A program made the translations under genes and the position numbers. Positions 1-64,000 of a stretch of DNA of 64,000 nt are shown here, in pieces. Each line of letters opens with the position of its first letter. Position 1 is the first letter of the stretch. The notes under the pieces are model-generated. The model had not been told where the DNA came from, made no database searches, and saw nothing but the letters and a program-made list of their open reading frames with translations. The stretch spans positions 6,448,001-6,512,000 of the forward strand of contig NZ_JACHND010000001.1 of assembly GCF_014205275.1 (NCBI RefSeq). The letters are read 5' to 3'. The stretch is from Sphaerisporangium siamense (lineage in GTDB: Bacteria; Actinomycetota; Actinomycetes; Streptosporangiales; Streptosporangiaceae).

Positions 1-1863
1 TCGCTCACCTTCCCCGCAGCCGGTGGCCTTTCCTCGGAGACGACCGTCTCGACCAGCGACGACGTCGGTCTGCCGAAGGGTCTGTCGTCCGACTTCGGCG
101 GCGGCTTCACCTACGTCAAGGACACCGGGTACTCCCTCACGGGCAGGCTGTCCTCCCGCAGCCTCGGAAGCACGGCCGGGCTGGTGCGGACCCTGACCTG
201 GGACCCCGCGACGAACGCGCTCACCTCCCTCAAGACCGTCTCCACCATCGGCGCTACGACCCCGGCGACCGTCCAGGAGGATCAGTTCTCCTACGACACG
301 GCCGGATCACCGATCTCGATCCTCGACAAGGCCGCCCCTTCGGGCGGGTCGTCCACTCCCCAGCGGGAGTGTTTCGGCTACGACGCGCGCCGTCGCCTCG
401 CCTCGGCCTTCACCACGACGGATACGTGCGCCGCCGGGCCGAACGGGGCCGGACCGGACCCGTACGAGCTCGCCTACACCTACGACGCGGTGGGCAACAT
501 CCGGTCGGCCACGCAATCGGGTCTTACCGCGACGTACACCTACCCGGCCGCCGGCGCCGGCGCGGTCCGGCCGAACGCCGTGCGGTCGATCACGCGGACG
601 TCGGGCACCGACACCTACGGGTACGACGCGCGAGGCCAGCTGGAATCCCAGACCGTGGGCGGCACCACATCCACCTTCGAGTGGAATGAACTTGGGCGAC
701 CGGCCAAGGTGACGATCGGCGCGAACGTCTCCGAAGAGGTGTACGACGCCGGCGGCAAGCGGCTGATCCGGCGCGAGCCCGGCAAGACGGTTCTCTATCT
801 CGGCGTCATGGAGCTGGAACTCGCCAACGGGCAGGTCACCGCGAAGCGGTACTACCAGGCGCCGGACGGCGGCATCGTGGCCATGCGGACCAGCGGCCGA
901 CCCGATGTCACCTGGCTCCTGGCCGGTCCGGCGGGCAGCGAGGAACTCGCCGTCGACGGCGGCACGGGCACGCTGGACCGGCAGAAGTACCTGCCGTTCG
1001 GGGCGCGGCGCGGGGGACGCGACGCCCTCACGACCACCGACCGCGGCTTCCTCGGAAAGGTCGAGGACGACACGACCGGGCTCGTCGAGCTCGGGGAGCG
1101 TTACTATTCCCCGGCCATCGGCAAGTTCATCAGCACTGATCCGCGGCCGGTCGACGACGGCGCCGAGCCCGCACTCCTCAACCCGTACTCCTACGCCGCC
1201 AACGACCCGCTCAGGTTGTCCGACCCGACGGGCCTGTTCCCCCAGGCGTCCGGCGGCTCCGTCTCCTGTCTTCCCGGGGAGCCGCTGTGCCCGGTGGTCC
1301 TGGAACCCCCGGTGGACGACGTGGAGGAGCGCGCCGCTCTGCAGAGGGAGCGGCAGGAATCCAGCGCGTTGCTGACCGAGTTGAGCACCGGCGGCGCCAC
1401 CCAGCGTGCCTCGGCGGGGAAGACGGCCGGGCTCAAGGAGTGCCAGGGCCTCTCCGACGAGATCTGTCGCATCTTCGTCTACGTGTCGGCGTGGGCCATG
1501 AATCTCACCGGCTCCAGCTACAGCAAAGCCGACGGATGCCCGAAGAAGGGGCGATGCTGGAAGAACGCGATGCGACACTGCATCCAGCAGGTGGCATTGA
1601 CGGACATATGCGGACCCAAGGTCGCTCAGCAGCTCGCCGAGAACCACGAAAAAGGCAACGACATGTCCAAGCCCAAGGTACGGAAGGACACGAAGATCGA
1701 CCGGCACAACAACGCCGTCGCCCAGAAAGCGGCTATGGAGCACCTCGATGAGCTGAGAGCCATCCGCCTCGGTCCCGGTACACGGGACCAGAAGGAAGGC
1801 AGATACTGGGCGTACGTGAAGAACCTCTGCCAGTCTCTGTGGGACTCCAAAGAGCTGCGTTGA
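1..1863 (+). CDS. Rhs/YD-repeat polymorphic toxin, C-terminal part
   Basis: The reading frame is open from base 1, so the N-terminus lies outside the window. Four YD-type repeats are visible (YDTAGSPIS, YDARRRLAS, YDAVGNIRS, YDARGQLES). They are followed by the Rhs core hallmark RYYSPAIGKF...NPYSYAANDP...SDPTGL, which ends near 1232. In this family the core forms a shell around a variable C-terminal toxin. Here the tip (about 1235-1863) changes character and holds NAMRHC (about 1564), ENHEKGND and DRHNNAV (about 1700). This conserved His/Glu/Asn pattern resembles DUF6973-like domains (NAxRH...HE...DxHNN). The toxic activity is not known to me and the domain match is from memory. The small gene directly downstream is the natural immunity candidate. 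Confidence 0.9.
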   Translation, partial: SLTFPAAGGLSSETTVSTSDDVGLPKGLSSDFGGGFTYVKDTGYSLTGRLSSRSLGSTAGLVRTLTWDPATNALTSLKTVSTIGATTPATVQEDQFSYDTAGSPISILDKAAPSGGSSTPQRECFGYDARRRLASAFTTTDTCAAGPNGAGPDPYELAYTYDAVGNIRSATQSGLTATYTYPAAGAGAVRPNAVRSITRTSGTDTYGYDARGQLESQTVGGTTSTFEWNELGRPAKVTIGANVSEEVYDAGGKRLIRREPGKTVLYLGVMELELANGQVTAKRYYQAPDGGIVAMRTSGRPDVTWLLAGPAGSEELAVDGGTGTLDRQKYLPFGARRGGRDALTTTDRGFLGKVEDDTTGLVELGERYYSPAIGKFISTDPRPVDDGAEPALLNPYSYAANDPLRLSDPTGLFPQASGGSVSCLPGEPLCPVVLEPPVDDVEERAALQRERQESSALLTELSTGGATQRASAGKTAGLKECQGLSDEICRIFVYVSAWAMNLTGSSYSKADGCPKKGRCWKNAMRHCIQQVALTDICGPKVAQQLAENHEKGNDMSKPKVRKDTKIDRHNNAVAQKAAMEHLDELRAIRLGPGTRDQKEGRYWAYVKNLCQSLWDSKELR

Positions 1864-1915
1864 GGCCGTGCACGGACCACCAGCAGACTCACCGATCCTC
1901 GAGACAGGCGGCAAG

Positions 1916-2395
1916 ATGCGCACACGAACGGTGAGCACCATCGTCGCGACGGCATTCCTGGTGGTGGCCGCGCTCGCCGTCTTCGCCTTCCTGCGGGCGA
2001 GGACGTTCCTGGACTACGCCTTCCAGAGGCCGGACCCGGCATGCGTCGCGCGAGCGGCCGCGGACAACGAGAGATTGGCCGAGGTCATCGCGCCGCGCCT
2101 GCCTTCGGTTCGTCCTGACGCCATCGAAGGCGGGCACGGTTGTGAGCCTCCGGAAAGGGGTGCGTGGGTGGAGGTCGAACTGCGCGGCACGTCGATCGAG
2201 AAGGCTCTGGGCGGGTTCGCCTCTCCGGCGTGGACGCCCTTGCCCGACGCGAAGATCCGCGAGCAGGCGGAGCCCAGCCAGGACGCCGCGGCGGTCTCGG
2301 GGAAGGTCGACGGTCGCGAGGTGGACGTGTACGCGATCCGAGAACGTTCCGGTGAGGGGCCCGTCACGATCCTGGCGTGGTTCGCGGACGAGTGA
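1916..2395 (+). CDS. small membrane-anchored protein, possible Rhs immunity protein
   Basis: A protein of 159 residues starts at ATG 1916. An AGGCGG-like ribosome site precedes it, and residues 1-4 (MRTR) lead into a hydrophobic segment (about 8-26, VSTIVATAFLVVAALAVFAF). The rest is soluble-looking, with two cysteines and an acidic C-terminus ending WFADE. No family is recognised. It follows the Rhs tip by about 50 bases on the same strand, which is where cognate immunity proteins usually sit. A membrane anchor with an exposed domain would suit neutralising a toxin that enters from outside. An upstream GTG at 1868 would add 16 residues before the hydrophobic segment and is less likely. Confidence 0.7.
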   Translation: MRTRTVSTIVATAFLVVAALAVFAFLRARTFLDYAFQRPDPACVARAAADNERLAEVIAPRLPSVRPDAIEGGHGCEPPERGAWVEVELRGTSIEKALGGFASPAWTPLPDAKIREQAEPSQDAAAVSGKVDGREVDVYAIRERSGEGPVTILAWFADE

Positions 2396-2408
2396 CGTCG
2401 AAGGCGCC

Positions 2409-2432
2409 GCGGGTCCTCCTCGGAGGGCCCGC
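2409..2432. terminator. hairpin after the Rhs operon
   Basis: An 11-base stem (GCGGGTCCTCC / GGAGGGCCCGC) with one mismatch and a two-base loop begins 14 bases after the preceding stop codon. Its place fits a terminator. No T-run follows, as is usual in these genomes. Confidence 0.4.
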
Positions 2433-2464
2433 CCGCGTCCCGCGCGCTTCCCCGGCCGGGCGGG

Positions 2465-2906
2465 TCACGTTCGTGGGTGGGTGTCCAGGCTGAGGGCGAG
2501 CAGGGCGGTCTGGTCCGCGTGGGCCGGTTCGGGCTGGTAGAGGCTCAGACGAGTGGGCGAGTCGTCTAGATACCACAACCTGGTGTCGCATTCTCAGGTC
2601 GCCGACCGCGAGATGGTGGAAGACCTTGTGGCTGGAGCGGCGCGGGCGGACGGGGTGGCCGTCCCACAGGCGGCGGAAGTCGGCGCTGGCCGCCGCGAGT
2701 TCCTCCCGCACCCGGCGCAGGTCGGGGCCGTCCGGATCGGTGCCGGCCCAATGCTGGAGGTTGGCCACGCCGGTGGTCGCCGCGCCCTCCCAGTCCTCCA
2801 GCACCGAGCGCGCGGCCGAGTGCAGGAAGACGTAGCGGACCGTGTTGCGGCGCCGTGCCGGCCACTCGCTCAGCCCCGCGTACAGGGCCAGGCCCTCCGG
2901 CGTTCC
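2465..2906 (-). pseudogene. C-terminal remnant of an MmyB-type XRE regulator
   Basis: The minus strand encodes the sensor (MmyB ligand-binding) half of a regulator: PEGLALYAGL, SEWPARRRNTVRY, VREELAAASADFRRLWDG, RRSSHKVFHHLAVGDLRM. It is closely similar to the intact gene at 11014-11856. The helix-turn-helix half is missing: similarity stops abruptly near 2906, where a dehydrogenase fragment begins. There is also a frameshift near 2575: this copy reads taccacaacctgg where the intact copy reads taccacacctgg, an extra A. After it the original ending (SLYQPEPAHADQ to THPRT, stop at 2465) continues in another frame. This is a dead, truncated paralogue. Confidence 0.85.
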
Positions 2907-3108
2907 CAGGTCGATTTCGCCGACCCCAACTACCTGGCCCGGCCCTACGACCGGTGGCAGGCCTACGGGCAGTCCAAGACCGCCAACGCGCTGTTCGCCC
3001 TGGGCCTGCGCCTCAGGTACGGGGCTCGCGGGAGACTCGCGCAATCATCGCCAACGCGGTCATGCCCGGCGCGGTCGCCACGGGACTCCAGCGGCACCTC
3101 GACACCGC
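2907..3108 (+). pseudogene. short-chain dehydrogenase remnant
   Basis: Two pieces of a short-chain dehydrogenase/reductase lie in different plus-strand frames. The first (about 2910-3030) reads VDFADPNYLARPYDRWQAYG then QSKTANALFALGL, containing the catalytic YxxSK-type motif as YGQSK. The second (about 3037-3105) reads AIIANAVMPGAVATGLQRHL, the usual segment after the active site. The NAD-binding N-terminus is absent and the two pieces need a frameshift to join. MmyB-type regulators are often divergent from such dehydrogenases, so the head-to-head fusion with the regulator remnant suggests a deletion that removed both 5' halves and the shared promoter. Confidence 0.75.
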
Positions 3109-3336
3109 TACGGCGGCACCTACGTGGGCCCGGACGGCGTGAAGTCCGGGGTCTTCGCGCGGCTGGGCTCGGAGTGGGAGGACTACCAGGCGGTGCCCGA
3201 GCGGTACGTGGACGGCGGTGACGTGATCGTCGTCATCGGCAACTACCGCGGCACCTACCGCGCCACCGGCAAGTACATGGACGTCCGCTTCGTCCACGTC
3301 TGGCACTGCGAGGACGGCGTCGCCAAGCGGCGTCGG
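3109..3336 (+). pseudogene. SnoaL-like (NTF2 fold) protein remnant
   Basis: One plus-strand frame reads YGGTYVGPDGVKSGVFARLG, then VDGGDVIVVIGNYRGTY and VRFVHVWHCEDG. This is the second half of a SnoaL/ketosteroid-isomerase-like domain. It has no start of its own: it is joined directly to the dehydrogenase remnant, and after about 3336 the frame turns into low-complexity arginine-rich sequence. Together with the two preceding remnants it makes an 870-base patch of decayed genes. Confidence 0.7.
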
Positions 3337-3386
3337 GCGGGCCTCCCCGGTGTCCGGGTGTCCCGCCGTAGACGTGGACGCCGGAC

Positions 3387-4898
3387 TCAGCCGAGACGGT
3401 CCAGCCATGAGAAGAAGCGGGGGAAGACCCTCCGGGCCGCGTGGTCGGAGAGCATGCCGTGGCCCTCGCCCTCGATGGCGACCCATTCCGATCCGGACGG
3501 CAGGTCGTCCAGGTGGGTGCGGACCGCCTCGGCGGGAATGCGCGGGTCCAGCTCCCCGTGCGCGACGAAGTGCGGCACGGCGGCGAACGGGACATGGTCC
3601 GCGAAGCGGCCGGCCGCCGTCCGCAGGAAGGCCTCGACCTGCGGATGCCCGGACCCGTCGAGATCCGAGGGCCGCAGGAAACCGCCGAGCAGGAACACGC
3701 CCCGCACCTCGGGCGCGATCCGGGCGACACGGCTCGCCAGGTAGCCCCCGTAGCTCATCCCGCCGACCACGACCGGGCCGATCGCGGTCCGGCGCAGCAC
3801 GGTCAACGCGTCGTCCGCGTCGTCCACCCCGTAGCGTCCGGGCAGCGGAGCGCGGACCACGGGATCGATGAGCCCGCTGCCGCGCAGGTTGGGCTGGACG
3901 ACGCGCCAGCCGGCCAATGCCAGGGACTCGGCGAACGGCGACCAGGTCGCCAGGTTCACCCCGTTCGGGCCGCCGTGCAGCAGCAGCACGGTGCCACGCG
4001 CCTGGCCCGGTGGGTCGCGGACCAGGGTGGGCAGGGGGCAGTGCGCCCCCTCGACGACGGTGCAGACGGCGGAGGGCAGGCCGTCGGCGCCCGGCGGGGC
4101 GGGGCTCAGCCGGACCTGTTCCCCGGCGGCCAGCCGCCCCGCCTCGACCAGTTCGAGCCGGCGCGGCTGCCCGGCGGAGGTCCAGCTCAGGCCGACGAGG
4201 TCGCCGTCGGCCCGCACGTCGTCCACCACGATCCCGGCGGGCTCCACCAGGCGGCGCAGCGCCCCGGAGCGTACGTCCCAGGCGTGCGGGACGCGTCCCG
4301 GCCACGTCTCCAGGACCACGACGACCTCGTGCCCGGACAGCCACGGCCCGGCCGAGATCACCGGGCCGTCCCGGTGCGAGACGCCGTCGCGGTCCACGCA
4401 CACGACCCGGCGAGCCCTGCCCTGGCGGAGCAGCAGGGCGATCCGGTCGTGTCCGGGGAACGCGGGCACGACGCACTCGGCCGTCGCTCCGGGCGGCAGC
4501 CGCACCTCCCCGGCGACGGGGTGCGCGACGGCCCGCCCGTCGGGGGTCAGGACCGCGGCGGGCGCGGCGTGCTCCGGTACCGCGCGGACGCCGGCCAGCG
4601 GTATCGGCCGGCTGCTCGCCCGCTCGGCGGCGAGGTCCTGGAACACCTCCGCGACCAGGCGCCCCCCGGTCCACTCCGGGCGGGTGTGCCATCGGGACCC
4701 GCTGGTGAGCCTGGTCCAGCGGCCGTCCGCGAGCAGCGCGAGGTGGCGATCGGACCAGGCGTCGGTGCTGACCACCGGGCCGGCGGGGGTGAGCGCGAAC
4801 GCCGGCCGCGCGGCGTCGAGCTGTGCCCGCCGGAACGGGGCGGGCAGCGGCCCGGTGATCTCCGGCGATCGGTCGGGCAGGGGAACGACGTCCGGCAT
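3387..4898 (-). CDS. S9-type prolyl oligopeptidase-family hydrolase
   Basis: A protein of 503 residues with an N-terminal beta-propeller-like part (about 1-300) and a C-terminal alpha/beta hydrolase domain. The hydrolase part shows the oxyanion motif LLLHGGPNG, the nucleophile elbow GGMSYGGY (Ser), HGELDPRIP (Asp) and EGEGHGM (His). This layout belongs to acyl-peptide hydrolase/prolyl oligopeptidase relatives (S9), which cut short peptides in the cytoplasm. It is the last gene of the putative peptide cluster, 27 bases after the preceding gene, with an AGGAAGG ribosome site. A role in removing a leader peptide or trimming the product is an inference from context. Confidence 0.85.
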   Translation of the reverse strand: MPDVVPLPDRSPEITGPLPAPFRRAQLDAARPAFALTPAGPVVSTDAWSDRHLALLADGRWTRLTSGSRWHTRPEWTGGRLVAEVFQDLAAERASSRPIPLAGVRAVPEHAAPAAVLTPDGRAVAHPVAGEVRLPPGATAECVVPAFPGHDRIALLLRQGRARRVVCVDRDGVSHRDGPVISAGPWLSGHEVVVVLETWPGRVPHAWDVRSGALRRLVEPAGIVVDDVRADGDLVGLSWTSAGQPRRLELVEAGRLAAGEQVRLSPAPPGADGLPSAVCTVVEGAHCPLPTLVRDPPGQARGTVLLLHGGPNGVNLATWSPFAESLALAGWRVVQPNLRGSGLIDPVVRAPLPGRYGVDDADDALTVLRRTAIGPVVVGGMSYGGYLASRVARIAPEVRGVFLLGGFLRPSDLDGSGHPQVEAFLRTAAGRFADHVPFAAVPHFVAHGELDPRIPAEAVRTHLDDLPSGSEWVAIEGEGHGMLSDHAARRVFPRFFSWLDRLG

Positions 4899-4925
4899 CG
4901 TTGCCTTCCTCCACGTGCGTCGCGG

Positions 4926-5645
4926 TCAGGACGGCGTGTACTGCTTCGCCCGCAGCACCACCGGCACGAGACGGTCCCCGACCAGCAGTTCCACCCGTTC
5001 CCCCGGCCGGTGGCTCTCGACCCACGCGTCCAGGTCGTCCAGGCTGCCGAACAGGAAGTCGCCGCAGGAGCGGATGACGTCGCCCGCGCGGACCCCGGCC
5101 AGGTCGGCGGGCGCGCCGACGGCCACGTCCTGCACGAGCATGCCCTCGCCGCGGACGGCTCCGACGGGGATCACCCCCAGCTCGGTGTTGTGCATGGTGT
5201 GGTAGTTCTTCGGCGTTCCGTCCAGGTAGTCGCCGAGCAGCTCCAGGAAGTGGTCCCAGTGGTGCAGGAAGCCGTCGCGCTCGAACCTGCCGTTGCCGTC
5301 CGCGGGGAAGCCGTCCTGCCGCAGCTTCAGGCGGGTGTGCGTCTCCCCCGAATCCGCCGGCACGTCCGTCAGCTCGAACGTCATGCGGATCTCGGCGTCG
5401 CAGGCGATGAGGCGGATCACCAGCTCCAGGCGGCGGAACCGGTCCAGGACCTCGATCCGCCCGCTGTAGGTGGTCGGCATGCGCGCTCCGGCGTCGTACA
5501 GCCAGCACATCGCCGCCCCTTCGCGCTCGGGCATGACACTGGCCACCGTGCCCAGCCAGTGCTCGGCCGCCCCCGGGTCGAAGATGGTCCGCCAGACCCT
5601 CTCCCGGGGGTGCCGCAGCAGGCGCTCCAGGCTGTTGCTCACCAT
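4926..5645 (-). CDS. SRPBCC-PDZ fusion protein
   Basis: A protein of 239 residues. Residues about 1-150 look like an SRPBCC/START-like (AHSA1-type) ligand-binding fold (ERVWRTIFDP, HWLGTVASVMPE, HHWDHFLELLGDYL). Residues about 165-235 look like a PDZ domain (GMLVQDVAVGAPADLAGVRA, GDVIRSCGDFLF, VESHRPGERVELLV). PDZ domains bind C-terminal peptide tails, and SRPBCC folds bind small hydrophobic ligands, so the fusion could hold a peptide product or intermediate. The start has a very strong ribosome site (AAGGAGGACACG before ATG). It lies 13 bases after the exporter gene in the same block. I know of no standard gene with this architecture in peptide biosynthesis. Confidence 0.8.
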   Translation of the reverse strand: MVSNSLERLLRHPRERVWRTIFDPGAAEHWLGTVASVMPEREGAAMCWLYDAGARMPTTYSGRIEVLDRFRRLELVIRLIACDAEIRMTFELTDVPADSGETHTRLKLRQDGFPADGNGRFERDGFLHHWDHFLELLGDYLDGTPKNYHTMHNTELGVIPVGAVRGEGMLVQDVAVGAPADLAGVRAGDVIRSCGDFLFGSLDDLDAWVESHRPGERVELLVGDRLVPVVLRAKQYTPS

Positions 5646-5658
5646 CGTGTCCTCCTTC

Positions 5659-6948
5659 TCATGCTGACTGACCGTCGGCCGGGGGCGGCGTCAGCTCCGC
5701 GACCCGGGACCGCGTGATGGCGACACTGGCGAACACGGCGAGCGCGAACATGATCGCGCCGGCGACCACGAACGACGTGCGCAGCCCGGACAGCGAGGCG
5801 AGGACGCCGCCGAGCAGCGCGCCGAACGGCATCGCCCCGTAGGTGACCAACCGGTGCACGCCGGTGACCCTGCCGAGCAGGTGGTCCGGTGTGCCGGACT
5901 GCCGCAGGGACATCTGGTTGACGTTCCAGATCGCGGCGCCGAGCCCGGCGAGGATCTCACCGGCCGCCGCGAACCACGGGTTCGGCGCCGCGGCGGTGAC
6001 CAGGCACGAGACCCCCGACACGGCCAGCGCCAGCCGGAGGCTGACCGCCGTGCCGACCCACCTGTTGAGCCGCCCGGCCTGCGCCGCGCCGAACAGGGCG
6101 CCGAGAGAGCCCGCCGCGAGCAGCAGGCTGAAGCCGAGGGCGCCGAGGCCGAAGAGCTGCTGGGCGAAGAGCACGAAGATGGCGTTCTGCGCGAGGGACG
6201 CCACGTTGAACAGGCCGGCGATGCCGGTGATCGCCCTCAGCACCGGCTGCCGCCACAGCCAGGAGAAGCCCTCGCCGACGGCCCGCCGCATGCCGCCCTC
6301 GCCGAGGGCGTTTCTGGCCACGTGGTAGTCGCCGCGCATCCTGCGCAGCAGGACGGCGCTGACCAGGAAGGACAGCGCGTCGCCCAGGAAGGGCAGCGCC
6401 CGCGACATGGTGAACAGCAGGCCGCCGAGGGGCGGCCCGACGAAGGACTCCACCGTGTTCCGCGATCCGACCAGCCACGAGTTGGCCCGCTGGATCCGCT
6501 CGGGGTCGTTCGCCACCACCTTGGGCAGCACGGCGGTGCTGGAGCTGTCGAACACGGTGTCGGCGATGGCGATGAGGAAGCCCACCACCATCAGCAGGGC
6601 GATGCCGGCGGACCCCGTCGCCACGGCCACCGCGAGCCCCGCGGTCAGTCCGGCGCGGACCAGATCGCTGATCCACATGGCGCGTTTGCGGTCCCACCGG
6701 TCGGCCATGACGCCCGCGGGCAGGGCGAACAGCAGCCAGGGCAGCCTGCCGACGACGACCACCGACGACACCACGATCGGGTCGCTGGACAGCGAGGCCG
6801 CCAGCAGGGGCAGCGCCGCGGAGGAGATGCCGTTGCCCAGGAGCGAGACGGTCGTCGCCCCCCACAGCATGGGGAAGTCGGGGGCGAGCGCGGACAGGCC
6901 GAACCGGCTCGGCCGGCGCGGACCCGTGTCGCGCAGGGTGTCCGCCAT
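5659..6948 (-). CDS. MFS efflux transporter
   Basis: A protein of 429 residues with about twelve hydrophobic segments, of the EntS-like MFS_3 type. The loop motif AGVMADRWDRKRAM between segments 2 and 3 is the MFS signature. Other visible parts are DTVFDSSSTAVLPKVV and SWLVGSRNTVESFVGPPLGG. Such proteins export small molecules with proton antiport. The start overlaps the stop of the JmjC gene (TGATG), with AAGGAC six bases upstream; an alternative ATG lies one codon earlier. Within the block it is the natural product exporter. Confidence 0.9.
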   Translation of the reverse strand: MADTLRDTGPRRPSRFGLSALAPDFPMLWGATTVSLLGNGISSAALPLLAASLSSDPIVVSSVVVVGRLPWLLFALPAGVMADRWDRKRAMWISDLVRAGLTAGLAVAVATGSAGIALLMVVGFLIAIADTVFDSSSTAVLPKVVANDPERIQRANSWLVGSRNTVESFVGPPLGGLLFTMSRALPFLGDALSFLVSAVLLRRMRGDYHVARNALGEGGMRRAVGEGFSWLWRQPVLRAITGIAGLFNVASLAQNAIFVLFAQQLFGLGALGFSLLLAAGSLGALFGAAQAGRLNRWVGTAVSLRLALAVSGVSCLVTAAAPNPWFAAAGEILAGLGAAIWNVNQMSLRQSGTPDHLLGRVTGVHRLVTYGAMPFGALLGGVLASLSGLRTSFVVAGAIMFALAVFASVAITRSRVAELTPPPADGQSA

Positions 6949-8279
6949 CATCGGTCCTTTCTGTCGGGCGCACCGGCCGGGAAGGGTCCGGGCGCGAGGT
7001 CGAGTCGCAGCAGGCCGTGCCGGAGCAACTCGGCCACCAGTTCGCGGCCCTCGCCGGCGGACGGCCCGCCTTCGCCGGAGGCCGCGCGGACCAGTTCGTC
7101 CACCCGCCATGGGGTACGGGCGAGCAGCCGCCGCACCAGGGGGGCGCAGACGGCGTCGAAGTCGTAGCGCTTGCCGGCGGACACCAGGACGCACCGGCGG
7201 CCGTCCTCCTGGAGGGCCACCGGCCGGGGCGCGGCCAGCACCACGACGGCGTCCGGCGGGCAGTCGCCGGCCTGCCCGGCCGCCGCGTACGGCAGCGCGT
7301 GCCGGGGCCTGGCCTGCGCCCGCCCGTCCCGTTCCGCGACGTACCGGCGCAGCCCGTCCTCGGTGAGCAGGGCGCCGATCTCCTCCCGCAGCACCGACAG
7401 CCGGCCCGCCGTTTCGTCGTCCCACCCGGTGAGGGGCAGGTCGGAGCGCGCCTCCGGGAGGCGGCGCTGCCGTTCGACCACCCACTTCAGGAAGTCCTCG
7501 ACCACCGGCCGCCGGAAACCGACGGTGAGGTGGACGGTGGTGCCGCCGACCGGCCGGACGGCGTGCCAGTGGCCGCGCGGCACGTACAACGCCTCGCCCT
7601 CGCACAGCTCGAACTGCCGCAGGGGGGCCGGGGGGCATTGGTTGAGGGGCTCGTCGCCGGGGAGCGGCACGGGACGGCCGGCGCCGAACAGCTGCCATTC
7701 CTTGCGGCCGTAGATCTGCAGGATGAGCCCGTCATGGTCGTCCCAGTGCGGGTCGAAGGCGCCGACCTCCCCCCACGAGGCGTAGAGGTTGACGAACACC
7801 TCCGCGCGCAGGTCGTGTTCGAGGGCTTCGGCGAGGTCCCGTACCGCCGGGACGGCCTCGTCGACCGAGCCGAAGACCAGCGTCGCGCCTTCGCGCAGCC
7901 GGGCGTGCAGTTTCGTGCTGCTGACCCGGAGCGCGGGTTCCCTGCCGACGCCGCGGCCCGGGATCGGCTCGACGTAGGACGACGGAGGCAGCGACTTGTT
8001 CGCCTTGGCCACCTGCATGCGCAGCGGCCAGGCCCGGTGGCCGTCGAGCAGCCGGTTGAGCTCGTCCCAGGGCAGCAGGTGGTGGAAGCGGTCCGGCTCG
8101 CCGGTGTCGTGGTAGCAGTCCCTCCCCCAGTACCGGTCGAGGAACCGTTCACCGGTCACGGTGGCGAGAACGCGGTCCAGCGCGTGGCCGTCCGCGCCGG
8201 TGTCGCCGGGGTTCGGCCCCGTCAGGTCGGACAGGGGGTCCAGCTCCCCGACCGTGAGCAGCCTGCGTTTCTCTGCCAT
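6948..8279 (-). CDS. JmjC/cupin-4 Fe(II) 2-oxoglutarate hydroxylase
   Basis: A protein of 443 residues of the RoxA/NO66-like JmjC class. The iron triad is visible: H178 and D180 in DPHWDDHDG, and H239 in YVPRGHWHAV. K194 in QIYGRKEW is a likely 2-oxoglutarate-side residue. These enzymes hydroxylate side chains of proteins or peptides. The C-terminal part (about 365-435: CVLVSAGKRYDF, LVRRLLARTPWRVDELV, ELLRHGLLRLD) has the look of a winged helix, which in peptide-modifying enzymes can act as a leader-recognition element; that reading is an inference. The start ATG follows GGGGGTGA, two bases after the stop of the TPR gene, so translation is probably coupled. Confidence 0.88.
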   Translation of the reverse strand: MAEKRRLLTVGELDPLSDLTGPNPGDTGADGHALDRVLATVTGERFLDRYWGRDCYHDTGEPDRFHHLLPWDELNRLLDGHRAWPLRMQVAKANKSLPPSSYVEPIPGRGVGREPALRVSSTKLHARLREGATLVFGSVDEAVPAVRDLAEALEHDLRAEVFVNLYASWGEVGAFDPHWDDHDGLILQIYGRKEWQLFGAGRPVPLPGDEPLNQCPPAPLRQFELCEGEALYVPRGHWHAVRPVGGTTVHLTVGFRRPVVEDFLKWVVERQRRLPEARSDLPLTGWDDETAGRLSVLREEIGALLTEDGLRRYVAERDGRAQARPRHALPYAAAGQAGDCPPDAVVVLAAPRPVALQEDGRRCVLVSAGKRYDFDAVCAPLVRRLLARTPWRVDELVRAASGEGGPSAGEGRELVAELLRHGLLRLDLAPGPFPAGAPDRKDR

Positions 8280-8281
8280 GA

Positions 8282-9517
8282 TCACCCCCGAGGTCGGGCG
8301 TCGGCCCGGTCGACCGGCAGGCGCGCCGCCGGATCCAGGTCCAGCAGGAGGCGGCGGGCGCGCTCGGCCTCGTCCGGCCGCCCCAGCCGCTCCGCGCACA
8401 CGGCCGCCGCGTTCGCCGCCGACGCCCCGCGCAGCGTGCCGGAGCCCGCGGCCCGCAGGAACGTCTCCAGCGCGGCCTCCCAGTCGCCGCGCCCGGCGAG
8501 GTAGGCGCCGATCGCGTAGAGCGGCTCGGGGTCGACGGGGTCGAGGGACAGCAGTTGCCCGACGGCGTCGCCGGGCGCGCTCGCCGTGCCGGTCAGGGTG
8601 TCCAGCTTGAGGTGGGCCTCCAGCACCAGCCCCCGGTTCTCCCGCTGGTAGTGGGCCTGCACCGGGTTCTCGGCCGACCGCGCCAGGGCGTCGTCGTGTT
8701 CCAGGGCGGCGCGCATGTGCGCGACCACCGGGTCCCGGTCGCGGCCGGACAGCTCGTGCAGCGCGGCGGCGCGGTGGTAGCGGCTGGTCACCAGGTGCGC
8801 CAGCCAGTCCGGCTCCGCGCCGAGACCGGTGAGCGACGCCTTCGCGTCGGCGAGCCATCGGGCCGCCTCCTCCCGATCGCTGCCACGGGCGCGGGTGGAG
8901 ACCAGTTGCAGGGCCGCGAGGGTGCGCAGAGCCGGGCGGACGGCGTTGCCGGCCAGCCAGCCGAAGATCTCGTACGGGATGGGGGACTTCCTGTTGAGCT
9001 GGTAGGCCGCGCGGGACACCTCGTAGACCAGCTGCTGGCGCAGCGGGTCGGCGTCGATCGCGAACGTGCCGACCAGGCGTACGGCGTGGCGGTGGAAGCC
9101 GAGTTGCGTGAGCAGGGCGACGACGACGACCCGGCGCGCCGTCGGCAGGTCGTCCCAGTGCTCCAGCGCCTCGACGAGGGCCTGCCAGCGCGGCGAGCGC
9201 ACCTCTTCCGGAAGCGCCCCGGGCTGTTCGCACAGGTGCCGGTGGCTTCTGGCCTGCACGACGACCTGGTAGCGGGAACTCGTCACCGACACCGTGCTGA
9301 ACCAGTTCGGCACGACCGCCTCCTCCTCGCCGGTGAGCATCCGGGCGAGGTGCACGGCGTGCCGGGAGCGCAGCGGGACCGGGCTGTCGGCATCGCGCAG
9401 GTCGAGCCACCCGGCCCAGCGCCGAGCCAGTTCGGCCGTATCGAGCGCGTCCGCCGCCGGGAACCACAGCTCGCCGAATGAGCGGGAATCGTCGCGCTGA
9501 TAGGCGAAGGAAGGCAC
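8282..9517 (-). CDS. TPR-like protein of the YcaO cluster
   Basis: A protein of 411 residues starting at GTG with AGGAG six bases upstream, nine bases after the YcaO stop. It is helical throughout, with TPR-like pairs in the C-terminal half (SRYHRAAALHELSG, PLYAIGAYLAGRGDWEAAL, GASAANAAAVCAERLGRPDE). The N-terminal part (SFAYQRDDSRSFGELWFPAA) is not recognised. No catalytic motif is seen. A scaffold or partner that holds the peptide and the YcaO enzyme together is the simplest idea, because it sits between YcaO and the hydroxylase with almost no spacing. The exact function is unknown. Confidence 0.75.
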   Translation of the reverse strand: MPSFAYQRDDSRSFGELWFPAADALDTAELARRWAGWLDLRDADSPVPLRSRHAVHLARMLTGEEEAVVPNWFSTVSVTSSRYQVVVQARSHRHLCEQPGALPEEVRSPRWQALVEALEHWDDLPTARRVVVVALLTQLGFHRHAVRLVGTFAIDADPLRQQLVYEVSRAAYQLNRKSPIPYEIFGWLAGNAVRPALRTLAALQLVSTRARGSDREEAARWLADAKASLTGLGAEPDWLAHLVTSRYHRAAALHELSGRDRDPVVAHMRAALEHDDALARSAENPVQAHYQRENRGLVLEAHLKLDTLTGTASAPGDAVGQLLSLDPVDPEPLYAIGAYLAGRGDWEAALETFLRAAGSGTLRGASAANAAAVCAERLGRPDEAERARRLLLDLDPAARLPVDRADARPRG

Positions 9518-9526
9518 GTGGGGCTC

Positions 9527-10567
9527 CTAAACCACTGGGCAGGGCAGGTGGGAAGGCGGGGTGAGCGGTTCGAAGACCTCCGAGCCGTGGCACACGACGC
9601 GGTGCACCACGTGGTCGTCGACGGAGGGCAGCCGCACCTCGACCGGCTGGCGCCCGAACAGGGCGTCCGCCGCGTCCAGCAGTGCCGCCGAGCCGGCCGG
9701 GGCCCGCCGGAGGGCGCCGCGCCCCGCGATCCGGCTCTCGACGAAGTCCAGGTGCGCCGGGCCGGCCGCGGCCACGGCGTGTCCACGGTCCCGGTCCCGG
9801 CTCTGCAGGCTGCTCGACGGGCGCGCGCCCAGGGCGAGCCTCGCCGCCACCGCCTCGTAGACCGCGTGCCGTACGGCGTCGGCGGTATCGCCTCTCGCCG
9901 CGGCGCCGCAGGTGAGGGCGGCGCCGCCGGTTCGGTGCAGCAGGGCGAGCACGATGTCGGGGTAGGGCCGGACCACGCGGACGGTGCGCAGGCGGACCTT
10001 GTGATCACGCAGGCCGGCGAGCAGTGCCGCGGGCAGTACGGAGTCGTGCAGGTGGTCCAGGTCCTCGAAGCGGATGTCACCGGTGCGCCAGCCGTGGGCC
10101 AGCACGTGCCGCTCGATCACTTCCAGCAGCGCCGACGTCCGTGCCCGCCCCCGGTCCGTGCCCGCGCCGGTGCCGGCCGACGTCTGCACGCACCACCGCT
10201 CCTCGGGCGGCGGCGGGTCCCACCCGAGGAAGACCGCCTGGGCCGGCACCGCCGTCTCGGCGCCGTCGCGCATGCCGGTCCCGGCCACCCAGTGGCAGGG
10301 CGGAGAACCGGCTTCCAGCAACGCGGCGGGTTCGACGCGGGGAAGCGCGCCCGGATCCGCCAGCAGCGGCAGCACACCGGCCGCCGACACGTGGCTCACG
10401 TGCTGGACGTACTCGCCGAGCGCGCGCCGCGCCGCCCGGCCGGGGTCGTCGTCGCAGGCGCCGCCGCTGATTCCCGACTCGTCGCTCATCCAGGCGACGT
10501 GGACGGCGCCGTTGATCAGAGGGCGCACCGTGGGCCCGGCGGCCCGCACCGCTCCCCGGTGGCTCAT
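9527..10567 (-). CDS. YcaO-domain peptide-modifying enzyme
   Basis: A protein of 346 residues. The YcaO nucleotide-binding signature is complete: SAGTGAGTDRGRARTSALLE (130-149) followed by VIERH, matching S-x-G-x-x-x-G...E-x-x-E-R. YcaO enzymes use ATP to activate backbone amides, giving azolines, thioamides or amidines. The C-terminus is proline-rich (LTPPSHLPCPVV, 335-346), comparable in position with the PxPxP tail of azoline-forming YcaOs though not identical. The start is ATG 10567 with GAGGAG upstream; longer versions lack a ribosome site. No separate E1-like/ocin-ThiF partner and no TfuA are present, so the chemistry cannot be assigned. It is the second gene of the block, after the 25-residue peptide. 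Confidence 0.87.
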   Translation of the reverse strand: MSHRGAVRAAGPTVRPLINGAVHVAWMSDESGISGGACDDDPGRAARRALGEYVQHVSHVSAAGVLPLLADPGALPRVEPAALLEAGSPPCHWVAGTGMRDGAETAVPAQAVFLGWDPPPPEERWCVQTSAGTGAGTDRGRARTSALLEVIERHVLAHGWRTGDIRFEDLDHLHDSVLPAALLAGLRDHKVRLRTVRVVRPYPDIVLALLHRTGGAALTCGAAARGDTADAVRHAVYEAVAARLALGARPSSSLQSRDRDRGHAVAAAGPAHLDFVESRIAGRGALRRAPAGSAALLDAADALFGRQPVEVRLPSVDDHVVHRVVCHGSEVFEPLTPPSHLPCPVV

Positions 10568-10698
10568 CGTCACTCCTCGGCGAACTTCGACCGTCACTCC
10601 AGGTGCGGACGCGGCGGGGTGCGTGCGCAGGCGACCCACCCCACCACGTCCTTCCGACCGGCCGCTCCCAGGTCACGGGCGCGCGGACGACCTACATG

Positions 10699-10776
10699 TC
10701 AGTAAGACTTGTTGCCGAGAACGTCGAACTCCGCGGCTTCCTCGTCGACCTGACCCAGGTCCCAGCTGATCTCCAT
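10699..10776 (-). CDS. 25-residue candidate RiPP precursor peptide
   Basis: A very short gene, ATG 10776 to TGA 10699, preceded by a strong ribosome site (AGGAGGAGGTGAAG, ending five bases before ATG). The peptide begins MEISWDLGQ, has an acidic middle (DEEAAEFD) and ends VLGNKSY. An acidic, Leu/Phe/Asp-rich leader (EFDVLG) followed by a short polar tail is typical of YcaO-type precursors. Modifiable residues in the tail are Asn, Lys, Ser and Tyr. It lies 131 bases upstream of the YcaO gene on the same strand and heads the seven-gene block. Assignment as substrate is an inference; the ribosome site and position are seen directly. I do not recognise the sequence as a known RiPP class. Confidence 0.72.
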   Translation of the reverse strand: MEISWDLGQVDEEAAEFDVLGNKSY

Positions 10777-11013
10777 GAATCTTCACCTCCTCCTGTGGTG
10801 CGTGGAATCTAGGCGGGGTCGGAGCTCTGGCGCATCTCGCAGATTGCTCAACTGGTTCACGTGCTGTCGGCATCGGTGTTATCGGCCCGCCCCATTCGGC
10901 GAACCACGGTGAGCATGAGGGCGGCTCCGGTCCGGTCATCGTCACGACCGCGGCGCCTGGAACTCGCGCCACGGTGTGGCCGAGGTCATGGATGCCTCCC
11001 AGGCCAGGCCGCG

Positions 11014-11856
11014 TTACGTTCGCGGGTGGGTGTCCAGGCTGAGGGCGAGCAGGGCGACTTGGTCGATATGGGCTGGTTCGGGCTGGTAGAGGCTCAGGCG
11101 GGTGGACGAGTGGTCCAGGTACCACACCTGGTGCTCCATCCTCAGGTCGCCAACCGCCGGATGGTGGAAGACCTTGTGGCTGGACCGGCGCGGCCGGACG
11201 TGGTGCCGGTCCCACAGCCGCCGGAAGTCGGCGCTGGCCGCGGCGAGTTCCTCGCGCACCTGGCGCAGGTCGGCCGCGTCCGGGTCGGCGCTCGTCCAAT
11301 GGTGCAGGTTCGCCACGCCCATGGCCGCCGCCCCCTCCCAGTCCCCCAGCACCGAGCGCGCGGCCGGGTGGAGAAAGGTGTAGCGCACCGTGTTGCGGCG
11401 CCGCGCCGGCCACTCGCCCAGGCCCGCGTGCAGGGCGAGGCCCTCCGGGTTGGCGGCGAGCACGTCGCCGTTACGCGCCAGCAGCAGCGCGGGCCAGGGA
11501 CGGACCCGCTCCAGCAGGTCGAGCGCGGGACGTGACGCCGACGGCGCCGGTTGCGGCCGTGTGGTGCGGCGGCCCGCCGCGTAGTCGGTGAGCCGGCCGA
11601 GATGGTCGCGTTCGTCCGGATCCAGCCGCAGCGCGGCGGCCAGTGCCTCGACGACGGCCGGGCCGGGGTTGCGCTCGCGGCCCTGCTCCAGCCGCGTGTA
11701 GTAGTCGACGCTGAGCCCGGCCAGCGCGGCGAGTTCCTCCCGGCACAGCCCCGGCGTGCGCCGCCGTCCGACGGTGGCGGGCAGACCGGCCTGCGCGGGG
11801 CTCACGCGCGCACGCCGGGCGCGCAGGAACTCCCCCAAGGGGTTGGACTGCGGCAT
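11014..11856 (-). CDS. XRE-family regulator with MmyB-like sensor domain
   Basis: A protein of 280 residues. Residues about 5-75 form a helix-turn-helix (EFLRARRARVSPAQAG, CREELAALAGLSVDYYTRLE), and the C-terminal 180 residues form the MmyB-like ligand-binding part (PWPALLLARNGDVLAANPEG, EWPARRRNTVRYTFLHP, RRSSHKVFHHPAVGDLRMEH). Starts further upstream would add a tail of unlikely composition, so ATG 11856 is chosen. It lies 237 bases upstream of the putative peptide cluster on the same strand and may control it. A broken copy of the same gene lies at the far end of the cluster (2465-2906), also on the minus strand. Confidence 0.9.
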   Translation of the reverse strand: MPQSNPLGEFLRARRARVSPAQAGLPATVGRRRTPGLCREELAALAGLSVDYYTRLEQGRERNPGPAVVEALAAALRLDPDERDHLGRLTDYAAGRRTTRPQPAPSASRPALDLLERVRPWPALLLARNGDVLAANPEGLALHAGLGEWPARRRNTVRYTFLHPAARSVLGDWEGAAAMGVANLHHWTSADPDAADLRQVREELAAASADFRRLWDRHHVRPRRSSHKVFHHPAVGDLRMEHQVWYLDHSSTRLSLYQPEPAHIDQVALLALSLDTHPRT

Positions 11857-11958
11857 CCGCCCATTCTGGCAGCCATCCGCCGCCTTCAGCCTGGCCGTGT
11901 CACTGCCAGGTACCACGCGGCCTGGTGCGCCCCGGTGGGCCCGATCAAGGGTGGACCT

Positions 11959-12288
11959 ATGAGGGAAGTCCCACAACCGGTACAACCGGTACAACCGGCA
12001 CAAACGGCAGGATCGGCACCACAGGCACGATCGGGGCGATCAACAGGCTCGGCACGGTCCGCGGGATCGGCGCCATCGGCACGGCCGGCCCGGTGGAAGC
12101 TGTGGCTGCTGGTAGTCGTCACGCTGTACCCGATCATCACCATCAGCGTGGCGCTCGCCGCGCCCCTGCTGGATCGGTTGCCGCCGGCCGCCCGGTTCGC
12201 GATCATCGTGCCGGTCATGGTGGCACTCATGCTGTGGGTCGTCGTGCCCCTGCTGCACCGGGTCTTCGGCTCCTGGCTGGCGCGGTGA
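11959..12288 (+). CDS. small two-helix membrane protein with low-complexity N-terminus
   Basis: A protein of 109 residues starting at ATG 11959, with GGGTGGA upstream. Residues 1-45 are low complexity (repeated VQP, then SGRSTGSARSAGSAPSARPA). Two hydrophobic segments follow: LWLLVVVTLYPIITISVALA (about 48-67) and FAIIVPVMVALMLWVVVPLL (about 79-98). The DNA of the first part is made of short cgg-rich repeats. No family is recognised, though the transmembrane pair resembles small DUF2798-like proteins. It runs divergently from the MmyB-type regulator. Confidence 0.6.
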   Translation: MREVPQPVQPVQPAQTAGSAPQARSGRSTGSARSAGSAPSARPARWKLWLLVVVTLYPIITISVALAAPLLDRLPPAARFAIIVPVMVALMLWVVVPLLHRVFGSWLAR

Positions 12289-12370
12289 TCGACCGGGTGG
12301 CCGGGTGGACGCCACCGCGCTGGAGGTCGTCGCCGACGTGAAGCCGGCCCGCAAGAACGCCGATCGTCAC

Positions 12371-12392
12371 CGGTGGGCTAACGGCGGCCGGC
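12371..12392. repeat. partial copy of the dispersed GGGTGGGCT repeat
   Basis: The string cggtgggctaacggcggccg matches the left end of the dispersed repeat family best seen at 13474-13521. The right half is missing. It overlaps nothing coding. Confidence 0.4.
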
Positions 12393-12395
12393 CTA

Positions 12396-12764
12396 TCAGG
12401 CGCGGTCGTGGAGAGTGACTTGGTAGCCGTCGGGGTCGGCGAAGGTGAAGGTCCGGCCGAAGGGGCCGTCGATCGGTGCGGAGACGATGGTGTGACCGTC
12501 GGCGACGAGAGCATCGTGGATGGCCTGGACGTCGGTGGCGTGGAGCCAGATCGCGGCACCGATGCCGGGCTGGGCGACGGACGCGAGATCGGTGCCGGGA
12601 ACGACGTCGCGGAGGGCGAACGCGATCGGCTTCGTCTCGAAGACGACGGCGTGCGGAGGTCCGGCCTGCGAGCGGACGAGGCCGAGGTACCGCTCGTAGA
12701 ACGCCTGCGAAGCGTCGAGGTCGCGTGCCTGGAGCGAGATGAAGTCGGGGCCGGTGGCGGGCAT
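12396..12764 (-). CDS. VOC-family (glyoxalase-like) protein
   Basis: A single-domain VOC protein of 122 residues: FISLQARDLDASQAFYERYL at the start, AIWLHATDVQAIHDALVADG in the middle, and GRTFTFADPDGYQVTLHD at the end, the last holding the usual metal-side Asp/Gly pattern. These proteins bind divalent metal and act as glyoxalase-like enzymes, dioxygenases or antibiotic-binding resistance proteins; the substrate cannot be told. AAGGAG lies seven bases before the ATG. It is divergent from a MarR regulator with two palindromic sites between them, so it is probably that regulator's target. Confidence 0.88.
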   Translation of the reverse strand: MPATGPDFISLQARDLDASQAFYERYLGLVRSQAGPPHAVVFETKPIAFALRDVVPGTDLASVAQPGIGAAIWLHATDVQAIHDALVADGHTIVSAPIDGPFGRTFTFADPDGYQVTLHDRA

Positions 12765-12783
12765 GGTGATGCTCCTTCTCTTC

Positions 12784-12829
12784 GTGTCAGATTTCTGACA
12801 CAGACCAACGTATGTCAGAATCCTGACAT
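12784..12829. promoter_or_regulatory. paired palindromic operators of the MarR/VOC divergent promoter
   Basis: Two near-identical inverted repeats occupy the 63-base gap: GTGTCAG-attt-CTGACAC (12784-12801) and ATGTCAG-aatc-CTGACAT (12812-12829). Their centres are 28 bases apart. The second covers the regulator's own ATG. The core TGTCAG-N4-CTGACA suits a MarR dimer that represses both itself and the VOC gene. Confidence 0.85.
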
Positions 12830-13286
12830 GAGTCAAAACGGTGCCGGCGTCGACCTGGACAAATCACTGGGCTACCTGCTGAAAGAGGCGTCGAGCGCCC
12901 TGCGCGCAGCCATGGAGGAGGTGCTGCGGCCACTCGGGATGAGCGTGACGCACTACTCCTGCCTCGAGCTGCTGGCTCAACGGCCGGGCTTGTCGAACTC
13001 CGAGCTCGCGCGTGGCGCGTTCGTGACACGGCAGTCGATGAACGTGCTGCTCCAGGCCCTGGAACGAGACGGCTACGTGACCAGGCCCGCGGAGGCACCC
13101 GTCGGGAAGGTCCTCCCCGCGCGGCTCACGCCTCGCGGCCGACGGAGCCTGGAGAAGGCGTCCGCAGCGGTCCGGTCCGTCGAGGTCAGAATGCTGGGCG
13201 GCATGACCGAGGCCGAGCAGTCAGACGCGTTCCGGATCCTGCAGAGCATGATCCATTCCCTGCGCGACGGCGACGACGATGCATAG
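12828..13286 (+). CDS. MarR-family transcriptional regulator
   Basis: A protein of 152 residues with the MarR winged helix: SNSELARGAFVTRQSMNVLL (recognition helix region, about 64-83), then ALERDGYVTRPAEAPVGKVL and ARLTPRGRRSLEKA. These repressors release DNA when they bind small phenolic or oxidised ligands. No ribosome site precedes the ATG, and the ATG lies inside an operator palindrome, so the message may be leaderless and self-repressed. It is divergent from the VOC gene. Confidence 0.9.
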   Translation: MSQNGAGVDLDKSLGYLLKEASSALRAAMEEVLRPLGMSVTHYSCLELLAQRPGLSNSELARGAFVTRQSMNVLLQALERDGYVTRPAEAPVGKVLPARLTPRGRRSLEKASAAVRSVEVRMLGGMTEAEQSDAFRILQSMIHSLRDGDDDA

Positions 13287-13628
13287 CTCGTTCCCCGGCG
13301 CACGTCTCGTGGCATCCGGACAGCAGTGCGGCCGAGCACGGAGAACCGCGCAGGCGACCTCGAACCCCTACAGCCCCCGACTACGCCCTCTTCCGCGATG
13401 AGCCTGCCAATGGCACCTCCACGCGTCTACCGGCCACCTGGTGTCTGTCGGCGGTCTGGTCGTGCGTACTTGTGGGTGGGCTAACGGCGGCCGACCACGA
13501 CGGACCCGCACGGGTGGGCTCTCAGACCTCTTCCAGTCCGAAGCCGGACACGTCCGGGCCCGCCGTCTACAAGCGGCGCTCACGGGTGGGTAAAGAGGCC
13601 GTCAAAGCGATGCTTTAGCGTGATCGCT
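13287..13628. other. spacer with one full dispersed repeat
   Basis: This 342-base gap has no supported gene. It holds a full repeat copy (13474-13521). The flank 13441-13560 matches 17521-17640 on the other side of the ABC exporter almost base for base over about 110 bases. Confidence 0.7.
13474..13521 (-). repeat. dispersed 48-base repeat (GGGTGGGCT...GCACGGGTGGGCTC)
   Basis: The unit starts gggtgggctaacggcggc and ends gcacgggtgggctc. The same design occurs at 17029, 17242, 17558, 49402, 49552, 49659, 49807, 53926, 54064 and 54223, in either orientation. The two ends are direct copies of GGGTGGGCT. Confidence 0.8.
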
Positions 13629-15151
13629 ATGAAGGCGGCGGCTCGGTATCTGTGCTGGCTGGCCTGGGCTCAGAAGGGTCGGGTCGGGCTGGGGGCGGCG
13701 CTGGGGACCCTCTGGATGGTGGGTCTGACGCTCCCGCCGTACCTGTTGTCGAGGGCGATCGACGACGAACTGGCGCCCGGCTGGGTGCCGGCGCTGCTCG
13801 GGGCGGGCCTGGTCAACGCCTGGCTGGCGATGTCGCGGCACCGTACGATGACCAAGATCCGGATGGACGCCAACTTCCGCACCGTGCGCGCCCTGGTCGA
13901 GCAGATCAACAAGCTGGGCGCCGACCTGCCCAAGCGCGCTTCGGCGGGCGACGTGGTGACGATCGCCATCGGCGACGTCATCGCCATCGCCGCCTCGCTG
14001 ACGGTGACCGGCCCCGGCGTGGGCGCGGTGATCAGCTACGGCGTGGTGGCGGCGCTGCTGCTGCGGGTCTCCGTGGTGCTGGCCGTGGTGGTGCTGCTGG
14101 GCGTCCCGCTGCTGGCGATCCTGCTCGGCCCGTTGCTCGGGCGGCTGATGAAGGTGCAGAACGGCTACCGCGAGGCGCAGGGCACGCTGACCACCCGCCT
14201 GGTCGACCTGATCGAGGGGCTGCGGGTGCTCAACGCCTTCGGCGGCAAGGGCGCCTACGCCGCGCGGTACCGCGCCGACTCGGCGAGCCTGCGCGAGCAG
14301 GGCTACCGGGTGGCGTCGCTGACGAGCTGGGTCGGCGCGCTGGGCGCCGGACTGCCCGCGCTGTTCCTGGCCGCCGTCACCTGGCTGGGCGCCCGGCTGG
14401 CCGCCGAGGGGGCGATCACGGTGGGCGAACTGGTCGGGGTGTACGGGTACATCGCCATGCTGGTGGTGCCGGTCTCCTTCTTCATCGAGGGCAGCTTCCA
14501 GATCAGCCACGGCCTGGTCGCCGCCCGCCAGGTCACCCGCTTCCTCGCGCTGCGCGCCGGGGAGCGGCCCCGCCCCGCCGGGCCGGACATCGCGCCGGGG
14601 ACCCTGGTGGGGCTGGTCAGCGCCCGGCCCGAGGAGAGCGTGGCGCTGCTCGAAGGGCTGGGCGGGTTCGACGGCACATCTCTGATCGCCGACCACGACG
14701 CCGCCCTGTTCGCGGGCACCTGCGCGAGGTCCTCCAGGGCCGGGGCGAGGCGGACGACGAAGCCGTCCACCGGGCCGTGCGCGTCGCCGCGGCGCAGGAC
14801 GTCGTCGCGGGGCTACGCCACGGGCTCGACTCGATGATCGAACCCGGCGGCCGCAACCTGTCGGGCGGCCAGCGTCAGCGCGTGCGCCTGGCCCGGGCAC
14901 TGCTCGCCGAGCCCGAGGTGCTGCTGGCCGTGGAGCCCACCTCCGCGCTGGACGCGCACACCGAGTCCCTCCTCGCGGGGCGGCTCCGTACGGCACGCGC
15001 CGGCCGTACGACCGTCGTGGCCACCACCTCGCCGCTGCTGCTCGCCCAGGCCGACCAGGTGCTGTTCGTCGAGGACGGGCGGGTGGTCGCCTCCGGCACC
15101 CACCGCGAGCTGATGGAGTCCACCCCCGCCTACCGATCGGTGCTCGCATGA
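13629..15151 (+). pseudogene. ABC exporter half (membrane + degenerate ATPase domain), frameshifted
   Basis: The frame runs from ATG 13629 through six membrane segments and into the nucleotide-binding domain as far as LIADHDAALFAGT (near 14719). It then resumes one frame over as LREVLQGRGEADDEAVHRAV, LSGGQRQRVRLARALLAEPE and SGTHRELMEST, to the stop at 15151. One C appears missing from ggcacctgcgc (ggcaccctgcgc would restore it). The ATPase domain is naturally degenerate: no Walker A lysine (VGLVSARPEESVALLEGLGG) and Walker B reads LLAVEPTSALD. LSGGQ is intact. This complements the next gene, as in heterodimeric exporters. It may be a real pseudogene or a single-base sequencing error. The stop overlaps the next start (ATGA). 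Confidence 0.8.
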
Positions 15152-16902
15152 ACCGCGACCTGCCCATCGCCGACCGGCGGCAGGTACGGCGGGCCGCCCT
15201 GCGCCTGGTCAGGCGCGACGTGCCGGGCTTCGTCGCGACGCTGCTGCTCAACAGCCTGGCGGCGTCCGCGGCGCTGGTCAGCCCGTGGCTGCTGGGCCGC
15301 ATCATCGACTCCATCAGCGCCGGAGGCACGGTCGACCTGCTCGCCGCGATCGCCGTGGGCGCGGCGCTGGCCCAGCTCGTCCTGTCCAGGTACGCCGAGA
15401 AGATCGGCACCCGTTTCAGCGAGCGCGTCCAGGAACACATCCGCGGCGAACTCCTGGACCGCGTGCTGGCCCTGCCCGCCGCCACGGTCGAGCACATCCG
15501 CACCGGCGACCTGACCGCCCGCGGAACCACCGACGTGGCCGTCGTCGGCCGCACTCTACGCGACGCCGCCCCCGCGATCCTCGTATCCGGCCTGCAGGCG
15601 CTCTTCCTGATCGTCGCCGTCTTCCTGGTCGACCCGGTCCTGGGCGCCTGCGGCCTGCTCGCGCCGGCCGGCATCGTGGCCGCCTCCCGCTGGTACCTTC
15701 GCCGCGCCCGCCCCGCCTACCTGGAGGAGGGCGCCGCCCGCTCGGAGCTGGCCGAGCACCTGGCCGCCAACGCCGCGGGCGCCCGCACCATCGAGGCACT
15801 GGGCCTTCAGGCCAAGCGCACGCGGGCGGCGGAACGGGTGATCGAGCGCGCCCGGGCCGCACAACTGCGGACCCTCTTCCTGCGCAGCGTGCTCTGGCCC
15901 TCGGTGGAGGTCTCCTCGCTGCTGCCGCCCGTGCTGGTACTGCTGCTCGGCGGGGTGCTCCTGGGCCGTGGCCAGGTCACGCTGGGCGCGGTCGTCACCT
16001 GCGTGCTCTACCTGCGCCAGCTCGGCCAGCCGATCGAGACGATCCTGATCTGGCTGGAGCAGCTGCAGAGCAGCGGCGCCTCCTTCGCCAGGGTCGAGGG
16101 CCTCGCGACACCGGCACGGGAGGAGGCCGCCGCCGCGGCGCCGCAGGGCGACCGCATCGAGGCGCGCGGCGTGCACTTCGCCTACGAAGGCGGCGACGAC
16201 GTGGTGACCGGCGTCGACCTGACCGTACGGCCCGGCGAGCGCCTGGCCGTCGTCGGCCCCTCGGGAGCCGGCAAGTCCACCCTGGGCAAGCTGCTGGCCG
16301 GCATCGACCGTCCCCGCCTGGGCACGGTCACCGTCGGCTCGGTGCCCGTCGCCGACCTCTCCCCCGCCCAACTCCGCGAGCACGTCGTCCTGGTCACCCA
16401 AGAACAGCACCTGTTCCTCGGCACCGTCCGCGACAACCTTCTGCTGGCCGATCCGACGGCCGGCGACGACCGCCTGGGCAAAGCGCTGGCGGCGGTCGGC
16501 GCCGACTGGGTCGCCTCGCTCGACGACGAGCTGGAGCCCCGGTCGTCCGGCTCCCCCCTCGGCCCGGACCGGGTCCAGCAGCTCGCCCTGGCCAGGGTCA
16601 TCCTGGCCGACCCGCACACCGTCATCCTCGACGAGGCCACCGCCATGCTCGACCCCCACGCGGCCAGGCGCGCCGAACGCTCGCTCGCCGCCGTCCTGGA
16701 GGGGCGGACCGTCATCGCGATCGCCCACCGCCTGCACACGGCCCGCGACGCCGACCGGGTGGTGGTCATGGACAACGGCCAGGTGGTGGAGGTCGGAGCC
16801 CACGAGGAGCTGGTCACGGCCGGCGGGGTGTACGAGGCGCTGTGGAGGTCGTGGCACGGCTCGCGGAATGTCGGCGCCGAAGACGATTCTCCTCAACACT
16901 GA
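15148..16902 (+). CDS. ABC exporter half with catalytic ATPase domain
   Basis: A protein of 584 residues. Six membrane segments fill about 1-310, and the ATPase domain fills 330-575. Walker A (GPSGAGKST), the Q-loop (VTQEQHLFLG), Walker B (TVILDEATAMLD) and the switch His (AIAHRL) are intact. The signature loop is degenerate: LGPDRVQQLAL instead of LSGGQ. The partner half has the opposite pattern, so the dimer would have one working ATP site made of this Walker A and the partner's LSGGQ. The start overlaps the partner's stop by four bases. Substrate unknown; lipid, peptide or drug export is possible. Confidence 0.9.
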   Translation: MNRDLPIADRRQVRRAALRLVRRDVPGFVATLLLNSLAASAALVSPWLLGRIIDSISAGGTVDLLAAIAVGAALAQLVLSRYAEKIGTRFSERVQEHIRGELLDRVLALPAATVEHIRTGDLTARGTTDVAVVGRTLRDAAPAILVSGLQALFLIVAVFLVDPVLGACGLLAPAGIVAASRWYLRRARPAYLEEGAARSELAEHLAANAAGARTIEALGLQAKRTRAAERVIERARAAQLRTLFLRSVLWPSVEVSSLLPPVLVLLLGGVLLGRGQVTLGAVVTCVLYLRQLGQPIETILIWLEQLQSSGASFARVEGLATPAREEAAAAAPQGDRIEARGVHFAYEGGDDVVTGVDLTVRPGERLAVVGPSGAGKSTLGKLLAGIDRPRLGTVTVGSVPVADLSPAQLREHVVLVTQEQHLFLGTVRDNLLLADPTAGDDRLGKALAAVGADWVASLDDELEPRSSGSPLGPDRVQQLALARVILADPHTVILDEATAMLDPHAARRAERSLAAVLEGRTVIAIAHRLHTARDADRVVVMDNGQVVEVGAHEELVTAGGVYEALWRSWHGSRNVGAEDDSPQH

Positions 16903-17028
16903 CCGGTGAAGCCGGGAGACGATTCCGGCCGAGAGTATCCACGCGAAGAGCCCGAGATCACTCTCCAGGTCCCTCACGCAGCACACGGACACGCGGGCCG
17001 TTGAGGGGTGGCATGGCTGAGGTGTGTT

Positions 17029-17428
17029 GAGCCCACCCGTGCAGGTCCGTCGTGGTTACTCGCCGTTAGCCCACCCCAGAACTACGCAACCACCGAGCGA
17101 AGCAATACGGAACCGCGCGGAACAAGCGGAACAAATCTCGCCTCCCCGCGCCTGCCGACCACCCGTCAGCGTCTTACGTCTTCCAACGTCCAAACCGGCG
17201 CCTTCGCCCATCGGCGACCCAACAGCACCCCGCGCCTAATAGAGCCCACCCGTGCAGGTCCGTCATGGTTGCTCACCGTGAGCCCACCCCAGAACTACGC
17301 AACCACCGAGCGAAGCAACGCGGAACCGCGCGGAACAAGCGGAACAAATCTCGCCTCCGCGCCTGTCGGCCTGCCGTCAGGGTCTTGCGTCCCGACGTTC
17401 AAACCGGCGCCTTCGCCCATCGGCGTTC
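17029..17428 (+). repeat. two tandem ~190-base units, each starting with the dispersed repeat
   Basis: Unit 1 (17029-17216) and unit 2 (17242-17428) have a period of 213 bases. Both start gagcccacccgtgcaggtcc, continue through agaactacgcaaccaccgag and gcggaacaagcggaacaaat, and end cggcgccttcgcccatcggc. They differ at scattered positions and by small gaps, so the duplication is not recent. Confidence 0.8.
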
Positions 17429-17557
17429 CATCAGTGCCTCGTGCCTATGGGCGTTCCGTCGGCGCATCGTGTCTATCGGCGTTCCATCAGCGTCTTGCGG
17501 CCACCGACTTCTAGCGGTCACCTCGTGTCTGTCGGCGTTCCATTGGTGCGTACTTCT

Positions 17558-17605
17558 GGGTGGGCTTACGGCGGCCGGCCACGACGGACTCGCACGGGTG
17601 GGCTC
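17558..17605 (-). repeat. dispersed repeat copy, inverted relative to 17029 and 17242
   Basis: Reads gggtgggcttacggcggccg and ends cgcacgggtgggctc. Its flanks match those of the copy at 13474, so the ABC exporter pair lies between direct copies of a larger repeat. Confidence 0.8.
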
Positions 17606-17682
17606 TCAGACCTCTTCCTGTCCCAAGCCGCCAAGCCCAGAGCCACGATCAGGGGGGAACAGCCCTGGATGCCCCCATACGG

Positions 17683-17723
17683 CCCGGAGGCCCGATCCCC
17701 CCTGCAGGGATCGGGCCTCCGGG
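17683..17723. terminator. perfect 17-base-pair hairpin
   Basis: CCCGGAGGCCCGATCCC and GGGATCGGGCCTCCGGG pair perfectly around a seven-base loop. It sits 18 bases beyond the stop of the FAH-family gene on the minus strand, so it is most likely that operon's terminator, and it can work in both directions. Confidence 0.75.
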
Positions 17724-17741
17724 TGTTCGGGGTGGGGTGGG

Positions 17742-18587
17742 TCAGCGGCGGGGGGCGCGGATGCCGCGGAATTCCCAGTCGCCGCCGAAGGCGGTGGAGA
17801 GGACTTCCTCCGAGGTGGTGGGCTGGGCGCCGCAGTCGTCGCGGATGGGGGTGGGGCCGGGCACGATGTGGTTGGAGAGTTTGCCGAGGCCTTCGGCCTC
17901 GACCTCGACCACGTCGCCGGGCTTGACGGGGCGCGAGCCGGCGGGGGTGCCGGACAGCAGGACGTCCCCGGGGAACAGGGTGATGGTGCGGGCGATGTCG
18001 GCGACGAGGTAGTGCATGTCCCACTCCATCTCGTCGGTGGAGCCCTCCTGCGCGACGTGGCCGTTGACGTAGGTGCGCAGGGCCTTGCCACGGAAGTCCC
18101 AGCCGGTGACGAGGCCGGGGCCGAGGGGGCACAGCGTGTCGGAGCCCTTGACGCGCAGCATCGAGCCGGCGTCGGTGTCGCGGAAGTCGTGCAGGCCGTA
18201 GTCGTTGGCGATGGTGTACCCGGCGATGTGGTCGCCGGCCTCGGCGGGCGAGACGTTGCGCGTCGTGCGGCCGATGACGATCGCGATCTCGCCCTCGTAG
18301 TTGAGGTATTCGCACCGTTCTGGCCGGACGACCGCGCCCTTGTGGGCGTTGAGCGCCGAGGTCGGCTTGTGGAAGTACGTCGGCGCGGGCGGCAGCGTGG
18401 TCATGAACTCGGTCACCCGGCTGCGGTGGTTCAGGTGCACGGCGATGATCTTCGTCGGCTCGCACGGCGGCAGGTGGACGGCGTCCTCCACGCCGACCAC
18501 GCGGCCGTCGGCGCTCACCAGCTCGTCCCCTTCGCGGCGCACCTGGGTGACGGCGCCGTCCAGCAGGATCCTGCGGTACTCGGGCAT
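17742..18587 (-). CDS. fumarylacetoacetate hydrolase-family protein (HpaG-like)
   Basis: A protein of 281 residues. The FAH catalytic core is visible: YFHKPTSAL (about 71-79), the metal ligands E98 and E100 in NYEGEIAIVIG, D129 in ANDYGLHDFR, and K148 in RVKGSDTLCPLGPGLV. In homoprotocatechuate breakdown this family decarboxylates or isomerises the open-ring acid. It ends a three-gene minus-strand operon with the ring-cleavage dioxygenase and semialdehyde dehydrogenase. The start has GAAAGG seven bases upstream. The exact step is inferred from neighbours. Confidence 0.85.
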   Translation of the reverse strand: MPEYRRILLDGAVTQVRREGDELVSADGRVVGVEDAVHLPPCEPTKIIAVHLNHRSRVTEFMTTLPPAPTYFHKPTSALNAHKGAVVRPERCEYLNYEGEIAIVIGRTTRNVSPAEAGDHIAGYTIANDYGLHDFRDTDAGSMLRVKGSDTLCPLGPGLVTGWDFRGKALRTYVNGHVAQEGSTDEMEWDMHYLVADIARTITLFPGDVLLSGTPAGSRPVKPGDVVEVEAEGLGKLSNHIVPGPTPIRDDCGAQPTTSEEVLSTAFGGDWEFRGIRAPRR

Positions 18588-18624
18588 CAGGGACCTTTCA
18601 CAACGGCGGGGCCGGAATTCCGGC

Positions 18625-19533
18625 TCACGAGGAGGCGGCGGGGACGGTGGGGCGCGGGGCGGGGAAGCCGCCTTCGGGCCGGTCGAACCACAGCAGCGCC
18701 TGGCCGGTGCCGACGGAGTTCTCGTACTCGCCGTACTGCCGCGCGGCGGCGGTGCAGTCACCCTCCCCCAGGGCGCCGGCCAGCATCAGGTAGTGGCGGA
18801 AGCCGGCCTCGGGCTTGTACCGGGCGAACTCCGGCATCGTGTCCAGCACGCGGGCGTGGTCGCCGGCCTTGAACCAGGCGATCCGCTCCAGGTCGGCCCG
18901 CCTGGCCCCGTCGGAGAAGATGTGGGCGGGGTCGGACGACTCGTGGTCGCGCAGCTCGCGCAGCGGCCAGAAAGTGTGCGACAGGGCTCCGGAGGCGATG
19001 AGCAGCACCTTGCGGTCGGATTCGCGGATCGCCTCGCCGAGCGCCCGGCCGAGCCGCAGGTGGTCCTCCATGTCCCCGGTCTGGCAGACGCCGATGGACA
19101 GCCACGGCTTCTCCGGCAGCCCGAGGTAGGTCCACAGGTTGATCGTCGCGTAGTAGATCGGCAGGTAGGGGTCGTCGATCGCGGTGATCCAGGTGTGGTG
19201 CTCGCCGGCCTTGGCGGCGATGGCGCGGGCGAGTTCCTGGTCGCCGGGGAAGTCGTAGGGCATGCGGCACATGCCCCGCGGCAGTTCCTCGGAGGTGAAC
19301 AGCCCGGCCCTGTGCTGCTGGGCGGTGACGACGAACTCCACCGTCGTGGCCCAGTGCGAGTCCAGGACGATGACCGCGTCGTGCTCGACGGTGTCGAAGA
19401 CCTCCTGGCGGAGCTGCCGCAGGCCGGTGACCAGGGTGATCTCCTTGCCCTCGTTCAGCTCGCGCCGGGTGGCCTCGGGCAGCACGATGGTCGGCACGTG
19501 GGCCAGCAGGCCCGCTCCGGCTACCTCGCCCAT
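18625..19533 (-). CDS. class III extradiol ring-cleavage dioxygenase (HpaD-like)
   Basis: A protein of 302 residues of the LigB superfamily. H12 (GLLAHVP) and the His in VIVLDSHWATTVEF are expected iron ligands, and YDFPGDQELARAIAA is typical of the 3,4-dihydroxyphenylacetate 2,3-dioxygenase branch. It would open a catechol ring next to the hydroxyl groups using Fe(II) and oxygen. The start lies inside the end of the dehydrogenase gene (overlap 13 bases), so the two are co-translated. The true substrate could be another substituted catechol. Confidence 0.83.
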   Translation of the reverse strand: MGEVAGAGLLAHVPTIVLPEATRRELNEGKEITLVTGLRQLRQEVFDTVEHDAVIVLDSHWATTVEFVVTAQQHRAGLFTSEELPRGMCRMPYDFPGDQELARAIAAKAGEHHTWITAIDDPYLPIYYATINLWTYLGLPEKPWLSIGVCQTGDMEDHLRLGRALGEAIRESDRKVLLIASGALSHTFWPLRELRDHESSDPAHIFSDGARRADLERIAWFKAGDHARVLDTMPEFARYKPEAGFRHYLMLAGALGEGDCTAAARQYGEYENSVGTGQALLWFDRPEGGFPAPRPTVPAASS

Positions 19534-20969
19534 GGCGCGGTCACCGTGTTCTTGACGTCGCAGTAGAAGTCGAAGCTCCAGTCGCCGCCCTCGCGGCCGA
19601 CGCCGGAGTGGCGGGCGCCGCCGAAGGGGGCCCGCAGGTCGCGGACGAAGAAGCAGTTCACCCAGACGGTGCCGGCGACCAGGCGGGACGAGACGCGCTC
19701 GGCGCGCTCGGGCGAGCCGGTGACCAGGGTGGCGGCGAGACCGAAGCGCGTGCCGTTGGCCTCGTCGACGGCCTCGTCCTCGGTGCGGAAGGTCTGCAGG
19801 GTGAGGACGGGCCCGAAGACCTCCTCGGTGAGGATCTCGCTGCCGGGCGCGGCGCCGGTGAGCAGCGTGGGCCGGTAGTAGAGGCCGCCGAGGTCGGTGT
19901 TGGGGCCGCCGCCGATGAGCGGCTTGGCCCCGGCGTCCAGGGCCCTGCGGACGAACCCGTCGACGCGGGCGACGTGCTTGCGGTGGATGTTGGGGCCGAC
20001 GTCGGTGGCCTGGTCGCGCGGGTCGCCCTGGACGAGCGTGCCCGCCTTGGCGACGAACCGGGCGGTGAACTCCTCGGCGATCGACTCCTCGACCAGCAGC
20101 CGGGTGCCGGCCAGGCACACCTGCCCGGCGTTGTCGTACTGCTCCACGGCCAGGTCGACGGCGAGGTCCAGGTCGGCGTCGGCGAAGACGACGAGCGGGG
20201 ACTTGCCGCCGAGCTCCAGCGACATCGGGGTCAGGTTGGGCGCGACGGCGGCGGCGATCCGCTGGGCGGTGGGCACCGAGCCGGTGAAGCTGACCCGCTT
20301 GACCCGCGGGTCGGCGACGAGGGCGGCGCCGGCCTCCTCGCCGTACCCCTGGACGACGTTGAAGACGCCGTCGGGCAGGCCGGCCTCGACGGTGATGCCG
20401 GCCAGCAGAGAGGCGGTGAGCGGGGTCCACTCGGCGGGCTTGAGCACCACCGTGTTGCCGGCGGCGAGCGCCGGGGCGATCTTCCAGGTGGCGAGCATGA
20501 GCGGCGCGTTCCACGGGGTGATCAGCGCGCACACCCCGGCCGGGTCCCAGCTCACGTGGTTGCGGTGGCCCCGGGTCTCGAAGTCGTCGTGGCCCAGGGT
20601 GAGCAGGTGGTCGGCGAAGAACCGGAAGTTGTGCGCCACGCGGGGCATCACGCCGCGCAGGTGGGAGCGCAGCAGCGCTCCGTTGTCGGTGGTCTCGACG
20701 ATCGCGAGTTGCTCCAGCCGCCGCTCCACGCCGTCGGCGATCGCGTGCAGCAGCCGGGCGCGCTCCTCGCGTGTGGTGCGCGCCCAGGCGGGGAAGGCGG
20801 CGTGCGCCGCGCGCACGGCTTCTGCGGCCTCGTCCGCGCCTCCCCGGGCGATCTCGGCGATCACCTGCTCGTCGATGGGCGAGACGTCCTCGAAGGTGCG
20901 GGTGGAGGAGACGCGTTCGCCTCCGATCCAGTGCCTGCCTTCGACCTCGACTCCGGCGACAGTGGGCAT
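19521..20969 (-). CDS. aldehyde dehydrogenase (HpaE-like semialdehyde dehydrogenase)
   Basis: A protein of 482 residues with all ALDH landmarks: N154 (LITPWNAPL), E252 (LELGGKSPLV) and catalytic C285 (NAGQVCLAGTR). The sequence fits 5-carboxymethyl-2-hydroxymuconate semialdehyde dehydrogenases, which oxidise the ring-cleavage product with NAD. GGGAGG precedes the ATG at 20969. First gene of the three-gene operon; its promoter carries a GTTTG-N4-CAAAC site immediately upstream. Confidence 0.88.
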   Translation of the reverse strand: MPTVAGVEVEGRHWIGGERVSSTRTFEDVSPIDEQVIAEIARGGADEAAEAVRAAHAAFPAWARTTREERARLLHAIADGVERRLEQLAIVETTDNGALLRSHLRGVMPRVAHNFRFFADHLLTLGHDDFETRGHRNHVSWDPAGVCALITPWNAPLMLATWKIAPALAAGNTVVLKPAEWTPLTASLLAGITVEAGLPDGVFNVVQGYGEEAGAALVADPRVKRVSFTGSVPTAQRIAAAVAPNLTPMSLELGGKSPLVVFADADLDLAVDLAVEQYDNAGQVCLAGTRLLVEESIAEEFTARFVAKAGTLVQGDPRDQATDVGPNIHRKHVARVDGFVRRALDAGAKPLIGGGPNTDLGGLYYRPTLLTGAAPGSEILTEEVFGPVLTLQTFRTEDEAVDEANGTRFGLAATLVTGSPERAERVSSRLVAGTVWVNCFFVRDLRAPFGGARHSGVGREGGDWSFDFYCDVKNTVTAPWAR

Positions 20970-20984
20970 GCATGCCTCCCAATC

Positions 20985-20998
20985 GTTTGTACCCAAAC
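20985..20998. promoter_or_regulatory. operator site A, GTTTG-N4-CAAAC
   Basis: GTTTG-tacc-CAAAC, embedded in tcgtttgtacccaaacaa, 16 bases upstream of the aldehyde dehydrogenase start. The same motif recurs at 21064, 26452 and 26545, so it is probably a shared repressor site. Confidence 0.7.
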
Positions 20999-21063
20999 AA
21001 AATTAGGACGTACGTCGCGATCCGGTCAAGGCACCCGTACCTCCCACTCGGCGTCAGGATATC

Positions 21064-21077
21064 GTTTGGCCTCAAAC
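21064..21077. promoter_or_regulatory. operator site B, GTTTG-N4-CAAAC
   Basis: GTTTG-gcct-CAAAC in atcgtttggcctcaaacaag, 23 bases before the gamma-glutamyl hydrolase start. With site A it frames the divergent promoter region. Confidence 0.7.
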
Positions 21078-21099
21078 AAGCATCTGTGAGGAGGCCGGG

Positions 21100-21795
21100 A
21101 TGCCCCGCCGACCGATCATCGCGATCCCTTCCCGCTTCGCCGCCCAGACCACGGCGCTGCGGTACGCGGCCGTCGTCACCGCGCGCGCCCTCGCCGACGC
21201 CGTGCTGCGCGCGGGCGCGGAGCCGTTCCTCATGCACCCCGGCGACGCCGCGGAGGCCGCGTCCCGGCTGTGGCTCGCCGACGGGGTGCTGCTGCCCGGC
21301 GGCGGCGACCTCGCCCCCACGACGTACGGGGAGGGCGTCGCGCACGACACCGTCTACGACGTGGACGACGCCCAGGACGCCTTCGACCTCGCCGTGGCCC
21401 GGCACGCGCTGGAGACGGGCCTGCCCCTCCTCGCCGTCTGCCGCGGGCTGCAGGTGGTGAACGTCGCGCTCGGCGGGCGGCTGCGCCAGCACATGGAGCC
21501 CGCGCACCGCCACCTGGTCCACCCGGTCGCCGTCCGGCCGGGCTCGCTGCTGGCCGAGGTCACCGGCACCGGGAAGATCGATGCGTCCTGCTTCCACCAC
21601 CAGTGCGTCTCCGTCCCCGGCGCCGGGCTGGTCGCCTCGGCCCACGCCGCCGACGGCACCGCCGAGGCGTACGAACTGGCCGAGCCGCGCGGCTGGTTCC
21701 TCGGCGTCCAGTGGCACCCCGAGGACACCGCCGGCGAGGACCCCGCCAACCAGCGCCTGTTCGACGCCCTGACCCACGCCGCCGCGCGCCGCTGA
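21100..21795 (+). CDS. gamma-glutamyl hydrolase, class I glutamine amidotransferase fold (PuuD-like)
   Basis: A protein of 231 residues. The triad is visible: C114 in LAVCRGLQVVN, H206 and E208 in LGVQWHPED. LLPGGGDLAPTTYGE (about 64-78) is the typical PuuD-type segment. Such enzymes split gamma-glutamyl-amines to glutamate and a carboxylate or amine. GAGGAGG lies before the ATG. It is divergent from the ring-cleavage operon and shares its operator motif. A glutamine-synthetase-like gene that could make the gamma-glutamyl substrate lies at 26587. Confidence 0.87.
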   Translation: MPRRPIIAIPSRFAAQTTALRYAAVVTARALADAVLRAGAEPFLMHPGDAAEAASRLWLADGVLLPGGGDLAPTTYGEGVAHDTVYDVDDAQDAFDLAVARHALETGLPLLAVCRGLQVVNVALGGRLRQHMEPAHRHLVHPVAVRPGSLLAEVTGTGKIDASCFHHQCVSVPGAGLVASAHAADGTAEAYELAEPRGWFLGVQWHPEDTAGEDPANQRLFDALTHAAARR

Positions 21796-21802
21796 GCCCG
21801 GC

Positions 21803-22375
21803 TCAGGTGGCGCGCCGCCTGCCGCCCCTGCGCGGCGGGACGGGCGTCTTGGCGCGCAGGTGGGCGCGGCGCTGCTCGCCGTGCGTCTCCAGGTGCGTGA
21901 CGATGCGGCGCAGCGTGTCGGCCAGGCGCGTGGACTCCTCGCCGTCCAGGGCCTCCACCACGAACGCCTCCTCCTCGTTGAAGGCGGGGAAGAGGTGCTC
22001 CATCAGCGCGAGGCCCTCCGGCGTCAGGCGCAGCAGCGCCAGGCGGCCGTCGTCGGGGTGCTGGAGGCGCTGGACCAGGCCCCGCGACTCCAGCGTCTTG
22101 ATGATGCCGGTCAGCGTCCCCTTGGAGATTCCCGCCTCGGCGGCGACGTGCCGGGTCTCGATCTCCTCCCATATCCACACCACCCACAGGACGACGAACC
22201 CGCTCCAGGTGAGGGAGGCCCCCCGCAGGGCGGAGTTCTCCAGATGCTGCCGGACGATGGCGGCCGCCCGGTGCAGGTTGGACACGGCGACCAGTGCCTC
22301 GCGGCTGATCGGCATCGAGCCGAGCCTGCGGGTGACCGCCTGCTCGGTCTCGGTCAACGAGAAGTGCGCGGGCAC
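21803..22375 (-). CDS. MarR-family regulator, candidate repressor of the GTTTG regulon
   Basis: A protein of 190 residues from GTG 22375, with AAGGAG five bases upstream. The winged helix is clear: RHVAAEAGISKGTLTGIIKT (about 101-120), then LESRGLVQRLQHPDDGRLAL and LTPEGLALMEHLFP. The C-terminus is a basic tail (RAHLRAKTPVPPRRGGRRRAT). It converges with the hydrolase gene and is the only regulator among the aromatic/amine genes, so it is the first candidate for the four GTTTG-type sites. Its own promoter shows no clear copy of that motif. Confidence 0.85.
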   Translation of the reverse strand: MPAHFSLTETEQAVTRRLGSMPISREALVAVSNLHRAAAIVRQHLENSALRGASLTWSGFVVLWVVWIWEEIETRHVAAEAGISKGTLTGIIKTLESRGLVQRLQHPDDGRLALLRLTPEGLALMEHLFPAFNEEEAFVVEALDGEESTRLADTLRRIVTHLETHGEQRRAHLRAKTPVPPRRGGRRRAT

Positions 22376-22547
22376 GCGTGCTCCTTCTGGTGTCGGACAC
22401 GCGACGGCGCGCCCTGCTTTCGTGAAGAGTCTCCGGACGCCGGCGCGCCCGGCCGTGTGGACTCGCCCCCCATTTGTACACGCACCACCCCGGCGGGGGA
22501 GAACGCCCATCGGGTACGGGCGTGCTTTAGGGGTCGATCACCGCATT

Positions 22548-25463
22548 TCAGTCGCCGTAAAGGACGAAACCCGCCCATAACCGGGGATCCGGATGGTCCA
22601 CCCGGATCCGGTGCTGGGCGGCGCGCAGGGCGGCGAGCGGCGACGCCCCGGCCGTCAGGTGCTCGTGGAAGACGCGCATGAGCCGGGCGGCGAGGTGGTC
22701 GTTGACCGCCCACAGGCTCAGCAGGACGTGGCGCGCCCCGGCGGTCGCGAAGGCGTGCGCGAGCCCGAGAATGCCGTCGCCCGCGTGCGCCTCTCCCCTG
22801 CCGGTGTCGCAGGCCGACAGCACGACCAGCTCCGTCGCCCTGAGGTCGAGCGCGAGGATGTCCTCGCCGGTGACGAACCCCGGAGGGTCGGGGGTGTTGG
22901 CCCCGGCCAGGGCCACGCCGCAGCGCAGCAGGGGACGCGGGGCGGCGTACCAGGGCACGCGGCGGCGCGGCACGCCCTCGGGCGCGGGCTCGGCGTCCCA
23001 CATCGCCCACAGCCCCGAGGACGCGCCGCCGGGGGCGTCCAGGAAGAAGCCGTGGGTGGCCAGGTGCAGGACGCGGGGGGACCGTGCTCCGAGCACCGCC
23101 GCCCGGGTCGCCTCGGCTCCCAGCAGCGGGCTCACGCCCAGCAGCCGCGCCACCGCCTTGGCCTCCCGCACCGTCCCCGGCAAGGCCGCGAACGCGATCC
23201 CCGCCACCCGCGCCACCCCGTCCGTCGCGTCGTCCGGCACGTCGTCCGGCACGTCGTCCGTCGCGTCGTCCGGCGGGGCGTGGCCGAAGTCGGGGCCGCC
23301 GATGACGAGAGGGTCTCCGGGCGGGCCCGTGCGGGGGCCGCCGCCGAGCAGCGTGCGCGCCGCGGTGAGGTAGCTCAGCGACAGCCGGTCCACCAGCGGC
23401 ACGCCGTCGGGGCCGGTGAGGATCTCCCAGGGCACCAGCCCGAGCGCGCCGTCGGGCGCGACGTACAGGCGGCGGACGTCCACGCCGTCCAACGCCGCCA
23501 GCAGCGGCCCGGCCAGCATCCCGGACAACTCCCCGAGCACATCGGACACCCCGGACGCGCCCCCGGAAGCCGCGGCCACGATTCCTGAGGACACGGACAC
23601 GTCCCCGGGCGCGGCCACGACTCCTGGAGACCCGGGCACGTCCCGGGGAGGCGCGGGCACGTCTGGGGCAGGCGCGTGGTTCCAGTGGCGGATCGCGGTG
23701 TCGATGGGGGCGGCGGGGCCGAAGCGGATCAGCCGTGCCTCGCCGGCCGCCAGCAGGTAGCCCAGGTACTCGGCGTGCTCGGGGCCCCGGCTCACCCCGG
23801 CGCGCAGGTCGAAGGGCACCCACCGGAACAGCTCCAGCAGCGCCGCGCCGGCGGGCAGCGCGCCGAGGACCGCGGCGGGGGTGGCGTGCCGGGCGCGGGC
23901 GCGCAGCGCCTCCTCGGGGACGCCGTCGGCCAGGCGCGCCTCCAGTTCCTCCTGCCGCTCGTACAGCGCGGCGAGCTCGGACACGAGCGCGCCCTCGGGG
24001 TGCCCGGTGGTCGCGGCGAGGATGCGCCCGCTGACCTCCCGAAGCTCCTCCCAGCTCTCCCGGGCGCGGGAGGTGTGGAGCACGGCGAACGCCTCGCGCA
24101 GGCCGCCCTTGCGGCGGAGCACGGCGGCGAGCCCGGTCGCGGTGGCCCGGGGGTCGTGGCCCTCGGCGGCGAGCGCGACCGTCAGCTCGACGTGCAGCGA
24201 GGCGGCCAGCCTGTCCATGATCGCGCCGTGCACGTCCCTGCCGCCCGCGCCGAAGGACGTCCACTGGATGCGCGCCTCGGCGGCGGTGGCCCGCGTGACG
24301 AGGTCGAGCGCGCGGCCGTGCTCTCCGGTGGCGGAGCTCAGCGCCGCCGCCAGGACGAGGGTCTGCGCGGTCTGCAGGTGGCCGGGCCCGAACGCGGCGG
24401 CCGACTCCTGTTCCAGGCGTTCCAGCCGCCGGGACGCCTCGGCCAGGTCGCCCGCCATGTACGCCGTGAGGGCGAGGCCGTGCCCGGCGACGACGGCCGG
24501 TCCCCCGGACACCACGCCGTCGAGGCCGGCGAGCACGCGGTGCGCCTCGGCGGGGTCGCCGCGGTCGGCGGCGATGGCGGCCCGCACGATCGTGGCCGCG
24601 ACCCGCTCGGACTGGTGTCCCGGCACGCCGCTCCAGAAGTCCTCCACCTGCCCGATCAGGTGTTCGGCGGCCTCCAGGTCGCCGGTCCCGCGCTTGATGA
24701 GCGCGGCGGTGACGCGCATCCGCGCGAGCGCGGCGCCGTGGACGGCGGGCACGGCCGCGGCGGCGGCCATCGCCTCGTCGGCCAGGGAGCCGGCGCGGTA
24801 CCGGTCGCCGAGGTCGCGATGAATGAGGGCGATGTCGATCAGTATCTGGGGTTCCAGCACCGCCGCGTCGTCCCGGGCGGCCCGGACGACGGCGAGGGCG
24901 GTGCGGTAGGAGCGCAGGGCGTCGCGCGGGAGCCCGGCCTCGGCCTCGGCGGCGCCGAGCCCCGCGTGGAGCAGCGCCGCCGCGAAGGGCGGCACGCCCG
25001 GGGCGGAAGTGACGAGGTCCCCGTGGAGCAGCGCCGCCGCGAAGGGCGGCGCGCCGGGGGCGGAGGTGATGAGGGCGACGGCGGCGCGCATGTCCTCCAG
25101 CGCCGCGGTGTGCCGTCCGGCGATGCCCTGGACGGCCGCGTGCTGGCCGAGCAGCAGCGCCCGCGCGTGCGGCTCGGCGTCCGGCAGCCCGTCCAGAACG
25201 CGCCGCGCCGCGGAGATCCGCTCCGCCGCCGCGTCGAGGTCGCCCTCGGCGATGTCGACGGAGGCGAGCGCCGCCAGGACGAAGGCGGTGCGCTCGTCGT
25301 CGGGCCCGAACGTGTCCGTGGCGGCCCGGAGCGCGAGCAGCGCGGTGAACCGCGCCTTGCGGAAGTCTCCGGCGAGCATGTGCTCCTGGGCCGTCATCAG
25401 CGTCTTCCGGTAGGCGTGGAAGACGACGGCCCCGCCCAGGCGGCGGAGCATCCGGCGTAACAT
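22548..25463 (-). CDS. TPR-CHAT caspase-like protease protein
   Basis: A protein of 971 residues. About 1-550 are TPR-like helices; the last 400 form a CHAT domain with the caspase-like dyad H804 (LHLATHGFF) and C885 (LVVLSACDTGRG). CHAT proteins are peptidases of the caspase clan, some acting in bacterial immunity and cell death. No partner (gasdermin-like, effector or sensor) is seen beside it. It contains two internal repeats: SAPGxPPFAAALLH twice (19-residue period, about 24967-25060) and a DDATDDVPDD run (about 23219-23275). The start has GAGGAGG five bases upstream. Physiological role unknown. Confidence 0.87.
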   Translation of the reverse strand: MLRRMLRRLGGAVVFHAYRKTLMTAQEHMLAGDFRKARFTALLALRAATDTFGPDDERTAFVLAALASVDIAEGDLDAAAERISAARRVLDGLPDAEPHARALLLGQHAAVQGIAGRHTAALEDMRAAVALITSAPGAPPFAAALLHGDLVTSAPGVPPFAAALLHAGLGAAEAEAGLPRDALRSYRTALAVVRAARDDAAVLEPQILIDIALIHRDLGDRYRAGSLADEAMAAAAAVPAVHGAALARMRVTAALIKRGTGDLEAAEHLIGQVEDFWSGVPGHQSERVAATIVRAAIAADRGDPAEAHRVLAGLDGVVSGGPAVVAGHGLALTAYMAGDLAEASRRLERLEQESAAAFGPGHLQTAQTLVLAAALSSATGEHGRALDLVTRATAAEARIQWTSFGAGGRDVHGAIMDRLAASLHVELTVALAAEGHDPRATATGLAAVLRRKGGLREAFAVLHTSRARESWEELREVSGRILAATTGHPEGALVSELAALYERQEELEARLADGVPEEALRARARHATPAAVLGALPAGAALLELFRWVPFDLRAGVSRGPEHAEYLGYLLAAGEARLIRFGPAAPIDTAIRHWNHAPAPDVPAPPRDVPGSPGVVAAPGDVSVSSGIVAAASGGASGVSDVLGELSGMLAGPLLAALDGVDVRRLYVAPDGALGLVPWEILTGPDGVPLVDRLSLSYLTAARTLLGGGPRTGPPGDPLVIGGPDFGHAPPDDATDDVPDDVPDDATDGVARVAGIAFAALPGTVREAKAVARLLGVSPLLGAEATRAAVLGARSPRVLHLATHGFFLDAPGGASSGLWAMWDAEPAPEGVPRRRVPWYAAPRPLLRCGVALAGANTPDPPGFVTGEDILALDLRATELVVLSACDTGRGEAHAGDGILGLAHAFATAGARHVLLSLWAVNDHLAARLMRVFHEHLTAGASPLAALRAAQHRIRVDHPDPRLWAGFVLYGD

Positions 25464-25618
25464 GCGCCTCCTCGGGGCCCGGCACGCGCCGCGGGTCTCG
25501 CATGCTTCATCGGCCCTCCGGCCGGATCCGCTACACGGCCCGCCCGGCGGTCACCGCACGGCCGCCCGGACCGCGTCCCCACCCCGGCCGCCCCGACCGT
25601 ACGGCAGGAGCGGCGGCG

Positions 25619-26422
25619 TCAGGCAGAGGTGCCGCGTTCGAGCAGGGTGCCGCCGTTCCAGACGACGCCCACCTGGCGGTAGTAGCCGCCGATGATCTCG
25701 TCCACGGTGAGGCCGGCCAGTTCCTCGGTGGGAGCGTCGAACAGCTCCAGTTCGGCGTCCCCGGCCCAGGCCTGGCCGCCCTCGAACTCCGCCGCCCCGC
25801 TGCTGATGAGCTCGTCCAGGGCGGGGGCCGCGCCCGGCTCGATGGAGGGCAGCCAGCGGTTGTGGGCCATGGGGTGGCCGTTGACGAACCCGGCGGACGG
25901 GCTGGGCTCGCGCAGGCGGACGACGGCCTGCGCGAGGCGACGGTCGGCGGCGGCGAGGGTGGCGCCGAAGCGGCCTCCGGCGCCGATGCGCGGGGCCGCC
26001 TGGCCGAAGGGGTGGGGGCGGGTCATGTGGATGGAGCCGAGCTTCTTGGGGTAGCCCTGGTGCAGGCCGCGGGCGATGGCGAAGTCCTTGTCGACCCAGA
26101 TGTAGACGCAGCGCGAGTAGGTGCGGCCCTGGTAGGAGCAGCGCACGACCACGAAGCACTCCTTGTACTGGGAGCGGACGGGGTCGAGCAGTTCCTCCCC
26201 TCCCTCGGAGCAGGACTGCCAGTCGGCCCAGATGACGGCGACCGCCCCGGGGTCCTCCTCGGCGAGCGAGAGGGGGTCGGGCAGCAGCTCGGCGACCTTG
26301 GCGGGGTCGGTGCGGTATTCGACGGTGAGCAGGTCCCCGGAGTAGTACCACGGCGGGGCCGGGACCAGCGAGGAGCGGCCGGTCGCCGTCCGTGGGGTGA
26401 AAAAGCCGCGTACCGTGGACAT
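25619..26422 (-). CDS. acetoacetate decarboxylase-family protein
   Basis: A protein of 267 residues. The Schiff-base lysine motif GYPKKLGSI (K126/K127) and the preceding EC...Y...SRCVYIWVDKDFAIARG segment fit the ADC family. Members decarboxylate acetoacetate or act as aldolase- or hydratase-like enzymes on other keto acids. GGGAGG lies five bases before ATG 26422. It is divergent from the glutamine-synthetase-like gene across a 164-base gap with two GTTTG-type sites, so it belongs with the ring-cleavage and gamma-glutamyl genes by regulation. Substrate not assigned. Confidence 0.83.
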   Translation of the reverse strand: MSTVRGFFTPRTATGRSSLVPAPPWYYSGDLLTVEYRTDPAKVAELLPDPLSLAEEDPGAVAVIWADWQSCSEGGEELLDPVRSQYKECFVVVRCSYQGRTYSRCVYIWVDKDFAIARGLHQGYPKKLGSIHMTRPHPFGQAAPRIGAGGRFGATLAAADRRLAQAVVRLREPSPSAGFVNGHPMAHNRWLPSIEPGAAPALDELISSGAAEFEGGQAWAGDAELELFDAPTEELAGLTVDEIIGGYYRQVGVVWNGGTLLERGTSA

Positions 26423-26451
26423 GGCGCCTCCCGACCTCGGAACCCTCGACT

Positions 26452-26465
26452 GTTTGGGCCCATAC
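26452..26465. promoter_or_regulatory. operator site C, GTTTG-N4-CATAC
   Basis: GTTTG-ggcc-CATAC, one mismatch from sites A and B, 30 bases upstream of the ADC-like start. Confidence 0.55.
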
Positions 26466-26544
26466 GATTTCCTACACGATAGGGCGCGGACGGTCCCTCT
26501 GTCACCAGGGGCCACCTTGTGGCTCCGAGGACGCGACGCGTATT

Positions 26545-26558
26545 GTTCGCACCCAAAC
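26545..26558. promoter_or_regulatory. operator site D, GTTCG-N4-CAAAC
   Basis: GTTCG-cacc-CAAAC within tattgttcgcacccaaacga, one mismatch from the consensus, 29 bases before the glutamine-synthetase-like start. Confidence 0.55.
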
Positions 26559-26586
26559 GACATTGTCCAGGACAGCGGGAGGCCAT

Positions 26587-27924
26587 GTGAGCGCCGAATC
26601 GGTGGAGGCGATCGTCGAGCGGCTCGCGCGCGACGGCGTCGACGTCGTCCGGATCGGCTACCCCGACCTCATCGGCACCGAGCGGGGCAAGGACGTCCTG
26701 CTGGAGCAGTTGCCCGAGGTCGCCGAGCGCGGGGTGGCGTTCTGCCGGGCCGTGTACTACACCTCCCCGCGCGGCGACACGGTGCCCGTGCCGGGCGGCC
26801 TGGACCGCGGCCTGCCGGACATCACCATCAAGCCGGACCTGTCCACGCTGGTGAACCTCCCCTGGGAGCCGGGCGTGGCGCACTGCCTGGGCGACGCGTT
26901 CCTCCCCGAGACCGGCGAGCCCTTCACCGAGTCCCCGCGCGCCGTGCTGGGCTCGGTCGCCGCGCGGCTCGGCGAGCTCGGCCTCACCGGCGTGGCCGGC
27001 CCCGAGCTGGAGTACTTCCTGCTGGAGCCGGACGGCCCCGGCTGGCGGCGGTACGACGACGCGACCGGCAACGTGTACGTGACGGGGCGCAAGGGCGACC
27101 GCGGCTCCCACCTGCTGCGCAGCCTGCGCCTGCTGCGCGACCTCGGCATCGGCGCGACCATGGGCAACCACGAGTTCTCCGGCGGCCAGTTCGAGATCAA
27201 CCTGCGCCACTCCGAGGCCCCCGACGCCGCCGACCGCGCGTTCCGCTTCAAGTCCGCGATCAAGGAGCTGGCGCGGCAGGACGGCCTCATGGCGACGTTC
27301 ATGGCGCGGCCGTTCACCGACGAGGGCGGGTCCGGCTTCCACGTGCACATCTCCTGCGTGGACGGCGACGGCCGCAACGTCTTCGACGACCCGGGCTCCT
27401 CCTACGGGCTCTCCTCCACCGCCCTGCACGCGATCGGCGGCATCCTCGCGCACGCGCCCGCCCTGGCCGCGCTGCTCACCCCGACGATCAACTCCTACAA
27501 GCGGCTCGGCCCCGACTCGCTGGCCCCCTGGCTGGCCGACTGGGGGCTGGACAACCGCAGCGCCATGGTGCGCGTGCCGCCCGAGCGCGGTCCGGGCAGC
27601 CGCGTCGAAGTCCGGCTCGGCGACGCCTCGGCCAACCCCTACCTCGGGATCGCGGGGCTGCTCGCCGCCGTGTACCTGGGCATCCGCGACCGCGTCGAGC
27701 CGCCGGGCCCGCTGTCGGGGTACGGCTACGACCCGGCCAAGGCGCCGGTGCTGCCCGAGTCGCTACCGGAGGCGCTGGACGCCTTCGAGGCCGATGCGGC
27801 GCTGCTGGAGGTGCTCGGCAAGGAGTTCGCCACGGCCTACGTCGCCTACAGGCGCCACGAGGTCCACCGGTTCTCCCGGCACGTCACCGACTGGGAGTTC
27901 CAGGAGTACGCCTACCACCTGTAG
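26587..27924 (+). CDS. glutamine-synthetase-like gamma-glutamyl amine ligase
   Basis: A protein of 445 residues with the glutamine synthetase catalytic fold: GPELEYFLLEPD, TMGNHEFSGGQFEINL, GSGFHVHISCVDGDG, NSYKRLGP and RVPPERGPGSRVEVRLGDAS. It lacks the adenylylation-loop context of housekeeping GlnA. Relatives (PuuA, GlnA3, TdnQ-type) join glutamate to amines using ATP. GGGAGG precedes GTG 26587. A matching gamma-glutamyl hydrolase (21100) shares its operator motif, so a gamma-glutamylated amine intermediate is likely. The amine could be a polyamine or an aromatic amine; the ring-cleavage genes favour the latter, as an inference. Confidence 0.85.
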   Translation: MSAESVEAIVERLARDGVDVVRIGYPDLIGTERGKDVLLEQLPEVAERGVAFCRAVYYTSPRGDTVPVPGGLDRGLPDITIKPDLSTLVNLPWEPGVAHCLGDAFLPETGEPFTESPRAVLGSVAARLGELGLTGVAGPELEYFLLEPDGPGWRRYDDATGNVYVTGRKGDRGSHLLRSLRLLRDLGIGATMGNHEFSGGQFEINLRHSEAPDAADRAFRFKSAIKELARQDGLMATFMARPFTDEGGSGFHVHISCVDGDGRNVFDDPGSSYGLSSTALHAIGGILAHAPALAALLTPTINSYKRLGPDSLAPWLADWGLDNRSAMVRVPPERGPGSRVEVRLGDASANPYLGIAGLLAAVYLGIRDRVEPPGPLSGYGYDPAKAPVLPESLPEALDAFEADAALLEVLGKEFATAYVAYRRHEVHRFSRHVTDWEFQEYAYHL

Positions 27925-28002
27925 GCGGCGCCGGGACGGGGGCCCGGGGTCAGTCCTTCCACCTGTAGGCGGCGCCGGGACGGGGGCCCGGGGTCAGTCC
28001 TT
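27915..28002. repeat. exact 44-base tandem duplication across two convergent gene ends
   Basis: The unit ccacctgtaggcggcgccgg...ggtcagtcctt occurs twice, at 27915-27958 and 27959-28002, with no difference. It includes the stop codon of the glutamine-synthetase-like gene in copy 1 and the last codons of the convergent methyltransferase gene in copy 2. Each unit holds a CCGGG...CCCGG hairpin, so a terminator may have been doubled. Confidence 0.85.
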
Positions 28003-28827
28003 GCGGCCGACCCCGCCCACGACCCACACCGACTCGGCGCCGTGGATGATCGGGCCGTCCGGGCGCCACCAGGGGATGTACACCAGGCCGGGCTCGACGA
28101 GCGCGAGCCCGTCCATGTAGCGGTCCACCTCGGCCTTGGTGCGGAGGCCGCCCGCCCGGGTCGGCCCCTCGACCGCGCCCCTGTCCTCGAACATGACGGC
28201 CATCTCGGTGGTCGACTCGGGCATCAGGTCGGACACGGGGTGCGAGATCGCCAGGTAGCTGCCCGGCGGGACGGCCTCACGCAGCCCCTCGACCATGCGC
28301 GCGGCCACGGCGTCGTCGGTGATGTCCTGGAGGATGCCGAACAGCAGGACCGCCACGGGCTGGTCGAGGTCGATGATGTCGGTCAGCGCCGGGTGGGCCA
28401 GCAGCTTCTCGGGGTCGCGCGCGTCGGCCTCGATCACGGCGGTGATGCCGTCGTCCTGCAGGATGGCCTGGCCGTGCACCACGACCATGGGGTCGTTGTC
28501 GATGTAAGCCACCCGGGCGCCGGGGGCCACCGACTGCGCGATCTCGTGCACGTTGCCCTGGGTGGGCAGGCCGCAGCCGATGTCGATGAACTGCCGGATG
28601 CCGGCCTCGCCCGCGAGGTACCGCACCGCGCGGCCGAGGAAGCGACGTCCCTCGTGCCACAGCAGGGAGAGGTTGGGGATGATCGCCATCGCGGCCTCGG
28701 CCGCCTCGCGGTCGACCGCGAAGTTGTCCTTGCCGCCGAGGATGTAGTCGGCGACCCGGCCCATGTTCGGCGAGGTGGTGTCGAGCTTCGGCCGCGCCGG
28801 AGTTGACGATGGCACCGCGTCCTCCAT
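27994..28827 (-). CDS. SAM-dependent methyltransferase, DUF574 family
   Basis: A protein of 277 residues with the family's typical beginning: PNMGRVADYILGGKDNFAVD (about 20-39). Next come FIDIGCGLPTQGNVHEIAQ (SAM-binding loop), VAYIDNDPMVVVHG and AVLLFGILQDITDD. This family is expanded in actinomycetes. Its substrates are mostly unknown, and members are often near developmental regulators. Here it converges with the glutamine-synthetase-like gene. Confidence 0.88.
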   Translation of the reverse strand: MEDAVPSSTPARPKLDTTSPNMGRVADYILGGKDNFAVDREAAEAAMAIIPNLSLLWHEGRRFLGRAVRYLAGEAGIRQFIDIGCGLPTQGNVHEIAQSVAPGARVAYIDNDPMVVVHGQAILQDDGITAVIEADARDPEKLLAHPALTDIIDLDQPVAVLLFGILQDITDDAVAARMVEGLREAVPPGSYLAISHPVSDLMPESTTEMAVMFEDRGAVEGPTRAGGLRTKAEVDRYMDGLALVEPGLVYIPWWRPDGPIIHGAESVWVVGGVGRKD

Positions 28828-28912
28828 GGAGCTGATCCCCCTTTTCGCTGGAGATTATCGGCTTTCCGAATCATCCGCCACGCAACTGGCCGGTATGTCC
28901 GTGAGTCGCGTC

Positions 28913-30049
28913 TTACGAGAAGATGCTGCGCAAACCGGCCGCGAGGCGCTCGAAGTCGCTTTCCCTGTTGTAGACCTGCGCCGACACCCGCAACAGGCCC
29001 GCGTCAGGCCACGCTTTCACCCCGGCCCGGCAGCCGCATGTGTGGAAGATCTCATTGCTCAACGCCTCCGCCGCGTCATAGGTCACCGCGACGCCGCGCG
29101 GCAGGCGCAGGACGCGCATGGACAGCTCCGCGTCGCCCCGCCACGCCGCCAGCCCGGTGGCCTCCGCGACGATCCGCTGGCCGCGCAGGGCGAGCGCGGC
29201 GTTGCGCTCCCGGGTCTCGGCGGCGCCGAGCTCCTCCAGCACCCGCAGTCCGTACGGCGCGGCGAGCCAGGCAGTGTGGTCGCGGGTGCCCTGGAACTCC
29301 ACGCTGGAGGGGAAGCCCTCTTCGAGGGCGAAGGAGGCGATGACCGGCTCCACACGCGCGCGCCAGGCCGGCGCCACCGCCAGCACCCCGCACGGCCGGG
29401 GCGCGAACGCCCACTTGTGCAGGTTGCCCGTCCAGAAGTCCGCGCCGATCGCGCCGAGGTCGACCTCCAGCATGCCGGGCGCGTGCGCGGCGTCCACGAC
29501 GGTGACCACGCCGAGCGCGCGAAGCCCTTCGACGAGGCGGCGCACGGGCAGCAGCCGCGCGGTGCTGGAGGTGACGTGGTCGAAGATCGCGACCTTCGTG
29601 CGCGGGGTCACGGCCGCGAGGAAGGCCGCGGCGGCGTCCTCCGCCGACCACTCGCCGTCCGAGCGGCCCGGCAGGGTGACCGTGTCCACCTCCGCGCCGG
29701 CACGGCCGGCCCTGCGGCGCGCGGCGATGCCGACGGCCCCGTAGGCGTGGTCGCAGACGAGGATCCGGTCGCCGGGCGCGAGCGGCACCGAGTCGAGCGC
29801 GACGGCGACGCCCTCGGTGACGTTCTCCACGAACGCCAGCCCGCCGGGGTCGGCGCCGAGGAACGCGGCCACCTCCTCCCTGGCCTTGGCCACGCGCTCC
29901 CCCAGGGTCGCGTGGTAGGCGTCGGGGTCCCGGTCGGCCTCGGCGCGGAACTCGTCCTGGCGCCGCCGCACGACCGCGGGCACCGCGCCGAACGAGCCGT
30001 GGTTGAGGTGGGCGACGGACGGATCCAGACGGAAATCCTCGGCGTTCAC
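28913..30049 (-). CDS. class V aminotransferase (isopenicillin-N-epimerase-like)
   Basis: A protein of 378 residues. The PLP lysine is K212 in FWTGNLHKWAFAP, with the cofactor-binding Asp in TVVDAAHAPGM and the N-terminal HLNHGSFGAVP motif. Relatives are cysteine desulfurase-like lyases and isopenicillin N epimerase-like enzymes. GTG 30049 is chosen because FRLDPSVAHLNHGSFG follows at once; upstream residues are low-complexity. It precedes a 551-base gap before the divergent peptide ABC operon. Confidence 0.85.
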   Translation of the reverse strand: MNAEDFRLDPSVAHLNHGSFGAVPAVVRRRQDEFRAEADRDPDAYHATLGERVAKAREEVAAFLGADPGGLAFVENVTEGVAVALDSVPLAPGDRILVCDHAYGAVGIAARRRAGRAGAEVDTVTLPGRSDGEWSAEDAAAAFLAAVTPRTKVAIFDHVTSSTARLLPVRRLVEGLRALGVVTVVDAAHAPGMLEVDLGAIGADFWTGNLHKWAFAPRPCGVLAVAPAWRARVEPVIASFALEEGFPSSVEFQGTRDHTAWLAAPYGLRVLEELGAAETRERNAALALRGQRIVAEATGLAAWRGDAELSMRVLRLPRGVAVTYDAAEALSNEIFHTCGCRAGVKAWPDAGLLRVSAQVYNRESDFERLAAGLRSIFS

Positions 30050-30600
30050 ACAACGGACCCTAACTCCTCGCCCGCGCCCGGAGCCGCCGGCGCGGGCGTC
30101 CGGCGACACGGCCGCATCGCCCGCACGCATCAATAACGCTACCTCTCATTCAACAAAGGGAATTCGGGAAAAGTGACACCGAATGCCCGCCTTGCTCTGC
30201 CGGGATTCACCGTTTACCATCACATTGTCATAGATCAGATAATCCGGTGTCACACCGATTCCGTCCCCGGCAGATCCGGTCGCACCGATAAACGAATATG
30301 CGTAACGCGTCTGCCTGACGCGACGACCCGCGGAACCGACCGACATATCGGGCGACTCCTCGCAGGTAGTAGCGGGATTCGCAGCCGGCCGGCCGCCGTC
30401 GGCGCCCTTCGCGAGCCCGCCATCAGCCGTCGCAGGCCCCCCATTCCGACCGGTTCCCATACCACTGATAAACCGCCGTGCCATTTTCCCTGATTTCGCC
30501 GCCCGGCGTCCGCGACGCCATCGGACGCGACACCGGCCCGGCGACCTCCAGGCGAGCGCGCCGCGCATAGCAGGAACGAAGCGGGAACCAAGGAGATCGC
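30050..30600. other. 551-base spacer with lower GC
   Basis: This gap is clearly less GC-rich than its surroundings, especially 30120-30310. It must hold the promoters of the aminotransferase and the ABC operon. One possible small gene is visible (30146-30346, minus). No repeat element was found. Confidence 0.6.
30146..30346 (-). CDS. possible 66-residue small protein
   Basis: ATG 30346 has GAGGAG nine bases upstream. The peptide begins MSVGSAGRRVRQTRYAYSF and holds DGIGVTPDYLIYDNVMVNGE. Third codon positions are only moderately GC-rich, unlike all neighbours, so it is either foreign, recently acquired or not coding at all. No family is recognised. Its place upstream of a peptide uptake operon makes it worth noting. 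Confidence 0.3.
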   Translation of the reverse strand: MSVGSAGRRVRQTRYAYSFIGATGSAGDGIGVTPDYLIYDNVMVNGESRQSKAGIRCHFSRIPFVE

Positions 30601-32157
30601 ATGACGCCGAAAAGACGCACGGCCATGGTCGCCGCGCTGCTTCTGCTGCCCGCCTGCTCCGGGGCGACCAGAGGTGGCGACGGAGGCGACGAGGGCGGGT
30701 CCGGGCGCCAGGTGCTGCGCGTCCTGACGGTCAACATGCCACGCTCGCTGGACCCGGTGGACATCGACGCCCAGCGCATGCCGGAGAACGGCCTGGCCGA
30801 CACGCTCGTCGTGCAGAACGACGACGCCACCCTGCGGCCGGGGCTGGCGACCCGGTGGCGACTGCTCAAGCCCACGCTGTGGGAGTTCGACATCCGGCCG
30901 GGCGTGAGGTTCTGGAGCGGGGCGCCCGCCGACGCCGCCGCCGTCAAGGCGTCGTTCGAACGGCACCAGAGGAGGAACACCCGCGTGAAGTCCCTGCTGA
31001 GCGGCCTGGAGTTCGTCGCGGCCGGCCCCACGACCCTCCGCGTCCGCACCGGCAAGCCCGTCCCGGGCCTGCCTTTCCAGCTGTCCTTCTTCGCGCTGGG
31101 CGTGCACAACGCCGCCGAGGCGGAGCGGCGGGGCGAGGACTTCAAGCGGCACCCGGACCTGACCGGTTTCATGAAGCCCGTACGGTTCGTCCCCGGCGAG
31201 ACGCTGGTGGCCGAGGCCAACCCCCACTACTGGGGCCTCCCGCCGGGCGGGTCTCGTCTCAAGGGCATCGAGGCACGTCTCGGCGCGGACTCCCAAGGCC
31301 GGACGCTCGCGCTGCGCGCCGGCGACGCCGACGCGGACTACAACATGGAGATCGACCAGCAGGCGCAGTACGAACGGGCCAGGCCGGCCTTCCAGGTGTA
31401 CGCGACCGTGCCCACCACGCGGAACATCTGGCTCAACCTCGGGAAGGCACCCGCGCTGCGGGACCGGGCGGTCCGGACGGCGCTCGACCTGGCCGCCGAC
31501 AGGAGGGCGCTCATCGACGGCCTCAACCACGGGTACGCCCGGCCGGCCACGGGGCACTTCCCCGCCGGGCTGCCGTACGCGATCACCACCGGCACGCGCA
31601 CCGACGTCGAGAAGGCGAAGTCCGTGCTGGACGCGGCCGGCTGGGTGCCCGGCCCCGACGGCGTCCGGGCCAGAGGCGGCACACGGCTGCACTTCAGGAT
31701 CCTCACCTACGCGGTGTTCCAGCCCCTCGCCATCGCGCTGCAGAGCCAGTGGCGGCGCATCGGCGTCGGCACCGAACTGGCCCCGGTGGAGACCACCGCG
31801 TCCAACCAGATGATGCTCGACGGCGACTTCGAGATCGCCACGTACTGCTCCTGCGGCAGCGCCACCGGGGACATCGCCGGGCAGCTCCGCGCCTTCTACC
31901 GCACCGGCGTGGTGACGAACTACGGCGGCTACTCCAACCCCGACGCGGACCGGCTGATCGACGAGCTGGGCACGGAGTTCGACCAGGGGCGTCAGTACGC
32001 ACTGGCCAAGAGGATCCAGGAGATCGTGCGCGGGGACGTGGCGCTGCTCTACCTGTACGCCTCGACACAGTGGGGGGCGGCCTACACCGGCCGGGTGCGC
32101 GGGGTCGATCCGAAGCTCTCCAAGCGGGTCGTGCCCGGCATGTGGATCGCAGGGTAG
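30601..32157 (+). CDS. oligopeptide ABC transporter substrate-binding lipoprotein
   Basis: A protein of 518 residues of the SBP family 5 (DppA/OppA/NikA-like). It has a lipoprotein signal: MTPKRRTAMVAALLLLPACS with lipobox LPAC. The body shows TLRPGLATRWRLLKPTLWEF, GVRFWSGAPADAAAVKASFE and NPHYWGLPPGGSRLKGIE. It would capture short peptides outside the membrane. AAGGAG lies before ATG 30601. First gene of a four-gene operon with permeases and ATPases. Confidence 0.92.
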   Translation: MTPKRRTAMVAALLLLPACSGATRGGDGGDEGGSGRQVLRVLTVNMPRSLDPVDIDAQRMPENGLADTLVVQNDDATLRPGLATRWRLLKPTLWEFDIRPGVRFWSGAPADAAAVKASFERHQRRNTRVKSLLSGLEFVAAGPTTLRVRTGKPVPGLPFQLSFFALGVHNAAEAERRGEDFKRHPDLTGFMKPVRFVPGETLVAEANPHYWGLPPGGSRLKGIEARLGADSQGRTLALRAGDADADYNMEIDQQAQYERARPAFQVYATVPTTRNIWLNLGKAPALRDRAVRTALDLAADRRALIDGLNHGYARPATGHFPAGLPYAITTGTRTDVEKAKSVLDAAGWVPGPDGVRARGGTRLHFRILTYAVFQPLAIALQSQWRRIGVGTELAPVETTASNQMMLDGDFEIATYCSCGSATGDIAGQLRAFYRTGVVTNYGGYSNPDADRLIDELGTEFDQGRQYALAKRIQEIVRGDVALLYLYASTQWGAAYTGRVRGVDPKLSKRVVPGMWIAG

Positions 32158-32167
32158 GGGCGCCGCC

Positions 32168-33124
32168 GTGCCGCGGTACGTCGCGCTGCGCCTGGCCGCC
32201 ACCATGCCCGTCCTCGCCGGCGTGTCGATCGTGTTGTTCGCGTTGATCCGGTTGATCCCCGGCGACCCGAGCCACGCGATCCTGATGTCCATGGCCGACC
32301 CCGGCGCCGACATGAGCCGGCTGCGGGAGGACCTCAGGACGCTGCGGGCCGAGCTCGGGCTGGACCGGCCGTACGCGACGCAGTATCTTTCCTGGCTCGG
32401 CGGCATCCTGTCGGGCGACCTCGGCACGTCCATGCGCAGCGGCGAGCCGGTCCTTCGGGAGATCCTGGCCCGGGCCCCCGCCACCGCGGAGCTGGCCGGC
32501 GCCGCGCTCGTCGTGATGGTCGTGGTCGCGGCGCCGACCGCGATCGCCGGAGCGGTACGGCACGGAGGCCTGGCCGACCGCGTAGGCCGCGTCGTCGCCC
32601 TCGCCGGGGTCTGCGTCCCCGGTTTCCTGTCCGGGATGCTGTTCGTCTACGCGTTCGCGGTCGGGCCCGGGTGGCTGCCCACGTCCGGCAGGGGCGGTCT
32701 CGCGCACCTGGTCCTGCCCGGCCTGACCCTCGGGCTGGCGCTGGCGGGCGGCACGTCCCGGCTGCTGCGGGCCGGCCTGCTCGACGCGCTCTCGCAGACC
32801 TACATCGTCACCGCCGAGGCCAAGGGCCTGCCGTGGCGGGTGATCGTCCTGCGGCACGCGCTGCGCAACGCGCTGCCGCCGGTGCTCACCAACTCCGGCC
32901 TGCTCGCCGGCGGCCTGCTCGGCGGCTCGGTGATCGTGGAGACGGTGTTCTCCTGGCCGGGGGTCGGCCGGTACATCGTCGACGCGATCGGCGGCCGCGA
33001 CTATCCCGTGATCCAGGGGTTCACGCTGGTCATGACCCTGACCTACGTCGCGGTCAACCTCCTGACCGACATCGGCTACCGCGTCCTGGACCCGCGGGTG
33101 CGGGTCGAGGGCACGCGGCCCTGA
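32168..33124 (+). CDS. oligopeptide ABC transporter permease (DppB-like)
   Basis: A protein of 318 residues starting at GTG 32168, eleven bases after the lipoprotein stop. It has the N-terminal helix and periplasmic GLDRPYATQYLSWLGGILSG, followed by five more membrane segments and the EAA-type loop AEAKGLPWRVIVLRHALRNAL that contacts the ATPase. It ends with the family hallmark DIGYRVLDPRVR. Confidence 0.92.
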   Translation: MPRYVALRLAATMPVLAGVSIVLFALIRLIPGDPSHAILMSMADPGADMSRLREDLRTLRAELGLDRPYATQYLSWLGGILSGDLGTSMRSGEPVLREILARAPATAELAGAALVVMVVVAAPTAIAGAVRHGGLADRVGRVVALAGVCVPGFLSGMLFVYAFAVGPGWLPTSGRGGLAHLVLPGLTLGLALAGGTSRLLRAGLLDALSQTYIVTAEAKGLPWRVIVLRHALRNALPPVLTNSGLLAGGLLGGSVIVETVFSWPGVGRYIVDAIGGRDYPVIQGFTLVMTLTYVAVNLLTDIGYRVLDPRVRVEGTRP

Positions 33125-33142
33125 CCGGAGAGGAACGACGTC

Positions 33143-34849
33143 ATGGACGCCCGTGCCAGGCGGCGGCTGCTGCGGATCCCCCGCCGCGACCCCGTCGCCG
33201 GACTGCTGCTGGCCGGGCTGCTGCTCGCCGTCCTGGTGATGGCCGCGGCCCCGCTGCTCATCGGCGCCGACCCGCTCGCGGTGGACTACGGGCAGGCGGG
33301 GTCGCCGCCGTCGGCCGCGCATCCCCTCGGCACCGACAGCTTCGGCAGGGACGTGCTGGCCCGGGTCGTCCACGGGGGTCGGGCCTCCCTGTCCACGGCC
33401 GGGCTGGTGGTCCTGATCACGGTGACGACGGGGGCGGTCGTCGGGGCCGTCGGCGGCTATCTCGGCGGCTGGGCCGATCTGGTCATCACCCGGATCATTG
33501 ACGTGTTCCTCGCGTTCCCCCGGCTCGTGCTGGCGATCGCCGTCGCCGCGCTGGTCGACGGGGGGCTCGGCGGGCTGGTCCTCGCCCTGTGCGCCGTGTC
33601 CTGGCCCGGCCACGCCCGCGTCGTGCGGGGTTACGCCATGCGGTTGCGCGACGAGGGGTACGTGGTCGCGGCCAGGTGCGCGGGCGCCTCCCACTGGCGG
33701 ATCCTGTGGTCGCACGTGCTCGGCACCGTGCTCGGGCCGGTGGTGATCCTCGCGATGGTGGACGTCGGCGAGGTCATCATCGGCGTCGCCGGGCTGTCCT
33801 TCCTCGGCCTCGGCGTGCGGCCGCCATCGCCGGAGTGGGGCGGCATGCTGAACGAGGCGCGCGCGTTCATGGAGGACCAGCCATGGACGTTCCTCGGTCC
33901 CGGCGCGGCCATCTGTTTCGTCGTGCTCGCCGTCACCTACGTCGGCGACGCGATCCGCGACGGCCTCGACCCGCGCAGGCCGCGGCTGCCGGAGCGCCGC
34001 CGCCGGGCCGCCGCGCCGCCGAGGGAGGAGGCCCCGCCATCCGGCGCCGGGCACACCGTCCCGGTGCTCGCGCGCGTGCGCGACCTGGCCGTCACCGCCG
34101 GCGGCGACCGGATCCTGTCCGGCGCGTCCCTGGAGATCCGCGCGGGTGAGTGCGTCGGCCTGATCGGCGCGAGCGGGTCGGGCAAGTCGACGCTCGCCCA
34201 CGTGCTGATGGGCCTGCAGCGGCCCCCGCTGGCGGTCGAGGCGGGCGCCGTGGAGCTGTTCGGCCAGGACACCGGCGGATGGGGCCGGGAGGACTGGAGG
34301 CGGGTGCGCGGCCGGCACGTCGGGCTGGTCACGCAGGACCCGCTCAACGCGCTCAACCCCGTGCTCACCGTCGGGGCCCAGCTCACCGAGGCCGTACGCG
34401 CCCATCACCGGGCGTCCAGGGCGCGGGCCCGCGCGGTGGCGCTGGAGACGCTCGCCCTGGTACGGCTGCCCGGCCCGCTGGAGCGCGCCTATCCGCACCA
34501 GCTCAGCGGCGGCATGCGGCAGCGCGTCGCGATCGCCATGGCCCTGGTCAACCGGCCACGCCTGCTGATCTGCGACGAGCCGACGACCGCGCTGGACGTC
34601 AGCACGCAGGCGCGCATCCTGGAGGAGCTCGCCGCGCTGCGCGCGACCCTCGGCATCGGCATGCTGTTCATCTCCCACGACCTGCGGCTCGTCACCCAGG
34701 TCGCCGAACGCGTCGCCGTGCTCCACGAAGGGCGGGTCGTCGAGTACGGCGAGGTCGGGACGGTCGTCGGATCGCCACGGCATCCCTGCACCAGGCGGCT
34801 CGTCGCGGCGGTCCCGGGCACGGGCGTCGCGGGGAGCCCGCGGTGCTGA
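33143..34849 (+). CDS. fused ABC permease-ATPase (DppC-DppD-like)
   Basis: A protein of 568 residues joining two normally separate subunits. Residues 1-290 are a DppC-type permease (AHPLGTDSFGRDVLARVV, AARCAGASHWRILWSHVL, LSFLGLGVRPPSPEWGGMLN). After a proline-rich linker (about 291-315), residues 316-560 are a DppD-type ATPase: Walker A GASGSGKST, LSGGMRQRVAIAMAL and Walker B LLICDEPTTALD. The frame is open across the linker, so this is a true fusion. It shares seven bases with the next gene. Confidence 0.92.
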   Translation: MDARARRRLLRIPRRDPVAGLLLAGLLLAVLVMAAAPLLIGADPLAVDYGQAGSPPSAAHPLGTDSFGRDVLARVVHGGRASLSTAGLVVLITVTTGAVVGAVGGYLGGWADLVITRIIDVFLAFPRLVLAIAVAALVDGGLGGLVLALCAVSWPGHARVVRGYAMRLRDEGYVVAARCAGASHWRILWSHVLGTVLGPVVILAMVDVGEVIIGVAGLSFLGLGVRPPSPEWGGMLNEARAFMEDQPWTFLGPGAAICFVVLAVTYVGDAIRDGLDPRRPRLPERRRRAAAPPREEAPPSGAGHTVPVLARVRDLAVTAGGDRILSGASLEIRAGECVGLIGASGSGKSTLAHVLMGLQRPPLAVEAGAVELFGQDTGGWGREDWRRVRGRHVGLVTQDPLNALNPVLTVGAQLTEAVRAHHRASRARARAVALETLALVRLPGPLERAYPHQLSGGMRQRVAIAMALVNRPRLLICDEPTTALDVSTQARILEELAALRATLGIGMLFISHDLRLVTQVAERVAVLHEGRVVEYGEVGTVVGSPRHPCTRRLVAAVPGTGVAGSPRC

Positions 34850-35625
34850 CGGTCGGCGGCCTCGGCAAGACCTACGGGCGGGTGGCGGTGCTCCACGACG
34901 TCGGCCTGGAGGTCGGCCCCGGTGAGGCCGTCGGCCTGATCGGCGTGTCCGGCGCGGGCAAGACCACCCTCGCGCGGTGCGTCGTCGGCCAGGAGTCGCC
35001 GACGCGCGGCGAGGTCCGCTGGGACGGCGCGCTCGTCCGGCGGTCGCTGTGGCGGTCCCGCGGGGAACGAGCCTGGCGGCGGCACATCCAGATGGTGTTC
35101 CAGGATCCGCGCGCCGCCCTCGACCCGCGGTGGACGGTCGCGCGCAGCCTCATGGAACCGATGCGCAACCTGCGGCCGGACCTGGCACGCGGCGACGAGG
35201 CGCTGGCGGACCTGCTCGGGCAGGTGGGGCTGGACGCCGGTCACCTGCGCCGTTATCCGCACGAGCTGAGCACCGGGCAGTGTCAGCGGGTGTGCGTCGC
35301 CAGGGCACTCGCCCCCGAGCCGCGGCTTCTCGTCCTCGACGAGCCGTTGTCCGCGCTGGACCTTCCCGTCCAGGCGCAGATCGTCGGCCTGCTGAAGGGC
35401 CTCGCCCGGCGGCGCGGGCTGAGCTACCTGTTCATCTCCCACGACATCGCCGCCGTCGGCGAACTCTGCCGGCGCGTCCTCGTCCTGGAGGCCGGACGGG
35501 TGGTGGAGGAGGGAAGGGCCCGCGATGTGCTCACCCGGCCCGCGCACCCGTACACCCGGGCCCTGGTGACCGACACGCCGGTGCTGCGCGCCACCCCGCG
35601 ACCGCCGGCCGGGCCGGGCCGCTGA
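34843..35625 (+). CDS. oligopeptide ABC transporter ATPase (DppF-like)
   Basis: A protein of 260 residues from GTG 34843, overlapping the previous stop (GTGCTGA). Walker A is GVSGAGKTT, the Q-loop is MVFQDPRAALDPRWTV, the signature is LSTGQCQRVCVARAL (a Thr replaces Gly in LSGGQ) and Walker B is LLVLDEPLSALD. PAHPYTRALV near the end is typical of this subfamily, although the family's TGY-type extension is shortened. Works with the fused permease-ATPase to drive uptake. Confidence 0.9.
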   Translation: MLTVGGLGKTYGRVAVLHDVGLEVGPGEAVGLIGVSGAGKTTLARCVVGQESPTRGEVRWDGALVRRSLWRSRGERAWRRHIQMVFQDPRAALDPRWTVARSLMEPMRNLRPDLARGDEALADLLGQVGLDAGHLRRYPHELSTGQCQRVCVARALAPEPRLLVLDEPLSALDLPVQAQIVGLLKGLARRRGLSYLFISHDIAAVGELCRRVLVLEAGRVVEEGRARDVLTRPAHPYTRALVTDTPVLRATPRPPAGPGR

Positions 35626-35644
35626 TCGCCTCGGTGGGGAGCGG

Positions 35645-36892
35645 CTAGAACGTGAAGCCTTGGAAGCGGACGCTGTTGTCGAAGTTGGACAGCAGCAGGT
35701 CGGGCTCGCCGACCGTCCTGATGCCGGGCAGGCGGGTGAACAGCTCGCGGTACATGATCTTGATCTCCTGGCGGGCCAGGTTGGCGCCCAGGCAGAAGTG
35801 CGGCCCGGGGCCGCCGAACCCGACGTGCGGGTTGGGCTTGCGCGTGATGTCGAAGCGCCCGGCGTCGGGGAAGACCTCTTCGTCGCGGTTGGCCGAGCCG
35901 TAGAACAGCACCACCTTGTCGCCGGGCGACAGGCGCACCCCGCGCATCTCGTACGGCTCGGTGACCGTGCGGCGGAACTGCATGATGGGCGAGACGTACC
36001 GGACGGTCTCCTCGATGAAGCCGCCGATGTGCCCCTCGAAGTCGCCGGCGAGGCGCTCGCGCTCGCCGGGGTTGCCGGTGAGCAGCTTGAGGCCGTGGGC
36101 CATCGTGTTGCGCGCCGTCTCGTTGCCCGCGACCAGCAGCAGCGTGAAGAACGACCCGAGCTCGCGCGGGGTCAGCCGCTCGCCGTCCACGTTGGCGGTC
36201 ACCAGGGCCGAGACGAGATCGTCCCCCGGCTCGCGCTCGCGCTCCCGGCCGAGCCGGATGACCAGCCGCTGCAGGGCGAACAGGGCGGCCATGTTGCGCC
36301 CGGCCATCGCGACCGTGCGCGGCAGGCTCATGCGCACCCCGGTGTAGGCCGTGGACGCGTCCACGTGCGCGTGCACCTTGGCCCGGATGTCGCCGGGGAT
36401 GCCCATCATGTCGCAGATGACGGTGATGGGGAGCCGGGCGGCGACCTGGGCGACGAAGTCGCGCGGCCCCTGCGCCACCACGTCGTCCACGATGCGCGCG
36501 GCGGCCTCGGCGATGCCCGAGTCCAGGCGGGCGAGCATCTTGGGGGAGAACGCGCGCGAGACGATCCTGCGCAGGCGGGCGTGCCGGGGGTCGTCCAGGT
36601 TGACCATCGAGTCGCCGAAGACGTGCTTCACCCAGCCCGGCGGCTCGGGGTTGGTGACGGCGGGCTCGCTGGAGAACACCTTGGCGTTGCGGCTCGCCTC
36701 CACGACGTCGGCGTGCCGTACGAGCGCGTGGAAACCGGCGCCCGAGCGCAGCAGCGGCACCCGGCGCTCGGGGAAGAACACCGGGTGCGCAAGCGCGCGC
36801 AGCCGCGCGAAGTCGCGCTCGCGCTCGTGCGGGGGCCTGCGCCAGAACGCCAGGTCCGCCAGATCGATGCCCGTCTCCACCGCCGTCGTCAC
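35645..36892 (-). CDS. cytochrome P450
   Basis: A bacterial class I P450 of 415 residues. The I-helix motif is LLVAGNETARNTMAHGLKLL, the ExxR motif is EETVRYVSP, and the heme loop is FGGPGPHFCLGANLARQE with ligand C367. GVRMSLPRTVAMAGRN and NPEPPGWVKHVFGDSMVNLD are also typical. It needs a ferredoxin and a reductase, which are not in the window. GTG 36892 is taken as start because the text before it is low-complexity. Converges with the ABC operon. Substrate unknown; the CYP125/CYP124-like pattern of the heme loop hints at lipid or sterol substrates. Confidence 0.9.
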   Translation of the reverse strand: MTTAVETGIDLADLAFWRRPPHERERDFARLRALAHPVFFPERRVPLLRSGAGFHALVRHADVVEASRNAKVFSSEPAVTNPEPPGWVKHVFGDSMVNLDDPRHARLRRIVSRAFSPKMLARLDSGIAEAAARIVDDVVAQGPRDFVAQVAARLPITVICDMMGIPGDIRAKVHAHVDASTAYTGVRMSLPRTVAMAGRNMAALFALQRLVIRLGREREREPGDDLVSALVTANVDGERLTPRELGSFFTLLLVAGNETARNTMAHGLKLLTGNPGERERLAGDFEGHIGGFIEETVRYVSPIMQFRRTVTEPYEMRGVRLSPGDKVVLFYGSANRDEEVFPDAGRFDITRKPNPHVGFGGPGPHFCLGANLARQEIKIMYRELFTRLPGIRTVGEPDLLLSNFDNSVRFQGFTF

Positions 36893-37008
36893 GGTCCAAT
36901 CCTGGCACGGGCATGACCTGCCCCAGGCAGAGGCGGGGAACAGGCTGGGCACCGGCGGGGCACGGGTGCGAGGCACGCCCCTGGTGCGGAGGGGGCCGCC
37001 CCGGCCCT

Positions 37009-37920
37009 TCACTGGTACGGCTGCCACCTCGTGGTCAGGTCGCCGGCCTTGTAGGTGCGCATGCGGTGCTCCCACTGGGCGCGCACGGCCGGGTTGCTGC
37101 GCAGGATGGGCAGCACGCTGGTGACGAGCTTCAGCTCCCGCAGGCGGCGCAGCACGGGGAAGCCCTCCCAGCCCATCACGTCGAGGCCGTACCGCCTGGC
37201 CAGCGGGGCGTGGTCGTCGCCCGGGTAGTCCAGGCGCAGGCGGCCCACCGCCACCGGCGTCAGGTCCCACTCGCGCGGGCCGACGCTCGTGCTGTCGAAG
37301 TCGCACAGCACGGGGCCGCGCCGCCCGGCGATGAGGTTGCCGAGGAACGCGTCGCCGTGGATGACGCCGGGCGGCAGCACGAACCGCAGCCCGGCCAGCG
37401 ACGCCTCGACCTCGTCGCACTCGCGCAGCAGGAACGCGTGGTCCTCCGCCGACAGTTCCTCCGGCTCCGCCAGGCGCCTGCGCACCTCGTCCATCGGCGA
37501 CCAGGGCGGCAGCCCGCCGGGCGGAGGCGGCAGGCGGTGCAGGCGGCGCAGCAGACCCGCGAGCTGGGCGCCGTCCGGGCGCGGCCCGTTGTCCTGCACC
37601 CGCTCCCACAGCGTGATCACCTGGCCGTCCAGCCGGATGGGCTGCTCGACGCCCGCGAGCAGCCGCACCGCGGGAAAGCGGTGGCGCTCCAGCCAGCACG
37701 CGACCCGCACGACCGTGTCCACGCGCTCGCGCGCGGCGGTGGACCCGGCGATGCGGACGACCACCGGGTCCGCGGCGAGCCGGAAGACGGCGTTGTTGGT
37801 GAACTTGATCAGCTCGGCGTGGGCCGGGTCCAGGCCGGTGCCGGCGCAGACGGCGGCCAGCAGCGAGCGAAGGTTGTCGCGGGTGAGGCCCCCCGAGGGG
37901 TCGACCGTGGTGAGGCTCAT
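37009..37920 (-). CDS. APH-fold phosphotransferase coupled to an XRE regulator
   Basis: A protein of 303 residues. Catalytic loop GVIHGDAFLGNLIAGRRG and metal site VLCDFDSTSVGPREWDL are those of aminoglycoside/choline kinase-like enzymes; an N-terminal ATP lobe is present (NNAVFRLAADPVVVRIAG). The start ATG overlaps the TGA of the regulator gene (ATGA), so the two are translated together. Substrate unknown. Such kinase-regulator pairs are common in actinomycetes. Confidence 0.85.
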   Translation of the reverse strand: MSLTTVDPSGGLTRDNLRSLLAAVCAGTGLDPAHAELIKFTNNAVFRLAADPVVVRIAGSTAARERVDTVVRVACWLERHRFPAVRLLAGVEQPIRLDGQVITLWERVQDNGPRPDGAQLAGLLRRLHRLPPPPGGLPPWSPMDEVRRRLAEPEELSAEDHAFLLRECDEVEASLAGLRFVLPPGVIHGDAFLGNLIAGRRGPVLCDFDSTSVGPREWDLTPVAVGRLRLDYPGDDHAPLARRYGLDVMGWEGFPVLRRLRELKLVTSVLPILRSNPAVRAQWEHRMRTYKAGDLTTRWQPYQ

Positions 37921-39278
37921 AGGGCGCGCACGTCGGCGATGCGCCGGCCCAGCTCCCGCACCTCGGGGTCGTGCGGCAGCTCCGCCGCCGCGGCCTGCAG
38001 CGGCTTGAGCCGGTCCACCGTCCTGACCGACCTGATCTGGGTGACCAGGGTGACGGCCTCGTTCCCGTTGTCCACGCCGTTCTCGACGTCGCGGAGCATG
38101 AGCTGCGCGGTCGCGAGCGCGATCAGCTCGAACACCTTGCTGCGCACGTAGGTGTCGCCGCGCTGGCGCACGCTGCCCGACAGGCAGTCCGCCGCCTTCT
38201 CCAGATGTCCGGGATAGTGGTACGACAGCGCGGAATGCGTCATGCCCTCGGCGGCCTTGAGGTCGGCCTGGCCGAAGAACCTGACCCATTCGGGGGCCCC
38301 CAGGGAGTCGGAGCGCATGAACTCGTCACGGGCCCGGTGCATCGACTTCAGCGCCAGCCTGCGGTCCCCGAGCAGTCCGTAGGCCCACGCCTCGTTGGCG
38401 CACAGCATGGCGACGGTCAGCTCGCAGCTCGCGTCCTGGGCGCAGATCTGGCCGAGCTGGAAGAACCGCAGGGCGTCCTCGACGCGGCCGATGTGCAGGA
38501 AGACGCGGCCCATCCGGTAGAGGGCGTTGGCCGCGAGGGAGGCGTCGCCCGCGTGCTTGGCCTGTTCCAGCGCGCGCGCCAGGTGCCGGCGGGCGTGGAC
38601 GTGCAGGCCGACGTCGAAGGACGTCCACCCGGCGAGGTTGTGCTGGTCGGCCAGCGCACGGTGCAGGCGGATCTCGACCTCCTCCGAGCAGGATGCGCCC
38701 AGCAGGCGCTGGGACCAGGAGAGCTGCGCCACGATCGAGTCCCGGCAGATGCCGCCGCCGTAGCGGTAGTCGAGATGGCGCAGGGCCTTGGTGATCGACT
38801 CGACCTGGTCCACCTCGGTGTCGCCGATCCTGCACGGGACCGGGGTGTCGACGCGGTTCACCGGCAGGCTCCAGTCGTCGAGATCGGCCACGCTCGCCCC
38901 GATGGCGACCTGGGCGGCGTGGGCCAGCAGGCGGCGCGCCCTCTCGTCCTCGTCGGCGTCGTCCCCGGGGAGCGCCGGCGCGAGCGCGGGCATGGCGGTG
39001 TCGTCGTAGGCCAGGCCCATGTACCCGCGCGGGACGCCGAGGCCGTCCGCGATGCGCGCGAGCACGTCGTAGGCCATGACCTGACGCCCGTTCATGATCT
39101 CGGAGATCTCGGACTGTGACTGGCCGGTGAGCGCGGCGATGCGGCGCTGGGAGACGCCGATGCGTTGGAGGAGGAGATAAACGGTGGCGATGTCACGGGC
39201 CGAGAGGGCCTGCCGCATTTGCGGTCTCTCCCAGACGGTGAAGCTGATGGTCTGCTCGCTCGCATGAGTGACGTTCAT
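37917..39278 (-). CDS. helix-turn-helix regulator with TPR-like sensor domain
   Basis: A protein of 453 residues. Residues about 27-85 form the helix-turn-helix: LLLQRIGVSQRRIAALTGQS, QSEISEIMNGRQVMAYDVLA and RIADGLGVPRGYMGLAY. The remainder is TPR-like (LANALYRMGRVFLHIG-type repeats, ANEAWAYGLLGDRRLALKSM). These proteins resemble the regulators that pair with HATPase anti-sigma-like genes. AAAGG lies five bases before ATG 39278. Divergent from such an HATPase gene at 39537. Confidence 0.85.
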   Translation of the reverse strand: MNVTHASEQTISFTVWERPQMRQALSARDIATVYLLLQRIGVSQRRIAALTGQSQSEISEIMNGRQVMAYDVLARIADGLGVPRGYMGLAYDDTAMPALAPALPGDDADEDERARRLLAHAAQVAIGASVADLDDWSLPVNRVDTPVPCRIGDTEVDQVESITKALRHLDYRYGGGICRDSIVAQLSWSQRLLGASCSEEVEIRLHRALADQHNLAGWTSFDVGLHVHARRHLARALEQAKHAGDASLAANALYRMGRVFLHIGRVEDALRFFQLGQICAQDASCELTVAMLCANEAWAYGLLGDRRLALKSMHRARDEFMRSDSLGAPEWVRFFGQADLKAAEGMTHSALSYHYPGHLEKAADCLSGSVRQRGDTYVRSKVFELIALATAQLMLRDVENGVDNGNEAVTLVTQIRSVRTVDRLKPLQAAAAELPHDPEVRELGRRIADVRAL

Positions 39279-39371
39279 GCCGACCTTTCGAAAAGCCAAG
39301 TGAGCTGACCTCCCAATTAACCAGGTGACAAGAGGTCGCGGAGGGGGGAACGGGAGGAGCGATCGCCCGGG

Positions 39372-39392
39372 CTGATCGGTTCGGCCGATCAG
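39372..39392. promoter_or_regulatory. palindrome in the regulator/HATPase divergent promoter
   Basis: CTGATCGG-ttcgg-CCGATCAG, an eight-base inverted repeat with a five-base spacer, sits mid-gap between the divergent genes. It is a candidate site for the regulator encoded at 37917-39278. Confidence 0.5.
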
Positions 39393-39536
39393 AGGCAGAT
39401 CCGGGATGGCTATCGGTGGTACTGCTTCCCACCGGGTGCAAACTTCCCCCACCATCGGGTTCACACCCCGGAGGAATCACCGCGCGCTTCCTCCGTCCGT
39501 CACCGAGGTCGATAGATCACAAGGAGTGATCGACTG

Positions 39537-40214
39537 ATGCGCGCCGAGCAGCCCGTCACCAAGGCTCTCCATCGCACCGGGGTCACGGCGCAGGAGCGGC
39601 CCGCCCGCGACGGCCTGCGGATCCCCCGGAGCTCCACGCGGCTGACGGTGCTCGTCACCGCCCTGTCCCCCGGGTCGGCGTCCCGCGTCGCCCGCCTGGT
39701 CGTGCGCGGCGCGCTGGCGTGGGCGGGGGTGAACGAAGACGCGATCGGCGACGCCGAGATCACCGTGGCCGAGCTCGCCGCCAACTCCGAGCGGCACGCC
39801 GGCGGGCCCTACGAGCTGCGCGTCCACCATCTGGACGGCGTCCCGGTCTGGTGCGAGATGGTGGACGGCGGCGAGCTCGGCGAGGTCCCCGCCATCCTCC
39901 GCCGCCTGGCCACCGCGCCCGTGACGGGCCCCATGTTCGCCGAGAGCGGGCGCGGGCTGCTGCTGGCCCACCGGCTCTCGCACGGCCGCTGCTACGCCTA
40001 TCCGACCACGCTGTCCTCCGGCGGCGGACCGGCCAAGGCCGTCGCCTTCCGCCTCCCCGCGCCCGCCTCCGTCCGGGACCACACCGTCCGGGACCACACC
40101 GCTCGGGACGGCGCCGTTCACGACCGCAGCGCTCAGGAGGACACCGCGAAGCCGAACAGGCCGCCGGCCGCGCCGGTCAGGGCGCGGGCGTCGGAGGTGC
40201 GCAGGCCCGTGTAG
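39537..40214 (+). CDS. HATPase-domain (anti-sigma/RsbW-like) protein
   Basis: A protein of 225 residues. The ATPase core is visible: AEITVAELAANSERHA (N-box), MVDGGELGEVPA (a weak G1 box) and AESGRGLLLAHRLS (G2 box). Such single-domain HATPases act as anti-sigma kinases or partner switches, usually beside helix-turn-helix regulators. The tail contains a 15-base tandem repeat (40071-40100 plus a degenerate third copy) coding VRDHTVRDHT. The end overlaps the convergent FG-GAP gene by 82 bases. AAGGAG lies ten bases before the ATG. Confidence 0.82.
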   Translation: MRAEQPVTKALHRTGVTAQERPARDGLRIPRSSTRLTVLVTALSPGSASRVARLVVRGALAWAGVNEDAIGDAEITVAELAANSERHAGGPYELRVHHLDGVPVWCEMVDGGELGEVPAILRRLATAPVTGPMFAESGRGLLLAHRLSHGRCYAYPTTLSSGGGPAKAVAFRLPAPASVRDHTVRDHTARDGAVHDRSAQEDTAKPNRPPAAPVRARASEVRRPV

Positions 40215-41581
40215 GAGCCCTTCCTGACCCGGGCGGGGATCACGGTGACCCTGCCCGCGCCGGGGGCGCCCACGACCAGCCCGGAGCCGGTGATGGCGAC
40301 GGACGACCCGAACTGGTCGCCCGGCCGTCCCGCCCGGCCGCCGACCACCACGTGGTGGTGGGCGGTGAGCCCGCCGGTACGGGTGCCCGCCAGCACGAGC
40401 ACCTCGCCGGCGCCGGGCAGGCCCACGGCGAGCTCGGCGTCGCCGTCCCCGTTGAGGTCCCCGGCCGCGAGCGCGGAGCCGAGCCTGTCGGTGTTGAGGC
40501 TCTTGCCGGTGACACCCTTGGTCTTGCGCGACCAGAACTCGCTGCCCGCCGCGGTCAGCCCGTCCGCCGTCCCGTACAGGACGTGCACGGCGCCGTTGCC
40601 GTACATCGGGCCGTCCTGGTAGGCGTCCAGCCCCTCGCCGGGCACGCCGATGGCCAGGTCGTCGCGCCCGTCGCGGTCGAAGTCGCCGGAGGCCAGCGCG
40701 GCGCCCAGGTTGTCCCACTTCTCGGCCTCCCCCGGCATGCCGGGGCTGTTCTGGGTGTAGACGCCCGCCTGCCTGTGGCGCGGGTCGGCGATCGTGACCG
40801 CGCCGACGCCGGAGGTGGCGCCCACGTTGGCCCCCGGCGCGCCGATGGCCAGCTCGGCTTTGCCGTCCCCGTCGAAGTCGCCGGCCGCGACCGCCGCGCC
40901 GAACAGGTCGGTCTCGGTGTGCTCCTGGGCGATCCACGGCGTGGCCTCGGTCAGCAGCGTGCCCTTCCCCCGCACCGGGCGTCCGCCCAGGCCGAACAGG
41001 CCGACGCCGCCGCCCTCCTCCAGGCCGGGGACGCCGGCGATCAGCTCGTCGTCGCCGTCGCCGTCCAGGTCGGCCGCGGTCAGCGCCGCGCCGAAGCGGT
41101 CGGTGTCGCGGGAGCGGCCGAGGCGGGTCACGTCGAGCGTGCCGTCCGCGACGAGGCCGCGTGCGGTGCCGCGCAGCAGGTGGACGACGCCGTTGCCGTC
41201 GGCGCCGTCGGGGACCGGCGTGCCCGCGAACTCCTCCGAGGCGCCGATCGCCAGGTCCGCGCACCCGTCCCCGTCGAAGTCGCCGGAGGCCACCGCCGCG
41301 CCGAAGGAGTCGCCGCGCTCGGGCGCGTCCCCGAGCCCGGCCGTGCCCTGCGCGAGCACCGCGGCCTTCTTCCCGCCCCGGTAGAGCGTGACCGTGCCGG
41401 CCCGCGCCTGGTCGTCCACGGTGTCGTACGGCGCCGCCACGGCCAGGTACGGCCCCGCGCATCCGGCCGTGGCCGCGGTCTCATGGGCGGGGACGGCGGC
41501 CAGGGCGGGCGCCTGAACGGCCGTGAGGGCGAGCGCCAGGGACGTGGTGGCGAGGACGCGCGGCGCGCGCCAGGGGGTCAT
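40133..41581 (-). CDS. secreted FG-GAP (integrin-alpha-like) repeat protein
   Basis: A protein of 482 residues with a signal peptide (TTSLALALTAVQAPALAA, cut near 30). About seven FG-GAP blades follow, each with a calcium loop of the form DxDxDG: SGDFDGDGCADLAIGA, AADLDGDGDDELIAGV, AGDFDGDGKAELAIGA, SGDFDRDGRDDLAIGV, AGDLNGDGDAELAVGL. It would fold as an extracellular beta-propeller that binds calcium and perhaps sugar or protein. Start ATG 41581 follows GAGGAG. Confidence 0.9.
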   Translation of the reverse strand: MTPWRAPRVLATTSLALALTAVQAPALAAVPAHETAATAGCAGPYLAVAAPYDTVDDQARAGTVTLYRGGKKAAVLAQGTAGLGDAPERGDSFGAAVASGDFDGDGCADLAIGASEEFAGTPVPDGADGNGVVHLLRGTARGLVADGTLDVTRLGRSRDTDRFGAALTAADLDGDGDDELIAGVPGLEEGGGVGLFGLGGRPVRGKGTLLTEATPWIAQEHTETDLFGAAVAAGDFDGDGKAELAIGAPGANVGATSGVGAVTIADPRHRQAGVYTQNSPGMPGEAEKWDNLGAALASGDFDRDGRDDLAIGVPGEGLDAYQDGPMYGNGAVHVLYGTADGLTAAGSEFWSRKTKGVTGKSLNTDRLGSALAAGDLNGDGDAELAVGLPGAGEVLVLAGTRTGGLTAHHHVVVGGRAGRPGDQFGSSVAITGSGLVVGAPGAGRVTVIPARVRKGSYTGLRTSDARALTGAAGGLFGFAVSS

Positions 41582-41610
41582 GTCCGGGATCTCCTCGGGT
41601 GGGGCGGCGC

Positions 41611-43200
41611 TCAGGTGAGGGTGCGCTCGCCGGCGGGGACGGTGAAGGTGGCGGCGGTCCTGGCCGGGGCGCCCTTGCGGCTGATGTGGTCCAGCGTCCT
41701 GAAGTCGGCGGTGAGCGCGTCCGGGCCCGCGGTGCACATGATGTAGCCGCGGCGCTCGTTGACGAACCTCAGGGCCGGGTTCTCCGCCAGCAGCGCCGCG
41801 TCCCTGGCCGGGTCGTGGTACCCGTCGCCGTCGCTGGAGATGGAGGTGCTGACGAGCTCCACGCCGACCCGCCGGGCGTCGGGGTCGTCGAAGTCGGCCG
41901 TGAGGTCGGAGGCGGAGGCCACGTGGGCGTCGCCGGTGAGCACCACCGGGTTGCCGGCGTTCGAGGAGCTCAGGGCGCGCAGCAGGCGGTCCCGGTCGGC
42001 CGGGTAGCCGTCCCAGGCGTCGACGTTGAGCTCGCGGCCCGGGCCGAGGCGGTAGTCGCGCTGTCCCACGACGACCTGCTGGGCGACCAGGTTCCAGGTG
42101 GCGGGCGAGGCCCCGAGGCCGGCGGCGAGCCACGTCATCTGATCCTCGCCGAGCATCACCCGCTCCTGGCCGAGCCGCTCGTCGCAGCCGGACCGCATGC
42201 CGTCGCCGCAGGGCTGGTCGTCGCGGAACTGGCGGGTGTCCAGCAGGTGGAACGTGGCCAGCGCGCCCCAGTCCACCCGCCTGTTGATCTTCACGTGCCG
42301 TCCGCGCGCGACGGCCGAGGCGCGCAGCGGCATGTTCTCGTAGTACGCCTGGAACCCCGCCGCCTTGCGCGCCTCGAAGGCCGGGGCCTGCGTGCCGGGC
42401 ACGTCGGCCGCCCAGTTGTTCTCCACCTCGTGGTCGTCGAAGATGACCAGCCACGGGCTGGTGCGGTGCGCGAGCTGAAGGTCGGGGTCGGTCTTGTACT
42501 GGGCGTGCCGCAGGCGGTAGTCGGCGAGCGTCTGCAGCTTGCCGCCCACGTGGCGGCGCACGTTGCCCTGCGCGGCGGTGTAGACGCCGCCGGAGTACTC
42601 GTAGATGTAGTCGCCGAGGTGGACCACCAGGTCGGGGTGCTGCTCGGCCATCCGGCGGTAGGCGGTGTAGAACCCGTGCTCGTACTGGGCGCAGGAGACG
42701 GCCGCGAACGTGAACGCGCCGGTCGCGGTGGACGCCGCCGGCGCGGTGCGGGTGCGGCCGGTCTCCGAGACGTGGCCGCCGGCGCGGAACCGGTAGAAGT
42801 ACTCGCGGCCGGGCGCCAGCCCGTGCACCTCGACGTGCACGGCGTGCGCCGAGCCCGGCCGCGCGGTCGCGGTCCCGGCGCGCACGACCTGGCGGAAGCC
42901 CTCGTCGGCCGCCACCTGCCAGGCGACGTCGGCGTCACGGGACGGCATGCCGCCGCGGCCGTCGGGGGCCAGCGGGTCGGGGGCGAGCCGCGTCCACAGG
43001 ACGAAACCGTCCGGCGCCGGGTCCCCGGAGGCGATGCCGAGCGTGAACGGGTCCGGCGCGAGGCGGCCGGCTCGTGTGGAGGCGGCCCGCGAGCCGGCCG
43101 GAGGCGGTCCGGAGGCGGCGGCGGAGCCGGGGACGAGGAGTCCTCCGGCCCCCGCCGCGGTGGCGATCAGGAATACTCTTCGTGACGGCTTCTGCTCCAC
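41611..43200 (-). CDS. phoD: alkaline phosphatase D (PhoD), Tat-exported
   Basis: A protein of 529 residues. The Tat signal is SRRVFLIATAAGAGGLL at residues 6-22. The metallophosphoesterase part shows AAVSCAQYEHGFYTAYRRMA (the catalytic-Cys region), DLVVHLGDYIYEYSG, PWLVIFDDHEVENNW and NPVVLTGDAHVASASD. It removes phosphate from organic phosphomonoesters and diesters outside the cell, normally under phosphate starvation. The start is GTG 43200 with a weak ribosome site, so it may lie elsewhere. Lies 29 bases upstream of the FG-GAP gene on the same strand, so it is co-transcribed. Confidence 0.92.
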   Translation of the reverse strand: MEQKPSRRVFLIATAAGAGGLLVPGSAAASGPPPAGSRAASTRAGRLAPDPFTLGIASGDPAPDGFVLWTRLAPDPLAPDGRGGMPSRDADVAWQVAADEGFRQVVRAGTATARPGSAHAVHVEVHGLAPGREYFYRFRAGGHVSETGRTRTAPAASTATGAFTFAAVSCAQYEHGFYTAYRRMAEQHPDLVVHLGDYIYEYSGGVYTAAQGNVRRHVGGKLQTLADYRLRHAQYKTDPDLQLAHRTSPWLVIFDDHEVENNWAADVPGTQAPAFEARKAAGFQAYYENMPLRASAVARGRHVKINRRVDWGALATFHLLDTRQFRDDQPCGDGMRSGCDERLGQERVMLGEDQMTWLAAGLGASPATWNLVAQQVVVGQRDYRLGPGRELNVDAWDGYPADRDRLLRALSSSNAGNPVVLTGDAHVASASDLTADFDDPDARRVGVELVSTSISSDGDGYHDPARDAALLAENPALRFVNERRGYIMCTAGPDALTADFRTLDHISRKGAPARTAATFTVPAGERTLT

Positions 43201-43384
43201 ACCATCAGTGCAGACTCCCCGGCCGACCTGCGGGCGATTCCCGGATGTCGGCCACGTGAACAGCTGCGGGACAGGCGCCCGCGCTACCCACGGTGATTGA
43301 ACGTCCGTCTACGCCGAGGCGTACTCTTCCGGGACACCGGGCGAAGTTCCCTGATCGCCGCCTCCGCGCCGCCACCGCCCCGCG

Positions 43385-43663
43385 CTAAGTGACCTTGCTG
43401 CGATTCTTGCCGTACAGGCTGGCCGCGATGATCACGCCGATGACGGCGAGGACGATCTGGAGTACCAGTTCCAGCCAGTCGATGCCCCGGGTGGCGGCGA
43501 CCCCGAGCGCCCCGGCGATGGCGGTGCCGATGAGCGCGGCCACGATGCCGATCACGATCGTGAGCCAGATGGGAATGCTCTGCCGCCCAGGTATGACGAG
43601 CCGCGCGATCACGCCGATCACCAGACCGACGATGATCGCGCTGAAGATTCCGGTTATGTGCAT
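43385..43663 (-). CDS. GlsB/YeaQ/YmgE-family small membrane protein
   Basis: A protein of 92 residues with three hydrophobic segments: IFSAIIVGLVIGVIARLVIP, LTIVIGIVAALIGTAIAGAL and LELVLQIVLAVIGVIIAASL. The GRQSIPIWLT loop is typical of the transglycosylase-associated family, a stress-linked membrane protein of unclear function. ATG 43663 is preferred because GGGAGG lies ten bases upstream; a GTG at 43672 sits almost on the ribosome site. Confidence 0.87.
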   Translation of the reverse strand: MHITGIFSAIIVGLVIGVIARLVIPGRQSIPIWLTIVIGIVAALIGTAIAGALGVAATRGIDWLELVLQIVLAVIGVIIAASLYGKNRSKVT

Positions 43664-43751
43664 CGCTTTCACGCCTCCCTATTTCGGTTGCCCTCCATAT
43701 GCCCCAAAATTGGAGGACCGATACGCGTCGGCGCAGGTCAACAGGGGTGTG

Positions 43752-44357
43752 TTACCGCGTCGCCGGGCCGTCCAGGACCGCCTTGAGACCGTCCCGCAGC
43801 GTGTCGGCGCCACGGAAGTGGACGGCCGCCATGCCGGCGGACTCGGCGCCGGAGACGTTCACGAGCCGGTCGTCGATGAACACGCACTCGGACGGGCGGG
43901 CGCTCAGCTCGGCGGCCACCCGCAGGTAGATCTCGGCGTCGGGTTTCACCAGGCCCAGGTGTCCGCTGTAGAAGCGGGCGTTCATGGTGGTGATCCACGG
44001 CAGGCGTTCGATGCCGTCCGCCACGCACACCGGCGCGTTGGACAGCAGCGCCACCCGCCTGCCGGACGCGCGGACCTCCTCCAGGACGGCGACGGCGCCC
44101 TCGTTGGCGTGGGTCCAGCTCGCGATGTCCAGCCGCACCAGAAGCTCGACCTCCGCGTCGCGCACCCGGCGGCCGAGGACCTCCGACCAGTACGCGGCCG
44201 GGGTGAGCGTGCCGCGGTCGAACTCCAGCCGATGCTCCCAGTACCCCCGCCAGAAGAGGTCGGGGTCGATGCCCGACGCCTCCGCCATGCGCGTGCGGTC
44301 GGCCTCCGGCTGAGACAGGCTCAGCACTTCCCCGTAGTCGAAGAGCACCCATTTCAT
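43752..44357 (-). CDS. HAD-family hydrolase
   Basis: A protein of 201 residues. Motif I has an unusual form, FDYGEVLSLS: the nucleophile Asp is D8 but the second Asp of DxD is replaced by Gly. Motif II is ALLSNAP, motif III is LGLVKPDAEIYLRVAAEL, motif IV is CVFIDDRLVNVSGA. This fits HAD-IA (haloacid dehalogenase or phosphatase-like) enzymes. The DxG change is found in some HAD-IA members, including epoxide-hydrolase N-domain relatives. Substrate unknown. Confidence 0.85.
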   Translation of the reverse strand: MKWVLFDYGEVLSLSQPEADRTRMAEASGIDPDLFWRGYWEHRLEFDRGTLTPAAYWSEVLGRRVRDAEVELLVRLDIASWTHANEGAVAVLEEVRASGRRVALLSNAPVCVADGIERLPWITTMNARFYSGHLGLVKPDAEIYLRVAAELSARPSECVFIDDRLVNVSGAESAGMAAVHFRGADTLRDGLKAVLDGPATR

Positions 44358-44377
44358 GATCGCGATATTACCGAACG

Positions 44378-45229
44378 TCAGACTTTGAGGAACGGCTCCA
44401 CATGCTCGTTGACGGCCCCGCAGGCGAGGTAGTTCCGCACGGTGTGGAAGTCGGCCCAGTTGATGTTCACTTTCTCGTCGAGCGCGACGCCGTCGAACAA
44501 GCCCCTCAGCGCGCCCGGGATGGCGGCGATGTCGTCCTTGTCGGCGATGTTCACCCAGCGGCGGACCCCGCGCGGGCACCGGCCCCGCCCGGCCTGCGGC
44601 AGCGGCTGGAGGCGTTCGAAGATCACACCGCGCATGCCCAGAGGGCTGCCGAGGGTGATCAGCAGGTCCACCGACAGGTCCGGATGCGCCCACAGCGCCT
44701 CGTAGGTCACCACGCTGCCCAGCGAGTGCGCGATGACGACCGCGGGCCGGTGGCGGCGGATCGTCGCGGCGACGGCGTCACGGGCGCGCACCCGCGCGGC
44801 CGCGTCCGCGCTCGCCAGGTAGGCGGCGACCTCCGGGCAGAAGTCCTCGGCGAAGTCCTTGGCGTGCGGGCCGAGCCGCAGCAGCAGCCACTCGGCGAGC
44901 CGGTGGATCAGCCCGGTGAGCCGCTCCCCCGCGAAGTCGCCGACCTCGCCGAGCTGGCGCATCCACCCGGTCAGCACGAACTGGGACTCGGCGTCCATCT
45001 TGCGCAGATCGGTCTTGAGCGCCGCGGGGGTGCCGGCGCGCAGCAGGTGCGCGTAGTAGGCGATGTCGGTGATGTAGGACTGCCCCGTGTAGGGCGCGCC
45101 GCCGGTCAGGCCGGCGTGCAGGTAACGGTCCCACTTGGCGCGCATGGTGCCCGCCGCGCCCTCGGCCGTCCCGGCCGCCTGGAAATAGCGGTACTTCCCG
45201 ATGCCGTGCACGCCCACGATCGCCGCCAC
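44378..45229 (-). CDS. alpha/beta hydrolase (PGAP1/lipase-like)
   Basis: A protein of 283 residues from GTG 45229, with GGGAGG upstream. IVGVHGIGKYRYFQ is the oxyanion region, AVVIAHSLGSVVTYEAL the nucleophile elbow (Ser), and LLITLGSPLGMRGV the following strand. The C-terminal DFHTVRNYLACGAV carries the likely His. Such proteins are lipases or acyl hydrolases. No signal peptide, so it acts in the cytoplasm. Lies 20 bases upstream of the HAD gene on the same strand. Confidence 0.75.
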   Translation of the reverse strand: MAAIVGVHGIGKYRYFQAAGTAEGAAGTMRAKWDRYLHAGLTGGAPYTGQSYITDIAYYAHLLRAGTPAALKTDLRKMDAESQFVLTGWMRQLGEVGDFAGERLTGLIHRLAEWLLLRLGPHAKDFAEDFCPEVAAYLASADAAARVRARDAVAATIRRHRPAVVIAHSLGSVVTYEALWAHPDLSVDLLITLGSPLGMRGVIFERLQPLPQAGRGRCPRGVRRWVNIADKDDIAAIPGALRGLFDGVALDEKVNINWADFHTVRNYLACGAVNEHVEPFLKV

Positions 45230-45639
45230 CGTACGGCCCTCCCACAGTCGCCCCGCCCACCGCCGGGCACGACCGGCGCTCAACGACAAGCACACTGTGC
45301 CGGACCAGCTAGATCCCCACAACCCGATCGCCAACATAGGCAAGCCACAATCCCCAGCCCCAAACCCCTCCCCTCCCCCTTCACACCCCCAGCCCCTGCA
45401 TCACCCTCCTCACACCATCCACCCGGCTTCACCTCCCTAGGACTATCCGCCCCGCATCGCCCTCCTCGGACCATCCGCCCGGCTTCACCTCCACGCCCTC
45501 ACGGCGCACGCCGTCAGCCTGTGGCCTCACTCCATATGGCGCTGTATGGCTTGGCGCGGAGCTCTGTCGCGCCGGGCTGGGCAGTATTCCCGTACAAATG
45601 GCTTGATCGGTGACGGGAGGGTCCGGTTACGCTGGTGCC
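45230..45639. other. 410-base C-rich spacer with a 39-base imperfect repeat
   Basis: No supported gene. The plus strand is strongly C-rich (45340-45500). Two 39-base units, 45398-45436 and 45454-45492, both read gcatc(a/g)ccctcctc...ggcttcacctcc with a few changes. The region must hold the promoters of the divergent hydrolase and release-factor genes. Confidence 0.6.
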
Positions 45640-46065
45640 ATGCCTGGTCCGCTGCTCGTCGGAGGCTCGGTCGTCATCCCGGACGCCGAGCTCGCCTGGC
45701 GTTTCTCCCGCTCGTCCGGGCCTGGCGGTCAGGGCGTCAACACCACCGACAGCCGTGTGGAGCTGAGCTTCGACCTCGCCGCCACCACGGCCCTGTCCCC
45801 GCCGCTGAAGGCCCGCGCCCTGGAACGGCTCGCGCCGCGGCTCACCGACGGCGTGCTCACCATCGCCGCCTCCGAATACCGCTCCCAGCTCCGCAACCGG
45901 GAGGCCGCCCGCGCGCGCCTGGCACATGCGATCGCCCAGGCCATCGCTCCCCCGCCCAAGAGCCGCAGGGCCACCAAGCCGTCCCGCCGCGTGGCCGAAC
46001 GCCGCCTCGCCGCCAAGCGCCACCGCTCCGAACTGAAGCGCCTCCGCCGCGCCGACGACGCCTGA
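45640..46065 (+). CDS. arfB: ArfB-like ribosome rescue peptidyl-tRNA hydrolase
   Basis: A protein of 141 residues with the GGQ motif (SSGPGGQGVNTTDSRVEL, GGQ at 29-31) that cuts peptidyl-tRNA on the ribosome. The C-terminal tail is rich in Lys and Arg (PPPKSRRATKPSRRVAERRL) and would enter the empty mRNA channel of stalled ribosomes. It lacks the codon-recognition domain of RF1/RF2, which fits ArfB/YaeJ. Start ATG 45640 follows GGGAGG. Confidence 0.92.
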   Translation: MPGPLLVGGSVVIPDAELAWRFSRSSGPGGQGVNTTDSRVELSFDLAATTALSPPLKARALERLAPRLTDGVLTIAASEYRSQLRNREAARARLAHAIAQAIAPPPKSRRATKPSRRVAERRLAAKRHRSELKRLRRADDA

Positions 46066-46095
46066 TCCGCGCCGCCCTTTCCCCACGCCGCCGGG

Positions 46096-46734
46096 TCAGT
46101 CGCGGCGGTCTTCCATCTCCCACAGGTGATCGATCACGTGCCAGGCCATCCGGCGGGCGGTGTAGCGCGGGGGCCAGCCTCCCGGGGCCGGCGGTGAGCC
46201 GTCGGACGGCACGCCCAGGACGGCGGTGATCTCTTGGCGCATCGCGTCCCGGGCCGCCAGGTCCCCCAATGGGAAGGGCCGGTGCCGGACGCCGATCTTG
46301 CGGGCGTAGGCGCGCTCGGCCTCCACCACGTGGGAGGTCATCTTGTCGCGGTCCCTGCCACCGCCGCGCGGCCCCTTGCGCAGTTCCTCCGGGGACCCCG
46401 CGACGACCTCGCCGAAGATCTCCCAGGCGGCGCGCAGCAGCGCGACATCGCGCTCGGCCGTCGCGGCGTCCACGGGGCGGGAGTCCAGTTCGGGGATCGC
46501 CTCGATGGCCCCGAAGTCGGTGGTCGTACCGCCCCGGGCCCGCTCCACCACCGCGAAGGCGTCCGGATCGAACGGCAGCCCCGCCCGTTCGGCGATCACC
46601 CGGTAGCGGGGGACGTATCGGGCCAGGTTCTCCAGGGCGTCCTCCTCGCCCTTTCCGATACGGCACCACCCCGGCCAGTCATGGGCGCACGCGAAGACCT
46701 TCTTGGGGCCGATCTCCAGATACACATCAGTCAT
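46096..46734 (-). CDS. conserved actinobacterial hypothetical, DinB-like end
   Basis: A protein of 212 residues beginning MTDVYLEIGPKKVFACAHDW. A second part (RDVALLRAAWEIFGEVVAGS, SHVVEAERAYARKIG, ARRMAWHVIDHLWEMEDR) resembles a four-helix DinB-like bundle with His residues placed to bind metal. Function unknown. ATG 46734 is preferred: it gives the typical beginning, while an upstream ATG adds 16 atypical residues. Converges with the arfB-like gene. Confidence 0.7.
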   Translation of the reverse strand: MTDVYLEIGPKKVFACAHDWPGWCRIGKGEEDALENLARYVPRYRVIAERAGLPFDPDAFAVVERARGGTTTDFGAIEAIPELDSRPVDAATAERDVALLRAAWEIFGEVVAGSPEELRKGPRGGGRDRDKMTSHVVEAERAYARKIGVRHRPFPLGDLAARDAMRQEITAVLGVPSDGSPPAPGGWPPRYTARRMAWHVIDHLWEMEDRRD

Positions 46735-46795
46735 AACCCCATAGTTCCCCGTATAGCTGTCATAACCTGACAGGTTTCCCATCGTGAAACGCCGG

Positions 46796-47578
46796 CTACT
46801 CCACCAGGTCGATCAGGTCGGCCACGGAGTCGACCACCCGCGAAGGACGGAACGGATACCGCTCGATCTGGTCCTTGGACGTGACCCCCGTCAGCACGAG
46901 GATCGTGTGCAGCCCCGCCTCCATGCCCGCCACGATGTCGGTGTCCATGCGGTCGCCGATCATCGCCGTCGTCTCGCTGTGCCCGTCGATGGCGTTCAGC
47001 GCGCTGCGCATCATCATCGGGTTCGGCTTGCCCACGAAGTACGGCTCGACGCCCGTCGCCTTGGTGATCATCGCGGCGACCGCGCCGCAGGCCGGCAGCG
47101 ACCCCTCGGCGGACGGCCCGATCGGGTCGGGGTTGGTCGCGATGAACCGCGCGCCCGCGTCGATCAGCCGGATCGCCCGCGTGATCGCCGTGAAGCTGTA
47201 GGTGCGGGTCTCGCCGAGCACCACGTAGTCCGGAGCGATGTCGGTGAGGATGTAACCGACCTCGTGCAGGGCTGTGGTCAGCCCCGCCTCCCCGATCACG
47301 TACGCCGAGCCGCCCGGCCGCTGGTCGCCCAGGAACTTGGCGGTCGCCAGCGCCGAGGTCCAGATCGACTCCGGCGGCACCTCCAGCCCGACGCCGCGCA
47401 GCCGCACCGAAAGGTCGCGCGGCGTGTAGATGGAGTTGTTCGTCAACACCAGGAATCGTTTACCCGAATCGCGAAGCCGGCGTATGAACTCCGCGGCCCC
47501 CGGCACGGGGTTTCCCTCGTGCACCAGGACGCCGTCCATGTCGGACAGCCAGCATTCGATCGGCTTGCGCTCGTTCAC
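46796..47578 (-). CDS. HAD-IIA phosphatase (NagD-like)
   Basis: A protein of 260 residues. Motif I is [13 protein letters not shown], motif II is [10 protein letters not shown], motif III is [19 protein letters not shown], motif IV is [19 protein letters not shown]. The cap lies between motifs II and III, which is HAD-IIA. These enzymes remove phosphate from nucleotides or sugar phosphates. GTG 47578 follows GGGAGA. Confidence 0.92.
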
Positions 47579-47719
47579 CGTTCTCCCGGATGTGCGTACC
47601 ACCCTGCGACGCAACAAGAATGCCAGGCCGCCTCACCCCACCCGCACGTCCGGGTCTTCCCGAGCGACTCGGCCAAGGCGGACGCGCCGCGTCGCTCGTG
47701 GCTTGGTAGCCTCACGCCC

Positions 47720-48427
47720 GTGGATCATGGAGCTGGGCTCGTCGAGCGGGTCATCGAGTCGGTCACGGCCGGCCCGGGTCGGCTGTTCGCCGAACACGAC
47801 CGATGGCTGGGACCGTGGATCGAGGGTGAACCCGAGCCGATGGCGGCCGGGTCGCTGGAGAAGCTGACGCTGCCGAGTGGCCGACCACTCCCACCCGGCC
47901 TGCGCACGTGGCTGGGCTTCGACACCAGCCTGTTGCGCCGGTTCGACTGGTTCGCCGACAAGGACACCGATCAGCTCACCCCGGTGACGCTGACGGACTT
48001 CGTCCGTGCGATCGAGATACGAGGGTATGAGGACGCTGACCTCGACGAGCCCGACGAGGACGGCGTGGCCTGGAACGACATCTGGGGACGCGAATCGCTT
48101 CGGCCCCTGGCCCGGTTCGACGAATGCCTGCCGCTGCCCAGCCCGGGACGAAGCGTGGGCCTGCATCTCGCCCTCGTCACCGGCGAGCCGGACGAGTTCG
48201 GCGAGCACCCGGTCTTCTACTACGCAGACCTCGCTCGCGACGTGCCGGAATTCGGCGTGCAGTACCCCGGTTTCGACGTGTACCTCGCGCACATGGCCGG
48301 CGTGCTGGACATCGATTTCTCCCGCGGAATCACCGCCCTGAACACCCATCCGGACTATGGCCCCCGAATGCGTCACCACGCCTGGCACTGCTTCAACGGC
48401 GAACTGAGCGGGTTTCCCTTCTCGTAA
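47720..48427 (+). CDS. SMI1/KNR4 (SUKH)-like protein
   Basis: A protein of 235 residues from GTG 47720. LTLPSGRPLPPGLRTWLGFD (about 52-71) resembles the SUKH motif PLPxxLRxWL, and HPVFYYADLARDVPEFGVQY resembles the middle strands of the family. SUKH proteins are frequent immunity proteins for polymorphic toxins, but many in actinomycetes stand alone, as here. The family call is moderate. No toxin gene lies beside it. Confidence 0.6.
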   Translation: MDHGAGLVERVIESVTAGPGRLFAEHDRWLGPWIEGEPEPMAAGSLEKLTLPSGRPLPPGLRTWLGFDTSLLRRFDWFADKDTDQLTPVTLTDFVRAIEIRGYEDADLDEPDEDGVAWNDIWGRESLRPLARFDECLPLPSPGRSVGLHLALVTGEPDEFGEHPVFYYADLARDVPEFGVQYPGFDVYLAHMAGVLDIDFSRGITALNTHPDYGPRMRHHAWHCFNGELSGFPFS

Positions 48428-48506
48428 CGCGACGCTCCCACCCGTCCGCTCCGGTTCCCCGGGGTCACTGCCCATTTCGACGGCTGTGCGGCTAGAGTCC
48501 GGGAAG

Positions 48507-49292
48507 GTGGAGCGAATCGAGATCGACGGGCGCCCCGCCACCGTGGACGACCTGCGCCACCCCGCCCTGCGCAACTACGGGCACTTCACGGCCATGCAGG
48601 TCCGCGACCGCAGGGTCAGAGGGCTCAGTCTGCACCTGGAACGCCTGGACTCCGCGACCAGAGAGCTGTTCGGCCGCGACCTCGACGGCGAAGTGGTCCG
48701 CGCCCGCATTCGGCACGCCCTCGCCGGCGACGTCCACGACGCCTCCGTCCGGGTGTACATCTTCGGCCGCGACCTGCCCACCTGGGGCGAGGTCGAGCCA
48801 AGCGTCATGGTCACCGTCCGTCCGCCCGTGGACCCTCCGAACCCGCCGCGCAACGTCTGGCCCGCCCCCTACCAGCGCCCGGCCGCCCACATCAAGCACG
48901 TCGGCGGCTTCGGCCAGGAGTACTTCCTGCGCATGGCCGAACGGGCCGGCTACGACGAAGCCCTGCTCGTCGCCCCCGACGGCACCATCGCCGAAGGCGC
49001 CGTCACCAACATCGGCTTCTCCGACGGAGAGTCCATCGTCTGGCCGGAAGCCCCCATGCTGCGCGGCATCACCCTGGCCCTGGTGGAACGAGGACTCGCC
49101 GAGATGGGCATCCCGGCCCGCCGCCAAGTCATCCGCCTGGCGGACCTGCCCTCCCTGCGCGCCGCCTTCCTCACCAACTCCCGCGGCATCATGTCCGTCC
49201 AGAGAATCGGCTCCCGCCGCTTCCCCGTCGACTACCCCTTGATGAAAACCCTCCAAGACGCCTACGAACGCAACCCCTGGCACCTGCTCTGA
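48507..49292 (+). CDS. class IV aminotransferase (BCAT/ADC-lyase fold)
   Basis: A protein of 261 residues. The PLP lysine is in AAHIKHVGGFGQEYFLR, and the typical ending region is EALLVAPDGTIAEGAVTNIG and MLRGITLALVERGLAEMGIP. RRVRGLSLHLERLDSATREL marks the branch near aminodeoxychorismate lyase. The reaction is transamination of an amino acid or a lyase step in folate synthesis. GTG 48507 is chosen; a GTG at 48486 would add seven residues and has no ribosome site. Confidence 0.87.
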   Translation: MERIEIDGRPATVDDLRHPALRNYGHFTAMQVRDRRVRGLSLHLERLDSATRELFGRDLDGEVVRARIRHALAGDVHDASVRVYIFGRDLPTWGEVEPSVMVTVRPPVDPPNPPRNVWPAPYQRPAAHIKHVGGFGQEYFLRMAERAGYDEALLVAPDGTIAEGAVTNIGFSDGESIVWPEAPMLRGITLALVERGLAEMGIPARRQVIRLADLPSLRAAFLTNSRGIMSVQRIGSRRFPVDYPLMKTLQDAYERNPWHLL

Positions 49293-49971
49293 CCTCGGCG
49301 GCAACGGTGAGCAACGACAACAGGCCGGCCCGGAGGGGCTGCCCGGACACCGGACTCCTCAAGACCCGACAATGAGGCGATTTCACCGGCTGAGGTGTGT
49401 TGAGCCCACCCGCGCACCGCCTTCGTAGCCGATCACCGCGATCCCACCCCACAGCGCGCGTAACCCAGGCCCCTGAACGCGTACGGATCAAACGCCCGAC
49501 AACGACGGCCGCCCACTCAACAACCACGCCGCCCTTGCCTGTAGCAGCAATGGGTGGGCTTGCAGTGAGCAACCACAACGGACCGGCACGGGTGGGCCGC
49601 GCAGCCTACAAAACTCGGAAGGGTCGGAACCAAGGGGATTCACCGGCTGGGGTGTGTTGAGCCCACCCGTGCACCACCATTGTGGCTGATCACCGCGATC
49701 CCACCCCACAACGCGCGTAACCCAGGCGCCCGAACACGCGCAGATCAAATCGCCCGATAGCGCCAGCGACTCACCCACCAATCACGCCTCGCACCTGCGC
49801 ACTGAAGGGTGGGCTCACGGTGAGCAACCACAACAGACCTGCACGGGCGGGCCGCGCAGTTCACAAGCTTGAGATGCCTCAGAGCGATCTTTGTCAGATT
49901 GGACGGTCTCCCGCGACGGCCACCTGATGCCCGGCCGTCCGGCGTCTCGGTCGCCGGGTTCGCCGCCGGTG
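49293..49971. other. 679-base repeat-rich spacer
   Basis: No supported gene. Four copies of the dispersed repeat lie here in alternating orientation, making two tandem units of about 257 bases, each an inverted pair. Confidence 0.75.
49402..49853. repeat. two tandem units, each an inverted pair of the dispersed repeat
   Basis: Copies: 49402-49450 (+), 49552-49598 (-), 49659-49707 (+), 49807-49853 (-). Forward copies start gagcccacccg and end ccacccca; reverse copies start gggtgggct and end gggtgggcc-like. Period 255-257 bases. Flanks ttcaccggctgaggtgtgttg and gccgcgcag also repeat. Confidence 0.8.
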
Positions 49972-50892
49972 CTAGGCGTTCGCTCGGCGGAGGCGTTCGG
50001 CTGCTTGTGCCCTGAGCGCATCGCCGGACACCGGGATGTCACCGTGCAGTGCTTCCCATCGGGCATTGTGCGCCGCCGGCCACAAGCCGGCCGCCCACGC
50101 GATCTCCTGCTCCTGGGCCGTGAACGAGCGCTCCCGAATGTCCTGATAAGCGGCTAGGAACGCCTCGGAGCTTTCGATCGGCGCCAGCGTGGGCGGCCCG
50201 GCGCTGGCGAACGCGCCACTCGCCGCTCCCACCAGCGCCGCCTCCGGTTGCCACGCCAGGCTGTCCCAGTCGTGCACCGCCCACACCTCCCGGCCGTGCC
50301 ATCGGAGGTTCTGCGCCTCGAAGTCGGCGTGACCGAGCACGCACGGCAGGTCGGCGGCCAGCATCCGCCTGCGGACCCGGTCGGCCGTCTCGATGACGTA
50401 CGCGGGCACGGCGCTCTGGTCCCGGTCATCGAGGAACTCGATCGCCGGCCACACCCCGTGATCCGTGTGGTCCCAACGCACCCAGCGCGGATTCGGCAGC
50501 GGCGGCGCGACGGTCACGTCGATCAGCTCGGCCATCAACCAGGCGAACACCTCTGCGTAGCGCACGGCCACGTCCGGCGAGTCCCCGTGCAACACCTCAC
50601 CGCCGGGCCGGAACTCCTCGGCGTGCACGGCCAGCGCGCCGACACCGACCGCCGGCGTCAGTGGCCGCGCACAGGGAAAACCGCGTTCGGCCAACCGGGC
50701 CTGCGCCGCGACGCATGACACGGCCCGACCGTCATCAGCGCGCGCCTTGACCGCGACGTCCCTACCATCGGCCAACCGGAGACCGAACACCATCGACGTC
50801 TGTCGTAGCTGGAACAGCACGTCGGCGGGTTCACACCCCAGATGGTCCAGACACCAAGCCGGCAACCAGCCCCGCAGATCGCCCACCAGCAC
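49972..50892 (-). CDS. APH-fold phosphotransferase
   Basis: A protein of 306 residues. The catalytic loop LPCVLGHADFEAQNLRWHG and metal-binding VWAVHDWDSLAWQPEAALVG are the APH signature; QTSMVFGLRLADGRDVAVKA is the ATP lobe with its lysine. GTG 50892 is chosen because the text upstream is arginine-rich and unlike a protein start; this is uncertain. Next to another APH-type gene on the same strand. Substrate unknown. Confidence 0.8.
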   Translation of the reverse strand: MLVGDLRGWLPAWCLDHLGCEPADVLFQLRQTSMVFGLRLADGRDVAVKARADDGRAVSCVAAQARLAERGFPCARPLTPAVGVGALAVHAEEFRPGGEVLHGDSPDVAVRYAEVFAWLMAELIDVTVAPPLPNPRWVRWDHTDHGVWPAIEFLDDRDQSAVPAYVIETADRVRRRMLAADLPCVLGHADFEAQNLRWHGREVWAVHDWDSLAWQPEAALVGAASGAFASAGPPTLAPIESSEAFLAAYQDIRERSFTAQEQEIAWAAGLWPAAHNARWEALHGDIPVSGDALRAQAAERLRRANA

Positions 50893-51079
50893 ACTGAGGA
50901 CTGTGCCATGTCCACCGAACGCAATGGAAGCGATGGCCGTGCGCGTGCGCCGCGTCCCGCAGGATCGCCGCGCCCGTGTCACAGGCACCGGAGCCGGCTC
51001 CGCCCCGCTGGGCACCGCTACTTCTCGCTGACATCCCATGCCGTACCAGCAAGATCACTATGGGATCGAGAACATCCGC

Positions 51080-51892
51080 TCAGGCCATGTCCCAGAGCAG
51101 CCGGTAGTACGCGATGCGTTCCGGGTCCGGGGCGATGCCGTACGCCTCGTACACGATGCCGTCGTACCCCGGGCCGTGGTTCCACTCGGTGCTCCAGGCG
51201 GCGACCGCGAGGTCGGCCCACCGGTCGGCGACGCCGAGGGAGCCCAGGTCGACGTGCGCGGCGAACGTGCCGTCGTCGTGGAGCAGCGTGTTGGGGGCGC
51301 ACGCGTCGCCGTGGCAGACGACCAGGCGATCGATGGGGGGCGGCGCGCCGAGGCGCGCCCGGGACTCGGCGAGATCGAGGTGCCGGTGCTCGGGGAACCG
51401 GTCGGCCGGGCCTTCACCGTCGGCGATGCGCTCGTCGGCGCGGGCGAGCCGCCGCTCGACGCTCCACTCGAACGGGCACTGCTCCACGGGCAGGGCGTCG
51501 TGCAGCACGCGCAGCCCTCGCCCGATGGCGGCCGCCGCGGCCGCCGGGTCGGCGATCCACCGCGGGTCCACCGCCGAGCGGCCGTGGACCGCCGCCGTGA
51601 CCAGCCACGCGCCGTCGGCGTCCGTGCCGTGCTCGATGACGGGCGGGACGGTCACCCATCTCTGCGCCCAGGCCAGGCGGGCGGCTTCGCCAGGAAGGTC
51701 GATCTCCGGCGTGCCGGCCGCCACCCACTTGACGTACCTGACGCCGCCGCGCCCGTCCTCAAGGCGGAACGTCAGGCCGCCGAGTTCGTTGCGCCACACC
51801 GGAGTGACCGTGTCGTCGCCGGCGAGCGCCGCGACGACGGCGGGGATGGCGACCGGACCGGTCGGGATCTCTGCTACGACGTGACCGCTCAT
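51080..51892 (-). CDS. APH(3')-like phosphotransferase, antibiotic-kinase type
   Basis: A protein of 270 residues. The layout is that of aminoglycoside 3'-phosphotransferases: KWVAAGTPEIDLPGEAARLA (ATP-lobe Lys and Glu), PVEQCPFEWSVERRLARADE, LVVCHGDACAPNTLLHDDG (catalytic Asp) and AHVDLGSLGVADRWADLAVA (metal Asp). This is closer to true resistance kinases than the neighbouring genes. Natural producers often carry such genes without showing resistance, so function is an inference. Confidence 0.85.
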   Translation of the reverse strand: MSGHVVAEIPTGPVAIPAVVAALAGDDTVTPVWRNELGGLTFRLEDGRGGVRYVKWVAAGTPEIDLPGEAARLAWAQRWVTVPPVIEHGTDADGAWLVTAAVHGRSAVDPRWIADPAAAAAAIGRGLRVLHDALPVEQCPFEWSVERRLARADERIADGEGPADRFPEHRHLDLAESRARLGAPPPIDRLVVCHGDACAPNTLLHDDGTFAAHVDLGSLGVADRWADLAVAAWSTEWNHGPGYDGIVYEAYGIAPDPERIAYYRLLWDMA

Positions 51893-51967
51893 AAGGACGT
51901 GATCGTCCCAAGAGGGCGGCCCGAGCGGCAAACGGTTTACCGGGCACCGGGCCCGCCGAAGGGGCCG

Positions 51968-53245
51968 TCAGGCGAGGTGGTGTGTCAGGGCTTCGGCGGA
52001 AGTGTGGGCGTTCGGGGTGTCGGCCAAGGCCAGCCCGTCGCGGACCTTGGCGGCCTGGCGCAGGACCCGGCGCGAGGAGACCTCTCGGAGGCCGCCGGTG
52101 CTCGCGGCGGCGATGGCGGCGGCCTCGTCCACCTCGCCCGCCCGGAGGAGGACGTCGGCGAGGTTGAGCTGCGCGGCCGTGCGGTTGCGGACATAGGAGC
52201 CGCCGGTGTGGGCGACCGAGGCCCGGAAGTACGGCACCGCCGACTTGTGCTTACCGGCGTTCGCGTACAGGTGTGCCTGGGTGGCCTCCAGTTCGGCACG
52301 GCCGAAGAACGACGTCCAAGCCGGGGCGGGGCGTCCTCGCGCGGGCCGTTCCATGAGGCGCATGGCGGCGGCCAGTCGGGCGCCCGCGGCGGCATGCTCG
52401 GTCATGAGCGACAACGCGCGGGTCTCACGGCTGGCGATCACCGCCATCAAGATCGGGCATTCGAGGGGTTTGGCGTGGTGGGTCGCCGCGGTGAGCAGGT
52501 CACGGGCGTGCCGGGGCCGCCCCTCGTAGATGGCCTGGAGGCCGAGCATCGACAGGGATTGGACTTTGAGCTCGGTGCTGTCCAACGTCGTGCCGATGGT
52601 CAGCCCCTCGTTCCAGTAATGGCGCGCCGTTTCGTGCTCACAGGCGTCGAAGTACACGTAAGCGCAGAAGTTCGAGGTCTCCCCGGCCAGGAGACGGAGC
52701 TGGCCGCCCACCGAGTCGGGGTAGGAACCGGTCTCGATGATCCGGCGGATGCGGTGCAGGTGCCGGACGACCAGCGTGGCGACCTCGGTGCCGCCGTGGG
52801 CGTTGCCCAGAGTACGGAGGGCGTGAAGTCCAGCGCGCAACTCCTGGACCTGCTGCGCGCCGACCGGTTCCGGAGCTGTGAAAGTGCCCACGGCCATGGC
52901 CGCCGTTGTTCCCATTGCAGTCGTCACGAATGTACGACGGTCCACGTCCGATTCCTCTATTTCGTCCGTTATTAGGAACCTACGTGGGTTTATTTCACCG
53001 TACGGCGCGGGCGGGAAACCAAGGTCGGCCGGATTAACCCCGAACATGGCGTACAGTACCCGCCACGCTCGTCGGCGAGGCTGGGGCGGATCGGGCATGC
53101 ACCAGCGGCGGAACTGGCGGTCGGTCAGCTCGGAAGGTTCGCCGATCATGTACGCCGCCTGCGTGAACGCCGCCAGGAAGGTCGCGGGCCGGTTCCAGCC
53201 GCGCTCCTCGCACGCCTGCTCGAACAACGTCTTCTGCCGTCCCAT
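51968..53245 (-). CDS. regulator-like protein with TPR sensor domain
   Basis: A protein of 425 residues from ATG 53245, with GGAGGTAGG directly upstream. The N-terminus (LFEQACEERGWNRPATFLAA) is a degenerate helix-turn-helix of the kind seen in actinobacterial regulator/TPR proteins; ESDVDRRTFVTTAMGTTAAM marks the start of the TPR part, which continues with LAGETSNFCAYVYFDACEHE and YFRASVAHTGGSYVRNRTAA. It is divergent from an HATPase gene, repeating the layout at 37917-40214. Confidence 0.8.
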   Translation of the reverse strand: MGRQKTLFEQACEERGWNRPATFLAAFTQAAYMIGEPSELTDRQFRRWCMPDPPQPRRRAWRVLYAMFGVNPADLGFPPAPYGEINPRRFLITDEIEESDVDRRTFVTTAMGTTAAMAVGTFTAPEPVGAQQVQELRAGLHALRTLGNAHGGTEVATLVVRHLHRIRRIIETGSYPDSVGGQLRLLAGETSNFCAYVYFDACEHETARHYWNEGLTIGTTLDSTELKVQSLSMLGLQAIYEGRPRHARDLLTAATHHAKPLECPILMAVIASRETRALSLMTEHAAAGARLAAAMRLMERPARGRPAPAWTSFFGRAELEATQAHLYANAGKHKSAVPYFRASVAHTGGSYVRNRTAAQLNLADVLLRAGEVDEAAAIAAASTGGLREVSSRRVLRQAAKVRDGLALADTPNAHTSAEALTHHLA

Positions 53246-53280
53246 ACCTACCTCCAGTGACGGTCGCACTGCGGAGCGTA

Positions 53281-53883
53281 ATGGAAAGTCCAGAAAAGCA
53301 AAGCCCTGTGAGCGAGAAAAGTTGGAGCGGCGGTCGCCGAGAAGATCGTTCGTTTGCCGTGCGCCGCCGGTTGTCTTGGAGGCCGGAATTCCCCCCTGTG
53401 GAAGGACACCCCGGGCCGATGAGAATCTATTCTTACGATGGACGGCAGGAAAGCGCGGTTTTCCCTGGTAGAGAAGTATCGGCCGGGGAGGCCCGGCGCT
53501 GGCTGCGCAAGATCCTCGCCGACCACCCGCGTCGCGACGACGCCGTGCTCCTGTTCTCGGAGATCTTCACCAACGCGGTGGCCCATACGGCGTCCCCGCG
53601 GATCCCGGTCACCGTCCTCGTCGAATGGGACGGAACCGTGCAGGTCAAGGTCACCGACCAGGGAGGAGCCACTGCGCCGTGCCCCTGCCGCGCCGCCCCC
53701 GACGCTCTGACCGAGCACGGGCGCGGCATCACCCTCGTCCGCGCCCTCTCCAGGCGCTGGGGCTTCATCAAGGACACCACCGGCTGCACGGTCTGGTTCA
53801 CACTCGCCCCACAGTCCCCACCCCTGGACGGCGACCGTCCTCCCTGCGCACACGACCGGCGCGCCACCTACCAGGAGGCCTGA
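53281..53883 (+). CDS. HATPase-domain (anti-sigma/RsbW-like) protein
   Basis: A protein of 200 residues from ATG 53281, with GGAG five bases upstream. DDAVLLFSEIFTNAVAHTAS is the N-box, VKVTDQGGATAPCPCRAA the G1 region, and TEHGRGITLVRALSRRWGFI the G2 region. Expected role is anti-sigma kinase or partner switch. Only 35 bases separate it from the divergent regulator start, so promoters overlap. A start at 53419 would keep the ATPase domain and is possible. Confidence 0.82.
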   Translation: MESPEKQSPVSEKSWSGGRREDRSFAVRRRLSWRPEFPPVEGHPGPMRIYSYDGRQESAVFPGREVSAGEARRWLRKILADHPRRDDAVLLFSEIFTNAVAHTASPRIPVTVLVEWDGTVQVKVTDQGGATAPCPCRAAPDALTEHGRGITLVRALSRRWGFIKDTTGCTVWFTLAPQSPPLDGDRPPCAHDRRATYQEA

Positions 53884-54382
53884 CCGCGCGATTCACCACC
53901 GCACATCCGGTCGCCGCGCAGGTTTGGGTGGGCTCACGGCGATCGGCCACGACGGTGCCGCACGGGTGGGCTCGATCACTTCGATGACTCTGCGAGTCGT
54001 CTGGATGGCCGGCTGTACGGCGAGGTCAAGGTGAAGGGTGGTTTGTGGTGGTTGAGGTGTGTTGAGCCCACCCGTGCGGCACCATCGTGGCCGGGCGCCG
54101 CGAGCCCACCCCATAACTGCACGCGGGCGAGCCGCCGAGCCAGCGACTTCCGTGCCGTTCGACAAGAGAACCGCAGGCTGCGCGAATGTCGATCACTGCC
54201 GGGTCGGGGGTTGCGCGCTCGTGGATGGGCTTACGGTGATCGGCCACGACCGCACGGGTGGGCTCGATCACTTCGTATCGTTCTACGCAGTCGTCTAGAT
54301 GACCCGCTTCACGGCCATAACCGCGCGCCGGCGAGCCGCGGAGCTCGGAGAACCGCGTGCCGTGGGGCATCGCGCGGTGGGG
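53884..54382. other. 499-base repeat-rich spacer
   Basis: No supported gene. Three dispersed repeat copies: 53926-53973 (-), 54064-54112 (+), 54223-54265 (-, shortened). The two reverse copies share the flank ctcgatcacttcg and a gtcgtctgga/gtcgtctaga string near 53996 and 54290. Confidence 0.75.
53926..54265. repeat. three copies of the dispersed repeat, alternating orientation
   Basis: The first reads gggtgggctcacggcgatcg and ends gcacgggtgggctc. The second is its inverse, gagcccacccgtgcggcacc ending gagcccacccc. The third has lost about five bases in the middle (ggccacgaccgcacgggtgg). Confidence 0.8.
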
Positions 54383-55198
54383 TCAGGCGGCGGTGCGGGC
54401 CGTGGTGAGGGCCAGGGTGGTGTAGCGCATGGTGAAGCCGCCGCCGACCGCGTCTATGGCCGCCCCGGTGGCGGTGAGGAGTTCCTGGAGCAGGTCCGGC
54501 GGGAGCCGGGTGTGGAAGCCGTGGGTGGGGAGGACGTCGAGCCACTCGTCGCGCGTGTAGTGCAGCTCCCAGGGGAACCGCCACTCCTCCGGCTCGCCGA
54601 ACGCGCCCGCCTGCCGTATCCCGTCCGCCGCCTTGGCGGCCATCACCCCGTAGCCCTCCATGGGGGACGTCGCCGCGCCGTTGACCGGCAGGTCGGGCAG
54701 TACGCGCCGATAGATCTCGGCGGACCGCTCCGCCAGGTCGGCGGGCAGCTCGGCGACGTTCCAGAACACCGCCAGCCGGCCGCCGGGGCGCAGCACGCGC
54801 GCCGCCTTGGCCGCGCCCGCGACCGCGTCCACCCAGTGCCACGCCTGTCCGGCGATGACCGCGTCGAACTCCCGCCCGGCGGGGTCCCACGCCTCGAACG
54901 TCGCCACCTCGACCTCCAGCCCGTCGCGCCGGGCCGGTTCGGCCATCCGCGCGTCGGCGTCGACGCCGAGCACCCGGCACCCGGCCGCCCGGAACAGCCG
55001 GGACGCTATGCCGGTGCCGCAGCCGACGTCCAGGACGTCGGGTCCGGGACTGGCGGCGACGATCCGGGCCACCATGGCGTCGGGGTAGCCGGGGCGGGCC
55101 CGGTCGTAGCGTTCGGCGTCCGCGCCGAAGGACTCCGCGACCTGCCGCAACCGGTGGAGCTGCTGGGGAGGCTCTTCCTGCGAAGGTATGGTGGGCAT
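54383..55198 (-). CDS. class I SAM-dependent methyltransferase
   Basis: A protein of 271 residues. Motif I is VLDVGCGTGIASRLF, then RVLGVDADARMAEPARRDG, and VLRPGGRLAVFWNVAE is motif III. AFDAVIAGQAWHWVD-like text (EFDAVIAGQAWHWVDAVAGA) is typical of the Methyltransf_11 group. Substrate unknown. Its start codon lies inside the first of two palindromes shared with the divergent TetR gene, so TetR probably represses it. Confidence 0.87.
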   Translation of the reverse strand: MPTIPSQEEPPQQLHRLRQVAESFGADAERYDRARPGYPDAMVARIVAASPGPDVLDVGCGTGIASRLFRAAGCRVLGVDADARMAEPARRDGLEVEVATFEAWDPAGREFDAVIAGQAWHWVDAVAGAAKAARVLRPGGRLAVFWNVAELPADLAERSAEIYRRVLPDLPVNGAATSPMEGYGVMAAKAADGIRQAGAFGEPEEWRFPWELHYTRDEWLDVLPTHGFHTRLPPDLLQELLTATGAAIDAVGGGFTMRYTTLALTTARTAA

Positions 55199-55226
55199 GC
55201 GCCCACCATAGTGGGCACATGCCCAC
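55191..55226. promoter_or_regulatory. double palindrome of the TetR/methyltransferase promoter
   Basis: GTGGGC-atgc-GCCCAC (55191-55206) and GTGGGC-acat-GCCCAC (55211-55226) have centres 20 bases apart, two helical turns. The whole also forms one larger inverted repeat (GTGGGCATG...CATGCCCAC). Such pairs bind two TetR dimers. Confidence 0.8.
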
Positions 55227-55271
55227 TCGACAACCGCGTGGGCCGCACGACGAGGGAGTGAGGGATCCACC

Positions 55272-55859
55272 ATGCCGACGGGCGTGGCCATCCGCGACGT
55301 CAGGGAGCAACTCTTCGACGCGGCGGAACGCGTGCTGCTGCGCGACGGGCCGAGCGCGCTGACCAGCCGGGCCGTCACCACGGAGGCGGGCTGCGCCAAG
55401 GGCGTCCTGCACCGGCACTTCGACGACTTCGACGGCTTCCTCGCCGAGTTCGTGCTCGACCGCGCCGCCCGCATGGCCCCTCAGGCGGTCGCCGTGCTGG
55501 AGACGGCGGGAACCGGCACCGTCGCCGGCAACCTCACCGGCGTGCTCACGGACCTGTTCGACTCGGTCGCCGTGGCCATCGTGCCCCTGATCATCTTCCG
55601 GGACGAGCTGCGCGCCCGCCTGCGCCGCACCTGGCCCTCCGGCATCCCCATCCTGGCCGAGGGCGCCGCGATGATCACCTCCTACCTCACCGCCGAACGC
55701 GCTCTCGGCCGCCTCGCCCCCGACGCCGACGTCGAGACCCTGGCCCCCACCCTGATCGGCGCCACCCACCACCTGTTCGCCGACCGCACCGGCACCCCGC
55801 CGCGGACCGAGACCGTCCTCAGGACGGTGAACACGATCATCGCCAAAGCCCTCCCCTGA
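55272..55859 (+). CDS. TetR-family regulator
   Basis: A protein of 195 residues. The N-terminal helix-turn-helix is DVREQLFDAAERVLLRDGPS, then SRAVTTEAGCAKGVLHRHFD. The C-terminal ligand part is VAVAIVPLIIFRDELRARLR and ALGRLAPDADVETLAPTLIG. It is divergent from the methyltransferase and has its likely operator in the gap. Confidence 0.9.
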   Translation: MPTGVAIRDVREQLFDAAERVLLRDGPSALTSRAVTTEAGCAKGVLHRHFDDFDGFLAEFVLDRAARMAPQAVAVLETAGTGTVAGNLTGVLTDLFDSVAVAIVPLIIFRDELRARLRRTWPSGIPILAEGAAMITSYLTAERALGRLAPDADVETLAPTLIGATHHLFADRTGTPPRTETVLRTVNTIIAKALP

Positions 55860-55890
55860 CCACGGCCCCGGCCGGGCCGCGGCGGGCACA

Positions 55891-55928
55891 CCGTGCGGGC
55901 CCGCCGCGGTCACGACGGGCCCGCACGG
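55891..55928. terminator. hairpin between convergent tetR and LLM genes
   Basis: CCGTGCGGGCCCG and CGGGCCCGCACGG form a perfect 13-base-pair stem with a 12-base loop, three bases before the LLM gene's stop. It probably serves both convergent genes. Confidence 0.7.
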
Positions 55929-55930
55929 CG

Positions 55931-56836
55931 TCAGGACGGGGCCAGGGCCGTGAGCGCCTCCTCGGCGCGGCGCATGGACTCGGCGGCGTCGGTGCCCGGG
56001 GCGACCATCTCGGGGTCGAAGTTGAGGTCGTGGAACAGCTCGGTCAGACCAGTGGTGGAGAGGCGTTCGACGTCGGCGCGGATCTCGTCGAGCGAGCCGG
56101 TGAGCATGGGACGGCCGGGCAGGCCGGCCTCGCGCACCTTGGTGGAGCCCCGGCAGATGAAGCGCAGCGACTCCGGATCGCGGCCCGCCGCCCGGGCAGC
56201 GTCCTTGATGATGCGGATCTGGTCCTGGATGGCGGACAGGTCGGTGCGGCTGGAGCTGATCCAGCCGTCGGCCAGCTCGCCCGCGCGGCGCAGCGCCGGC
56301 TCGGCGGTCCCGCCGAGCAGCACGGGCGGCGGGCCCGGCCGGGGCTTGGGGTCCAGGTGCGCGGGCGGCACCTCGTAGAACTCGCCCTTGTGCGAGACGA
56401 GGTCCTCGGTCCACAGCCGCCGCAGCACCTGCAGGTACTCCACCGCCCGGCGGCCGCGCGCGGCCATGGGGACGCCCGAGGCGGTGAACTCCTCCGCCAG
56501 CCACCCGAGGCCGAGCCCCGCGTCCAGGCGCCCGCCCGAGACGTCCTGCAGCGTGGCGAGCTGCTTGGCGAGCAGCGCCGGGGAGTAGAAGGGCAGGTTC
56601 ACGATCGCGAGGCCGAGCCGGATGTCCTCGGTGACGCCCGCGAGGAACGACAGCGTGACGATCGGGTCCTGCACCGATCGGTAGACCGGGCCCATCGGGT
56701 GACCCACCGGATACAGAAGCCGCTGGAACGCCCACAGCGACGCGTAGCCGAGCTCCTGCGCCCGCCGCGCGACACGGACCATGTTCGCGGGCGTCGCCCA
56801 CGGACCCGAAACCGGTACCCCGAAGCCAATTTTCAT
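55931..56836 (-). CDS. LLM-class (probable F420-dependent) oxidoreductase
   Basis: A protein of 301 residues with the luciferase-like TIM barrel: MKIGFGVPVSGPWATPANMV at the start, IRLGLAIVNLPFYSPALLAK, QDVSGGRLDAGLGLGWLAEE (the family's SGGR motif) and PPVLLGGTAEPALRRAGELA. Such actinobacterial enzymes use F420 or FMN to reduce or oxidise small molecules. GGTGG precedes ATG 56836. Cofactor is inferred from family. Confidence 0.9.
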   Translation of the reverse strand: MKIGFGVPVSGPWATPANMVRVARRAQELGYASLWAFQRLLYPVGHPMGPVYRSVQDPIVTLSFLAGVTEDIRLGLAIVNLPFYSPALLAKQLATLQDVSGGRLDAGLGLGWLAEEFTASGVPMAARGRRAVEYLQVLRRLWTEDLVSHKGEFYEVPPAHLDPKPRPGPPPVLLGGTAEPALRRAGELADGWISSSRTDLSAIQDQIRIIKDAARAAGRDPESLRFICRGSTKVREAGLPGRPMLTGSLDEIRADVERLSTTGLTELFHDLNFDPEMVAPGTDAAESMRRAEEALTALAPS

Positions 56837-56872
56837 GGTCACCACCATATGACCGCGGCGTAGATTGGACCG

Positions 56873-57898
56873 GTGACCGGCGAAGGCGCGTTGACCTCCC
56901 CTCCCCTGGCCGAGTCCCTCGCGGCCCTCGTCGGCGGGGGCCCGTGGACGGTGCTCAAGGACACCAAGGTGACCGTGGTGCGCTCCGGCGACCTGGTCGT
57001 CAAGGCGCACCCGCCGGACACCGACGAGACGGCGCTGGCCGCCCGGCTGCGCATGGCCGCGGCGCTGCCCGGCGTGCTGCTGCCCCCGGCCTCGCCGCGC
57101 GTCGGGCACGTCGCCGGCCGGCCCGTCACCGTCTGGCCGGCGGGCGAGCCGGTCGATCCGGGCGACCCGGACGCCGCGCCGTGGGAGGCGGCGGCCGTGC
57201 TGCTGGCCCGCCTGCACGCCACACCCCTGGACACTCCCCTGGACGGCTCGGCCGCGAGCCCCGTGGACGGCGCACAGGCCACACCACCGGACGGTGTGCC
57301 CCTGTCGCGCGCGCTGCCGCCGGCCGGTGGTCCGGCGCGCGTCGCCCGCGCTGTCGCATTGCTGGACGCACTGGACGGGCAGGCATCGGAAGGGCGGAAC
57401 GGGCCGGGCGGGGCGTACGCGGCGCCCGTGGCCGTCATCCGCGCCGCCTTCGCCACGCTGCCGCGCGAGGCCCGCGCCGCCGCGTCCGGCCTCGTGCCCG
57501 CGGCGCGGGCGGAAGGGCCGCACGCGGTGACGCACGGCGACTGGCACCTCGGGCAGATCGTGCGCCATCGCGGCGCGTGGGCGCTCATCGACGTGGACGA
57601 CCTCGGCGTGGGCGTGGCCGCCTGGGACCTGGCGCGCCCCGCCGCGTGGTACGCCACCGGACTGCTGTCCCCGGACCTGTGGGAACGGTTCCTCTGCGCC
57701 TACCTCGGCGCGGGCGGATCCGCCGTCCCCGCAGGGGATCCGTGGCGGGAACTGGACGTGCCGGCCCGCGCGTTGACGGTGCAGTTGGCGGCCACGGCGG
57801 TGGCGGCGGCGGGCGCGGAGGGCAGGCCTCTCGACGAGGTCGAGCGGACCCTCGTCTCCTCCTGCGGGAGGATCACCCAAGCCGCCGCCACGCGGTAG
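56873..57898 (+). CDS. APH-fold phosphotransferase
   Basis: A protein of 341 residues from GTG 56873. The catalytic loop AVTHGDWHLGQIVRHRGAWA and metal site LIDVDDLGVGVAAWDLARPA are APH-type; the ATP lobe is reduced (TVLKDTKVTVVRSGDLVVKA). A low-complexity insert (about 118-140, LDTPLDGSAASPVDGAQATP) separates the lobes. Divergent from the LLM gene across 36 bases. Substrate unknown. Confidence 0.8.
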   Translation: MTGEGALTSPPLAESLAALVGGGPWTVLKDTKVTVVRSGDLVVKAHPPDTDETALAARLRMAAALPGVLLPPASPRVGHVAGRPVTVWPAGEPVDPGDPDAAPWEAAAVLLARLHATPLDTPLDGSAASPVDGAQATPPDGVPLSRALPPAGGPARVARAVALLDALDGQASEGRNGPGGAYAAPVAVIRAAFATLPREARAAASGLVPAARAEGPHAVTHGDWHLGQIVRHRGAWALIDVDDLGVGVAAWDLARPAAWYATGLLSPDLWERFLCAYLGAGGSAVPAGDPWRELDVPARALTVQLAATAVAAAGAEGRPLDEVERTLVSSCGRITQAAATR

Positions 57899-57933
57899 GG
57901 TCGCCTGAGTCCAGCCTGAAGGAGAACGACTCG

Positions 57934-58203
57934 ATGCGTTGCCCCAAGTGCAGCGGTACCATGCGGACCTTCGATCGCAACGGCGTCCACATCGAGCAGT
58001 GCGACAACTGCCGCGGCATCTTCCTGGACTACGGAGAGCTGGAGACGCTGTCCAGGATCGAGAACCAGTGGGCGCAGCAGACCTACTCCGCGCCTCCGCC
58101 GCCGCCCGCGGCCCACGGCGGCCCGGCGTGGGGGACCCCCCACCACGGACACCACCGGGGCCACCACCAGCGCAGCTGGGTGGGCATGCTCTTCTCGAGC
58201 TGA
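57934..58203 (+). CDS. TFIIB-type zinc-ribbon small protein
   Basis: A protein of 89 residues. C3, C6, C23 and C26 (CPKCSG...CDNCRG) make a zinc ribbon of the kind named zf-TFIIB. After it comes a linker with a proline run (APPPPPAAHGG) and a histidine-rich stretch (HHGHHRGHHQRS). GAAGGAG lies before the ATG. Function unknown. Follows the phosphotransferase by 35 bases. Confidence 0.9.
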   Translation: MRCPKCSGTMRTFDRNGVHIEQCDNCRGIFLDYGELETLSRIENQWAQQTYSAPPPPPAAHGGPAWGTPHHGHHRGHHQRSWVGMLFSS

Positions 58204-58227
58204 CGCGCGGCCGGGACACGGCGCACG

Positions 58228-58252
58228 CACCGGCGCTCTCGCGGCGCCGGTG
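58228..58252. terminator. hairpin after the zinc-ribbon gene
   Basis: CACCGGCGC and GCGCCGGTG pair over nine bases with a seven-base loop, 25 bases after the stop codon. Confidence 0.6.
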
Positions 58253-58321
58253 CCGAGCCTCCGGCGGTGTCTCCCTCGTGTCCCGCTCGTGTCCCGCTCC
58301 GGCGGGGTGACCGCTCCCGTG

Positions 58322-58343
58322 CGCCCGCTCCGCCGAGCGGGCG
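58322..58343. terminator. hairpin after the convergent lipoprotein gene
   Basis: CGCCCGCT and AGCGGGCG form an eight-base stem with a six-base loop, ten bases beyond the minus-strand gene's stop. Confidence 0.5.
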
Positions 58344-58352
58344 GGCGCCGGG

Positions 58353-59300
58353 TCAGCCGGGGAAGTCCTCCGGGTCCACCTCGACGCTGCGCACGTTGCC
58401 CCCGATGACGGGGCGCAGCGTGATGGTCCAGGACATGGGCCTGATGTACGTGGCGGTCCGCTGGGTCCTGAACGCCAGGTCCTTGCCGAACTTCTTGAAC
58501 AGGCAGTCGCGCGTGAAGGCGCGCGTGCGCCGGTCCCAGTCGGATCCGCTGGTGTAGTAGACCTTGTAGGTGCCGTCCGGCACGCCGGTGACCGTGACGT
58601 TCTTGCCCTTGCGGATGTAGAAGCGGGTGACGGCCCTCTTGCCGCGCACCACGCTGATCACGGTGTCGGACGTCGCGCCGTTCTTGACGATCAGGTGCCC
58701 GAGCCCGCCGCGGGGTCCCCGGCGGATGAACGCCCCGTTGGACAGCCGCCGGGACTGCTCCTTGGGCGTCTTCAGCCGGGCGACGTCGGCCGGGTAGTCG
58801 CCCTTGGCCGCGAGCTCGCCGCCCGCGTCCTTGACCGCGCCGTACCCGTCCGTCCCGCCGAGCCGGGCGAGGACGGCCGACGGCGCGCACAGCTCGTGCC
58901 CGGCGACGGCGTCGCGCAGCGTGCCGAGGTCGCCGTCGAGGCCGCGCAGCGCGGCGAGGTAGTCGGAGTGCTCGGCGCCGATCTCGGCCGGCGGGCTGGC
59001 GGCGACGAGGCGTTCCACGGCGTCGCCCGCCGCGCTCTGGGCGCGTTCGAGCCGCTGGTCCAGCGACTTCAGCGTGCGCGCCTTGGGCAGGCCGTCGAGG
59101 GCGGACCCGAGCGGGCCGGCCGCGGACCTGAGGGTCTCGCGGTAGGCGCCGGCGAGGTCCGGCGTGGGGCTGGCGGCGGGCGCGGAGTCCACGGGGCCGC
59201 GGACGGGCGCGGAGGGCTCGCCGGAGGTGCAGGCGGCCAGGGCCGTCGCCAGGGAGAGGGTCACGGCAAGCGCGGCGGGAGACCGCCGGTGGGCGCTCAT
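58353..59300 (-). CDS. secreted lipoprotein, unknown function
   Basis: A protein of 315 residues with a lipoprotein signal (AALAVTLSLATALAACTSGE, lipobox LAAC). A helical part follows (ARTLKSLDQRLERAQSAAGD, DAVERLVAASPPAE), then a beta-rich C-terminus (FIRRGPRGGLGHLIVKNGAT, SDTVISVVRGKRAVTRFYIR, GVPDGTYKVYYTSGSDWDRR). The latter resembles lipid-exposed beta-sandwich domains of unknown role in actinomycetes. ATG 59300 is chosen to place the signal peptide. Confidence 0.82.
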   Translation of the reverse strand: MSAHRRSPAALAVTLSLATALAACTSGEPSAPVRGPVDSAPAASPTPDLAGAYRETLRSAAGPLGSALDGLPKARTLKSLDQRLERAQSAAGDAVERLVAASPPAEIGAEHSDYLAALRGLDGDLGTLRDAVAGHELCAPSAVLARLGGTDGYGAVKDAGGELAAKGDYPADVARLKTPKEQSRRLSNGAFIRRGPRGGLGHLIVKNGATSDTVISVVRGKRAVTRFYIRKGKNVTVTGVPDGTYKVYYTSGSDWDRRTRAFTRDCLFKKFGKDLAFRTQRTATYIRPMSWTITLRPVIGGNVRSVEVDPEDFPG

Positions 59301-59384
59301 CCGGACATGATCGACGAGCTTCACCGATGCGTCAAGTTCGTATGTCACCCTTGTATGCCGTTGTATCTGACCAAAACCGGCAGG

Positions 59385-60890
59385 TCACTCGATAGGGCGG
59401 AAAACCAGGAGAGATCTCGGCCGTTTGCTGAAGACGAGCGGCCCCGTCGCGGAGAAGGTCTCCCCGTCGCGGGCGAGCCGCAGTTCCTCCTCCGCCGCCG
59501 CCGCGCCCCGCGCGCGGGCCCGCCGCTCCGCCGAGGCGAGGGGCGCGACGTGGAGGGTGTCGGCGCGCCACTGGACGTAGTGGCGCGACAGCCCGGTGCC
59601 GCCGAGCACCGTGCTCGCCAGGGCCCGCAGCCGGGGCAGCCGCGAGGCGGCGGTGAGCAGCCTGAGGTCCAGGACGCCGTCCTCCAGGCGGTTCCTGCGC
59701 GTGGGCGCGACCCCGCGCGACTCGTAGGCGCAGTTGCCCGCGAACAGCAGCCACACGCGGCGCCGCACGCCGTCCACGAGCATCTCCTGGGGACGGCGGT
59801 CGTGCATCAGCACGTCGGCCATGGCCAGCACCAGCGCCGGCCACTTGCCGATGCGCTTCTCCCAGTGCTCGCGGCGGTCCACGAGCAGCGGGTAGATGCC
59901 GAGGCTCGCGGTGTTGAGGAACACCTTCCCCGCCACCTCGCCGACGTCCACCGCGACCACGTGCCCGGCGCGGTAGGCGGCGACGGCCTCCTGGATGGTC
60001 TCCAGGCCGAGGGTGCGGGCGAAGTGGTCGAAGGTGCCCGCGGGGATGGGCAGCAGCGGGAGGCCGTGCTCGATGGCGACCTGCGCCCCGCAGTTCATCG
60101 TGCCGTCGCCGCCCGCCACGGCCAGCACGCGCGCCCGGCCCGCGGCCTCGCGCAGCCGGTCCATCAGGTCCTCGCCGGGCTGGACCTCGATGACCTCCGC
60201 CTTGGGGAGCACCTTGGCGACGGCGGACGCGGTGCCGGGGTCGCGTCCCGCGGCGTCGTTGACGACGGCCACCACGCCCTCGCCGTCGGGGTCGAGGTCG
60301 ATGAGCGGCGCGGTCGCCGCGACCCGGGCGTCGCCGTCCACGGTCTGGCCGGGCCACAGGCGCGTGGTGACGACCGCGGCGGTCAGGCCCAGCGCGACGC
60401 CGGCGAGCACGTCCCCGGGGTAGTGGACGCCGGTGTAGACGCGGGAGAAGCAGACGGCCCCGGCGGTGACCGCGACGGGCACGGCGACCCGCGCGGGGGC
60501 CTCCATCGCCACGGCCGCGGCGAACGCGGCGGCGGACGCCGAGTGGCCGGAGGGGAAGGAGTGGGACGAGGGAATCCTGCCGAGCCGCGCCAGCGGGAAG
60601 TCCACGATGGAGGGGCGGCTGCGCGCGAACGCCTGTTTGCCGAGCAGGTTGACCACGGGGCTGGCGAGGCTGATGGCCAGCAGGCCGCGGGTGGCCGCGC
60701 GGCGCATCCGGCGGCGCCCGGTGAGCGCCATGGCGCCCGCGACCCCCGCCCACAGCAGGGAGTTGTCGGCCGCGCGCGACAGGCGGGGCAGCACGCGGTC
60801 GAAGCCGGGCAGGTGCGCGTCGGCGACCGATCGGAACAGGCGCCGGTCCACGGCGCCGAGCCTCTTCCTGATCGGCGTGCGCTCGGTCAT
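59385..60890 (-). CDS. PAP2 phosphatase-diacylglycerol kinase fusion
   Basis: A protein of 501 residues. Residues about 50-190 are a membrane PAP2 phosphatase with all three motifs: KQAFARSRP, PSSHSFPSGHSASA and SRVYTGVHYPGDVLAG. Residues about 205-500 are a diacylglycerol-kinase-type catalytic domain (VVAVVNDAAGRD, VLAVAGGDGTMNCGAQVAIE with GGDGT, LPIPAGTFDHFARTLGL). The two activities oppose one another on lipid phosphates. Such fusions are known in actinomycetes and are linked to phospholipid turnover. Confidence 0.9.
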   Translation of the reverse strand: MTERTPIRKRLGAVDRRLFRSVADAHLPGFDRVLPRLSRAADNSLLWAGVAGAMALTGRRRMRRAATRGLLAISLASPVVNLLGKQAFARSRPSIVDFPLARLGRIPSSHSFPSGHSASAAAFAAAVAMEAPARVAVPVAVTAGAVCFSRVYTGVHYPGDVLAGVALGLTAAVVTTRLWPGQTVDGDARVAATAPLIDLDPDGEGVVAVVNDAAGRDPGTASAVAKVLPKAEVIEVQPGEDLMDRLREAAGRARVLAVAGGDGTMNCGAQVAIEHGLPLLPIPAGTFDHFARTLGLETIQEAVAAYRAGHVVAVDVGEVAGKVFLNTASLGIYPLLVDRREHWEKRIGKWPALVLAMADVLMHDRRPQEMLVDGVRRRVWLLFAGNCAYESRGVAPTRRNRLEDGVLDLRLLTAASRLPRLRALASTVLGGTGLSRHYVQWRADTLHVAPLASAERRARARGAAAAEEELRLARDGETFSATGPLVFSKRPRSLLVFRPIE

Positions 60891-60971
60891 GACCCTCCAC
60901 ATGCCCTGGTTAGTGCCCACATGGGCCACAGGCAGTCACACGAGCCGCTCCGATTCACGTCCGGCTCCGGG

Positions 60972-61334
60972 TCAGGGCAGGGGACGGCGGCCGGGGAAGC
61001 CGAGGTCGCTGCGGTGGTACCAGCCGAGCGCGGTCTCGCCCTCGATCCAGCACAGGCGGACCGACGCGCCGGACAGCACGGCGGGGAAGTCGGCCAGCAG
61101 CGGCGCGACGCCCTTGACCTCGATGCCCTGCTCGTCGAACCAGCCGAGGATTTCGGCGACGCGCGCCTCCATCGCCTTGGCCTCGGGGATGCCCCCGAGG
61201 TGGGAGAGCCCCGTGGCGGCGAGGTCGTGGCCGAGCTCGGCCAGGTCGGCGCGCATGGCTATCAGCAGGGCGGCGCGCCGCAGCAGCTCGGGCATGAGGT
61301 CGCGCGCCTCCTCGACCGTGAAGACCTTGTTCAC
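60972..61334 (-). CDS. DUF2203 protein
   Basis: A protein of 120 residues: VNKVFTVEEARDLMPELLRR at the start, GIEVKGVAPLLADFPAVLSG in the middle and RLCWIEGETALGWYHRSDLG near the end, the last being the family's hallmark. Function unknown. GTG 61334 overlaps the TGA of the MarR gene (GTGA), so translation is coupled. Confidence 0.88.
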   Translation of the reverse strand: MNKVFTVEEARDLMPELLRRAALLIAMRADLAELGHDLAATGLSHLGGIPEAKAMEARVAEILGWFDEQGIEVKGVAPLLADFPAVLSGASVRLCWIEGETALGWYHRSDLGFPGRRPLP

Positions 61335-61789
61335 CACGGCCGGGAACCGCCCTTCTCGTTGATCGCCTTGGAGCAGCGCGCCAGCAGGGAGCGCAGCGTG
61401 TCGCGCTCCTCGGGGGTGAACTCCTCGGCGATGCGCCGCTCGATCGCCGCGGCGCGCTCGTCGGCCAGCCGCAGCGCGCGCCACCCCGCCTCGGTGAGGT
61501 GGGTCTCCAGGACGTTGCGCTGCCAGCGGTTCGGCGTGCGCCGGACGAGGCCGCGCTGCTCCAGATTCCTGATCACGACGGTCATGGCCTGGGGCGTGAC
61601 ACGGCAGGCGCGGCCGAGCGCGGCCGAGGAGACGCCCGGATTGTCGGCCAGGGCGAGAAGGGCCGCGTACTGCGGCGCCGTCAGGCGGGCGGGCCTGACC
61701 GCCGCGCTCCTGGCCGCCATGAGCTCCTGCTCGACGCGCTTGATGTCGAACCCCAGCCGTTCTCCGGCGGGCATGCTCATGGCCGCCAT
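61331..61789 (-). CDS. MarR-family regulator
   Basis: A protein of 152 residues. The winged helix is ALLALADNPGVSSAALGRAC, RVTPQAMTVVIRNLEQRGLV and RRTPNRWQRNVLETHLTEAG. ATG 61789 is preferred (AAGG eight bases upstream); two more ATGs follow within five codons. First gene of a two-gene unit with DUF2203. Confidence 0.88.
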   Translation of the reverse strand: MAAMSMPAGERLGFDIKRVEQELMAARSAAVRPARLTAPQYAALLALADNPGVSSAALGRACRVTPQAMTVVIRNLEQRGLVRRTPNRWQRNVLETHLTEAGWRALRLADERAAAIERRIAEEFTPEERDTLRSLLARCSKAINEKGGSRPW

Positions 61790-61836
61790 CCTATATGACC
61801 TTGGACGGGACCTCGGGGACCGCTCCCCCGGGGAGG

Positions 61837-62187
61837 TCAGGAGGCCGCCGGGGCCGCGGGCACGGGCACGGGGCCGCCGGAGGGCCGCGGCGGCTCGGGC
61901 TCCTCGCCCAGCGCGTCGCGCAGCACCTCGTCGGCGTCGACTTCGAGGACCCGGGCGCGCTGCTCGCCGCCCTCCCCGCAGCCCACCGCGATCTCGCCGT
62001 GCTCCCAGGGCCGCGCACGGCTGAAGGCGGCCCGGAAGAACCTCTCCTCCCCGGCCGTGCCGCACAGACCGATGAGCCGCGCGTACGCGGAGAGCGCCTC
62101 GGGGGCGCCGCCGCGGCGTCCGGCGGGCGGCGCGTCGTCCCCGGCCGCTCGCGTCGCGGCGTCCGGCCGCGTCGGATCCTGGCTCAT
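61837..62187 (-). CDS. hypothetical protein, helical core with proline-rich end
   Basis: A protein of 116 residues from ATG 62187, with GGAGGTGCGC directly upstream, so the start is firm. A low-complexity N-terminus leads to a helical core (LSAYARLIGLCGTAGEERFF, RAAFSRARPWEHGEIAVGCG) and a proline/alanine tail. No family is recognised. Lies about 190 bases downstream of the MeaB gene on the same strand. Confidence 0.65.
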   Translation of the reverse strand: MSQDPTRPDAATRAAGDDAPPAGRRGGAPEALSAYARLIGLCGTAGEERFFRAAFSRARPWEHGEIAVGCGEGGEQRARVLEVDADEVLRDALGEEPEPPRPSGGPVPVPAAPAAS

Positions 62188-62375
62188 GCGCACCTCCGTC
62201 ACAGAGTGTGTCGCCATAGTGACACCGCCGTGTCGATCAGATGGCCCGGCGGTCGCCCCCGGGGGACGTTTCTCCTCCCGCGAGTGACCGCCGTACCCAC
62301 GCGAGTAACCGCCGCGCCGCCGGACGGCCCGTGCGCTTCTGTACCGATAGGACCCGCGCCGGTCGTCCGTGCCTC

Positions 62376-63371
62376 CTAGAAGGCGGGCGGCTCGGGCTCC
62401 AGGCCGAAGGCGGCGAGCAGGCGGTCGGCGGCCAGGGACGGGGTCAGTGTGCCCTCCAGGACCTCGCGCTCGACCTCCGCGCCGAGCGCGGCGACCTCCG
62501 GGTGGTCGAGCAGCCGGGCGAGGAGACGTTCGCGGACCAGCGTCCAGGTCCAGCCGACCTGCTGGCGGCGCCGCTTGTCGGCCAGGGCGCCCGAGGCCTC
62601 CAGCCGGTCCTGGTGGCGCACGATCGTGTCCCACAGCTCGGGCAGCCCGGCGCCCTCCATCCCGCTGCAGGTCAGCACGGGGATGTCCCACCCGCCGCCC
62701 CCGGCGCGCAGCAGCCGCAGCGCGCCGGCCAGCTCCCTGGCGGCCTTGCGCGCGTCCATCTCGTGCGGGCCGTCGGCCTTGTTGACCGCGATGACGTCGG
62801 CCAGCTCCAGCACGCCCTTCTTGATGCCCTGGAGCTGGTCGCCGGTGCGGGCGAGCGTGAGCAGCAGAAAGGTGTCCACCATGTCGGCGACGGCGGTCTC
62901 GGACTGCCCGACCCCGACGGTCTCGACCAGGACGACGTCGAAGCCGGCCGCCTCGACCACGACCATGGCCTCGCGCGTGGCCTTGGTGACGCCGCCGAGC
63001 GTGCCGGAGGTGGGCGAGGGGCGGATGAACGCGTCCGGGTCGGCGGCCAGGCGGGCCATGCGGGTCTTGTCGCCGAGGATGCTGCCGCCGGTGCGCGTCG
63101 AGGAGGGGTCCACGGCCAGGACGGCGACGCGCAGGCCCTGCCCGGTGAGGTGGACGCCGAGGGCGTCGATGAAGGTCGACTTGCCCACGCCGGGCACGCC
63201 GGTGATCCCGATCCTGCGGGCCTTGCCGGACAGGGGGGTCAGCTCGACCAGGAGCCGCTGGGCGAGCGCCCGGTGGTCGGCGCGGGTGGACTCCACCAGC
63301 GTGATCGCCCGCGCGATCCAGCCGACGGACCCCTCGCGGACCCCCTGGACGTAGGACTCAAGCGCCGGCAT
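62376..63371 (-). CDS. meaB: methylmalonyl-CoA mutase-associated GTPase MeaB
   Basis: A protein of 331 residues of the G3E GTPase group. The P-loop is GVPGVGKST (58-66), followed by [40 protein letters not shown] and VNKADG (the NKxD base-recognition motif). MeaB loads B12 into methylmalonyl-CoA mutase and protects it. The start lies inside the end of the mutase gene (overlap 14 bases), the usual arrangement. Confidence 0.95.
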
Positions 63372-64000
63372 GGCCCAGCCGGGCGGAGAGGTCGCGCAGG
63401 AGGTCCAGCGCGGCGTCGGCGATGACCGTGCCGGGCGGGAAGATGGCGGCGGCGCCGGCCTCGCGCAGCGCGGTGAAGTCGCCCGGCGGGATCACCCCGC
63501 CCACGACGATCATGATGTCGTCGCGCCCGAGCGCGGCCAGTTCGTCGCGGAGGGCGGGCACCAGCGTCAGGTGCCCGGCGGCCAGCGAGGAGACCCCGAC
63601 GATGTGCGCGTCGGCTTCGACGGCCTGGCGGGCGACCTCGGCGGGGGTCTGGAACAGCGGGCCCACGTCCACGTCGAAGCCGAGGTCGGCGAAGGCGGTG
63701 GCGATCACCTTCTGGCCCCGGTCGTGCCCGTCCTGGCCGACCTTGGCGACCAGGATGCGCGGGCGTCGCCCCTCGTCCCTGGCGAACGCCGCGCAGGCGG
63801 CCCTGACCTTCTCGACTCCGGCGGCGTCGCCGGCCTCCTCGCGGTACACCCCGCTGATCGTACGGACCTGCCCGGCGTGCCGTCCGAAGACCTTCTCCAG
63901 GGCGTCGGAGATCTCGCCGACGGTGGCCTTGGCGCGGGCGGCCTCCACGGCCAGGGCCAGCAGGTTGGCGTCCCCCGCGGCGCCGCGGGTGAGGGCCTCC
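63358..64000 (-). CDS. methylmalonyl-CoA mutase large subunit, C-terminal part
   Basis: The frame is open to the right edge; the window holds the last 213 codons. The B12-binding domain shows [20 protein letters not shown] (with the DxHxxG cobalt-ligand motif), [20 protein letters not shown] and [20 protein letters not shown]. The preceding [20 protein letters not shown] joins it to the catalytic barrel. It converts methylmalonyl-CoA and succinyl-CoA, feeding propionate breakdown or polyketide extender supply. Confidence 0.93.

Follow-up and report, generated by a model that had tools for sequence, protein, structure and literature searches.

The minus-strand locus described here is very probably a compact RiPP-type operon, in which a 25-residue peptide is made on the ribosome and then enzymatically modified, the modification being read from gene content. 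It lies in a 64,000-nucleotide stretch of Sphaerisporangium siamense DNA (the window; Table 1), and its first gene is a short ORF (10699-10776, minus strand) preceded by AGGAGGAGGTGA. The preliminary description had singled out this hidden frame as the head of a seven-gene set, and comparison with relatives bears this out: nine members of the clade of this YcaO were found, and the peptide lies directly upstream of YcaO in all nine. That description had also named homologous YcaO-TPR-JmjC loci without the peptide as grounds for abandoning the idea, and among the nine there were none. In 9/9 loci a short precursor gene stands beside modifying enzymes and is conserved together with them.

Table 1. 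Features of the peptide-YcaO operon, in window coordinates.
Feature	Position	Strand	Remark
Ribosome-binding stretch CACAGGAGGAGGTGAAGATTC before peptide	10777..10797	minus	Read from sequence
25-aa precursor peptide MEISWDLGQVDEEAAEFDVLGNKSY	10699..10776	minus	YcaO-adjacent in 9/9 clade members
131-base spacer, peptide to YcaO	10568..10698	minus	Predicted G+C-rich hairpin in four Sphaerisporangium-type members
Standalone YcaO (PF02624), 346 aa	9527..10567	minus	No fused domain found
TPR protein	8282..9517	minus	TPR matches below cut-off; all-helical model
JmjC_2 oxygenase (PF08007)	6948..8279	minus	NO66/MINA/RoxA-like fold, C-terminal winged-helix-like domain
MFS exporter	5659..6948	minus	MFS_3; TIGR00900 below its cut-off
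SRPBCC (AHSA1)-PDZ fusion	4926..5645	minus	Present in 8/8 close members
S9/prolyl-oligopeptidase-type peptidase (S9/alpha-beta hydrolase)	3387..4898	minus	Proposed peptide trimmer

A profile of the peptide, run against 342 genomes, returned ten sites at E ≤ 1e-10, namely the nine members and one copy in a decayed S. album locus (L071) that we left out of all counts; every remaining match had E ≥ 0.002. Because the peptide adjoins YcaO in every member and its profile is nearly exclusive to the same loci among these genomes, the association goes beyond chance. Across seven close relatives the peptide is 76-100% identical in amino acid sequence (their YcaO proteins, 66-94%), the ORF DNA is 81-99% identical to that of the window and the spacer DNA 50-92%, and GGAGGTGA precedes the peptide in 8/8 close members. 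These comparisons establish that the peptide gene is real and conserved. Conservation of the spacer is poor, and its predicted hairpin was rejected as a conserved element, being not significant against shuffled sequences because the most extreme z-score among eight sequences was only −1.74.

We propose that WDLG...EFDVL serves as the leader and (G)NKSY as the core. The tail reads [N/T]KSY in all eight close members, with Lys23 invariant, and differs only in a distant Nocardiopsis relative (L033), whose peptide is 46% identical in an alignment with one gap, keeps the WDLG start and ends in CTDY, placing Thr in the Lys23 column. A variable tail had been anticipated; the near-fixed core suggests a single conserved product rather than a diversified library.

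The genes are packed as tightly as first described, with gaps of 9 bases (YcaO-TPR), 2 (TPR-JmjC), 13 (MFS to SRPBCC-PDZ) and 27 (on to S9) and an overlap between JmjC and MFS, except after the peptide, where 131 bases intervene. An operon core of peptide, YcaO, TPR, MFS, SRPBCC-PDZ and S9 is established as shared across relatives. Its gene order is preserved in 8/8 close members, with flanking genes mostly unshared, and the distant Nocardiopsis locus retains peptide, YcaO, TPR, an MFS-like protein and S9, with no match to SRPBCC-PDZ there. The JmjC gene is accessory (6/8 close members). What defines these loci is therefore peptide-YcaO-TPR-MFS-S9 and not, as had been supposed, the trio YcaO-TPR-JmjC. 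Gene content and peptide conservation thus support the original RiPP reading, which was wrong or incomplete about tail variability, the core role given to JmjC and the spread of SRPBCC-PDZ. An MmyB regulator, with no match in 15-18 kb around eight relatives, was rejected as an operon member. In the S9 protein, S382 (within GxSxG), D451 and H480 are invariant in 9/9 and presumably form the catalytic triad. The TPR protein we propose to be a scaffold or partner of YcaO; an RRE within it was rejected, its model being all helix. It had no plasmid match at E ≤ 1e-10, and its alignment no relative among 103 stretches of viral contigs. PADLOC returned nothing for five proteins, and JmjC matched four PHROGs families, all of unknown function.

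The YcaO protein belongs to its superfamily by a wide score (PF02624, 98.8 bits against a curated cut-off of 25.7) and forms a distinct clade, in which E149 and E152, which we take to be the ATP-site ExxE motif, are invariant (9/9). The nine members score 409-643 bits, and further YcaO matches, at 49-70 bits, were rejected: the best was 62 bits within the order (one of 345 genomes), six fell at 49-57 bits in 394 class genomes, and one of 396 phylum genomes gave 70 bits. W[DE]LG is absent from seven of eight non-member YcaO loci (~3.5 kb each), and the eighth (L118) had no peptide match and a TPR match at only E 0.028. The operon yielded no TfuA, no azoline E1 partner and no lanthipeptide enzyme, as the preliminary description stated, and no sulfur-donor gene; the operon proteins scanned included no E1-like/ocin-ThiF partner or azole dehydrogenase. 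At the genome level, TfuA was found in three of the nine carriers and in none of the other six, which include S. siamense itself. A C-terminal PxPxP is the mark of azoline-type YcaOs. Here the strict motif is absent, the proteins ending in LPCPVV, ACPLA, LPCPLA or LPCPVA (SPGYIE in L033), and the score against the SagD model is below cut-off (67.4 vs. 219.25 bits). The locus thus departs from linear azol(in)e peptide synthetases in both the E1-like/ocin-ThiF partner and the PxPxP ending, and from thioamitide-type (YcaO-TfuA) systems in that no TfuA protein was identified in the operon. Against PDB sequences the YcaO profile had no match at E ≤ 0.01 and three up to E 10; the best, a weak one, was the YcaO 6ci7 (E 0.011), followed by the azoline enzyme TruD (E 0.065).

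The JmjC protein is nearest to the residue hydroxylases NO66, MINA and RoxA and to YxbC. It has the ROX-type JmjC_2 domain, a C-terminal winged-helix-like domain (in a model of mean pLDDT 64.5) and H178, D180 and H239, which are invariant in 8/8 aligned sequences and presumably form the HxD...H iron triad; TM-scores of the model to ROX chains in Foldseek were 0.28-0.44. Its presence tracks a single residue of the peptide. Residue 22 is Asn in 6/6 operons with JmjC, Thr in both close operons without it (codons ACC and ACG) and Cys in the distant L033, also without it, the last match depending on the 46%-identical, one-gap alignment. The two Thr22 operons belong to Streptosporangium sp. KLBMP 9127 and Nonomuraea sp. 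SBT364. No other of the 25 positions splits by JmjC presence. The pairing is established as a pattern, and together with the fold it leads us to propose that JmjC hydroxylates Asn22; whether the enzyme acts on this residue we consider evenly balanced.

Chance is a live alternative. In a tree of the joined proteins (eight rows, L033 left out), L031, one of the two close JmjC-less loci, is sister to L029/L030 with support 99/99, and a single clade of the six JmjC-bearing members is rejected (AU p = 0.0147; 0.0353 in a second, nine-row tree with L033, in which inner support collapses). This tree needs two co-changes of residue 22 and JmjC, and at most two are available as evidence. Among single-gene trees, YcaO (0.978), S9 (0.912) and, weakly, SRPBCC-PDZ (0.456) also place L031 with L029/L030; those of TPR (0.565) and MFS (0.289) weakly group it with other JmjC-less members and do not need two co-changes. 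Moreover, with gapped columns excluded, the five other proteins of the operon show the split that sets L031 and L032 against the rest in 20 of 1848 columns; at that rate, chance would produce it at some one of 25 positions roughly one time in four. That the pairing is a coincidence, and that JmjC targets another residue (e.g. Lys23 or Tyr25) or another substrate, is accordingly a possible reading, if on balance a somewhat unlikely one: the split sits in the short proposed core and exchanges Asn for Thr, with Cys in the distant JmjC-less member. The 195-base spacer of L031 held no convincing JmjC remnant (with L030 it scored 36 where the null reached at most 35; with L029 and with the window, 16/200 and 11/200 shuffles attained the observed scores).

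Our best overall explanation, a RiPP operon with Asn22 hydroxylation, a YcaO step on the backbone, trimming and export, seems to us about as apt to hold as to fail. The YcaO-TPR pair would hold the WDLG...EFDVL leader, leaving the C-terminal (G)[N/T]KSY as core. Where residue 22 is Asn, JmjC would add a β-hydroxyl, giving it what Thr or Cys already carries, and the ATP-dependent YcaO would next activate the adjoining backbone amide. The β-oxygen (of β-hydroxy-Asn or Thr) or sulfur (of Cys) might then close onto the carbonyl of residue 21. This is the weakest step, and an azoline beside residue 22 is only a tentative assignment. The S9 enzyme may release the short product, which the MFS protein would export, and SRPBCC-PDZ may take care of a step that is late or C-terminal. 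A RiPP family in which JmjC makes Asn22 a nucleophile and a TPR-assisted standalone YcaO forms a carboxamide-bearing oxazoline is more speculative still; in it, the Thr and Cys lineages would dispense with the oxygenase because their nucleophile is encoded. In YM-216391, the phenyl-oxazole reportedly arises by β-hydroxylation before azole closure, at a residue other than Ser, Thr or Cys; the oxidase and residue are said to differ from those here and the product to be head-to-tail cyclic, and a literature search did not confirm this compound as a documented precedent.

A different YcaO product is conceivable at the same site. In E. coli, which has no TfuA, a TPR-bearing YcaO thioamidates uL16-Met82 next to RoxA-hydroxylated Arg81 (PMC13063428), and in the Std RiPP the thioamidated residue is the Asn within an SNK motif (PMC13174530). 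Here, too, YcaO is accompanied by a TPR protein and by an oxygenase of RoxA/NO66 fold, and 6ci7 precedes TruD among the weak structure matches. A TfuA-independent backbone thioamide, with JmjC merely adding to Asn22 the hydroxyl that Thr already has, is a serious rival, though a rather unlikely one; in six of the nine carrier genomes no TfuA was found, no sulfur-donor gene was identified in the operon, and a thioamide alone leaves the Thr or Cys that JmjC-less operons carry at residue 22 unaccounted for. An amidine ring, as in bottromycin and streptamidine, closed by the amine of Lys23 or a freed N-terminus, is improbable: amidine formers are known among the standalone YcaOs of actinobacteria (PMC8442711) and Lys23 is invariant in close members, but the distant member has Thr in that column and the JmjC-residue 22 pairing goes unexplained. 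Finally, it is highly improbable that this very short, nearly invariant peptide is a conserved upstream regulatory peptide while YcaO modifies another protein, since, for all the predicted spacer hairpin and the non-RiPP YcaO targets described (PMC13063428), the distant relative keeps WDLG with a different tail, the spacer is poorly conserved, and an exporter and peptidase suit a small secreted product.

If our best explanation is correct, one can tell from whether a single enzyme gene is there which residue of the 25-aa peptide serves as chemical handle. YcaO chemistry would then extend to residues that a partner oxygenase has made reactive, and the operon would be a counterpart, working on a dedicated peptide, to the YcaO/RoxA pair that acts on the E. 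coli ribosome. The prediction that follows is specific and cheap to check: +16 Da on Asn22, followed by −18 Da or a sulfur shift. For a GNKSY fragment the calculated [M+H]+ is 568.273 unmodified, 584.267 hydroxylated, 566.257 hydroxylated and cyclised, and 600.245 with hydroxyl and thioamide.

Among known systems, the E. coli pair resembles this one in a TPR-linked YcaO beside a JmjC-fold oxygenase, neighbouring target residues and no TfuA; in contrast, the TPR here is a separate protein, the 25-aa peptide proposed as target is a dedicated one encoded in the same operon, and an exporter and a peptidase are present (PMC13063428). Like streptamidine and other standalone-YcaO actinobacterial RiPPs, the operon has a small precursor missed by annotation, but that group's precursors span 31-89 aa and mostly carry motif A or B, which have ALV in common (PMC8442711). 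None of our nine peptides contains ALV, a criterion that is not absolute because 22 sequences in that study carry neither motif (PMC8442711); WDLG...[N/T]KSY, 25 aa, TPR, S9, MFS and SRPBCC-PDZ set the operon apart from that group. The Std RiPP (SNKEWQE motif) shares a short conserved Asn-Lys core, an MFS permease, YcaO action before hydroxylation and C-terminal processing, but where it relies on TfuA, an MNIO and a carbamoyltransferase, we find a TPR protein, JmjC and S9 (PMC13174530). Linear azol(in)e peptides share the cyclodehydratase superfamily of YcaO, and bottromycin YcaOs are likewise described without a C protein, but neither an E1-like partner or dehydrogenase nor a Cys/Ser/Thr-rich core is seen here (PMC4603692). 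Finally, in biphenomycin-type RiPPs, too, a core residue is hydroxylated by a cupin/JmjC-type enzyme (PbsQ, acting on Orn; BpmG is a proposed case), but MNIO and B12 radical SAM enzymes carry out their assembly, the excerpt making no mention of a YcaO (PMC12257519).

The operon headed by the 25-residue peptide is real, conserved and rare. The seven packed minus-strand genes of the preliminary description were all found at the places assigned to them, with intergenic gaps of no more than 27 bases from YcaO onward and 131 bases behind the peptide; the window is C1:6448001-6512000 of a two-contig genome (G000).

Genes of the operon in window coordinates
Gene	Position	Strand
Peptide	10699-10776	minus
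YcaO	9527-10567	minus
TPR	8282-9517	minus
JmjC	6948-8279	minus
MFS	5659-6948	minus
SRPBCC(AHSA1)-PDZ	4926-5645	minus
S9	3387-4898	minus

Peptide, YcaO, TPR, MFS, SRPBCC-PDZ and S9 keep one gene order in all eight close members of the window's YcaO clade (window included), and JmjC is present in six of them. The ninth member, the distant Nocardiopsis locus L033, retains peptide, YcaO, TPR, S9 and an MFS-like protein (29.3 bits, below the cut-off of 33.4), with a methyltransferase next; SRPBCC-PDZ and JmjC matches were sought in this locus and none was found. In the genomes of L033 and of the JmjC-less close members L031 and L032, the only JmjC relatives lie elsewhere and are remote (26, 32 and 35% for L031, L032 and L033). 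Beyond the operon, long ORFs are common to the close loci L029 and L030 only, except for a small DUF6176 gene downstream of S9 in 4/8 close members (L027, L029, L030 and L031), for which the window has no match. The window's operon is flanked by direct repeats (2447-2877 and 10996-11425; 82–86% identical, 8.55 kb apart) that take in a section of the MmyB-type regulator gene at 11014-11955 (minus) together with an incomplete second copy. The stretches around eight relatives yielded no copy of the repeats. A 690-aa minus-strand ORF, a candidate gene, lies at 13602-15674 (no Pfam match at E ≤ 0.01 or NCBIfam match at E ≤ 0.1).

The overlooked peptide proposed to head the operon held up in the relatives. 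The TPR protein, searched over 297 genomes of the family, had matches in 17, of which eight were strong (window included; 64–100% identity across almost the full protein) and nine weak (best matches 25–37%). The peptide lies just upstream of YcaO in 8/8 strong loci; in the seven close relatives its identity to the window's peptide is 100, 100, 96, 96, 96, 80 and 76%. L033, drawn from the weak matches (YcaO 34%, TPR 30%), has MEFDWDLGVQEDDQDYPVLLCTDYMA in the same place, assuming an inner ATG start; the ORF itself begins 8 residues upstream of that ATG. A profile built from the nine peptides and run over 342 genomes of the order returned those nine and one extra S. album copy (E = 6e-11), all other places having E ≥ 0.002. 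In the close relatives the peptide ORF is 81–99% identical to the window's DNA, compared with 50–92% for the spacer, and a stop codon is kept (TGA, TAG or TAA). Variable sites by codon position number 4, 6 and 10 in the seven ungapped rows, a modest third-position excess. The extra copy, L071 (G108 C45, 9188-9754), is a second, decayed copy of the cluster in S. album with an intact-looking peptide, MEITWDLGEVDDSADEFVVLMTKSY, followed only by a broken S9, and was excluded from every count.

The YcaO clade is rare and sharply bounded. Its profile scored the nine members at 409–643 bits among 345 genomes of the order, the tenth genome reaching 62 bits; 394 genomes of the class gave two of the nine and six others at 49–57 bits, and 396 of the phylum gave the window and one 70-bit non-member. 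Members occur in 2/16 genomes of the genus of genome G005 and 1/54 of that of genome G245. A scan for two exact motifs across 84,980 species genomes, which may omit genomes near the window, found six loci, all within the nine.

The most interesting part is the pairing of JmjC with residue 22, in the proposed C-terminal core [N/T]KSY, which offers a direct mass-spectrometry test. Asn22 is found in 6/6 JmjC-bearing operons and Thr22 (codons ACC and ACG) in 2/2 close JmjC-less operons; L033 has Cys in this column, in an alignment 46% identical. Eight of the 25 peptide positions vary, and only position 22 splits by JmjC. A joined tree of five proteins places L031, which has Thr and lacks JmjC, as sister to the Asn- and JmjC-bearing pair L029/L030 with 99/99 support (8 rows; 85 in a first tree under a simpler model), and a constraint keeping the six JmjC members together is rejected (AU p = 0.0147, or 0.0353 with L033). 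L033 has a very long branch, and inner support collapses when it is included. Single-gene trees are mixed: YcaO (0.978), S9 (0.912) and, weakly, SRPBCC-PDZ (0.456) favor this grouping, whereas TPR (0.565) and MFS (0.289) weakly oppose it. Thus, two joint changes of residue 22 and JmjC are favored, but not certain. Because 20 of 1848 gap-free columns in the other operon proteins split likewise, the pairing is suggestive only. Residue chemistry adds weight, with an amide side chain accompanying the oxygenase and a residue bearing its own beta-oxygen or sulfur where the oxygenase is missing.

JmjC (PF08007) has invariant H178, D180 and H239 in eight aligned sequences. The best matches of its model are NO66, MINA, RoxA-type and YxbC chains, with TM-scores of only 0.28–0.44 over the query; mean pLDDT is 64.5, so the model is of limited reliability. 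Its predicted C-terminus, strands and then three helices, follows an RRE-like winged-helix order. One RRE paper (PMC12710340) describes fish and algal proteins in which JmjC (PF08007) is fused to an RRE-like fold, and reports that the bacterial homologues nearest to them occupy RiPP-like settings. A JmjC relative (32%) lies directly behind a radical SAM gene in the Nonomuraea genome G245 (L115; C309, 4046-6474), possibly another peptide-modifying pair. The TPR model is a helical superhelix (pLDDT 83.7). TPR proteins 25–32% identical to the window's occur in other RiPP-looking loci (L034, L035 and L037; tandem in the first two) beside carbamoyltransferase, nitroreductase, S9, and B12-radical SAM or radical SAM genes, and partnership with RiPP systems may be a general trait of this family. 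YcaO is standalone, its nearest NCBIfam model being SagD at a score far under the cut-off, and no TfuA was found in 6/9 carrier genomes. S382, D451 and H480 of S9 are invariant in 9/9; a substrate of 25 aa suits a prolyl-oligopeptidase-type enzyme, since this type favors short peptides. Taken together, these features lead us to infer a chemistry in which YcaO-TPR would hold the leader, JmjC would hydroxylate Asn22, YcaO would act on the adjoining backbone, S9 would trim the peptide and MFS would export the product.

The earlier finding is thus confirmed and sharpened: by gene content the operon is a RiPP family, not matched here to a described class, as the preliminary description had it. Among the class features tested, the E1 partner and PxPxP of LAPs, the TfuA of thioamitides and the ALV of streptamidines were not identified in it. 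No description of it was recognized among open-licence PMC papers on YcaO/JmjC/TPR RiPPs, hydroxyasparagine-oxazoline, or Streptosporangium/Sphaerisporangium, supplementary peptide lists excluded. Its nearest RiPP parallels are Std, a YcaO-TfuA system acting on SNKEWQE (PMC13174530), and streptamidine (PMC8442711). The nearest functional parallel is E. coli YcaO/RoxA on uL16, where a YcaO with a TPR domain thioamidates Met82 beside RoxA-hydroxylated Arg81 (PMC13063428).
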